A stretch of DNA of 36,186 nt from Marmoricola sp. (lineage in GTDB: Bacteria; Actinomycetota; Actinomycetes; Propionibacteriales; Nocardioidaceae), in NCBI GenBank assembly GCA_025964795.1, contig JAOPYC010000057.1, forward strand, positions 1 through 36,186. The letters run 5' to 3'. Numbering within the stretch: the stretch's first letter is position 1; each line of letters opens with the position of its first letter. The notes under the pieces were generated by a model that worked only from the letters and a program-made list of their open reading frames with translations, made no database searches and was not told where the DNA came from. The position numbers and the translations under genes were made by a program. Below are positions 1-36,186 of this stretch, in pieces.

Positions 1-974
1 AGCGCGACCAGCCGACGTGCCCAGGTGAACCGGCGTGGCGGGCGCGGGGCGTAGCGCATCTCCTCGGGGTCGACGTCGTCGAGGCTTGGGGTGGATGCAC
101 CCGTGGCTGTGCCGCCGTCGCGCACCGGGTCGAGCTCGCCGGTGTCGGCCGTGCGGGCGGACCGCCCCGAGCCCAGGCCACGGCGTCGCGGCGCCTCGGC
201 GGCGGCACCCACGAGCAGCGGGCCGGTGACCGCCGAGGCGGAGGTCTCGGCGTCGTCCACGGCGTCGTCCCCGACGAGATCCGCGATGACGACGGTGACG
301 TTGTCGGTGCTGCCGGCGTCCAGCGAGGCGCCGATCAGCGCGACGGCGGCCGAGTCGGGGCTGCCCTCGCCGAGGAGCTGGGCGAGGTCCTCGTCGGAGA
401 GCACCCCGGAGCACCCGTCGGAGCAGAGCAGGAGTCGGTCGCCGACGGCGACCTCGAGGGTGAACACGTCGGGCTCGGGCTCGTGCACGCCGTCCACCGC
501 GCGCAGGATCAGGTTGCGGTGCGGGTGGACGCGGGCCTCGTCCTCGGTGATCCGGCCCTCGTCGATCAGGCTCTGCACGAAGGTGTGGTCGGTGGTCAGC
601 TGGGAGAGCACCCCGTCGCGCAGCAGGTATCCCCGGCTGTCCCCGACGTGCCCGACCCCGATCTGGGTGCCGTCGAACAGGACGGCCGTCACGGTGCTGC
701 TGGTGCCCTCGATCTCCGGCGTCTCGGCGACGAGCGCGGCGATGCGGTCGTGGCTGCGGTGGATGGCGCCGGCGAGCGCGCCGAGGACGTCGTTGCCGGG
801 CGGGGTGTCGAGCTGGCGCAGCACCTCGACGGTGGCGCTGCTGGCGACGTCGCCGCGGGCCGACCCGCCCACGCCGTCGGCGACGACGAGCAGGTGCGGC
901 CCGGCGTACCCCGAGTCCTGGTTGTCGCGCCGGACCCGCCCCACGTCCGAGAGCGCCGAGTAGCGCAGTCTCAT
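1..974 (-). CDS. pstP: PP2C-family Ser/Thr protein phosphatase (PstP-like), 3' end cut by window edge
   Basis: The minus-strand frame opening with ATG at 974 reads as a PP2C metal-dependent phosphatase, open to the left edge (about 324 residues visible). It begins MRLRYSALSDVGRVRRDNQD and carries the metal-binding VADGVGG motif, GHVGDSRGYLL, LLCSDGCSGVLSDEDL and, near the end of the catalytic domain, STDNVTVVI. A Pro/Arg-rich linker follows (around RYAPRPPRRFTWARR), as expected just before the single transmembrane helix of PstP; the extracellular part is off the window. In actinobacteria PstP reverses phosphorylation by PknA/PknB and sits in an operon with FHA proteins, FtsW and PbpA. The two FHA genes directly upstream (19-nt gap to fhaB) support this assignment. 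The usual DGMGG is DGVGG here. Function is by family, with high certainty for PP2C. Confidence 0.93.
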   Translation of the reverse strand, partial: MRLRYSALSDVGRVRRDNQDSGYAGPHLLVVADGVGGSARGDVASSATVEVLRQLDTPPGNDVLGALAGAIHRSHDRIAALVAETPEIEGTSSTVTAVLFDGTQIGVGHVGDSRGYLLRDGVLSQLTTDHTFVQSLIDEGRITEDEARVHPHRNLILRAVDGVHEPEPDVFTLEVAVGDRLLLCSDGCSGVLSDEDLAQLLGEGSPDSAAVALIGASLDAGSTDNVTVVIADLVGDDAVDDAETSASAVTGPLLVGAAAEAPRRRGLGSGRSARTADTGELDPVRDGGTATGASTPSLDDVDPEEMRYAPRPPRRFTWARRLVA

Positions 975-993
975 GAGCGGCTCCGCCTGGGGC

Positions 994-1479
994 TCACTTG
1001 CGCAGCTCCAGGATCGTCTTCCCGATCCGGACCTGGGTGCCGAGCTGGATCGTGGTCGGTTGGGAGATGCGGGTGGTGCCGACGTAGGTGCCGTTCGTGG
1101 AGCCGAGGTCCTCCACGAACCACTGCTCACCGGAGCTGGCGATACGTGCGTGCCGGGTCGACACGTAGTCGTCGTCGAGCCGGATGGCCGCGTCGTTGCC
1201 GCGGCCGATCAGCAGGGGAGCCTCGTCGAGGGAGACGGTCTCACCCTTGTTGCCACCCTCCAGGATCACCACCTGGGTGGGCACGCCCTTGCGCGGCTTG
1301 GCCGGCTTGGCCTTGGCGCGGGCCTTGCGCTCCTGGCGCGACGAGCCGCGGCCCGACGCCTGGCGGGCGACCCGGGCGCCGAACATGTCGGAGCGGATCA
1401 CCGAGATGCAGGAGAGGACGAAGATCCACAGGATCGCCAGGTAGGCGAAACGGATCAGGACCAGGGTCAGCTCGGACAA
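994..1479 (-). CDS. fhaB: FHA-domain membrane protein FhaB (FipA-like)
   Basis: 161 residues. The N-terminus (MSELTLVLIRFAYLAILWIF) is one transmembrane segment. A basic Lys/Arg/Ala-rich linker follows, then a C-terminal FHA phosphothreonine-binding domain with the canonical blocks LIGRGNDAAIRLDD, STRHARI and DLGSTNGTYV. This is the size and layout of actinobacterial FhaB/FipA, a membrane-tethered reader of PknA/PknB phosphorylation involved in cell division and wall synthesis. It lies between fhaA (7-nt gap) and the PP2C phosphatase gene on the same strand, so the three are very probably one transcript. The key FHA residues (GRG, SxxH, GSTNG) are all present. Confidence 0.93.
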   Translation of the reverse strand: MSELTLVLIRFAYLAILWIFVLSCISVIRSDMFGARVARQASGRGSSRQERKARAKAKPAKPRKGVPTQVVILEGGNKGETVSLDEAPLLIGRGNDAAIRLDDDYVSTRHARIASSGEQWFVEDLGSTNGTYVGTTRISQPTTIQLGTQVRIGKTILELRK

Positions 1480-1486
1480 GCTTCAC

Positions 1487-2206
1487 TCACCCTTGTTTGA
1501 GGTGCAGGGACATGGTCGTGTTGCCGATCTTCATCGTTGCACCATCGGCGAGGGTCGCCTTCTCGACGCGCTTGCCGTTCACGAGTACGCCGTTGGTCGA
1601 GCCGAGGTCGTGCACCGTGATCCGCGGCGTCCCGCCGAGGTCCTGCGGTTCCTCGACCCGGATCTCGATGTGCCGGCGGGAGACGCCCGGGTCGTCGATG
1701 CGCAGGTCGGCGTCGTTGCCCCGGCCGATCACGATGCCGGGAGGGGCCAGGGGCAGGTTCTCGCCGTTGATCTCCAACGTGGCCGTGGCCCGGCGTACCT
1801 GCGTGTCGGTGGGGTCCCCACCCACCAGGCTCGAGCTCGACACCGCCTTGCTGAGCACCCGGAACCGTCCGGTGGTCAGCCCGTCGCTGACCTCGAGGTG
1901 GATGCTCACCGGCCCCGTGAAGACGTAGGACTGCTGGGCCGCGTGCTCACGCAGCATCTCGGTCAGCTCGCGGGGGAGCTGCGGCCCGAGGCCCTCGAGG
2001 CGCTCGTGGTCGGCCGCGGAGAGCTCGACGGAGAAGGTGTTGGGCACCAGCCTCCGGTCGCGGCTGAGGATCTGTGCGGAGTTGTCGACCTCGCGGTTCA
2101 GCGCCGCCGCGATCTCGACCGGCTGCACGGCGCTGCGGAAGGTGCGCGCGAAGACACCGGAGATCATCTGCTCCAGCTTGTTCTCGAAGCGCTGCAGTCC
2201 GCTCAT
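1487..2206 (-). CDS. fhaA: FHA-domain protein FhaA (DUF3662 + FHA)
   Basis: 239 residues from ATG 2206, chosen over an upstream in-frame start at 2356 because GGGAGGAGG lies just before it, the protein then begins with the family's MSGLQRFENKLEQMISGVFA, and the upstream start would run through the tRNA gene. Residues 1 to about 110 match the DUF3662 domain (FARTFRSAVQPVEIAAALNRE); the C-terminal ~95 residues are an FHA domain (VIGRGNDADLRIDD, SRRHIEI, DLGSTNGVLVNGKRV). FhaA binds phosphothreonines on MviN and other PknB substrates and links kinase signalling to peptidoglycan synthesis. It is the first gene of the fhaA-fhaB-pstP cluster. A possible -10 box, TACCAT, lies at 2252-2247 on the minus strand, divergent from the tRNA-Leu promoter. 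Confidence 0.94.
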   Translation of the reverse strand: MSGLQRFENKLEQMISGVFARTFRSAVQPVEIAAALNREVDNSAQILSRDRRLVPNTFSVELSAADHERLEGLGPQLPRELTEMLREHAAQQSYVFTGPVSIHLEVSDGLTTGRFRVLSKAVSSSSLVGGDPTDTQVRRATATLEINGENLPLAPPGIVIGRGNDADLRIDDPGVSRRHIEIRVEEPQDLGGTPRITVHDLGSTNGVLVNGKRVEKATLADGATMKIGNTTMSLHLKQG

Positions 2207-2282
2207 GGGGGCCTCCTCCCGCTCGGTCCGGTCCGATGTTCTGGCGATGGTATCGGGCGAGTCGGGGCACACCGGTGCCGGT

Positions 2283-2312
2283 TTGGGCGGCTGAGACGAC
2301 GTGGGATAGCCT
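2283..2312 (+). promoter_or_regulatory. Candidate promoter of tRNA-Leu
   Basis: TTGGGC (2283-2288) and TAGCCT (2307-2312) are separated by 18 nt and end 14 nt before the first base of the tRNA, consistent with a housekeeping sigma promoter and a short 5' leader. Called from pattern only. Confidence 0.5.
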
Positions 2313-2326
2313 GACCCCTGCTTCTG

Positions 2327-2410
2327 GCGCGAGTGGCGGAATAGGCAGACGCGCACGGTTCAGGTCCGTGTGCCCGAAAGGGCGTGGGGGTTCAACTCCC
2401 CCCTCGCGCA
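2327..2410 (+). tRNA. tRNA-Leu(CAG)
   Basis: An 84-nt class II tRNA. The acceptor stem is GCGCGAG (2327-2333) pairing with CTCGCGC (2403-2409), followed by discriminator A; CCA is not encoded. The anticodon arm reads CACGG-TTCAGGT-CCGTG, giving anticodon CAG, which reads CTG Leu codons, abundant in this genome. The long variable arm folds as GCCCGAAAGGGC, and the T arm is GGGGG-TTCAACT-CCCCC. Confidence 0.97.
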
Positions 2411-2427
2411 CGCAGAGCAACGAGATG

Positions 2428-2463
2428 TGGCTGGGCAGTCAGGGTGACCTGACTGCCCAGCCA
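2428..2463 (+). terminator. Hairpin terminator after tRNA-Leu
   Basis: A perfect 16-bp inverted repeat, TGGCTGGGCAGTCAGG and its complement, closes a GTGA (GNRA-type) tetraloop and is followed by TCGCTTTCTCT. It lies 17 nt after the tRNA and 32 nt from the convergent end of the patatin-like gene, so it probably serves both directions. Confidence 0.8.
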
Positions 2464-2495
2464 TCGCTTTCTCTGCCCGATGTGGCCAGACGCGC

Positions 2496-5400
2496 TCAGA
2501 ACAACGCAACCTCGATGGCCGCCGCATCAGACGTCGGATCGATGAGATCGCTGACCGTTGCGTGGCCGAGTGCTCGGTAGGCCTCGAAGTCGAACTCGCT
2601 GTAGAGCTGGTTGTTGGTGCTGGTCCGGGGGAAGTCGGGATTGTCGTCGGCGTAGGTCTGGATGTCCCACGTCACATCGCCCACCATGACCGCCTTGCAC
2701 AGGAAGATCTGCCCTTCCTGGTCGGTGTCCGAGAACTTGTAGCTCCCCACGCACCATGCCGCGCGAGCAGGCTTCACCTTGCTGATCCGTCGCATGTTGC
2801 GCGGGTCCAGGCGTACGTCGCAGTCAAGGTCCATCCGAGCCGTGGCGATGGTTCGCCCGAGTGTCCGAAAGCTGTCCTCCTTGTCGTTCGAGGCGTCCAG
2901 CAGGATGATCCGATCCGGGCGTCGCCGCAGCGCCTCGATCAGCCCGAGGTTGTCGTAGTGACCGCCATCGGTGACGTAGAGGAAGCGGTCGTAGATCGAC
3001 GCCTTGCCGACCGCCTCCTTGGCCAGGCGCGCGAGACCTGGCTTCTTGAACACCGCGCGCGCCCCCTCGACGTACTTCCAGCCGCGGGTGCCTCGTTCGG
3101 GGAACGAGTCCACCGTCTTCTCAACCTGCGCCTCGGCGTGCTCGAGCTGCTCCTGGGCCCTTCTCACCTCTGCCAGCAGCTGCTCGAGCATGTTCCTCGC
3201 CTCGAGGGTCCCAGCGCCTGTCGCGGCTCCTCCGAGCTCTGCCCGGAGCCTGGCCACCGCCTTCGCGGCCGCATCGGCCGACCTCCGACGGGCCGCGACC
3301 TCGTGGCTGAGACGGGCCAGGCCCTCGTACCGTTCCCACTCCTCGTCGTCGAGCTTCGGATGCTCGGGTCGCTCCGACGCCGTACCCCTCAAGCGGTCCA
3401 GGGTCCTCGCGGCCTCCTCCCACCGGCCGAGGCGTCGGAGCCGCTTGAACAGCCCCACCTCGTCGACCCACAGCGGGTTGGGGAGCCAGACCCCGAGGCG
3501 TGCGTTGGCCAGGGCCAGCACCGCGCGATAGGGGCCCAGGCGCACGTTCTCCCGTCCGGCCAGTGGCGAGAACGCGGCAGCGCTCATGGCCAGCGCCGCC
3601 GGCACCGTGGCGTCGTGGTACCACGGGTCGGCAGCGAACTCGTAGGTGGCGCTCTCACGCCGTCCCGCGCCGGGCGGCAACAGGCGATCGGTCAACCCGA
3701 TCGCCGTGTGGTCGAAGACGAAGGGCACGCAACCGCGCTTGCTGGGCACGATCTCCTCGTCGCTCACGTTGGCGACGGCACAGGCGATCAGCTCCGGTCC
3801 TCCGTCCAGTGGGTCCGACTCCGAGAACCGGAGCGGGCGGCGGTACGGGATGGGTTCCACCCTCGCGCCCACCTTGCGCACGAGGAAGGCGCCCGAGATC
3901 CGCTCGCGGAAGAAGTGGTGCAGCGACGTCCGGTTGGCGTCGGTGCCCAGCTTCGCGAACACCAACAGGCCACCGAACCAATAGGCGAGCTCCCAGTGCG
4001 TCAGCAACGTGGGATCGGCGACCAGGGCAGCCACCCATCGGAGCAGCACGATGACCAGAACCAGCACCACGGCGATGAGCGCCACCCATGGCACGAGTGG
4101 GTCCTTGACCTTCTTCCAGATGGTCGCCCAGACCTTGCCGAGACCGGAGTCGCCGGTCGCCGACTCCTTGCCCGCGCTCTTGACGCTACCCAGCACCGCC
4201 AGGATCGCGCTGACGATCGCGCCGATCGTCGCTCCGGAGACCTTGGCCGCCGAGCTCGAGGCCACCTGGCTCTTGGTCGTCGACAGCCCGAGGGCCCGGA
4301 CCAGGTCGGCCCACACCGAGCTGTTGCCGGCAGCGAAGGAGTCCAGGGACTGCAGCAACCACGGCACCCCCAGCAGCAGGATCGCGGCGGCGCCCCCACC
4401 TACGATCAGCACCGAAGTCGCGCGTTCGGCTGTTCCACGCGTCCGAGCCGAGGGGATCCACCATCGTTCGACGACCTTGCGTGCCACGAACAGTCCCACC
4501 CCCGCCGCGGGAAGCCACCACACGTCCTCGACCGGAGACCAGTCCTGGCCGAAGCTGCCGTGGGGCAGCCGCCCGGACGCGACGAAGAGCCATCCCAGGA
4601 CCCAGGCCAGCCCCCCGAGCAACGCGGCCAGGAGAAGCAGGTTGACCGCGATCCCGAAGGCCAGGGAGAGCACCGCCTGCAGCGCCACCTTCACCGAACC
4701 GAGCACGTACCGCGTGTGCCGACGCACCCAGCCGGTCTCCGGACTCGGGAGTCCGTACGGCGAGGCGCCGCCGGATCCCACCCGGCCTGGCCACTCCGCA
4801 CTCGTGTCGTCGGTGTCGCCCGGGTTCCACCGAGCCACGTGGTAGGCCGCGCCCATGTAGCCCCCACCACTCACTCCGAGAACGGCTCGTGCCGAGGCGT
4901 AGATGCCGGCGTCAGCCAGTGCCTCCAGTCCACCCAGGCTGAAGGCCGCGGACCGGATGCCGCCGCCGGAGCAGCAGATGACGTCTCCACCGGTTTCGCG
5001 CGAGCCGGCGTCCGATGGGTCGGTATAACGGTCGTGGGCCCCCCGGAGGCCGAGGACGAAGGTCACGCCGAGCAGGATCAGGCCGCCGAACACCAGCACG
5101 TGGACGGCCGCGCTGAACGTGGCGACGCCGAGGTCGACACCGAGTCCGGCGTTCCACGACAGGGTCAGGGAATCCCGGGACACCAGCCGTTGGTCGACCA
5201 GACGCCACAGCTTCCAGTCCTCCCACAGGTCCATCGCCGCGCCCGCGAAGACGACACCGACCAGGACGGCGTTGAGCCGGAGCAGCCAGCCCGCAGGACG
5301 CAGGGACCGCAGCAGACCGAAGGACCGGTAGGCGAGCAGGAGGTAGGCGAAGATCATGGCGGCGTCCACCATCAGCGACAGCCGGCCGGGCACGACCGCC

Positions 5401-5600
5401 CCGAAGGTGGCGGCGTGGGTGCTCTCCCAGCGGCCGGTCGCCACCTGACGCATCGGCCATTGAGCCGCGAACAGGATGAGCACCATTCCAAGCGTCTGCA
5501 ACGCCTCGGTTCGTCGACCCCGCTGGACTGCTCGGAAACCGTCCAGCCCGTACTCGGCGTTCGGGCCTGACTCTCTGCTCACGTACCCGGATGTGTCCAC
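2496..5600 (-). CDS. Large patatin-like phospholipase-family membrane protein
   Basis: 1034 residues from GTG 5600, chosen because AGGGGA lies 6 nt upstream; a TTG at 5618 would add six residues. The first ~190 residues hold about four transmembrane helices. Patatin motifs follow: an oxyanion loop (CSGGGIRSAAFSLGG, about 210) and the nucleophile elbow GVSGGG with Ser near 244. A long insert then carries at least five more hydrophobic segments (about 300-550), a soluble part and a charged, Ala-rich coiled-coil-like stretch (about 750-830). Only then comes the second catalytic motif, TDGGHYDNLGL with Asp near 878. The Ser-Asp dyad predicts acyl-ester hydrolysis, probably of membrane lipid. The C-terminal FDFEAYRALG stretch resembles other large bacterial patatin-like proteins. 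It stands alone, convergent to tRNA-Leu. By eye its GC is somewhat below its neighbours, so it may be acquired. Substrate and role unknown. Confidence 0.82.
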   Translation of the reverse strand: MDTSGYVSRESGPNAEYGLDGFRAVQRGRRTEALQTLGMVLILFAAQWPMRQVATGRWESTHAATFGAVVPGRLSLMVDAAMIFAYLLLAYRSFGLLRSLRPAGWLLRLNAVLVGVVFAGAAMDLWEDWKLWRLVDQRLVSRDSLTLSWNAGLGVDLGVATFSAAVHVLVFGGLILLGVTFVLGLRGAHDRYTDPSDAGSRETGGDVICCSGGGIRSAAFSLGGLEALADAGIYASARAVLGVSGGGYMGAAYHVARWNPGDTDDTSAEWPGRVGSGGASPYGLPSPETGWVRRHTRYVLGSVKVALQAVLSLAFGIAVNLLLLAALLGGLAWVLGWLFVASGRLPHGSFGQDWSPVEDVWWLPAAGVGLFVARKVVERWWIPSARTRGTAERATSVLIVGGGAAAILLLGVPWLLQSLDSFAAGNSSVWADLVRALGLSTTKSQVASSSAAKVSGATIGAIVSAILAVLGSVKSAGKESATGDSGLGKVWATIWKKVKDPLVPWVALIAVVLVLVIVLLRWVAALVADPTLLTHWELAYWFGGLLVFAKLGTDANRTSLHHFFRERISGAFLVRKVGARVEPIPYRRPLRFSESDPLDGGPELIACAVANVSDEEIVPSKRGCVPFVFDHTAIGLTDRLLPPGAGRRESATYEFAADPWYHDATVPAALAMSAAAFSPLAGRENVRLGPYRAVLALANARLGVWLPNPLWVDEVGLFKRLRRLGRWEEAARTLDRLRGTASERPEHPKLDDEEWERYEGLARLSHEVAARRRSADAAAKAVARLRAELGGAATGAGTLEARNMLEQLLAEVRRAQEQLEHAEAQVEKTVDSFPERGTRGWKYVEGARAVFKKPGLARLAKEAVGKASIYDRFLYVTDGGHYDNLGLIEALRRRPDRIILLDASNDKEDSFRTLGRTIATARMDLDCDVRLDPRNMRRISKVKPARAAWCVGSYKFSDTDQEGQIFLCKAVMVGDVTWDIQTYADDNPDFPRTSTNNQLYSEFDFEAYRALGHATVSDLIDPTSDAAAIEVALF

Positions 5601-5763
5601 GGCGCGTCCCCTCGACAAACCAACACGCTAGTGCGCCGATCAGTCCGATATCTCTAGACCAGATGAGCTATTGACGAATGCGTGGCGACGGGTGCGACGC
5701 GATCGTGCTTCATCATCGTCTGGCCGAGGCGTGAGCCACCCCGCCCTGGGGTACGACGCGCCC

Positions 5764-6267
5764 ATGGCAGACATCATCGAGCTGATCTACGAGGACCACG
5801 ACTGGTTCCGCCGCCGCTTCTTCCTCCTCGACGACGCGAAGTCGAAGGAGGAGCTGACGGCGATCTGGGAGCCGTTGGCGACGCGTCTCGACACGCACGC
5901 GCAGGCCGAGGAGGAGGTCTTCTACCCGGTGCTGCTCAAGGTCGGTGACTCCGGCGACCCGGAGGACGAGACCGACGACGCCATCAACGACCACAACTCG
6001 ATCCGGGACGCCGTACGCAAGGCGCGTGAGCTCGAGGTCGGCAGCGACGAGTGGTTCGAGGCGGTCGGCGAGGCACGCACCGAGAACGGCGAGCACCTGG
6101 ACGAGGAGGAGCGGGAGGCGATCCCCGACTTCATCAAGAGCTCCACGCTCGAGCAGCGCCACGAGCTGGCCATGCGATGGCTGCAGTTCTACGCCGCCCA
6201 CCCGGCCGGCCGGGGCGTCGACGACAGCGACAAGGACGCCACGGCGTACATCGAGGAGAACAGCTGA
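5764..6267 (+). CDS. Hemerythrin-like (HHE) domain protein
   Basis: 167 residues from ATG 5764, where the domain begins at once (MADIIELIYEDHDWFRRRFF); an in-frame upstream start at 5671 would only add an unconserved Arg-rich stretch. Candidate di-iron ligands are His12 (EDHDW), His45 and Glu49 (HAQAEEEVFYP), His77 (NDHNSIRD), and His111 with Glu115 (GEHLDEEE), the set expected of a hemerythrin four-helix bundle. Such cytoplasmic proteins bind O2 or react with peroxide or NO; the actual ligand is unknown. The acidic C-terminus (DDSDKDATAYIEENS) is unremarkable. A -10-like TACGAC sits 6 nt before the ATG and there is no clear Shine-Dalgarno, so the gene may be leaderless. It stands alone, divergent from the patatin-like gene across 163 nt in which I see no further gene. 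Confidence 0.9.
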   Translation: MADIIELIYEDHDWFRRRFFLLDDAKSKEELTAIWEPLATRLDTHAQAEEEVFYPVLLKVGDSGDPEDETDDAINDHNSIRDAVRKARELEVGSDEWFEAVGEARTENGEHLDEEEREAIPDFIKSSTLEQRHELAMRWLQFYAAHPAGRGVDDSDKDATAYIEENS

Positions 6268-6276
6268 CCGCCAGCC

Positions 6277-6861
6277 TCAGCTGACCTCGCCCGGCTCGTG
6301 CAGGTGGGCCCGCTCGCCGTCGTGGTCGAGCATCACCAGCACCTCCACGGGTCCGCCGTGCGCGTAGATCGCGTGCGGGATCATCGTGGAGAACTCCGCC
6401 GCCTCACCCGTCTCGACCAGCACCGTGCGCTCGGCCAGCTGCACGTGGGCGGTGCCCGACAGCACCGTCAACCAGTCGCGGCCGGGGTGCACGGGCAGCT
6501 CGACCGGGTCCTGCGGTGCCTCGCGCGTGATCCGCATCTTCGCGACGGTGACGCCGTGGGGTGCTCGCTCGCTGAGCATCCAGGTCGTCACGCCGCGAGC
6601 CTCGTCGCGGATCGGCTTGATCACCACGTCGGCGTCCTGGGCGCTCTCCACCAACGCGTCCAGGCTGGTCCCCAGCGCCCGCGCGATCAGGGTCAGCTGG
6701 TCCAGCGCGATCCGCCGGTGGCCGGTCTCGATCCGGCTGAGCGAGGACGGGCTCAGGTGGCAGCGCGCCGCCAGGGCGTCCAAGGACCAGCCCCGCGCGA
6801 GGCGGAGCCCCTTGATCCGCAGTCGGACGAGGGTGTCCAGGTCGACCGGATCTTGCGCCAT
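6277..6861 (-). CDS. XRE-family regulator with C-terminal cupin domain
   Basis: 194 residues from ATG 6861 (MAQDPVDLDTLVRLRIKGLR). Residues about 12-65 form an XRE helix-turn-helix (RGWSLDALAARCHLSPSSLSRIETGHRRI, quoted in parts: recognition helix around SPSSLSRIE). Residues about 110-185 form a cupin ligand-binding barrel with HPGRDWLTVLSG and PHAIYAHGG. This architecture is typical of repressors that sense a small molecule. The start is chosen because the HTH follows directly, a -10 box TACCAT lies 7 nt upstream, and a perfect palindrome is centred on the ATG, which suggests autorepression of a leaderless mRNA. It is divergent from the methyltransferase gene at 6909 with only 47 nt between them, so it may control both. 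Its 3' end lies 9 nt from the convergent hemerythrin gene. The effector is unknown. Confidence 0.9.
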   Translation of the reverse strand: MAQDPVDLDTLVRLRIKGLRLARGWSLDALAARCHLSPSSLSRIETGHRRIALDQLTLIARALGTSLDALVESAQDADVVIKPIRDEARGVTTWMLSERAPHGVTVAKMRITREAPQDPVELPVHPGRDWLTVLSGTAHVQLAERTVLVETGEAAEFSTMIPHAIYAHGGPVEVLVMLDHDGERAHLHEPGEVS

Positions 6862-6869
6862 GCGCAAGA
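6851..6869. promoter_or_regulatory. Palindromic candidate operator over the XRE-cupin start codon
   Basis: TCTTGCGCCATGCGCAAGA: perfect 8-bp arms around CAT, which on the minus strand is the regulator's own ATG. It lies directly downstream of the regulator's -10 box (TACCAT, 6874-6869) and about 40-58 nt upstream of the divergent methyltransferase start. The placement fits autorepression and possibly control of the neighbour. Confidence 0.6.
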
Positions 6870-6908
6870 TGGTATGCCTCGACCGCACGGCGCGCCTACG
6901 GTGGTGGC

Positions 6909-7802
6909 ATGTCGGACCACACGCACCACCCGGGCCACGCCCACGGACCCCACGGGCACCAGGGACACGACGCGCCCTGCGACCCGACCGACCAGACCCA
7001 GTCATTCGCCGAGCTGCTCGACCTGGACGGTGTCGTGCTCGGCGACCACCTCGCCGAGCTGACGGCGTGGGTACGCCGGGTCAGCGACGACCAGCCCCGT
7101 CGCCGGATCCTCGACCTGGGCGCCGGCACCGGCAACGGGACCATCGCCCTGGCCCAGCGCTTCGGCGGCGCCGAGGTGATCGCCGTGGACCAGTCCGAGG
7201 TGATGCTGCACCGCATCCGGACCAAGGCCCTCGACCTGGGGCTGGCGGCCCGGGTGCGCACCGTGCGCGCCGACCTGGCCACCGGGTTGCCCGACGTCGA
7301 CCCCGTCGACCTGGTGTGGGCCTCGATGATGCTGCACGAGGTGCCCGACGCCGACCGGCTGCTGGCGGAGGTGGCAGGTGTCCTGCGGCCCGGGGGCTTG
7401 TTCGTGCTCGTGGAGATGGACGCGCCGCTGCGCTACCTGCCCGACGACCTCGGCCTCGGCCGGCCCGGGCTCCAGGCCCGCAGCCACGCGGCGATCAGTG
7501 GGGACCACGGGCCCGCGACGCCGCACGGCCACGACTGGACCGGACGCCTGGCGGAGGCCGGGTTCGGCGTTGTCGCCGAGCGCACCTTCGACCTGCACGT
7601 GCCCCCGCCGCCCTCCAGCGCCACCGGGCGCTACGCGCACGGGTGGTTCCGCCGGGTCCGCAGCGCAGTGGACGGCCGGCTGGACGCCGACGACCTGGCC
7701 ACGCTGGACACGCTGCTCGGCGACGGCCCCGAGGGTCTGCAGCAGCGCGAGGACCTCGTGGTGCACGGCTCGCGGACCGCCTGGGTGGTCCGCGCGGTCT
7801 GA
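6909..7802 (+). CDS. Class I SAM-dependent methyltransferase with His-rich N-terminus
   Basis: 297 residues. The Rossmann SAM-binding motif DLGAGTGNG is at residues 69-77, followed by an acidic strand end (VIAVDQSEVML), motif II-like VRADLATGLPD and the post-motif VLRPGGLFVLVEMD, all standard for class I methyltransferases. The first 25 residues are exceptional, with nine His and one Cys (HTHHPGHAHGPHGHQGHDAPC), suggesting metal binding. A -10 box TACGGT (6897-6902) lies 6 nt before the ATG and no Shine-Dalgarno is visible, so the mRNA is probably leaderless. It is divergent from the XRE-cupin regulator and likely under its control. The methyl acceptor cannot be read from the sequence. The SAM-binding fold is secure; the substrate is unknown. 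Confidence 0.88.
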   Translation: MSDHTHHPGHAHGPHGHQGHDAPCDPTDQTQSFAELLDLDGVVLGDHLAELTAWVRRVSDDQPRRRILDLGAGTGNGTIALAQRFGGAEVIAVDQSEVMLHRIRTKALDLGLAARVRTVRADLATGLPDVDPVDLVWASMMLHEVPDADRLLAEVAGVLRPGGLFVLVEMDAPLRYLPDDLGLGRPGLQARSHAAISGDHGPATPHGHDWTGRLAEAGFGVVAERTFDLHVPPPPSSATGRYAHGWFRRVRSAVDGRLDADDLATLDTLLGDGPEGLQQREDLVVHGSRTAWVVRAV

Positions 7803-7812
7803 CCTGGCCGGT

Positions 7813-8184
7813 CTAGCGGAGGACGAGGACGAGGCCGACGACGGCCGGGACCAAACCCAGGAGGAGCCAGGTGCTCAGTGGCGGCCTGCGGTGGATCACC
7901 CGCGCGATGGCCACGGCCAGGACGCCGACACCGCCGGCGATGACGCTCAGCCCGATGCGGGCTCCCTGGCGCGAGTCATCCATGAAGACCGCGGCCAGGA
8001 CCAGGCCGGCGGCCAGGTGCAGGATCGTGGTGACGGCCAGGACGGACATCACCCAGCGCTGCACGCTGCCCAGCGACTCGGTGGTCCCCTGCGAGCGGCG
8101 GTGGCTCTGGGCGAGGTCCGCCGGGTCGAGCAGGTGGCGCGAGCGGCGTACGGGCTCCTCGGGTGCTCGGTCGGGGATGCTCAT
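7813..8184 (-). CDS. Small three-helix membrane protein of unknown function
   Basis: 123 residues. A charged cytoplasmic-type N-terminus of about 40 residues (rich in Arg, Pro, Asp, Glu) is followed by three hydrophobic segments near residues 45-68, 77-95 and 102-122; the protein ends in the membrane (VGLVLVLR). I do not recognise a family. It lies 31 nt downstream of the SDR gene on the same strand, but has its own -10 box, TAGAAT (8196-8191), 6 nt before the ATG, so it may be expressed independently as a leaderless transcript. Its 3' end faces the methyltransferase gene across 10 nt. Confidence 0.75.
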   Translation of the reverse strand: MSIPDRAPEEPVRRSRHLLDPADLAQSHRRSQGTTESLGSVQRWVMSVLAVTTILHLAAGLVLAAVFMDDSRQGARIGLSVIAGGVGVLAVAIARVIHRRPPLSTWLLLGLVPAVVGLVLVLR

Positions 8185-8215
8185 CCCTCGATTCTAGGTC
8201 GGGTCAGCGCACGCC

Positions 8216-9136
8216 TCAGACGCCGAGGTCGAAGTGCACGCCTGTCTTCTCCTCGGAGATCTCCCACAGCCGGCGGGCGAGGTCGGCGTTGCGGGCGTGC
8301 TTGCTCTGCTTGGCGTCACCCAGCTGGCCGCGGGCCTCGGCCATGCGCTGGGGACCGACGTAGGCGCCGGGCTCGCCGTACGTCGCGGCCCACAGGCTCG
8401 GGTTCGCCCCGGCGGCCGCCGACTGCATCAGGATCGGCAGCACGAACGGCGCGATCCGGCGTACGACGGGGTTGGCGCCCATGCCGTCCGGCGAGGTCAC
8501 CAGGTTGGTCGCGGACACGCCCGGGTGCGCGGCGGAGACGACGAGCCTGCTCCCGGCCTCGGTGACCCGTCGGTGCAGCTCGTGGGCGAAGAGCAGGTTG
8601 GCCAGCTTGCTGTTGCCGTAGTCGTGGCTGGCGTTGTACGACGACTCCGGGTTGCCCTCGAGCACGGACTCGTCGCCGCGGTGGTGCGCGACCGACGCGA
8701 CCGGGACCACACGCGGCGCCGGGGCCTGGAGCAGGTGGGGCAGCAGCAGGCCGGTCAGCGCGAAGTGGCCGAGGTGGTTGGTGCCGAACTGCAGCTCGTG
8801 GCCGTCCTCGGTGGCGCGGTACTTGGGCGGCGTCATCACGCCTGCGTTGTTGACCAGCACGTCGAGCGCTCCCTCGAACCGGTCGGCGAATCGGTGGATC
8901 GACTTCTGCGAGGCCAGGTCGAGCTCCTCCACCGAGGTGACGCCCGGCAGCTTCACGGCCGCCTCGCGTCCCGCCTCGACGTTGCGCACGGCCAGGACCA
9001 CCTCGGCTCCGTGCTCGGCGAGCGCCCGGGCGGTGTGGAAACCGATCCCGGAGTTGGCGCCGGTGACGAGCGCACGCCTCCCGGCCAGGTCGGGCAGGTC
9101 GTCCGGGCCGAAGCCGGCGAGGTCAGGCGTGCTCAC
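8216..9136 (-). CDS. Short-chain dehydrogenase/reductase (retinol dehydrogenase-like)
   Basis: 306 residues from GTG 9136, which overlaps the stop of the acyl-CoA dehydrogenase gene by 4 bp (GTGA) and has AGGAG five nt upstream. Classical SDR features are present: cofactor loop TGANSGIG (25-32), NNAG (96-99), catalytic Ser148, and YGNSK with Tyr173 and Lys177. The long region after the active site and the Pro-rich segments resemble WW-oxidoreductase/retinol dehydrogenase-like SDRs. It is predicted to oxidise or reduce a hydroxy/keto substrate with NAD(P). The tight coupling to an acyl-CoA dehydrogenase suggests a shared role in lipid or terpenoid breakdown, which is inference. Substrate not determinable. 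Confidence 0.93.
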   Translation of the reverse strand: MSTPDLAGFGPDDLPDLAGRRALVTGANSGIGFHTARALAEHGAEVVLAVRNVEAGREAAVKLPGVTSVEELDLASQKSIHRFADRFEGALDVLVNNAGVMTPPKYRATEDGHELQFGTNHLGHFALTGLLLPHLLQAPAPRVVPVASVAHHRGDESVLEGNPESSYNASHDYGNSKLANLLFAHELHRRVTEAGSRLVVSAAHPGVSATNLVTSPDGMGANPVVRRIAPFVLPILMQSAAAGANPSLWAATYGEPGAYVGPQRMAEARGQLGDAKQSKHARNADLARRLWEISEEKTGVHFDLGV

Positions 9137-10314
9137 GTGTTCTCCTGGGGGTCGGTGTGCAGGTGGCCGGTGCGGTTCTTGGCCAGGGAACGGCTGATCA
9201 CCAGCCGCTGGATCTGGTTGGTGCCCTCGAAGATCTGGGTCACCTTGGCCTCGCGCATGAAGCGCTCGACCGGGAAGTCGCGGGTGTAGCCGTAGCCGCC
9301 GAGCACCTGGACCGCGTCCGTGGTCACCTTCATGGCGGCGTCGGTGGCGGTCAGCTTGGCGATCGAGGCCTCGCGGGAGAACGGCAGGCCACGGTCCTTG
9401 AGGCGGGCGGCGTGCAGCATCATCGCCCGCGCGGTCTGGACGGCGGCCTCCATGTCGGCGAGCAGGAAGGCCAGGCCCTGGAAGTCGATGATCCTCTGCC
9501 CGAACTGCTCGCGCTCCCCGGCGTAGGCGACCGCGTGGTCGATCGCCGCCTGGCCCAGGCCGACCGCGACGGCCGCGATGCCCAGCCGCCCGGAGTCCAG
9601 GCCGGCGAGGGCGATCTTGAGGCCGTCGCCCTCCTGGCCGAGCAGCCGCTCGGCGGGGATGCGTACGTCGTCGAACCGCATCGTCGCCGTGGCCGAGCCG
9701 GTGAGCCCCATCTTGCGCTCCGGCGGGTCGGCGACCAGCCCCTCGGTGCCGGCGGGGACCAGGAAGCAGGAGATGCCGTTCTTCTCCGGCGAGGTGCGGG
9801 CCATCACCTTGTAGAAGTCGGCGTGGCCTCCGTGCGTGGTCCACGCCTTGGCACCGTTGATCACGAAGTCGTCGCCGTCGCGACGGGCGCTGGTCCTCAT
9901 CGCCGACGGGTCGGAGCCCGCGTGCGCCTCGGACAGGCAGTAGGCGCCGAGGAGCTCGCCGGCGAGCATCTCCGGCAGCCACTTCTCGCGCTGCTCGTCG
10001 GTCCCGGCGGTGGCCAGCCCGAAGCAGGAGAGCGCGTGCACCGAGACACCGACGCCGACGCTGGCCCACACGGTGGCGATCTCCTCGACCACCTGGAGGT
10101 AGACCTCGTAGGGCTGCCCTCCACCGCCGTGCTCCTCGGGATAGGGCAGCCCCAGCAGCCCGGCGCGACCCAGCGTGCGGAACGCCTCGCGCGGGAAGGT
10201 CTCGGTGGCCTCGGCCTCGGCCACCAGGGGCAGCAGCTCGCGTTCGGAGATCTCGCGCACCAGCTCGATGAGAGCGGTCGCCTCCTCGGTGGGGAGCACA
10301 CGTGACGCCGGCAT
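9133..10314 (-). CDS. Acyl-CoA dehydrogenase
   Basis: 393 residues from ATG 10314 (MPASRVLPTEEATALIELVR). The family layout is complete: alpha-helical N-domain, FAD-binding block (GAYCLSEAHAGSDPSAMRT), WTTHGGHADFYKVMA, the C-terminal helical domain with YAGEREQFGQRI, and the catalytic Glu in IFEGTNQIQR near the end. It catalyses FAD-dependent alpha,beta-dehydrogenation of an acyl-CoA, passing electrons to ETF. A -10 box TAGGGT (10327-10322) lies 7 nt before the ATG without a Shine-Dalgarno, which suggests a leaderless mRNA. An in-frame GTG three codons upstream is possible. The SDR gene follows with a 4-bp overlap. The gene is divergent from the aldo/keto reductase gene 36 nt away. Chain-length preference is unknown. 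Confidence 0.95.
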   Translation of the reverse strand: MPASRVLPTEEATALIELVREISERELLPLVAEAEATETFPREAFRTLGRAGLLGLPYPEEHGGGGQPYEVYLQVVEEIATVWASVGVGVSVHALSCFGLATAGTDEQREKWLPEMLAGELLGAYCLSEAHAGSDPSAMRTSARRDGDDFVINGAKAWTTHGGHADFYKVMARTSPEKNGISCFLVPAGTEGLVADPPERKMGLTGSATATMRFDDVRIPAERLLGQEGDGLKIALAGLDSGRLGIAAVAVGLGQAAIDHAVAYAGEREQFGQRIIDFQGLAFLLADMEAAVQTARAMMLHAARLKDRGLPFSREASIAKLTATDAAMKVTTDAVQVLGGYGYTRDFPVERFMREAKVTQIFEGTNQIQRLVISRSLAKNRTGHLHTDPQENT

Positions 10315-10350
10315 GCTCGCCACCCTAGTTGGGCGCGGCACACTGGCCCC

Positions 10351-11373
10351 ATGAGCGACTACCAGCCGGCCGACGACCGCTACGACGTGATGGACTACCG
10401 CTACTGCGGTCGCAGCGGGCTGCAGCTGCCCGCGCTGTCCCTGGGGCTGTGGCAGAACTTCGGCGACGACCGCCCCGAGGAGACGCAACGGGCGATCCTG
10501 CGACGGGCCTTCGACCGCGGCGTGACCCACTTCGACCTCGCGAACAACTACGGACCGCCCTACGGCCGCGCGGAGGAGAACTTCGGGACCTACCTCCGCG
10601 ACGACTTCGCCGACCTGCGCGACGAGCTGGTGATCTCGACGAAGGCCGGCTACGACATGTGGCCGGGTCCCTACGGCCAGGGCGGCGGGTCCCGGAAGTA
10701 CCTCCTCGCCTCGCTCGACCAGTCCCTGGAGCGGATGGGCCTGGACTACGTCGACATCTTCTACAGCCACCGCTTCGACGAGCACACCCCGCTCGAGGAG
10801 ACCATGCAGGCCCTGGACACGGCGGTGCGCTCCGGTCGCGCGTTGTACGTCGGCATCTCGTCGTACTCCCCGGAGAAGACGCAGGAGGCCGCCTCGATCG
10901 CGCGCGAGCTCGGCACCCCGATCCTGATCCACCAGCCGTCGTACTCGATGCTGAACCGGTGGATCGAGGAGGGCCTGCTGGACGAGCTCGAGGAGCAGGG
11001 GATCGGCTGCATCGCGTTCTCGCCGCTGGCCCAGGGGCTGCTCACCGACCGCTACCTCGACGGCGTGCCGAAGGACTCGCGCGCCGCCCGTAGCGAAACC
11101 ACGATCGGCCAGGACCACCTCGACGACGCGAAGCTCGCCCACGTGCGGGCGCTGAACGAGATCGCGGTGAAGCGCGGCCAGAAGCTGGCCCAGCTGGCCC
11201 TGCAGTGGGCGCTGCGCGACCCGCGCGTCACCTCGCTGGTCATCGGGGCATCGTCGGTGGAGCAGCTCGACACCAACCTCGACGCGCTCCAGGGGCCGCC
11301 GTTGACCGACGAGGAGCTGGCCGCCATCGACCAGAACGCCGTCGAGGCCGGCATCAACCTCTGGGCGGTGTGA
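10351..11373 (+). CDS. Aldo/keto reductase (YghZ/Gpr-like)
   Basis: 340 residues. The sequence follows the AKR14/YghZ (L-glyceraldehyde 3-phosphate reductase) type: YRYCGRSGLQLPALSLGLW, catalytic Tyr in NNYGPPYGRAE, Lys in STKAGYDMWPGPYG, His in FYSHRFD, and the C-terminal NADPH-binding region VIGASSVEQLDTNL. It is expected to reduce small aldehydes such as methylglyoxal or glyceraldehyde phosphate with NADPH in the cytoplasm. A weak -10-like CACACT lies 6 nt before the ATG. It is divergent from the acyl-CoA dehydrogenase gene and its 3' end comes within 4 nt of the convergent ppgK. The family is certain; the exact substrate is not. Confidence 0.94.
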   Translation: MSDYQPADDRYDVMDYRYCGRSGLQLPALSLGLWQNFGDDRPEETQRAILRRAFDRGVTHFDLANNYGPPYGRAEENFGTYLRDDFADLRDELVISTKAGYDMWPGPYGQGGGSRKYLLASLDQSLERMGLDYVDIFYSHRFDEHTPLEETMQALDTAVRSGRALYVGISSYSPEKTQEAASIARELGTPILIHQPSYSMLNRWIEEGLLDELEEQGIGCIAFSPLAQGLLTDRYLDGVPKDSRAARSETTIGQDHLDDAKLAHVRALNEIAVKRGQKLAQLALQWALRDPRVTSLVIGASSVEQLDTNLDALQGPPLTDEELAAIDQNAVEAGINLWAV

Positions 11374-11377
11374 GGGC

Positions 11378-12127
11378 CTAGCCCTGCTTGTCGGAGGCGA
11401 GCGCGGCGGCGCCCACGATCCCGGCGGTGTTGCGCAGCGTGGCCGAGATGATCTCGGTGTTGATCTCGATGAGCGGGATGAACTCCGGGCCGTGCTTGCT
11501 GACCCCGCCCCCGACGACGATCAGGTCGGGGGAGAACAGCTTCTCCAGGGCCCGGTAGTAGGTGGTCAGCCGCTTGGCCCACTTCTCCCAGCTGAGGTCC
11601 TCGTCCTTGCGGGCCGAGTTGGCCGCGCGGCTCTCCGCGTCGACGCCTTCGATCTCGAGGTGTCCGAGCTCGGAGTTGGGGACCAGCACGCCGTCGTACA
11701 GCAGGGCCGAGCCGATGCCGGTGCCCAGCGTGGTGACGATGGTCAGGCCGCTGCGACCCTTGGCGACGCCGTAGCGGACCTCGGCCAGCCCCGCCGCGTC
11801 GGCGTCGTTGATCACGTGCACCTCGCGCCCGAGCACGTCGCTGAGCAGGTCGTCCGCGTCGGTGCCGATCCAGCTCTTGTCGATGTTGGCCGCGGACCCG
11901 ATCACCCCGCCCTTGCGGACGACGCCCGGCACGGTCACGCCGACGGCAGACTTGGTGTCCTCGAACTTCTTGAGCAGCTCGGCCATCACCTGCGCGACGG
12001 CCTGGGGGGTGGACTTCTCGGGGGTGTCGATGCGCTCGCGCTCGGCCGAGAACTCGCCCGTGGTGAGGTCGACGGGCGCGGCCTTGATGCCGCTGCCGCC
12101 GAAGTCGATGCCGATGGGATCTGCCAT
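11378..12127 (-). CDS. ppgK: Polyphosphate glucokinase
   Basis: 249 residues of a ROK-family sugar kinase: phosphate-binding [10 protein letters not shown] (residues 6-15), [18 protein letters not shown] with the catalytic Asp, GTGIGSAL, and [10 protein letters not shown]. The stretch [17 protein letters not shown] and the short length are typical of actinobacterial strictly-polyphosphate/ATP glucokinases rather than ATP-only GlkA, which carries the ROK zinc Cys motif that is absent here. It phosphorylates glucose to glucose 6-phosphate using polyphosphate (or ATP). A -10 box TAGGTT (12139-12134) lies 6 nt before the ATG, indicating a leaderless transcript. It is divergent from the gene at 12219. 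Confidence 0.94.
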
Positions 12128-12218
12128 GCCGCCAACCTAACGTCGGCCGGCGTCCCACCGCACGCGTGCCGTGGACTTGATGGACCCGTCGAGGCGCGGT
12201 CGCGACTAGCCTGCGTCC

Positions 12219-12992
12219 GTGAGACGGGTCGTCGTGGTGCTGGTGGCACTGTTCCTGGTGAACCTGCCGTTCGTGCACGAGACGCTCACCGAACGACGGA
12301 TCTCGCGCTCGGGGCAGGACGTCACGGCCATGCTCGTGAAGGCGCAGACGCTCAACGGCCGCCGGTTCGTCGACTACCGGCTCCCGGAGTCGGTGGACCC
12401 GAAGCAGCTGCGCTTCTCCGCGCGGGTCGACGGCACCACCTGGGCGCAGGCCAAGGAGACCGGGGAGCTCGTGGTCCGGGTGGTGCCGGACAAGCCGTCG
12501 GCGAACCGCCCCGTGGGGGAGGTGCCCAGCAACGTGTTCGGGTGGATCGCCGGCGTCTCGGACGTGGTCCTGCTGCTCGCCGCCGTCCTGCTGTGGCGGC
12601 GCTGGCGGCGGTGGTCGCGGCACGAGGTGGTGGCGGTGGGCGAGGGCCTCGTCAGCCTGGCCGCGCACGGCAGCACGCTCACCGCCTCGGCTCCCCAGGC
12701 GTGGCTCGCGCGCCAGCAGCCCGGTGACCAGGTCTCGGGGGCGCTGCACCTGGTGGCCGACGGTGACCTGGTGCCCGGTCTGCCGCTGAGCGGGCTGGAG
12801 CAGGTCAGCGGGTCGTCGTACGTCGTGCGGGGACGGGTGGTCGACGCCCGCAACGGCCGGGTCGAGCTCGAGCTGGCCGACGGCTTCCGGCTCTCCGTCG
12901 AGACCGGTCCGCACCGGATTCGGGCCGACATCCGGGACTCCACCGAGATCCGCGGCACGCTCTGCTTCACCCCGACCGTTTCGCGGGGCTGA
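12219..12992 (+). CDS. Membrane protein of unknown function
   Basis: 257 residues from GTG 12219. An N-terminal hydrophobic anchor or signal (RRVVVVLVALFLVNLPFV) leads into an extracytoplasmic domain of about 85 residues, a second transmembrane helix (VSDVVLLLAAVLLWRRWRRW, about 110-130) and a soluble C-terminal domain rich in beta-type sequence (LHLVADGDLVPG, YVVRGRVVDARNGRVELEL) that could be a small OB- or barrel-like fold. I do not recognise a family. A -10 box TAGCCT (12207-12212) is 6 nt before the start, with no Shine-Dalgarno, so leaderless expression is likely. The gene is followed by 123 nt that hold the alkB control region. Confidence 0.8.
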   Translation: MRRVVVVLVALFLVNLPFVHETLTERRISRSGQDVTAMLVKAQTLNGRRFVDYRLPESVDPKQLRFSARVDGTTWAQAKETGELVVRVVPDKPSANRPVGEVPSNVFGWIAGVSDVVLLLAAVLLWRRWRRWSRHEVVAVGEGLVSLAAHGSTLTASAPQAWLARQQPGDQVSGALHLVADGDLVPGLPLSGLEQVSGSSYVVRGRVVDARNGRVELELADGFRLSVETGPHRIRADIRDSTEIRGTLCFTPTVSRG

Positions 12993-13008
12993 GACGCCCG
13001 ACACGCGC

Positions 13009-13093
13009 TTTACATTCGGCAACCTCTTGTCAAAACGCTGGCCAACCCCTAGCGTCAGGTCAAGCGGTTGACATTCAGCCGCCGGATGTAAAG
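13009..13093 (+). promoter_or_regulatory. alkB control region with three matching half-sites
   Basis: TTTACATTCGGC (13009-13020), TTGACATTCAGC (13068-13079) and, inverted, GCCGGATGTAAA (13081-13092, complement TTTACATCCGGC) share a TTkACATyCrGC consensus. The last two form an imperfect palindrome with its centre at 13080. TTGACA of the second copy also looks like a -35 box, with TAAAGT (13090-13095) as a candidate -10 at a short 16-nt spacing. The arrangement looks like an operator for a dimeric regulator, possibly the TetR protein at 14813. Confidence 0.6.
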
Positions 13094-13115
13094 TGAGTGG
13101 AACAGGAGGCACCCC

Positions 13116-14579
13116 ATGGCGTCAGAGACGATCGCCAACTCGACGGTCCCGCAGGGATCGAGCGCGCGGTGGACCGACAAGAAGCGCTACCTGTGGCTGA
13201 TCGGCCTGGTGGTGCCGTCGCTGGCCGCGGTCGCCTTCGCCGGCCACCAGCTCACCGGCTGGGGCATCTGGCTGTGGGTCGGCCCGATCATCATCCTCGG
13301 CGTGGTGCCGGCCATCGACCTGTTCGTCGGCCTCGACCGCTCCAACCCGCCCGACGACGTGATCGAGGCGCTGGAGAACGACCGCTACTACCGCTGGATC
13401 ACCTACCTCTACCTGCCCATCCAGTACGCCGGCTTCGTCGCTGCCTTCGTGTGGATCGCGAAGCCGGAGTGGCTGGGGGTCGACGAGCTCTCCACGTTCG
13501 GCAAGCTCGGCATCGCGGTCTCGATCGGCTGCATCGGCGGCATCGGCATCAACACCGCGCACGAGCTCGGCCACAAGAAGGAGAGCCACGAGCGCTGGCT
13601 GTCCAAGATCGCGCTGGCCCAGAGCTTCTACGGGCACTTCTACATCGAGCACAACCGCGGCCACCACGTCCGCGTCGCCACCCCGGAGGACCCGGCGAGC
13701 AGCCGGTTCGGCGAGAACTTCTACCAGTTCTGGCCGCGTACGGTCGGTGGCTCCCTGAAGAGCGCCTGGCGCCTGGAGAAGAAGCGCTACGCCCGGAAGG
13801 GCCAGCACCCCTTCCGCCTCGGGAACGACGTGCTCAACGCGTGGCTGATGTCGGCCGTCCTGTGGGGCGTGCTGATCGCGGTCCTCGGGATCGGGATCGT
13901 GCCGTTCCTCGTCGTCCAGGCGGTCGTCGGGTTCTCGCTGCTCGAGGTCGTCAACTTCATGGAGCACTACGGCATGCTGCGCCAGAAGGTCGGCGTCGGT
14001 GACCGCCAGCGCTACGAGCGCGTCGACCCGAGCCACAGCTGGAACTCGAACAACATCGCGACCAACGTGCTGCTCTACCACCTGCAGCGGCACAGCGACC
14101 ACCACGCCAACCCGACCCGGCGCTACCAGGCGCTGCGCGACTTCGAGGAGTCTCCCGTGCTCCCGACGGGGTACGCCGGGATGATCGTGCTGGCCATCGT
14201 GCCCGCCGTGTGGCGCCGGGTGATGGACCCCCGCGTGGTGGCCCACTTCGGCGGCGACCTCGCACTGGCGAACATCAGCCCGCGCAAGCGCGACCGGATC
14301 CTGAGCAAGCACGGCATCGACGAGGCCGCCCGGGCCGCGGAGAAGCAGCGTCTCGAGGACGAGGCCGTCGCCGCCGCGGCCAACGAGGTCCTCGCCGCCA
14401 GGTGCCCCGGGTGCGGCTACACCTACGACGTCGCACGCGGCGACGAGCACGAGGGCTTCGCCGCCGGGACGGCCTGGGCCGACGTCCCCGACAGCTGGTG
14501 CTGCCCGGACTGCGGCGTGCGCGAGAAGGTCGACTTCGTCCCCGTGGAGTCGGAGCTCGAGTCCGGGCGGACCTCATGA
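13116..14579 (+). CDS. alkB: Alkane 1-monooxygenase fused to rubredoxin (AlkB-Rd)
   Basis: 487 residues, start supported by GGAGG 6 nt upstream. Residues 1 to about 400 are the integral-membrane di-iron hydroxylase AlkB, with the His boxes HELGHKKESH (from His149), EHNRGHH (His179, His183-184) and LQRHSDHH (His326-330), plus NFMEHYGM. A linker leads to a C-terminal rubredoxin domain with four iron-binding Cys (430, 433, 463, 466; CPGCGYTYD and CPDCG). The enzyme hydroxylates the terminal carbon of medium or long n-alkanes at the membrane; the fused rubredoxin supplies electrons, usually via a rubredoxin reductase that is not in this window. AlkB-rubredoxin fusions are known in actinobacteria such as Dietzia and Nocardioides. 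The ferredoxin gene overlaps its stop codon by 4 bp. Confidence 0.97.
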   Translation: MASETIANSTVPQGSSARWTDKKRYLWLIGLVVPSLAAVAFAGHQLTGWGIWLWVGPIIILGVVPAIDLFVGLDRSNPPDDVIEALENDRYYRWITYLYLPIQYAGFVAAFVWIAKPEWLGVDELSTFGKLGIAVSIGCIGGIGINTAHELGHKKESHERWLSKIALAQSFYGHFYIEHNRGHHVRVATPEDPASSRFGENFYQFWPRTVGGSLKSAWRLEKKRYARKGQHPFRLGNDVLNAWLMSAVLWGVLIAVLGIGIVPFLVVQAVVGFSLLEVVNFMEHYGMLRQKVGVGDRQRYERVDPSHSWNSNNIATNVLLYHLQRHSDHHANPTRRYQALRDFEESPVLPTGYAGMIVLAIVPAVWRRVMDPRVVAHFGGDLALANISPRKRDRILSKHGIDEAARAAEKQRLEDEAVAAAANEVLAARCPGCGYTYDVARGDEHEGFAAGTAWADVPDSWCCPDCGVREKVDFVPVESELESGRTS

Positions 14580-14767
14580 GGATCGTGGTCGACCGGGACA
14601 AGTGCGAGGGCCTGGGCATGTGCGAGGCGATGGCCCACGAGTTCTTCGAGCTCGACGACGACGACACCATGACCGTGCTCGACGAGACCCCGGACGAGGC
14701 ACACCGGTCCGCGGTGCACGCCGCCGTGGAGGCCTGCCCGGTGCTGGCGCTGAGCCTCGTCGAGTAG
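14576..14767 (+). CDS. Small [3Fe-4S]/[4Fe-4S]-type ferredoxin
   Basis: 63 residues; ATG 14576 overlaps the alkB stop by 4 bp (ATGA), so translation is probably coupled. It begins MRIVVDRDKCEGLGMCEA and has the spaced Cys pattern CEGLGMC (C-x5-C) with a distant C-P (EACPVLAL). This is the pattern of small ferredoxins that feed actinobacterial cytochromes P450, where the position between the first two Cys is not Cys, implying a [3Fe-4S] cluster. The acidic middle (ELDDDDTM) suits docking to redox partners. Its place in the alkB operon suggests an electron carrier for AlkB or for the next oxidation step; alkB operons more often carry separate rubredoxins. Confidence 0.93.
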   Translation: MRIVVDRDKCEGLGMCEAMAHEFFELDDDDTMTVLDETPDEAHRSAVHAAVEACPVLALSLVE

Positions 14768-14812
14768 GCGCTCGTGGCCGTCCTGCTGGACCTGACGCCT
14801 AGGCTGGACCGC

Positions 14813-15394
14813 ATGAGCTCGCTGGCGCCCGCACCGGTCACCCACCGTGACCGGCTGCTGGCCGCGGCATCCCGGTTCACCGCCCAGCACGGGTGGGGTG
14901 AGCTGACCATGGCCAAGCTCGCCGACCTGGTCGGCGTCAGCCGGCAGACGGTCTACAACGAGCTGGGCGGCAAGCCGCAGCTCGCCGAGGCGATGGTGCT
15001 GCGCGAGCTGGAGATGTTCCTCGGGCTGGTCGACTCCGCGTTCCGGGACAACCCGGAGGACCTGGTTCGCGCGATCGAGGCCGCGGCCTTCCAGGTCCTC
15101 GAGCAGGCCGGCACCGACCCGCTGCTGCACGCGATCCTCAGCAGCAGCCAGGGCGCGGACAGCGAGCTGCTCCCACTGCTGACGACCAACTCGGAGCCGC
15201 TGCTCGGGGCGGCCGGGCAGATGATCCGCGAGCACGTGGCCACCTACGACGTACACCTCGACGACGACCGCCTCGAGGTGCTCATCGACATGGTCGTCCG
15301 GCTGGTGCTGAGCCATGTCATGCAGCCCACGGCCGAACCGGCGCAGACCGCCGAGACGATCGCCTGGATCGCCGAGCGCGTCCTCGCCGGCTGA
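14813..15394 (+). CDS. TetR-family regulator of the alkane module (AlkX/AlkU-like)
   Basis: 193 residues from ATG 14813; an in-frame start at 14774 is rejected because a -10 box TAGGCT (14800-14805) would then lie inside the gene. The N-terminal HTH reads LLAAASRFTAQHGWGELTMA with recognition helix VGVSRQTVYNELGGK. The C-terminal ligand-binding half is helical. The gene is the third of the module, 45 nt after the ferredoxin, in the place where TetR regulators of alkB (AlkX in Dietzia, AlkU in rhodococci) are found. The -10 box 7 nt before the ATG indicates its own leaderless transcript. It may bind the half-sites upstream of alkB; no such site is visible in front of this gene itself. Confidence 0.9.
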   Translation: MSSLAPAPVTHRDRLLAAASRFTAQHGWGELTMAKLADLVGVSRQTVYNELGGKPQLAEAMVLRELEMFLGLVDSAFRDNPEDLVRAIEAAAFQVLEQAGTDPLLHAILSSSQGADSELLPLLTTNSEPLLGAAGQMIREHVATYDVHLDDDRLEVLIDMVVRLVLSHVMQPTAEPAQTAETIAWIAERVLAG

Positions 15395-15405
15395 TCCTGC
15401 CCTCC

Positions 15406-15435
15406 GCGCCGAAAACCCGATGAGTTTGTCGGCGC
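15406..15435 (+). terminator. Hairpin after the alk module
   Basis: GCGCCGA (15406-15412) pairs with TCGGCGC (15429-15435), and AAAC with GTTT inside, with one bulged base and a short loop. There is no T-run after it, so it is a weak intrinsic terminator or a protein-binding site between the TetR gene and the ABC exporter genes. Confidence 0.4.
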
Positions 15436-15517
15436 TCGCTGGTCTACTCGCGGGGTTGGCATCGACAACCTCGTGATGAAACCGAAGGACGAGCGTTTTT
15501 CCGGAGAAGGGACTCGG

Positions 15518-16519
15518 ATGATCCAGGCACGCGGGCTCGTGCAGACGTTCACCACCAAGCAGGGGCGCAAGAAGGTGGAGGTCCGCGCCGTCGACGGGGT
15601 CGACCTCGACGTCGCCGAGGGCGAGGTGGTCGGGTTCCTCGGTCCCAACGGGGCCGGGAAGACCACCACCCTGCGGATGCTGACCACGCTGCTGCGACCG
15701 ACGGCGGGCACGGCCCGGGTGGCCGGCTACGACGTGGCGACGCAGTCCAAGCAGGTCCGGCAGAGCATCGGCTACGTCTCCCAGGCCGGTGGGGTCTCCT
15801 CCTACGCACGCGCCGGCGACGAGGTCGTCGACCACGGGATGCTCTACGGCCTGAGCCAGGCCCAGGCCACCGCGAGCGGCCAGCAGCTCTTCGAGCAGCT
15901 CGACCTGCGCGGCCTGTGGCAGCGCACGCCCAAGCAGATGTCCGGCGGCCAGAAGCGCCGTCTGGACATCGTCATGGGACTGGTGCACGACCCCACCCTG
16001 ATCTTCCTCGACGAGCCGACCACGGGCCTGGACCCGCAGGCCCGGGCCAACCTGTGGGAGCACATCGGGCGACTGCGCAGCGAGCGCGGGGCGACGGTGT
16101 TCCTGACCACGCACTACCTCGAGGAGGCCGACGCCCTCAGTGACCGGGTCATGATCATCGACCAGGGGAGGATCGTGGCGAGCGACACCTCGGAAAACCT
16201 CAAGGCGGCCGTCTCCGGCGACCAGGTGGACCTCGAGGTCGCCGACCCGACCCGGCTCACCGACGCGGCCGCGGCCCTGGAGACCATCGCCGACCTGGTC
16301 GAGGTCGACGGGCAGCACGTCCGCGGCCGGGTCTCCCGCGCGGGCCGGGCCGTCCCCGATCTGCTGCGCGACCTGGACCGCACCGGCATCGAGCTCGCCT
16401 CGATCGAGGTCATCCGGCCGACCCTGGACGACGTCTTCCTCACCCTCACCGGCCGGTCGCTGCGCGACGCCGAAGCCGGCCCGACCGACCAGCCCGTCCT
16501 GGAAGGAGCAGACCAGTGA
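15518..16519 (+). CDS. ABC exporter ATP-binding protein (DrrA-like)
   Basis: 333 residues from ATG 15518, preceded by GAAGGG at good spacing; the in-frame ATG at 15473 lacks a ribosome site. It has Walker A GPNGAGKT (42-49), Q-loop YVSQAGG, signature SGGQKRRLD, Walker B LIFLDEPTTGLDP and switch His in TTHYLEEAD. The ~110-residue C-terminal extension with VEVIRPTLDDVFLTLTGRSLRD is typical of the DrrA/CcmA subfamily, which energises ABC-2 type export of drugs or lipids. The permease gene overlaps its stop codon by 4 bp (GTGA), so the two form one operon and complex. The exported substrate is unknown. Confidence 0.94.
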   Translation: MIQARGLVQTFTTKQGRKKVEVRAVDGVDLDVAEGEVVGFLGPNGAGKTTTLRMLTTLLRPTAGTARVAGYDVATQSKQVRQSIGYVSQAGGVSSYARAGDEVVDHGMLYGLSQAQATASGQQLFEQLDLRGLWQRTPKQMSGGQKRRLDIVMGLVHDPTLIFLDEPTTGLDPQARANLWEHIGRLRSERGATVFLTTHYLEEADALSDRVMIIDQGRIVASDTSENLKAAVSGDQVDLEVADPTRLTDAAAALETIADLVEVDGQHVRGRVSRAGRAVPDLLRDLDRTGIELASIEVIRPTLDDVFLTLTGRSLRDAEAGPTDQPVLEGADQ

Positions 16520-17271
16520 CGTTCGTCCGCGAGAGCTTCATCGTCTTCCGGCGCCAGGTCCGGATGAACCTGCGCAACCCGGCCTGGGTGCTGATCGGCG
16601 TGATGCAGCCGGTGCTCTACCTCGTCCTGTTCGGGCCGCTGCTCAAGCCGCTCGTCGACGACTTCGGGGTCGAGAACCCCTATACGTTCCTGGTCCCCGG
16701 CCTGCTGGTGCAGCTGGGGATGTTCGGCGCCTTCTTCGCCGGCTTCGGGCTGATCGGGGAGTGGCGCGAGGGCGTCGTCGAGGCCGAGCGGGTCACCCCC
16801 GCGAGCCGGACCGCGCTGCTGGTCGGCCGGCTGAGCCGCGACGTGGCGCAGCTGTTCGTGCAGGCGCTGATCCTGGTCGGGCTCGGCTTCGCGATGGGGA
16901 TGCGGGCCCCGGCGGGTGGCGTGGTGATCGGCGTGCTCCTGACCCTGCTGGTCGGCGGCGCCTGCGCCGCGGCCTCGAACGCGCTGGCGCTCACCACCAA
17001 GAGCGAGGACGTGATGGCGCCCGTGATCAACATGGTGATGATGCCGGTGCTGCTGCTCTCCGGCATCCTGCTCCCGATGACGATCGGGCCCGACTGGCTC
17101 CAACGGGTCAGCGACTTCATGCCGTTCCGGTGGATCGTCGACGCCGTACGCGACACCTTCACCGGGGACTTCGGCACCAGCCAGCTGATGTGGGGCACCA
17201 CGTGGGCCGTGGCCCTGTTCGGTCTGGCGCTCTGGTGGGGGACGGCCGTCTTCCGAAAGGAGAATGCCTGA
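16516..17271 (+). CDS. ABC-2 type exporter permease (DrrB-like)
   Basis: 251 residues from GTG 16516, with GGAAGGAG upstream and a 4-bp overlap with the ATPase gene. The order of features matches DrrB: N-terminal amphipathic stretch (ESFIVFRRQVRMNLRNPAWV), about six transmembrane helices, the coupling region EWREGVVEAERVTPASRTAL, and the late LLSGILLPMTIGPDWLQRVSDFMPFRWIVDA region (quoted in parts) conserved in ABC-2 membrane proteins. It forms the membrane channel of the exporter. The lipoprotein carboxypeptidase gene starts 89 nt downstream. Confidence 0.93.
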   Translation: MTFVRESFIVFRRQVRMNLRNPAWVLIGVMQPVLYLVLFGPLLKPLVDDFGVENPYTFLVPGLLVQLGMFGAFFAGFGLIGEWREGVVEAERVTPASRTALLVGRLSRDVAQLFVQALILVGLGFAMGMRAPAGGVVIGVLLTLLVGGACAAASNALALTTKSEDVMAPVINMVMMPVLLLSGILLPMTIGPDWLQRVSDFMPFRWIVDAVRDTFTGDFGTSQLMWGTTWAVALFGLALWWGTAVFRKENA

Positions 17272-17360
17272 CCGATCCAGCCGGTTCCCACGTACCCTTC
17301 TGGAAGCCGGACGGGAGCTCGGCGCAGTCGAGGGGTCCACGGAGGGCGGTCGGGGAGGTC

Positions 17361-18575
17361 ATGCACGAGGTCAGCAGGCGCGACCTGATCGCGTTGACCG
17401 GGCTCGGCCTGTTCGCGGCCGGGTGCGGAACCTCGGGTCAGCCCGCTGACGCCAAGCCGAAGGCGGCGAGCGGCGCGGTGCCCAGCGCCGGCGCCGCCGC
17501 CCCGAGGGTCGAGAACGTCGCGGTCGCGGCGCCCAAGGAGCTGACCCAGCCGCTGCTGTCCTCCGACCTCCTGGTCTTCAGCAAGGACACCCTCTCCAAG
17601 AGCACCATCGAGAAGATCAAGGCGATCACCGACAAGGACGGCAAGAAGGCGATCCTCGCGGTGGAGCCCATGGCCATGGCCACGTTCTTCGTCGACGAGC
17701 AGCCCGTCACCTACGCTGCCGTCGACCCGAAGACCTTCTGGCGCTTCACCGTGCCCGGCACCGCGCACACCGCCGCCGTGTGGCAGCGGGTGGCCGGCGG
17801 GGAGATCGCCGTGCAGCCGGAGATCGGCCGGCGGCTGGAGACGAAGGACGGCTACCTCAAGCTCGGCAACGGCACCGATGCGCCGAGCGCCCACGTCGGC
17901 GCGCTGGCCCAGCTGCTCGACCCGGCCTGGGCCCGGCAGATCGACGCCGTGGTGAACTACAAGTGGGCCAAGAAGCTGGGCATGAAGCCCGACAACGCGG
18001 CGATCATCTCGATGGGAGCGCCGTCGCCGCAGTCGATCATGAAGAAGCTGGTCGCGGCCGCCGGTCCCGGGGCGTCGGTGCAGATCCTCGGCCCCAACCT
18101 CGACCTCAAGGTCGCCCAGACGGCGGTGCTCACCGGCGGCTCGGTGGCCGCGGCGGTCGGCACCTTCAACTACACGGCCAACAGCAACGGCACGGTGAAC
18201 CCCGACCCGGGCTGGGTGGCCTCGCACATCCGCACCGAGATGATGCCGATCATCGGTCGGGTGACCGGCAACGTGGTGATGCTGCCCCAGCTGCGCGGGG
18301 CCTTGAGCGCGGTGCTCAGCGCCGGCTTGTCGAAGTCGATCTACCAGTACGGCGGGTGCTACGTGCCCCGGTTCATCGCCGGGAGCCACACGTTGTCCTT
18401 CCACAGCTTCGGCACCGCCATCGACCTCAACGTGGCCGACAACCAGCGGGGCACGGTGGGCAAGATGGACCGCCGCGTCGTCGCGATCTTCAACCAGTGG
18501 GGCTTCGCCTGGGGCGGCACGTGGCACTACACCGACCCGATGCACTTCGAGCTGGCCCGGCTCGCGAAGAAATGA
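17361..18575 (+). CDS. Lipoprotein D-alanyl-D-alanine carboxypeptidase-like (peptidase M15)
   Basis: 404 residues from ATG 17361 with GGGGAGG just before it. The start has a twin-arginine-like stretch and lipobox (SRRDLIALTGLGLFAAGC), so it is probably a Tat-exported lipoprotein anchored on the outer face of the membrane. After an Ala/Pro-rich linker comes an uncharacterised middle region (about 40-310). The C-terminal ~90 residues are an M15/VanY-type zinc peptidase domain: SFHSFGTAIDLN (zinc His and Asp of SxHxxGxAxD) and GGTWHYTDPMHFE (catalytic region and last zinc His). It should cleave D-Ala-containing peptides of peptidoglycan. The long N-terminal part is far larger than VanY and unexplained. 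It lies 89 nt after the ABC exporter genes; a functional link is not shown. Confidence 0.88.
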   Translation: MHEVSRRDLIALTGLGLFAAGCGTSGQPADAKPKAASGAVPSAGAAAPRVENVAVAAPKELTQPLLSSDLLVFSKDTLSKSTIEKIKAITDKDGKKAILAVEPMAMATFFVDEQPVTYAAVDPKTFWRFTVPGTAHTAAVWQRVAGGEIAVQPEIGRRLETKDGYLKLGNGTDAPSAHVGALAQLLDPAWARQIDAVVNYKWAKKLGMKPDNAAIISMGAPSPQSIMKKLVAAAGPGASVQILGPNLDLKVAQTAVLTGGSVAAAVGTFNYTANSNGTVNPDPGWVASHIRTEMMPIIGRVTGNVVMLPQLRGALSAVLSAGLSKSIYQYGGCYVPRFIAGSHTLSFHSFGTAIDLNVADNQRGTVGKMDRRVVAIFNQWGFAWGGTWHYTDPMHFELARLAKK

Positions 18576-18598
18576 CCACGACCCCCTAGCCTCGACCC

Positions 18599-19576
18599 AT
18601 GCGCGCAGTCCAGGTGACCCGAACAGATGGCCCGTCCGCGATCAGCATCGAGGAGGTCGACGAGCCCACGGCCGAGGGACCGTTCGGTCCACAGGTGCTC
18701 GTCGAGGTCCACGCGGTGGGCATCTCCTTCCCCGACCTGTTGCTCAGCAAGGGGGACTACCAGCTGAAGCCTGAGCTGCCGTTCACGCTCGGCGTCGACT
18801 TCGCGGGCGTCGTACGGTCGGCACCGGAGGGCTCCGGCCTCTCCGCCGGCCAGCGCGTGGCGGCGGTGCTGGGCAACGGGGGCGCCTCCGACGTCGTCGG
18901 CATGGGTGCCGACAGCGTCTTCCCGCTCCCCGAGTCGCTCAGCTTCGAGCAGGGCGCCGCCATCCCGATGAACTACCTCACCGCCCACTTCGCCCTCGCC
19001 GAGCGCGGTGACCTGAAGCAGGGCGAGACGGTGCTCGTCCACGGCGCCGCGGGTGGCGTCGGCACGGCGACGATCCAGGTCGCCAAGGGGTACGGCGCCC
19101 GCACCATCGCCGTCGTGTCCACCGACGAGAAGGCCGAGGTCGCCCGGCAGGCCGGGGCCGACGAGGTGGTGCTGCTCGACGGCTTCCGGGAGGCGGTCAA
19201 GGAGCTGACGCGCGGCGAGGGCGTCGACCTCGTGATGGACGTCGTCGGCGGCGACCTGATCACCGACTCGCTGCGCTCCCTCGGCACCCAGGGCCGGCTG
19301 CTCGTGGTCGGCTTCACCGCCGGCGCGATCCCCGCGGTCAAGGTCAACCGGCTGCTGCTCAACAACGTCGACGTCCGCGGCGTCGGCTGGGGCGCCTACG
19401 CGATGGTCCGGCCCGGCTACATGCGCCAGCAGTGGGACGAGCTGCTGCCAATGATGGAGTCCGGCATCATCGACCCACCCATCGGGCGGACCTACCCCAT
19501 CGAGGAGTTCGGGCAGGCCCTCCAGGACATGGAGGACCGCAAGACCCTCGGCAAGTCGGTCGTCACCCTGCGCTGA
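18599..19576 (+). CDS. NADPH:quinone oxidoreductase (zinc-free MDR family)
   Basis: 325 residues of a medium-chain dehydrogenase/reductase lacking zinc-ligand Cys, as in QOR. It has GVDFAGVV, the PMNYLTAHFALAERGDLKQG segment, and the NADPH-binding VHGAAGGVGTATIQVAKGYGA. The C-terminal end IEEFGQALQDMEDRKTLGK is characteristic of NADPH:quinone oxidoreductases. It probably reduces quinones or other enones in the cytoplasm. A -10 box TAGCCT (18587-18592) is 6 nt from the ATG with no Shine-Dalgarno, so it is likely leaderless. It starts 23 nt after the carboxypeptidase gene. Confidence 0.94.
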   Translation: MRAVQVTRTDGPSAISIEEVDEPTAEGPFGPQVLVEVHAVGISFPDLLLSKGDYQLKPELPFTLGVDFAGVVRSAPEGSGLSAGQRVAAVLGNGGASDVVGMGADSVFPLPESLSFEQGAAIPMNYLTAHFALAERGDLKQGETVLVHGAAGGVGTATIQVAKGYGARTIAVVSTDEKAEVARQAGADEVVLLDGFREAVKELTRGEGVDLVMDVVGGDLITDSLRSLGTQGRLLVVGFTAGAIPAVKVNRLLLNNVDVRGVGWGAYAMVRPGYMRQQWDELLPMMESGIIDPPIGRTYPIEEFGQALQDMEDRKTLGKSVVTLR

Positions 19577-19658
19577 GCGCGGTCGGCGCGCGAGACCGGC
19601 ACCGTCGACGTGAACCATCCCACCGTTTGACCACCGCTGGCCGGGGCACCGGTGCGGG

Positions 19659-20333
19659 GTGAGCACCCCTGAGACCGCAGCGATCATCTTCGACATCGAC
19701 GGCACGCTCGTCGACTCGACCTACCACCACGCCGTCGCGTGGCGGCGGGCGTTCGACCGCAACGACCTGCCGATCCCGCTGTGGCGGATCCATCGGACGG
19801 TCGGGATGGGCGGCGACAAGCTCGTGGCCCAGGTCGCGGGCGACGACGTCGAGAACCGGCTGGGCGACACGCTGCGCGACCAGTGGAAGGAGGAGTACCT
19901 CCGGATCAAGGCCGAGGTCGCTCCTCTGCCCGGCGCCGCCGAGCTGGTGTGGAAGCTCAGCCAGGCGGGCTACCAGGTGGCGCTCGCCTCCTCCGGTGAT
20001 CCCGAGTTCGCCGACGAGGCGCTCGACGACCTCGGCATCCGCGCCGACGTCGCGGTGCTGAAGACCTCCGACGACGTCGACGGATCCAAGCCCGAGCCGG
20101 ACCTGATCGAGGTGACCCTCGCGGCGCTGGACGGCATCGAGCGCGCCGTGATGATCGGGGACACGCCGTACGACGTGGAGTCGGCCGGCCGGGCCGGGCT
20201 CAGGTGCATCGGGCTGCGCTCCGGGGGGTACAGCGAGGCCGAGCTCACCGAGGCCGGCGCCGCGCTGGTCGTCGACGCTCCCGAGGACCTGATGGACCTG
20301 GACTGGGACGACTACCTGGAGGGAACCGCGTGA
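19659..20333 (+). CDS. HAD-superfamily hydrolase
   Basis: 224 residues from GTG 19659. HAD motif I is FDIDGTLVDS (nucleophile Asp and acid Asp), motif II is LASSGDPE, the motif III Lys lies in DGSKPEPDLI, and motif IV is MIGDTPYDVESAGRAG. The helical cap between motifs I and II makes it a C1-type phosphatase like phosphoglycolate phosphatase or beta-phosphoglucomutase. Substrate unknown. The LLM oxidoreductase gene overlaps its stop codon by 4 bp (GTGA), so both are co-translated, and a small disrupted ORF follows in the same way. Confidence 0.93.
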   Translation: MSTPETAAIIFDIDGTLVDSTYHHAVAWRRAFDRNDLPIPLWRIHRTVGMGGDKLVAQVAGDDVENRLGDTLRDQWKEEYLRIKAEVAPLPGAAELVWKLSQAGYQVALASSGDPEFADEALDDLGIRADVAVLKTSDDVDGSKPEPDLIEVTLAALDGIERAVMIGDTPYDVESAGRAGLRCIGLRSGGYSEAELTEAGAALVVDAPEDLMDLDWDDYLEGTA

Positions 20334-21316
20334 CCAGCTTCGGCTACACCCTGATGACCGAGCAGACCGGCCCGCGGGAGCTGGTCGATCACGCCGTCCG
20401 CGCCGAGGACGTCGGCTTCGACTTCGAGGTGATGAGCGACCACTACTTCCCGTGGCTCTCGGCCCAGGGGCACGCGCCGTACGCCTGGTCCGTCCTGGGC
20501 GCCGTCGCCCACGCCACGGAGCGGGTCGGGCTGATGACCTACGTGACCTGCCCGAGCATCCGCTACCACCCGGCGATCGTGGCGCAGAAGGCGGCGACCG
20601 TGCAGCTGCTCGCCGAGGGTCGCTTCACGCTCGGGCTGGGCAGCGGCGAGAACCTCAACGAGCACGTCGTCGGGCAGGGCTGGCCGGCGGTGCAGGACCG
20701 CCAGGCCATGCTGCGCGAGGCCATCGAGATCATCCGCGAGCTGCACACCGGCGAGCTCACCGACTATCGCGGCGAGTACTTCCAGGTCGACTCCGCGCGC
20801 GTCTGGGACCTGCCCGAGCAGGGGGTCGACCTCGCCGTCGCCATCGGCGGTGACCGCGCGATCGCCGAGCTCGCGCCGCTCGCCGACCACCTGATCGCGA
20901 CCGAGCCCGACGCGGAGCTCGTCCAGGACTGGAACGCCACCGACGGCGCACCTCAGATCGGCACGAAGGCCCGGGCGGTGGGCCAGATCCCGATCTGCTG
21001 GGACCCGGACGAGAAGGTGGCGATCGAGCGGGCGCACGACCAGTTCCGTTGGTTCGCCGGCGGCTGGAGCGTCAACGCCGACCTGCCGACGACCGCGGGC
21101 TTCGCCGGCGCGACGCAGTACGTCCGACCCGAGGACGTGGCCGGCTCGATCCCCTGCGGACCCGACCTCGACGCGATCGTGGAGAGCGTCAAGCCGTTCT
21201 GGGAGGCAGGGCACACCGACGTCGCCCTGGTCCAGATCGGTGGCGACACCCAGGAGCAGTTCCTCGCCGAAGCTGCCCGACCCCTGCTCGAAAAGCTGCG
21301 GAAGGCATCGTCATGA
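20330..21316 (+). CDS. F420-dependent LLM-class oxidoreductase (G6PDH-like)
   Basis: 328 residues from GTG 20330, overlapping the HAD stop codon (GTGA) with GGAGGG upstream. It is a TIM-barrel luciferase-like monooxygenase of the F420-dependent group: FGYTLMTEQTGPRELVDHAV, MSDHYFPW, GLMTYVTCPSIRYHPAIVAQ, GRFTLGLGSGENLNEH, and GGDTQEQFL at the end. These motifs match the F420-dependent glucose-6-phosphate dehydrogenase-like TIGR03557 type. It uses coenzyme F420, found in actinobacteria, as hydride carrier. The substrate is not known. The next small ORF starts inside its stop codon (ATGA). Confidence 0.92.
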   Translation: MTSFGYTLMTEQTGPRELVDHAVRAEDVGFDFEVMSDHYFPWLSAQGHAPYAWSVLGAVAHATERVGLMTYVTCPSIRYHPAIVAQKAATVQLLAEGRFTLGLGSGENLNEHVVGQGWPAVQDRQAMLREAIEIIRELHTGELTDYRGEYFQVDSARVWDLPEQGVDLAVAIGGDRAIAELAPLADHLIATEPDAELVQDWNATDGAPQIGTKARAVGQIPICWDPDEKVAIERAHDQFRWFAGGWSVNADLPTTAGFAGATQYVRPEDVAGSIPCGPDLDAIVESVKPFWEAGHTDVALVQIGGDTQEQFLAEAARPLLEKLRKASS

Positions 21317-21422
21317 CCGAGAACAACACCCCGCCGAGCACGACGACGTGCGCCTCGACGCGCTCCAGGCGGCGTTCGACCGGGTGAACTCCTACGACGA
21401 GGGCGCCGCGGGCCTGCGGTGA
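21313..21422 (+). pseudogene. Small ORF disrupted by an apparent one-base loss
   Basis: ATG 21313 overlaps the LLM stop codon by 4 bp, just as the two upstream genes are coupled. In its own frame it ends after 24 residues in a Thr/Ser/Arg-rich tail. Adding one C to the CCCC run at 21329-21332 would instead join MTENNTP to AEHDDVRLDALQAAFDRVNS and then YDEGAAGLR, giving a 36-residue, protein-like acidic product ending at TGA 21420-21422, 15 nt before a terminator. I do not recognise the product. Likely causes are a base-call error or a real indel in the C-run; a programmed shift is less likely. Confidence 0.5.
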
Positions 21423-21437
21423 ACGAGGCTTCTCGAT

Positions 21438-21467
21438 TGGGCCCCGGGCGACCTCGCCCGGGGCCCA
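21438..21467 (+). terminator. Strong bidirectional terminator hairpin
   Basis: TGGGCCCCGGGCGA (21438-21451) pairs perfectly with TCGCCCGGGGCCCA (21454-21467) around a minimal loop, followed on the plus strand by TCGTCTTTCCCC. It lies between the HAD-LLM operon and the convergent peroxidase gene. Confidence 0.8.
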
Positions 21468-21475
21468 TCGTCTTT

Positions 21476-21506
21476 CCCCGCCCCCCGATTTCCCCCCGAT
21501 CCCCCC
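21476..21506 (-). other. G-quadruplex-capable tract after the peroxidase gene
   Basis: On the minus strand, the sense strand of the peroxidase gene, this reads G6-ATC-G6-AAATC-G6-C-G4, beginning 3 nt after the peroxidase stop codon. Four G-runs with loops of 1-5 nt meet the usual definition of an intramolecular quadruplex. It would fall in the 3' UTR of the mRNA. Confidence 0.6.
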
Positions 21507-21508
21507 GC

Positions 21509-23182
21509 TCAACCGGCCGGTGCGAGCCCGGCCTTGGTGCCGTAGGTGAAGAACAGCAGATCCGTCATCTCGAACGTCCCGGGCCGGGGCCCGAGGGTGG
21601 GCTTGAAGTCGGGCTCGCGCACGATCGAGAACGTGCTGCCCTCCACGGCCCGGTGGAAGGTCTCCGCGACGATGCGCGCCCCCACCCCCTTGAGCCGGCC
21701 GCCGTTGAGCTCGGCCTCGCGCAGGATGTAGAACCACAGCGGCGTCCGGGTGGCCACGGCGTCCCGCTCCGCGGCGGTGAGGTGGTCGAGCTTGGCGCCG
21801 CCCTTGCCGTTGAGGATCTGGGGTCGGGTCAGCGGTGCGACGTTGACGCCGAGGCTCCTCAGCCGGGTCACCATCTGCTGGCCGCTCGCGAGGGTGACCA
21901 TGTTGCCCCGGGTCAGGTTGCGGAAGGCCAGGTTGCGCGGCATCGGCGGGACGTCGTCGTTCCCGCCGAAGGTGCTCGGCGGCAGCGAGGCCAGCGGGTT
22001 GGTGAGCCGGGTGTCGATCCGCATGGCCTTGTTGACGCCGCTGTCGGGGGCCGCCAGGCCGGGCTTGCCGGCCGCGGGGAAGTCGTACATCCGGCGCCAG
22101 TCGGCGAGCCAGCTGCTGATCAGCCGCTTGTCTCCGCCGAGGTCACCGCCCAGGCCGGAGAAGATGAACATCCAGTCGAGCGTCCCGGCGGTGCCGGCGA
22201 AGTGCGCGTTCCAGTTGTACTCCGCGCGGATCATGCTGTGCCCGAGGCGGAAGGCGGCGACGGAGAACTCGATCGGCATGGTGGGCACGTCGGTCGGCTT
22301 CGCGTCCGGCTCCACCAGCTTGCGGCCCTTGCCCCAGACGTCGTCCAGCACGGCTGGGGCGACGATCCGCGGCAGGTAGTCGTGGCGCAGCAGCCACTGG
22401 TAGTGCAGCGTCACCCGCCGCCGCGCCCGGCGGAAGCGCTGCAGCGGCGGGAGCGAGGCCGGGACCTTGCCGACGACCTTGTTGTGGAAGTTGATCATCG
22501 CCGTGTGGGTCTGCGCCACGATCAGGTTCTCGTCGTTGCGGGGGTCCGGGATCAGCGCCTTCTGCGCCGCGGCGAGATTGCCCTTGCCGGCCCGCGGCAG
22601 GTCGTGAGCGGCGATCGCCTTCACGCCCTCCGCCGGGATCGTCGTGCCGACCTTGAGGCGCAGGCCGTCGGCCTCGTAGAACTTCGCCGACTCCGTGTTG
22701 GCGGGACCGGCACCGTAGAGCGAGTCCAGGTCGAGCCTCGGCGAGCGGCCCTGCAGCAGGTCGGTCGGGGAGACGTCGGTGCCGAGCATCACCGTGGTGC
22801 GGTCCATCGTCAGGTCGTGGTCGACGAACTGGCCGAGGTAGGTGTAGCCGGACGGCACGTCGCCGGGTCCGCCACCCCTGACGACCATCGCCCGCGCGAG
22901 CTTCCGGGTGATCGCCGCGTTGAGGGGCGTGCCCTTGGGCCCCACCCGGGAGAACCGGAACGGCGGCGGGACCGCCCGTGCGAGCTCCCGGGTCGCGGGT
23001 GCCTTCGGGGTCTCCGACTCGATCATCGGGTCGGGCTCGTCCCCCGTGCGCCCGCCGACCGCCGTGACGAGCAGGCCCTCGCCCTCGATGTAGAAGGTCT
23101 CCGACCCGTGCAGCAGTTGGCCCGGTGCCGCCTCGGTGCCCGCCGTCGCGGGGGCCTTCCGGGCGTTCGCTCTCCGCGGCAT
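21509..23182 (-). CDS. Animal-type heme peroxidase family protein
   Basis: 557 residues from ATG 23182. The motif YLGQFVDHDLT carries the distal Gln118, Asp121 and His122 of the myeloperoxidase/cyclooxygenase superfamily (QxxDH). SVAAFRLGHSMIRAEYNW contains the expected proximal His region (FRxGH). At the position of the catalytic distal Arg (usually R-x-H-N) the protein has INFHN, so that Arg appears replaced by Asn. There is no signal peptide; the N-terminus (MPRRANARKAPATAGTEAAP) is basic and Ala/Pro-rich. It probably binds heme and reacts with peroxides, but activity is uncertain because of the substitution. It stands alone, convergent with the HAD-LLM operon and followed by a G-rich tract and a terminator. 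Confidence 0.9.
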   Translation of the reverse strand: MPRRANARKAPATAGTEAAPGQLLHGSETFYIEGEGLLVTAVGGRTGDEPDPMIESETPKAPATRELARAVPPPFRFSRVGPKGTPLNAAITRKLARAMVVRGGGPGDVPSGYTYLGQFVDHDLTMDRTTVMLGTDVSPTDLLQGRSPRLDLDSLYGAGPANTESAKFYEADGLRLKVGTTIPAEGVKAIAAHDLPRAGKGNLAAAQKALIPDPRNDENLIVAQTHTAMINFHNKVVGKVPASLPPLQRFRRARRRVTLHYQWLLRHDYLPRIVAPAVLDDVWGKGRKLVEPDAKPTDVPTMPIEFSVAAFRLGHSMIRAEYNWNAHFAGTAGTLDWMFIFSGLGGDLGGDKRLISSWLADWRRMYDFPAAGKPGLAAPDSGVNKAMRIDTRLTNPLASLPPSTFGGNDDVPPMPRNLAFRNLTRGNMVTLASGQQMVTRLRSLGVNVAPLTRPQILNGKGGAKLDHLTAAERDAVATRTPLWFYILREAELNGGRLKGVGARIVAETFHRAVEGSTFSIVREPDFKPTLGPRPGTFEMTDLLFFTYGTKAGLAPAG

Positions 23183-23244
23183 CGAGCATGTCCCCCTCGG
23201 TGAGAAGATTCGAGACTGTGTGATTGGCGCGGGTACACATTTAC

Positions 23245-23269
23245 CCCTGTCCGGCCTGGTGGGACAGGG
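23245..23269 (-). terminator. Weak hairpin between amidohydrolase and peroxidase genes
   Basis: CCCTGTCC (23245-23252) and GGACAGGG (23262-23269) form an 8-bp stem with a 9-nt loop, starting 16 nt after the amidohydrolase stop codon (minus strand). No T-run follows. It may end that transcript or be part of the peroxidase leader. Confidence 0.35.
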
Positions 23270-23284
23270 ACGGGCGCCACCGGT

Positions 23285-24910
23285 CTAATCCGCCTCGGCC
23301 GGGTTCGCGCGGACCGCTGCCCCGTCCACCCAGGTCGAGAGCACCCGGGTTGCCCCGATCTCGCCCGGGTCTCCGGTGAACGGGTCGCGGTCGAGGACGA
23401 CGAGGTCGGCGACCTGTCCGACGGCGATCGTGCCGGCGTCGTCGCGGTGGTTCACCCACGCCGACCCACTGGTGTACGCCGCGAACGCGGTCTCCAGGTC
23501 CAGGGCCTGCTCGGGCAGGAACGGCTCGCTGCCCGCCCGGCCGTCCTCCCCGAAGGCCCAGCGGTTGACCGCGACGTGGATCGCCTCGAGCGGGTTCGGG
23601 GTGCTGACCGGCCAGTCGCTGCCTGCGACCAGCCGGGCACCGGCGCGGTGGAGCCCGCCGAAGGGGTACTGCCAGCCGGCCCGCTCCGGTCCCAGGAAGG
23701 GGATGGTCAGGTCGGCCATCTGGTCGTCGAGGCAGGCCCACAGCGCCTGCAGGTTGGCCGCGACGCCGAGCTCGCCGAAGCGGCGTACGTCGTCGGGGTG
23801 CACCACCTGCAGGTGCGCGACGTGGTGCCGCCGCTCGGGTGAGGTGCCCTCGAAGGCGTTCAGCGCCTCCCGGACCCCGCGGTCCCCGATGGCGTGCACG
23901 TGCACCTGGAAGCCCTCGGCGTCGAGCAGGGCGACGTAGCGCCGCAGCGCCACCGGGTCGACGAACGAGTGACCGGCGTTGGTGGTGGCGTGCCCGCACC
24001 GGTCGAGGTAGGGGGCGGTGAGTGCCGCCGTGCCGTTCTCGGCGACACCGTCCTGCATCACCTTGACGCTGGTCGCCCGGAAGCGTCCGTGGCTGAGCTC
24101 GGCACGCCGGGCGACCAGGGAGGCGACCTGCTCCTCGCCGCGGTCGCGGTCCCACCAGAGGGCTCCGACCACGTGTCCGGTCAGCTCGCCGCGCTGCGCC
24201 GCGAGGAGGTACGTCGGACCGGGATCGTCCATCCCCGCGTAGGCGCCGACGATCGCGTCCTGCCAGCCGGTCACGCCCAGAGAGTGCAGGTAGGCCTGCC
24301 CGGTCAGCAGCCCGCGGTGGTAGTCCTCGGCGGTGGTCCGCGGCGCGTGGCGTACGACGACGGCCATCGCGCCCTCGTGCAAGGTCCCGGTCGGCCGGCC
24401 GTCCGGGCCGCGCTCGAACCGTCCGTGCGGCGGGTCCGGGGTCTCCCGGGTGATCCCGGCCAGCTCCATGGCGCGGGTGTTGACCCACGCGCCGTGGTGG
24501 TCGCGGTTGGGCAGGAACACCGGCCGCTCCGGCAACACGGTGTCGAGGTCCGCCGCGGTCGGCGTACCTCCGGGGAACGCGGCCATCGACCAGCCCCCGC
24601 CCAGGATCCACGGCAGGTCGGGGTGCGCGTCGGCGTACGCCCTGACGGTGGCGAGGTAGTCCTCGCGGGTCGATCCCTCGGACAGGTCGCACCGGCTGCG
24701 CTCCAGCCCGCCCTGCACCACGTGCACGTGCGCGTCCACGAACCCGGGGGACAGCAGCCCGCCGGCGAGGTCGACCACCTCGGCGCCGGGCGGCACGTCC
24801 ACGTCACCCACGGCGGCGATGAGCCCGTCCTCGACCACGACCGCGCCGACCGGACCGCGGTGGTGGTGCCCGTCGAAGACGCTGCCGTTGACGAAGGCCG
24901 TGGTGGTCAT
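23285..24910 (-). CDS. Amidohydrolase family protein (YtcJ-like)
   Basis: 541 residues from ATG 24910; an ATG at 24919 is in frame, but a -10-like CAGAAT overlaps it and ends 7 nt before 24910. It belongs to the amidohydrolase_3/YtcJ group: N-terminal beta-sandwich (VFDGHHHRGPVGAVVVEDG), metal ligands in FVDAHVH (His61, His63), VKVMQDGVAENGTAAL, FQVHVHAIGDRGVREAL with two more His, and GSDWPVSTPNPLEAI with the catalytic Asp. These are metal-dependent cytoplasmic hydrolases of mostly unknown substrate. It is divergent from the epimerase gene at 24970, 59 nt away. Confidence 0.92.
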   Translation of the reverse strand: MTTTAFVNGSVFDGHHHRGPVGAVVVEDGLIAAVGDVDVPPGAEVVDLAGGLLSPGFVDAHVHVVQGGLERSRCDLSEGSTREDYLATVRAYADAHPDLPWILGGGWSMAAFPGGTPTAADLDTVLPERPVFLPNRDHHGAWVNTRAMELAGITRETPDPPHGRFERGPDGRPTGTLHEGAMAVVVRHAPRTTAEDYHRGLLTGQAYLHSLGVTGWQDAIVGAYAGMDDPGPTYLLAAQRGELTGHVVGALWWDRDRGEEQVASLVARRAELSHGRFRATSVKVMQDGVAENGTAALTAPYLDRCGHATTNAGHSFVDPVALRRYVALLDAEGFQVHVHAIGDRGVREALNAFEGTSPERRHHVAHLQVVHPDDVRRFGELGVAANLQALWACLDDQMADLTIPFLGPERAGWQYPFGGLHRAGARLVAGSDWPVSTPNPLEAIHVAVNRWAFGEDGRAGSEPFLPEQALDLETAFAAYTSGSAWVNHRDDAGTIAVGQVADLVVLDRDPFTGDPGEIGATRVLSTWVDGAAVRANPAEAD

Positions 24911-24969
24911 GCGAGGCATTCTGCCCGGCCGTCTCCTGGGGCCTTGTCGGCGCGTGCGAAGGTGGCCGC

Positions 24970-25881
24970 ATGACCGATTCCTCGTCCCCTGTCGTCGTCG
25001 TCACCGGAGCCAACGGCCTGGTGGGGGCCCGCATCTGCGCGGCGCTGGCCGAGCGCGGCGCGACCGTCCGCGCCGTCGTACGCCGCCCGGGGTCGGCCCC
25101 CGACGTCGCCGGTGTCGAGGAGCGGGTCGGCGAGTTCTACGACGCCGACCTGGCCGCCTCGGTGGCCCGCGGGGCCGACGCCGTCGTCACCACCGTGCAC
25201 CCGATGGGCTCGGACCGGGAGACCCAGCACCGGATCGCGGTCGAGGGCACGCCGGTGCTGGCCCGGGCCGCCCGGGACGCTGGCGTGGCGCGCTTCGTGC
25301 ACGTCTCGACGGCCGCCGTCTACGACCGCTCACCGGGCGTGGAGGACGTCAACGAGAGCTCGGCGCTGGTGCCCGACGACGCAGGTGACTACCCCGTCAC
25401 CAAGCGCGACACCGACGCCGCCCTGGCCGAGGTCGACGGGATCACCCGGGTCGTCGTACGGCCCCCGGCGATCCTCGGCGCCGGTGAGACCTCGGTCTGG
25501 AACACGCTGCACCCGGCAGAGGTCCGGGACGACGAGCAGGCCCGGCACGGGGTGCCGGACCAGTCGTTCGCCTGGGTCCACGTCGAGGACCTCGCCGCCC
25601 TGGTCGCGGACGTGGCCCTGGGTCGGATCCCGCCGGCGGCGGACGCCGAGGAGGGACCGGTCGAGGGCGGGTGCACCCCGGTGAACGTGGCCAGCGGCCC
25701 GGCGACGCAGCGCGACTACCTCGGGACCGTCACCGCTGCCCTCGGGCTCGAGCCGGTCTGGGACGAGGCGCCGGCCTGGACGGGCCAGATCCTCGCCGAC
25801 CGCGCGCGGGCCTGGGGCTGGTCCCCGCAGGTCCGCCTCGACCAGGCGCTGAAGGAGATCGACGAGGGTCTGCGCGGCTAG
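24970..25881 (+). CDS. NAD(P)-dependent epimerase/dehydratase family protein
   Basis: 303 residues of an extended SDR. It starts VVVVTGANGLVGARICAALA with the TGxxGxxG cofactor loop. Catalytic-type Ser/Thr and Tyr-Lys motifs follow (FVHVSTAAVYD and DYPVTKRDTD, YxxxK). FAWVHVEDLAALVADVALG and VNVASGPATQRDYL are usual in NAD-dependent epimerases/dehydratases. AAGGTGG lies before the ATG. Substrate unknown. Downstream, an 84-nt gap separates it from the convergent MFS gene; it holds only a weak CCACC/GGTGG inverted repeat (25947-25965). Confidence 0.93.
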   Translation: MTDSSSPVVVVTGANGLVGARICAALAERGATVRAVVRRPGSAPDVAGVEERVGEFYDADLAASVARGADAVVTTVHPMGSDRETQHRIAVEGTPVLARAARDAGVARFVHVSTAAVYDRSPGVEDVNESSALVPDDAGDYPVTKRDTDAALAEVDGITRVVVRPPAILGAGETSVWNTLHPAEVRDDEQARHGVPDQSFAWVHVEDLAALVADVALGRIPPAADAEEGPVEGGCTPVNVASGPATQRDYLGTVTAALGLEPVWDEAPAWTGQILADRARAWGWSPQVRLDQALKEIDEGLRG

Positions 25882-25965
25882 AGGCCACGCTGGAACCGGG
25901 GCGCCGACCCTTGTGTGGTTGATCCCACCCTCTTGGTGCGTGCGATCCACCACGTAGTGAGGTGG

Positions 25966-27438
25966 CTACTCGCTCTTGTCGCCGACCAGCGTCCCCGCCG
26001 CGACGACGCCGAGCTGCGCGTGCTCGGGCTCGTCGGTGAGGTGCTCCTCGATGACGGCGCGCCGCACGCGCGGGATGACCAGGCCGACGGCAGCCGCGCC
26101 GACCATCACGAGGGTGAGCAGCAGGAAGCCGTGGGTGTAGCCCGACTCCCGGGGCACCCCGTTCGTGAAGGTGCTGGCGGTGACGACGGTGGCCATGATC
26201 GCGGCCCCGATGGAACCGCCGATCGTGCGGATGTTGGCGTTCATCCCGCTCGCGACGCCGGTCTGCTCCGGCGGCACCGCGGCGACGATCAGGTTGGACA
26301 GGCACGCGAAGACGAGGCCGATGCCGGCGCCCATGATCGCGGTCGCGGCGAAGAGCTGCCACTCGTGCTGGTGGGCGAAGGCCACGATCGACATGGCGCC
26401 GGCGGCGATCAGGCAGCCGATCGCCACGACGTACTTCGGCCCGATCCGCCGCGCGATCGGGGCCGAGAAGTTCCCCATCACGAACATGGTCACCGACGAC
26501 GGGAGCAGGATCAGCCCGGACTGCGTGATGGAGGCGCCGAAGCCGTAGCCGAAGGACGACGGGGTCTGGCTGAACTGCGGCAGGAAGCCGAACGAGGCAT
26601 ACATCCCGAACCCGACGAGCAGCGCCACCAGGTTGGTGGTCCACACGGCCGGGAGCCTCATCATCTTCATGTCGATCAGGGGCGAGGCCGAGCGCTCCTC
26701 GACCGCCACCCAGGCGACGAGCAGCACGACGGCGGCCGCGATCAGGCCGAGGACGCGGCCGGAGGACCAGCCCCAGGTGCCGCCCTCGCTGAGAGCGAGC
26801 AGCAGCGCCACCAGCCATGCCGAGAGGAGTACGGCGGGCAGCACGCTGATCCTGCCCGGGGTGCGCACCGGCGACTCGGGGACGAACACCTGCGCGGCGA
26901 CCGCCGCGAGGGCCGTGACGATCATCGGCAGCCAGAACAGCCAGTGGTAGTCGAGCAGCTTGACGATCGGGCCGGCGACGACCAGGCCGACACCGGCGCC
27001 GACCGCGGCCAGTGAGGCGATGGAGCCCACGGCGCCCGGGATCCTCTTCTCCGGGAACTCGTCACGGATGATCCCGAACGAGATCGGCAGGACGCCGCCG
27101 CCGATGCCCTGGATGACGCGCGCGAGGATCATCGGACCGATGCTCCCGGCCAGGGCCGCGATGAGCGAGCCGATGGCCAGCGCGGCCAGTGCCACCACCA
27201 GCATCCGCTCCTTGCCGACCTTGTCCGCTATGCGGCCCATGATCGGGGTGAACACCGAGGCCGAAAGCAGGTAGGCCGTCAACACCCAGGTCACCGTCGC
27301 CTGGTCGGTGTTCAGGTCCGTCTGGATCTCGGCCAGCACCGGTGTGACCAGCGACTGGAGCAGCGCGAACGCGGCCACGGAGACCGCGAGCACCGCGTAG
27401 GTCACCTGGTAGTGGGAACGACGGGAGGAGGTGGTCAC
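25966..27438 (-). CDS. MFS drug exporter, DHA2 family (14-TMS)
   Basis: 490 residues from GTG 27438 with GGAAAG upstream. The DHA2 signature is complete: LQSLVTPVLAEIQTDLNTDQ, VTWVLTAYLLSASVFTPIMG, RIADKVGKERMLV (motif A), RVIQGIGGGVLPISFGII (motif C-like) and about 14 hydrophobic segments. Such proteins use the proton gradient to export drugs and other toxic compounds. It lies downstream of the azoreductase on the same strand but is separated by a strong hairpin and 197 nt, which probably holds its own promoter: TTGTC-GGA-GACAA (27541-27553) is an inverted repeat about 100 nt upstream of the start. A nearby MarR regulator fits a drug-response role. Confidence 0.94.
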   Translation of the reverse strand: MTTSSRRSHYQVTYAVLAVSVAAFALLQSLVTPVLAEIQTDLNTDQATVTWVLTAYLLSASVFTPIMGRIADKVGKERMLVVALAALAIGSLIAALAGSIGPMILARVIQGIGGGVLPISFGIIRDEFPEKRIPGAVGSIASLAAVGAGVGLVVAGPIVKLLDYHWLFWLPMIVTALAAVAAQVFVPESPVRTPGRISVLPAVLLSAWLVALLLALSEGGTWGWSSGRVLGLIAAAVVLLVAWVAVEERSASPLIDMKMMRLPAVWTTNLVALLVGFGMYASFGFLPQFSQTPSSFGYGFGASITQSGLILLPSSVTMFVMGNFSAPIARRIGPKYVVAIGCLIAAGAMSIVAFAHQHEWQLFAATAIMGAGIGLVFACLSNLIVAAVPPEQTGVASGMNANIRTIGGSIGAAIMATVVTASTFTNGVPRESGYTHGFLLLTLVMVGAAAVGLVIPRVRRAVIEEHLTDEPEHAQLGVVAAGTLVGDKSE

Positions 27439-27579
27439 GGCGCTGCTTTCCGGGGTGGGGGGAATGGCTTGGCCATCAGGTCACGTCACTGGGACCCCGG
27501 CCGCGTGCAGGTGCAACTCCGCGGTACCTCGGAAAAGTCCTTGTCGGAGACAACGATCATCGTCGAGGCTCCCGGCGCA

Positions 27580-27616
27580 CCGACGGCCGGGCCACCGTGG
27601 GTGGCCCGGCCGTCGG
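27580..27616 (-). terminator. Very strong hairpin after azoreductase gene
   Basis: CCGACGGCCGGGCCACC (27580-27596) pairs perfectly over 17 bp with its complement (27600-27616), leaving a 3-nt loop. It starts 20 nt after the azoreductase stop codon and ends that transcript or limits read-through into the MFS gene. No T-run follows, as is common in actinobacteria. Confidence 0.75.
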
Positions 27617-27635
27617 ATGGACGAGTGGCGCGGGG

Positions 27636-28295
27636 TCAGGCAGCCGGGCTGAGCTTGATGGTCACCGAGCGCGCGCTGTGCCGGGCGGCCTCGTGCGACT
27701 CGGCCAGCTGCTCGCGGGCGAGGTCGCGCAGCTCGGCCATCGCCGGGGTGACCTCGGCCAGGGTCAGCTCGGTCTCGATGACGTCGAGGTCGAGGCCCCA
27801 CACGTCGGCGAGCACGCGCCGCATCCAGCCGGTGGCGTGGTCCCAGCCCGCGCGCGGGGTGCCCTCGCCGTAGCCGCCGCCACGGGCGGTGACCAGGAAC
27901 GCTGGCCGTCCGGCCAGGATGGTCGAGCCGGGCGCGAAGCGCGAGTCGGTGCCGACGATGTCGAACCAGGTCTTGAAGTGCTGGGAGACGCCGAAGTTGT
28001 ACATCGGGACCGCGAAGATCAACGCGTCCGCGGCGACCAGCTCGTCGGCCAGCCCGGCGCTGACCGCCAGGGCCGCCTGCTGCTCCTCGGAGCGGGCGTC
28101 CTCGGGGGTGTAGCCGGCGAACGCGGCGGTGCCCCAGACGGAGCCGTCCAGGGGAGTGGTCGCGACGTCGCGACGGATGACCTCGGTCGAGGCTCCGAGC
28201 TCCTCGAGGATGGTGGACTCGAGGGTGTCGGCGACGGCGCGGGTCACCGAGCCCTCCCGTCGGATGCTGGCGTCCAGCCGGAAGATGCTGCTCAT
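27636..28295 (-). CDS. FMN-dependent NADH:azoreductase/quinone reductase (AzoR-like)
   Basis: 219 residues, start supported by AGGAGC 6 nt upstream. It has the flavodoxin-like fold of AzoR: IFRLDASIRREGSVTRAVAD (phosphate loop), PMYNFGVSQHFKTWFDIV (the conserved FMN- and dimer-contact PMYNF motif) and FLVTARGGGYGEGTPRAGWDH. It reduces azo compounds and quinones by two electrons, using FMN and NADH, and protects against electrophiles. It is divergent from a MarR regulator with an AT-rich, palindrome-rich control region between them, so it is the likely target of that regulator. Confidence 0.94.
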   Translation of the reverse strand: MSSIFRLDASIRREGSVTRAVADTLESTILEELGASTEVIRRDVATTPLDGSVWGTAAFAGYTPEDARSEEQQAALAVSAGLADELVAADALIFAVPMYNFGVSQHFKTWFDIVGTDSRFAPGSTILAGRPAFLVTARGGGYGEGTPRAGWDHATGWMRRVLADVWGLDLDVIETELTLAEVTPAMAELRDLAREQLAESHEAARHSARSVTIKLSPAA

Positions 28296-28351
28296 CGAAG
28301 TGCTCCTGTCGTGGGGGCCGACGAGGCGTCGGCGAGGACAATAGTCTTACA

Positions 28352-28382
28352 CACAGATCATATTGTGATCAGATCATCTGTG
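28352..28382. promoter_or_regulatory. MarR-type candidate operator between azoR-like and marR genes
   Basis: GATCATATTGTGATC (28356-28370) is a palindrome with 5-bp arms around TATTG, and CACAGAT (28352-28358) with ATCTGTG (28376-28382) forms a second, overlapping inverted repeat. This is the most AT-rich stretch in the neighbourhood and lies between the two divergent starts, as expected of a MarR-binding site. Confidence 0.6.
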
Positions 28383-28426
28383 AATGTGATGATCGCCACT
28401 GACGAGGGTCGGGCTAGACTCGTGCC

Positions 28427-28930
28427 GTGACCGAGGTGACCCAGGAGCGTGTCGAGGAGCGTGCGGAGGCGAGCTCCGTCGACTTCGGCCAGGCCCTCGG
28501 CGCCCTGCTCCGGACCTACCTGGAGAACGCGCGCGCCGCGGTCGAGGACCTCCCGGGCGGCCCGCGCGGGTTCCAGGTCATGGCCGTCGCGGCGGTCAGC
28601 GCGTGCAGCAACCAGGCGCGGATGGCCGAGAGCCTCGGCCTGGACCGCACCGTGATGACCTACCTCGTCGACGACCTGGAGAAGGCCGGCCTGGTCACGC
28701 GGCGTCCCGACCCGGCCGACCGGCGCGCCCGTCAGGTGCTGCTCACCACCAAGGGCACCAAGGCCTTCGAGAAGGCCGCGAGCCGGATCGAGCAGGTCGA
28801 GCGGTCGGTCCTCGGCGGTCTCTCCGACGACGACGCCGCGACGTTCCGCTCCCTGCTGATGAAGGTGGTGGCGGCCGGCCCGGTCGACGCCTCCGCCACG
28901 CCGTGCGCGGGCCCGGTCCCCACCTGCTGA
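28427..28930 (+). CDS. MarR-family transcriptional regulator
   Basis: 167 residues from GTG 28427. The winged-helix part contains AVSACSNQARMAESLGLDRT with recognition helix LDRTVMTYLVDDLEKAGLVT and the wing RRPDPADRRARQVLLTTKG, the DxRxR signature of MarR proteins. It acts as a dimer that releases DNA on binding a phenolic or electrophilic ligand; the ligand here is unknown. A -10 box TAGACT (28415-28420) lies 6 nt before the start codon, indicating a leaderless transcript. It probably represses the divergent azoreductase gene and itself. The C-terminus has a second Cys (FCAG type TPCAGPVPTC) that might be redox-active; this is speculation. Confidence 0.92.
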   Translation: MTEVTQERVEERAEASSVDFGQALGALLRTYLENARAAVEDLPGGPRGFQVMAVAAVSACSNQARMAESLGLDRTVMTYLVDDLEKAGLVTRRPDPADRRARQVLLTTKGTKAFEKAASRIEQVERSVLGGLSDDDAATFRSLLMKVVAAGPVDASATPCAGPVPTC

Positions 28931-29008
28931 TCGGCCCGCCGACCAACCGGGGCCTGTTCGCCGTCGGAGAACACCGACCCGGCGAGGAACACGGGACCCC
29001 GGCCCAGG

Positions 29009-29029
29009 GTTGAGTCAACATCGCTCAAC
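29009..29029. promoter_or_regulatory. HAIR-like site (HspR-type operator) upstream of lon
   Basis: GTTGAGT-N7-GCTCAAC (29009-29029) contains an inverted repeat GTTGAG/CTCAAC and matches the HspR-associated inverted repeat CTTGAGT-N7-ACTCAAG at 11 of 14 arm positions, with the exact 7-nt spacer. It ends 17 nt before the lon start. HspR is known to control lon in Streptomyces, which supports the call. Confidence 0.65.
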
Positions 29030-29046
29030 TCTTGAAAGGTTCCGAC

Positions 29047-31377
29047 ATGTCTGTCGCTACACGCCTCCCGGTCCTGTTCGTCGCGGACCTCGTCATCCTG
29101 CCCGGCATGGTCGTCCCCCTCCAGCTCGACGAGTCCTCGCAGGCCGCCATCGATGCGACCGGAAGCAGCGAGGACGGCCGGCTCCTGGTGGCTCCCCGGC
29201 TCGAGGGCCGCTACGCGTCGTACGGCGTGATCACCAGCGTCGAGCGCGTCGGCCGGTTCAGCGGCGGCGCCCCCGCCGCGGTGCTCAAGGCCGAGCGTCG
29301 CGCCAAGATCGGCAGCGGCGTGACCGGGCCCGGGGCGGCGCTCTGGGTCGAGGTCGAGCCCGTCGCGGATGTCGAGTTCAACGGCGACACCCCACGGGCG
29401 CACGCCCTCGCCGAGGAGTACAAGCGACTCGTCGTCGCCGTCCTCCAGCGCCGCGACGCCTGGCAGGTCATCGACTCCGTGAACCAGATGGACGATCCCG
29501 GTGCGCTGGCCGACGCGGCCGGCTACGCGCCGTACCTCTCGACCGAGCGCAAGCAGCAGCTGCTCGAGACGCCCGACGTCGAGGAGCGGCTCTCCACGCT
29601 GATCAGCTGGACCTCGGACTACCTGGCCGAGGTGGAGGTCACCGACAAGATCGGCGAGGACGTCCGCGAGGGCATGGAGAAGAGCCAGCGCGAGTTCCTG
29701 CTGCGCCAGCAGCTGGCCGCGATCCGCAAGGAGCTCGGCGAGGGTGAGCCCGAGGGCTCCGAGGACTACCGGGCGCGGGTGGAGAAGGCCGAGGTGCCCG
29801 ACGCCGTGCGCGAGGCGCTGGTGCGCGAGGTCGACAAGCTCGAGCGGTCCAGCGACCAGAGCCCCGAGACGGCCTGGATCCGCACCTGGCTGGACACCGT
29901 GCTGGAGCTCCCGTGGGGCGTGACGACGCAGGACATCACCGACCTGGCGGCGGCGCAGCAGGTCCTGGACGCGGACCACCACGGTCTCGACGAGGTCAAG
30001 GAGCGGATCGTGGAGTACCTCGCGGTCCGTGCCCGTCGCGCCGAGCGCGGCCTGCAGGTCGTCGGCGGCCGGGGCTCCGGCGCCGTGATCCTGCTGGCGG
30101 GTCCTCCCGGGGTCGGCAAGACCTCGCTCGGCGAGAGCGTCGCGCGGGCCCTGGGTCGCAAGTTCGTCCGCGTCGCCCTGGGTGGCGTCCGCGACGAGGC
30201 GGAGATCCGCGGCCACCGCAGGACGTACGTCGGGGCGCTGCCCGGACGCATCGTCAGGGCGGTCAAGGAGGCCGGCTCGATGAACCCGGTCGTGCTGCTC
30301 GACGAGGTCGACAAGGTCGGTGCGGACTACCGCGGCGACCCGGCCGCCGCCCTGCTCGAGGTGCTCGACCCGGCGCAGAACCACACCTTCCGCGACCACT
30401 ACCTCGAGCTCGACCTGGACCTCTCCGACGTGCTGTTCATCGCGACCGCCAACGTCGTGGAGCAGATCCCCTCGGCGCTGCTGGACCGGATGGAGCTGGT
30501 CACCCTCGACGGCTACACCGAGGACGACAAGGTCGCCATCGCCCGCGACTTCCTGCTGCCCCGGCAGCTGGAGCGGGCGGCCGTGACCGAGGACGAGGTC
30601 ACCGTGAGCGACGCCGCGCTGCGCGAGCTGGCGGCGAACTACACCCGCGAGGCGGGCGTGCGGCAGATGGAGCGGTTCCTGGCCAAGCTGCTGCGCAAGG
30701 CCGCGACCAAGCTGGCCACCGCTCCCCAGGTGAAGCTCGAGATCGACGAGCCCGACCTCAAGGAGTTCCTCGGCCGGCCGCGCTTCGAGCCGGAGTCGCA
30801 CGAGCGCACGTCGGTCCCGGGCGTCGCGACCGGCCTGGCCGTGACCGGGCTGGGTGGCGACGTGCTGTTCATCGAGGCGAGCGCCAGCCAGGGACCGGCC
30901 GAGCTCAAGCTCACCGGGCAGCTCGGCGACGTGATGAAGGAGTCGGTGCAGATCGCGCTGTCCTTCGTGAAGTCCCACGTCGAGCAGCTCGGGATCGACC
31001 CGAAGTCCCTGGACCGCACGATCCACGTGCACGTCCCGGCTGGCGCCGTACCCAAGGACGGGCCGTCGGCGGGCGTCACGATGGTGACCGCGCTGACCTC
31101 GCTGCTGACCGGTCGCCCGGTGCGCGGGGAGGTGGGGATGACCGGTGAGGTCACCCTCAACGGGCGGGTGCTGCCGATCGGCGGCGCCAAGCAGAAGCTG
31201 CTCGCCGCCCAGCGCAACGGCCTCACCGAGGTCTTCCTCCCGGCCCGCAACGAGCCGGACCTGGACGACGTACCGGCCGACGTCCTCGCCGAGGTCACGG
31301 TCCACCTGGTCGGCGACGTCCTGGACGTGGTCGCGGGTGCCCTGGAGCCGGCGGCGGTGGCCACCGCGGCGGCCTGA
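29047..31377 (+). CDS. lon: ATP-dependent Lon protease
   Basis: 776 residues from ATG 29047, chosen over the in-frame TTG at 29032 because GAAAGG then serves as ribosome site. Domain order is complete: N-terminal substrate domain (TRLPVLFVADLVILPGMVVP), coiled-coil middle, AAA+ ATPase with Walker A GPPGVGKTS near residue 350 and Walker B VVLLDEVDKVG, then the serine-lysine protease domain with Ser674 in KDGPSAGVTM and Lys715 in GGAKQKLLAA. Lon degrades damaged and short-lived regulatory proteins in the cytoplasm, using ATP. The HAIR-like site upstream suggests heat-shock control by HspR (not in this window). The MarR gene upstream ends 116 nt away. Confidence 0.97.
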   Translation: MSVATRLPVLFVADLVILPGMVVPLQLDESSQAAIDATGSSEDGRLLVAPRLEGRYASYGVITSVERVGRFSGGAPAAVLKAERRAKIGSGVTGPGAALWVEVEPVADVEFNGDTPRAHALAEEYKRLVVAVLQRRDAWQVIDSVNQMDDPGALADAAGYAPYLSTERKQQLLETPDVEERLSTLISWTSDYLAEVEVTDKIGEDVREGMEKSQREFLLRQQLAAIRKELGEGEPEGSEDYRARVEKAEVPDAVREALVREVDKLERSSDQSPETAWIRTWLDTVLELPWGVTTQDITDLAAAQQVLDADHHGLDEVKERIVEYLAVRARRAERGLQVVGGRGSGAVILLAGPPGVGKTSLGESVARALGRKFVRVALGGVRDEAEIRGHRRTYVGALPGRIVRAVKEAGSMNPVVLLDEVDKVGADYRGDPAAALLEVLDPAQNHTFRDHYLELDLDLSDVLFIATANVVEQIPSALLDRMELVTLDGYTEDDKVAIARDFLLPRQLERAAVTEDEVTVSDAALRELAANYTREAGVRQMERFLAKLLRKAATKLATAPQVKLEIDEPDLKEFLGRPRFEPESHERTSVPGVATGLAVTGLGGDVLFIEASASQGPAELKLTGQLGDVMKESVQIALSFVKSHVEQLGIDPKSLDRTIHVHVPAGAVPKDGPSAGVTMVTALTSLLTGRPVRGEVGMTGEVTLNGRVLPIGGAKQKLLAAQRNGLTEVFLPARNEPDLDDVPADVLAEVTVHLVGDVLDVVAGALEPAAVATAAA

Positions 31378-31391
31378 GCGCCGGCCCCGAC

Positions 31392-31436
31392 CCGCGTTGC
31401 ATGCATTGCGGGGGTGGGCGGCGGGCGCGATAGGTT
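31392..31436 (+). promoter_or_regulatory. Candidate ppc promoter with palindrome
   Basis: CCGCGTTGCATGCATTGCGG (31392-31411) is a near-palindrome centred on TGCATGCA. TTGCGG (31406-31411) and TAGGTT (31431-31436), 19 nt apart, look like -35 and -10 boxes, so the palindrome overlaps the -35. It could equally be the lon terminator, as it lies 15 nt after the lon stop. A GTG at 31446 would give a near-leaderless start for ppc. Confidence 0.45.
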
Positions 31437-31520
31437 CTCCGTCAGGTGCCGCCGACGTCGCCGGCTCTGTTCACCCCGACGTGCACGGACCCCGGTCCGT
31501 CCGACCTCGCTGAGGCCCCC

Positions 31521-34208
31521 ATGTCCGAGCACCTGCCCCAGTCCGCCGAGGCGCCGCTGCGCCGCGACATCCGCATCGTCACCTCGATGCTGGGTGACAC
31601 CCTGACCCGCACGCACGGGCAGGACCTCCTCGACCTGGTGGAGAGCGTGCGCAAGGCCGCCAAGGACGACGCGCTCTCGCTGCCCGAGCTCGACGTCGCC
31701 ACGGCCACGACCCTGGCGCGCGCGTTCACGGCGTACTTCCACCTGGCCAACGTCACCGAGCAGGAGCACCGCGGGCGCGCGCTGCTGGAGACCCGGGCCG
31801 CGGAGGGCGGCCCGCTGGCCAACGCCCTGGGCCGGGTGCGTGACCGCGGGATCGACCCGACCGACGTGGCCGAGGCGGTGGCCCAGGTGGCCGTGCGGTC
31901 CGTGTTCACCGCGCACCCCACCTAGGTCCAGCGGCGTACGACGCTCGACAAGCTCCGCGCCGTCGCCGCCCTGCTCGAGGAGGAGGACACCCCCCGCCGC
32001 CGGACGCGGCTGGAGGCGGCCGTCGACCTGCTCTGGCAGACCGACGAGCTCCGGGTCGAGCGGCCCGAGGTCATCGACGAGGCGCGCAACGGCATCTACT
32101 ACCTCGAGGGGCTCACGTCCGCCGCGGTGCTCGACGTCCTCGAGGAGCTCGAGGAGACGCTCGCTCCCTGGGACGTGACGCTGCCGCTGACCACCACCCC
32201 GCTGCGGTTCGGCACCTGGATGGGTGGCGACCGCGACGGCAACCCCAACGTCACCCCGGCGATGACCCGGGAGGTGCTGCGGTTGCAGGCCTCGCACGGC
32301 ATCACAGTGATCCGCCGCAAGGTCAACGACCTGCGCCGCACGCTGTCGGTCAGCGAACGGCTCTCGGAGGTCTCCGAGGACCTGCGGGCGCGCACGAACG
32401 AGATGCTCGACGAGCTGCCGGAGGTGGAGCCGCGCTACCGCCGGCTGAACATCGAGGAGCCCTACCGGCTGTTCCTGACCTGCGTGGACCTCCGGCTGCA
32501 GATGACCGACGCCCGGATCAGCACGGGTGGGACGCACCGGCCCGGTCGCGACTACCGCGACGACGCCGAGCTGCTCGAGGACCTGCTCCTGCTGCACGCC
32601 TCGGTCGAGGAGCACCAGGGGCCCCTGATCGCGGGGGGCGACCTCAAGCGGCTGGTGCGCACCGTCGCCGGGGCCGGGCTGACGCTGGCCACGCTCGACG
32701 TCCGCGAGCACGCGGAGAAGCACCACCACGCCGTCGGCCAGCTCTTCGACCGGCTCGGCACCCTCGACGTCCCGTACGCCGAGCTCGACCGGGCCCAGCG
32801 CCGCACGCTGCTCAGCGACGAGCTCGCGATCCACCGGCCGCTCTCCCAGCAGCCGCCGCCGATCGACGACGACGGGCGCCGGACCGCCGAGGTGTTCGGG
32901 GTCATCCGGGAGTCGCTGGACGCGCTCGGCGAGCGCGCCATCGAGAGCTACATCATCTCGATGACCGAGGACGTCGACGACGTGCTGGCCGCCGTCCTGC
33001 TGGGTCGCGAGGCCGGGCTGGTCGACCTCGCCGACGGCACCGCGCGGGTCGGGTTCGTGCCGCTGCTGGAGACCATCGACGAGCTCGAGCGGATCGAGCC
33101 GATCCTGGACGGGCTGCTCAGCGACCCGTCGTACCGCGCCCTGGTGGCGGCCCGCGGCGACATGCAGGAGGTGATGCTCGGCTACTCCGACTCCAACAAG
33201 TCCGGCGGCATCGCCACCTCGCAGTGGCAGATCCAGCGGGCCCAGCGCACCGCGCGCGACGTGGCCCGCAAGCACAAGGTCCGGCTGCGGTTCTTCCACG
33301 GTCGCGGGGGCTCGGTCGGTCGCGGCGGCGGTCCGACGTACGACGCGATCATGGCGCTGCCCTTCGGCACCGTGGACGGCGAGGTGAAGCTGACCGAGCA
33401 GGGTGAGGTGATCAGCGACAAGTACGCCCTGCCCGTGCTCGCCCGCGAGAACCTCGAGCTGCTGGTGGCGGGCACGCTGGAGGCCAGCCTGCTGCACCGC
33501 ACCGACCGTCGTACGCCGGAGCAGGCGGAGCGCTGGGACGCCCTGATGGACGCGGTCTCCCAGAACGCGCACGCGCGCTACACCGAGCTGGTCGAGCGAC
33601 CGGAGCTCCCGGAGTACTTCCTGGCCTGCACCCCGGTCGACCTGCTCGGCTCGCTGCACATCGGCTCCCGGCCCTCGCGCCGCCCGCAGCAGGACGGCGG
33701 CCTCGACGGGCTCCGCGCGATCCCGTGGGTGTTCGGCTGGACGCAGTCGCGGCAGATCGTCCCCGGGTGGTTCGGCGTCGGGTCGGGCCTGGCCGCGGTC
33801 GCCGACGAGGTGGACGAGCTCCACGAGATGTACGAGCAGTGGCCGTTCTTCCGCACCTTCCTCGACAACGTCGCGATGACGCTGGCCAAGGCCGACCTCG
33901 ACATCGCCGAGCGCTACGTGATGGCGCTCGCCCCGGTGCACACCCACGGCATCCTCGACCTCGTTCGCGAGGAGTTCGAGCTCACCGTGAAGCAGGTGCT
34001 GGCCGTCACCGGCGACGCCGCGCTGCTCGACCGCGAGCAGGGCCTGCGTACGACGCTCGAGGTGCGCGAGAACTACCTCGAGCCGCTCCACCTGCTCCAG
34101 GTCCAGCTGCTGGCCCGGATGCGCGACGGCGAGGACGACCCCGACCTCGAACGAGCCCTGCTGCTGACCATCAACGGCATCGCCGCCGGGATGCGCAACA
34201 CCGGCTGA
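31521..34208 (+). pseudogene. ppc: Phosphoenolpyruvate carboxylase interrupted by an in-frame amber codon
   Basis: One reading frame of 896 codons from ATG 31521 encodes a full-length PEPC, except that codon 135 (31923-31925) is TAG. It falls exactly in the catalytic motif TAHPTE: the frame reads VFTAHPT, stop, VQRRTTLDKL, so TAG replaces the invariant Glu (GAG to TAG is one base). The essential His (His132, His138 in E. coli) is intact. All later motifs remain: GTWMGGDRDGNPNV, VMLGYSDSNKSGG, FHGRGGSVGRGGGP, IPWVFGWTQSR and C-terminal NTG. No other stop or frameshift is visible. PEPC makes oxaloacetate from PEP and bicarbonate. If TAG is real and not suppressed, only a 134-residue fragment is made, unless a late start (e.g. 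32127) is used. Either a very recent null allele or a base-call error. Confidence 0.92.
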
Positions 34209-34230
34209 CCCGGACCGTACGATCGCCAGC

Positions 34231-35268
34231 GTGCTCGCCGTCGTCTACGACCGTCCCCTCGCGGTTCCCGAGGTTCGCGAGGTCGAACCGCCCTCCTGCC
34301 CCGCCGACGGGGTGGTCCTCCGGCTGCGGGCGACCGGGGTGTGCCGGTCGGACTGGCACGCGTGGAAGGGACACGACCCGGTGCCGCTGCCGATGGTGCC
34401 GGGGCACGAGTTCGCCGGGATCGTCGACCAGGTGGGCGCCGACGTCGGGAGCTGGCAGGCCGGCGACCGGGTGACGGCGCCGTTCGTGATGGGCTGTGGC
34501 CACTGCGCCTGTTGCAGGGCCGGGGACCAGCAGGTGTGCCCGGACCAGGCCCAGCCCGGCTTCACCTACCCCGGCTCGTGGGCCGAGCTGGTCGTCGTAC
34601 CCGCTGCGGAGACCAACCTGGTGCGCCTGCCCGACGACGTCGACTTCGTGTCCGGTGCCGCCCTGGGCTGCCGCTTCGCCACGTCGTTCCGGGCCCTGTA
34701 CACCCACGGAGAGGTGCAGCGCGGCCAGGTGGTCGCCGTCCACGGTTGCGGCGGCGCCGGGCTGTCGGCGGTGATGATCGCGAAGGCGCTCGGTGCCCGG
34801 GTGCTCGCCGTCGACGTGGGGGAGGGCGCCCGGGGCCTGGCCCGCACGCTCGGCGCGGACGAAGTGGTCGACCCGGCGGAGTTCCCCGACGTCGCGGCCC
34901 GCATCCGGGAGCTGAGCGACGGTGGGGCCCACGTCTCCCTGGACGCGGTCGGCATCCCGGCGGTGGCCGCCGCGTCGGTCGCCTGCCTGCGTCGTCGCGG
35001 TCGCCACGTCCAGGTCGGCCTGCTCCTCGGCCCGGACGCGACGGCGGGCCTCCCGATGGACCTGGTCGTCTCCCGGGAGCTGCAGGTGCTCGGCTCGCAC
35101 GGCATGCCGGCCGGCGACTACCCCGCGATGCTCGCGATGATCGCCCGCGGCGACCTCGACCCGCGTCGCCTCGTGGGCGCGGAGATCGACCTCGCCTCGG
35201 CCCCGGCGGCCCTGATGGCGATGGACCGGCCGGCCACGGTGCCGGGCCTCACCGTGATCGGCCTGTGA
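34231..35268 (+). CDS. Zinc-dependent alcohol dehydrogenase (MDR family)
   Basis: 345 residues from GTG 34231. Catalytic zinc ligands are Cys38 (GVCRSDWH) and His59-Glu60 (PGHEFAG). The structural zinc site is Cys89, Cys92, Cys95 and Cys103 (GCGHCACCRAGDQQVC). The cofactor loop is VHGCGGAGLSAVMIAKALGA. These are all features of class I-type zinc alcohol dehydrogenases. It is expected to oxidise a primary or secondary alcohol with NAD(P). A -10 box TACGAT (34218-34223) lies 7 nt before the start, so it is probably leaderless. It begins 22 nt after ppc and ends 3 nt before the convergent TetR gene. Confidence 0.94.
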   Translation: MLAVVYDRPLAVPEVREVEPPSCPADGVVLRLRATGVCRSDWHAWKGHDPVPLPMVPGHEFAGIVDQVGADVGSWQAGDRVTAPFVMGCGHCACCRAGDQQVCPDQAQPGFTYPGSWAELVVVPAAETNLVRLPDDVDFVSGAALGCRFATSFRALYTHGEVQRGQVVAVHGCGGAGLSAVMIAKALGARVLAVDVGEGARGLARTLGADEVVDPAEFPDVAARIRELSDGGAHVSLDAVGIPAVAAASVACLRRRGRHVQVGLLLGPDATAGLPMDLVVSRELQVLGSHGMPAGDYPAMLAMIARGDLDPRRLVGAEIDLASAPAALMAMDRPATVPGLTVIGL

Positions 35269-35271
35269 GGG

Positions 35272-35862
35272 TCACCCGGCTGAGAGCACGAAGTCGACCA
35301 GCTGCCGCAGGTAGCGCGCCCGGTGCTGGGCGGTGAGCCGGCCGGGGTGGCTGAGCACGTGCATCAGCAGGCCGCCGAAGAGCGTGTCGAGCAGCAGGGT
35401 CACCGACGTCCCGGCGGAGAGCTCCCCCCGCCGGATCGCTCGGCGTACGACGGCACGGGCAGCCAGCACCTGGGCCTGACGGACCACGGCGTACTGCGCG
35501 ATCAGCTCCTCGGTGACCCGGCCCTCGGCGCGGAGCCGGAGCGCGACCTCGCCGAACCGGCCGCTGTAGAGCTCGAGCTGGGCGCCGCCGAGCTCGAGCA
35601 GGTCGCCGCGGAGCGTGCCCGTGTCGACGTCCTCCGGCGCAGGGAGCTGCGCCGTCAGGGCGTCGGTGAGCAGCGCCGCCTTGCTGCTCCACCGGCGGTA
35701 GATCGCCGCCTTGCCGACCCCCGCGTCGCGGGCGACCGCCTCGATGCTGAACCCCGCCCAGCCGGTGCGTCCGTAGAGCCGGCAGGCGGCGTCGTGCACC
35801 CGGGCGTCGACCTCCGGGTCGCGCGGGCGCCCGACGGCCGCCCTCGACGCGACCTCGGGCAC
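35272..35862 (-). CDS. TetR-family transcriptional regulator
   Basis: 196 residues from GTG 35862, which has AGGAGG 4 nt upstream; the in-frame ATG at 35961 would cross the promoter region and is rejected. The N-terminal HTH reads AACRLYGRTGWAGFSIEAVA with recognition helix AGVGKAAIYRRWSSKAALL. The helical C-terminal domain (TetR_C-like, with LRLRAEGRVTEEL and LLLDTLFGGLLMHVL) binds an unknown ligand. It is divergent from the thiolase-like gene at 35960 and probably controls it. A candidate promoter, TTGGCG and GATAGC 17 nt apart on the minus strand, overlaps the inverted repeat listed next. Confidence 0.92.
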   Translation of the reverse strand: MPEVASRAAVGRPRDPEVDARVHDAACRLYGRTGWAGFSIEAVARDAGVGKAAIYRRWSSKAALLTDALTAQLPAPEDVDTGTLRGDLLELGGAQLELYSGRFGEVALRLRAEGRVTEELIAQYAVVRQAQVLAARAVVRRAIRRGELSAGTSVTLLLDTLFGGLLMHVLSHPGRLTAQHRARYLRQLVDFVLSAG

Positions 35863-35892
35863 GGAACCTCCTGCGGCTATCCTCGTCCTGGT

Positions 35893-35909
35893 TACGGACG
35901 CCAACCGTA
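35893..35909. promoter_or_regulatory. Candidate TetR operator
   Basis: TACGG-N7-CCGTA (35893-35909), extended to 6 of 7 matches per arm (GTTACGG/CCGTATC), lies between the divergent TetR and thiolase-like genes and overlaps the TetR gene's putative -35 and spacer. Confidence 0.45.
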
Positions 35910-35959
35910 TCGCTATTCCACAGGCCGGGCCCCGGCCGCCGCGCAAGAGAGCAGGCACC

Positions 35960-36186
35960 ATGCCGGACCCGATGGACGAGCTCGACCCGCTGACCCCCGT
36001 GCTGGTCGGGGTCGGGCAGGCGTCCGAGCGCCTCGAGGACGACGACTACCGCGGCCTCTCGCCCGTCGACCTCGCCGTGGCGGCGGTCGAGGTGGCCCTC
36101 GCGGACGCGGGCCTCACCGCCGACGCGGTCGACACCGTGGCCGCGACCCGGCAGTTCGAGACCTCGACGCCGGGAGCCCCGGCCCC
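35960..36186 (+). CDS. Thiolase-like acetyl-CoA acetyltransferase, 5' part only
   Basis: ATG 35960 opens a frame that runs off the right edge (75 codons). The product starts MPDPMDELDPLTPVLVGVGQ and continues ASERLEDDDYRGLSPVDLAV, with AVEVALADAGLTADAVDTVA. This is the start of actinobacterial thiolase-fold proteins annotated as acetyl-CoA acetyltransferases, which cleave or condense acyl-CoAs; the catalytic Cys lies beyond the window. AGAGAGC provides a plausible ribosome site. It is divergent from the TetR gene. Confidence 0.82.
   Translation, partial: MPDPMDELDPLTPVLVGVGQASERLEDDDYRGLSPVDLAVAAVEVALADAGLTADAVDTVAATRQFETSTPGAPA

Follow-up and report, generated by a model that had tools for sequence, protein, structure and literature searches.

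The window that we analyzed, a stretch of 36,186 nucleotides from a member of the genus Marmoricola (genome G000), carries a phosphoenolpyruvate (PEP) carboxylase gene, ppc, whose frame runs from the ATG at 31521 to the TGA at 34206-34208 and is open throughout except for a single in-frame TAG at 31923-31925 (plus strand). We favor, with a probability of roughly one half, the explanation that this TAG reflects one miscalled base in the consensus sequence of a binned draft genome. In that case, codon 135, now read as TAG, would be GAG (Glu) in the living cells, and their PEP carboxylase would be ordinary and of full length. A real and young nonsense mutation appears nearly as likely, because 10 of the 24 genomes of the genus yielded no ppc and because G000 also carries a gene for pyruvate carboxylase (pyc). 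The most likely causes of the stop are ordinary ones. The sequence-only reading of this stretch had listed a recent nonsense mutation, a wrong base call and read-through of the amber codon; this proved to be the right set of options, of which the first two stand and the third is unsupported.

The stop divides the gene into two parts that share one frame. The part before it (31521..31922, plus strand) comprises 134 codons, ends in TAHPT and matches positions 1-138 of the profile PF00311 (E 1.1e-22), while the part after it (31926..34208, plus strand) comprises 760 codons plus the TGA and matches positions 140-919 (E 2e-261), as well as the E. coli enzyme 1fiy. Taken together, the 2 parts match the profile over its full length of 919 positions, with one residue position absent and nothing else. 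The gene therefore resembles bacterial PEP carboxylases (PF00311; NCBIfam NF000584) in all but that position, and differs from them in the one in-frame TAG that follows TAHPT, by which the frame is interrupted under the standard bacterial code. The junction TAHPT-TAG-VQRRTT reported earlier was confirmed in the frame 31521-34208, and the other 894 codons contain neither a second lesion nor a further stop. By itself, the C-terminal piece scores 797.7 against an NF000584 cut-off of 815. With TAHPT at the end of the 134-residue piece and the remaining motifs in the C-terminal one, neither piece would be expected to work alone. A genome-wide search found one ppc, with 1 TAG inside; a second copy, proposed earlier as something to look for, was not found in the genome.

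We compared codon 135 between G000 and its relatives. Among the other genus members, 13 ppc genes were found, one of which is cut off at a contig end; codon 135 is covered in 12 of these, and reads GAG in all 12. A single base thus separates the TAG from the codon of every same-genus gene that covers the site, which speaks for a base error, and which bears out both the GAG-to-TAG change proposed from the sequence and the comparison with the closest relatives that had been suggested as a check. In a first set of 29 ppc loci from relatives, GAG was found in all 26 that cover the codon (L015, L024 and L031 do not). In a second set, consisting of the best 80 of 588 confirmed loci, 79 were readable (L039 does not cover the codon), with 70 GAG, 8 GAA and 1 CAG; the 2 sets overlap, as L035 lies on the same contig as L011, and L039 on the same contig as L015. 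The lone CAG (Gln) among these best 80 belongs to L036, a locus from a Frankiales MAG (L036:2992-2994). Residue 135 adjoins the catalytic histidine of TAHPT. Aligned to solved structures, the site is occupied by Glu in the E. coli enzyme and by Gln in the four plant-type chains shown. Because Gln occupies the same site in plant PEP carboxylases and in L036, the residue is not invariant, and its earlier description as an active-site Glu was overstated.

The remainder of the gene appears to be under constraint on either side of the stop, judging from the sequence comparisons. Pairwise dN/dS against genus member G013 is 0.18 before the stop and 0.19 after it, and ranges between 0.10 and 0.37 in the other eight pairs computed. 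At the protein level, the G000 gene departs from the 12 other genus genes at 4 of 330 columns that are invariant among these, stop included, and keeps the conserved residue at the other 326; for comparison, each of the 12 departs at 0-14 of its own 326-340 invariant columns. With no other stop, full profile coverage and this degree of conservation, the earlier view that ppc is intact apart from the TAG holds. We further polarized the codon changes on the branches leading to G000 and G013, taking G013 as the sister of G000 on the basis of DNA identity (85% vs 84%) and dN; this is an assumption, since, by dS, G009 and G003 are both closer to G000 than G013 is. On the G000 branch, 13 synonymous and 2 nonsynonymous changes precede the stop, and 39 and 14 follow it; on the G013 branch, the corresponding counts are 13 and 3 before, and 75 and 15 after. 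The nonsynonymous-to-synonymous ratio after the stop (14:39 vs 15:75 in G013) lies in the direction expected for relaxed selection, and hence for a young null, though the difference is not significant (p = 0.20). As there is no other stop and no significant relaxation of selection, we rejected a decayed pseudogene, and the stop, if real, looks young on this sequence evidence.

We scanned 1,025,343 bases of the genome (24%) for stops within continuous coding frames. An initial 791,802 bases yielded 16 candidates, and another 233,541 bases added 3. These 19 candidates were read, mostly by eye from their protein context, as 3 clean mid-gene TAGs, 3 damaged genes and 13 ordinary gene ends, with the readings for L232, L238 and L240 being the least certain. 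The three clean mid-gene stops, all of them TAG with no TAA or TGA, lie in ppc; in glpX, encoding a class II fructose-bisphosphatase (L197:4832-4834, equivalent to G000:C57:44832-44834), between GEGEKD and APML; and in an acetamidase/formamidase gene (L209:9625-9627, contig C94 of G000, minus strand). Singled out at first as a notable event, the stop in ppc is not unique, being one of three single TAGs in about 1.03 Mb. The 3 damaged genes combine a stop with further apparent damage, and are NlpC/P60-like (L193:7801-8328), decarboxylase or aminotransferase-like (L198:13164-13475) and phage integrase-like (L235:3876-4304), the latter two named by eye. In control scans of 439,001 bases of G003 (11 candidates) and 287,344 bases of G013 (4 candidates), ~0.73 Mb in all, every candidate was read by eye as a gene end and no clean mid-gene stop was recognized. 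The excess of nonsense in G000 over these two relatives is not significant (p = 0.27) and was rejected as a signal. A homology-based scan, in which 117 of 529 frames from relatives gave matches, returned 13 stop rows and 3 frameshift rows for G000. Three of the stop rows represent the ppc site, and the other 10 were judged by eye to be antisense or boundary frames. On G003 and G013, control runs of the same scan produced no frameshift rows; their stop rows, numbering 6, 2, 3 and 1, were likewise judged by eye. The acetamidase site, which the other comparisons show, was missed by the homology-based scan.

The 2 additional sites were read in relatives as well. In glpX, we read the corresponding codon at 24 loci, drawn from the 23 remaining genus members, and found AAC (17), GAC (4), CAC (2) or AAT (1), so that Asn, Asp or His would be expected in G000. 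Each of these codons is two steps away from TAG, and at least one real change must therefore have come first. The gene was found in all 24 genus members, and glpX is the only fructose-bisphosphatase gene found in G000, where the search for a class I enzyme gave no match; a true glpX null would thus be costly. For the acetamidase gene, the codon in the one relative read (G003) is TCG, encoding Ser.

Several of these observations argue for a base error in ppc. The assembly is a draft of 4,322,372 bases in 204 contigs, with 92.4% completeness and 3.9% contamination. No 16S rRNA gene was found in it by a search that was positive in just 9 of 14 control genomes, so that this absence is only suggestive, and tRNA-Ile(GAT) and tRNA-Gly(GCC) are absent among its 43 typed tRNAs. 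It looks like a draft binned from a metagenome. The two further single TAGs in such an assembly, one of them in the only fructose-bisphosphatase gene found, point the same way, and the 2 changes that can be read, from GAG in ppc and from TCG in the acetamidase gene, both belong to the G:C to T:A class. When the stop is left out, this class makes up 0 of the 77 polarized changes on the G000 ppc branch and 10 of 116 on the G013 branch (p = 0.007 between branches). Against an error, however, G:C to T:A changes do occur on the G013 branch, the polarization depends on G013 being taken as the sister, the glpX stop required an earlier real change, and the contrast of three stops in 1.03 Mb with none in 0.73 Mb of relatives falls short of significance. 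Moreover, a few young nulls occur in real genomes, too. Avoidance of the tetranucleotide CTAG was considered as a further sign of error and dropped, because a C precedes the TAG in 69 of 127 such stops despite the depletion of CTAG. This depletion is strong in the scanned contigs, where 1.01 Mb contains 301 copies and 1046 would be expected.

A very recent nonsense allele, by which ppc would just have been switched off or would still be segregating while pyruvate carboxylase refills the TCA cycle, competes closely with this explanation. It is helped by the patchy distribution of the gene: ppc was found in 14 of the 24 genus genomes and pyc in 8, some of these genomes being incomplete, and the 2 occur together in only three (G000, G013 and G021). 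In five of the 24, neither gene was found. The pyc gene of G000 passes the TIGR01235 cut-off; its first ~135 residues fall off the end of the contig, and its neighborhood is shared with G013. Its presence fits the earlier expectation that anaplerosis would run through pyruvate carboxylase if PEP carboxylase were lost. The other enzyme then named, PEP carboxykinase, is represented in its GTP-dependent form by two fragments at contig ends, which may be one gene or two, since their profile ranges overlap. What weakens the case for a young null is that the division between ppc and pyc across the genus falls short of significance (p = 0.20), that no second lesion has accumulated in the other 894 codons, and that the similar TAG in glpX, as the only fructose-bisphosphatase gene found, is hard to reconcile with a tolerated loss. 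One stop, no other damage and a draft assembly are features that G000 shares both with young pseudogenes carrying a single nonsense mutation and with consensus errors in draft or metagenome-binned genomes. If the base is wrong, the case warns that isolated false stops can occur in the central-metabolism genes of draft genomes; if the nonsense mutation is real, we would be seeing ppc caught in the process of being lost, in a genus with patchy ppc and pyc. Among the titles and abstract openings listed by our literature search, none deals with this pattern. One report takes the truncation of predicted proteins to indicate assembly errors (PMC6785717), where the cause is long-read indels, in contrast to the substitution here.

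Only proven read-through would be a surprise, and the evidence is against it. We regard it as very improbable that the amber is read through to give a full-length PEP carboxylase, whether by a suppressor tRNA or by a near-cognate tRNA-Gln; Gln at the amber would turn the motif into HPTQ, as in plants. The idea draws on the fact that three otherwise continuous genes carry a stop and that each of these is TAG, and on the natural occurrence of Gln at this site in plant enzymes and in L036. In E. coli, read-through of UAG in the absence of a suppressor tRNA is reported to insert Gln (PMC8954436), which would suit it as well. Yet TAG is not depleted as a terminal stop in G000: among 548 long coding frames (791,802 bases), 94 (about 17%) terminate with it, compared with 50 of 312 for G003 and 28 of 172 for G013. 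Release factor RF1 is present above its cut-off (G000:C64). The amber-suppressor tRNA that had been suggested as a check was not found either: none of the 43 typed tRNAs has the anticodon CTA, an absence that falls short of proof because the assembly lacks some expected tRNAs. Finally, the three TAG sites do not share one residue, with Glu expected in ppc, Ser in the acetamidase (from one relative) and Asn, Asp or His in glpX. By these measures of an amber-recoded genome, applied to the genome sequence, recoding or strong suppression of TAG in G000 is not supported. The sequence leaves room for weak leakage of TAG without a suppressor tRNA. Least probable of all the readings is a real, leaky TAG at which tRNA-Gln would yield a low dose of HPTQ-type PEP carboxylase beside pyruvate carboxylase, with glpX dosed likewise, in which case a common amber brake would act on gluconeogenic as well as anaplerotic flux.

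Two further candidates were set aside. The selenocysteine system reads TGA and not TAG, so that the single tRNA-Sec match to exceed its cut-off (not among the 43 typed tRNAs) does not explain the stop. A restart of translation or a split enzyme is unsupported, since the first start codon in the frame downstream of the stop is the GTG at 32127, and starting there would cost 202 residues, including TAHPT.

In the surroundings of ppc, the upstream neighbor is a Lon protease-like gene (29032..31377, plus strand; PF05362, PF02190 and others) and the downstream neighbor a zinc-binding alcohol dehydrogenase-like gene (34231..35268, plus strand; PF08240, PF00107), each in one open frame. A dehydrogenase also lies directly 3' of ppc in G013 (L162), and was not seen in that position in the compared stretches of G003, G009 and G002. 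Antisense across ppc runs an open frame of 1150 codons (30639-34091, minus strand) with no Pfam match, which probably represents a shadow frame such as arises in coding DNA rich in G+C. Elsewhere in the window, two open frames of roughly 1000 codons overlap on opposite strands (2499-5618, minus strand; 2562-5570, plus strand), and neither has a Pfam match. The homology-based scan listed a possible frameshift relative to G013 (L267) within positions 1490-2426 of the window, around 2206-2238, at the upstream end of an FhaA-like gene and beside a tRNA-Leu gene (2327-2411); this site may lie outside the coding part.
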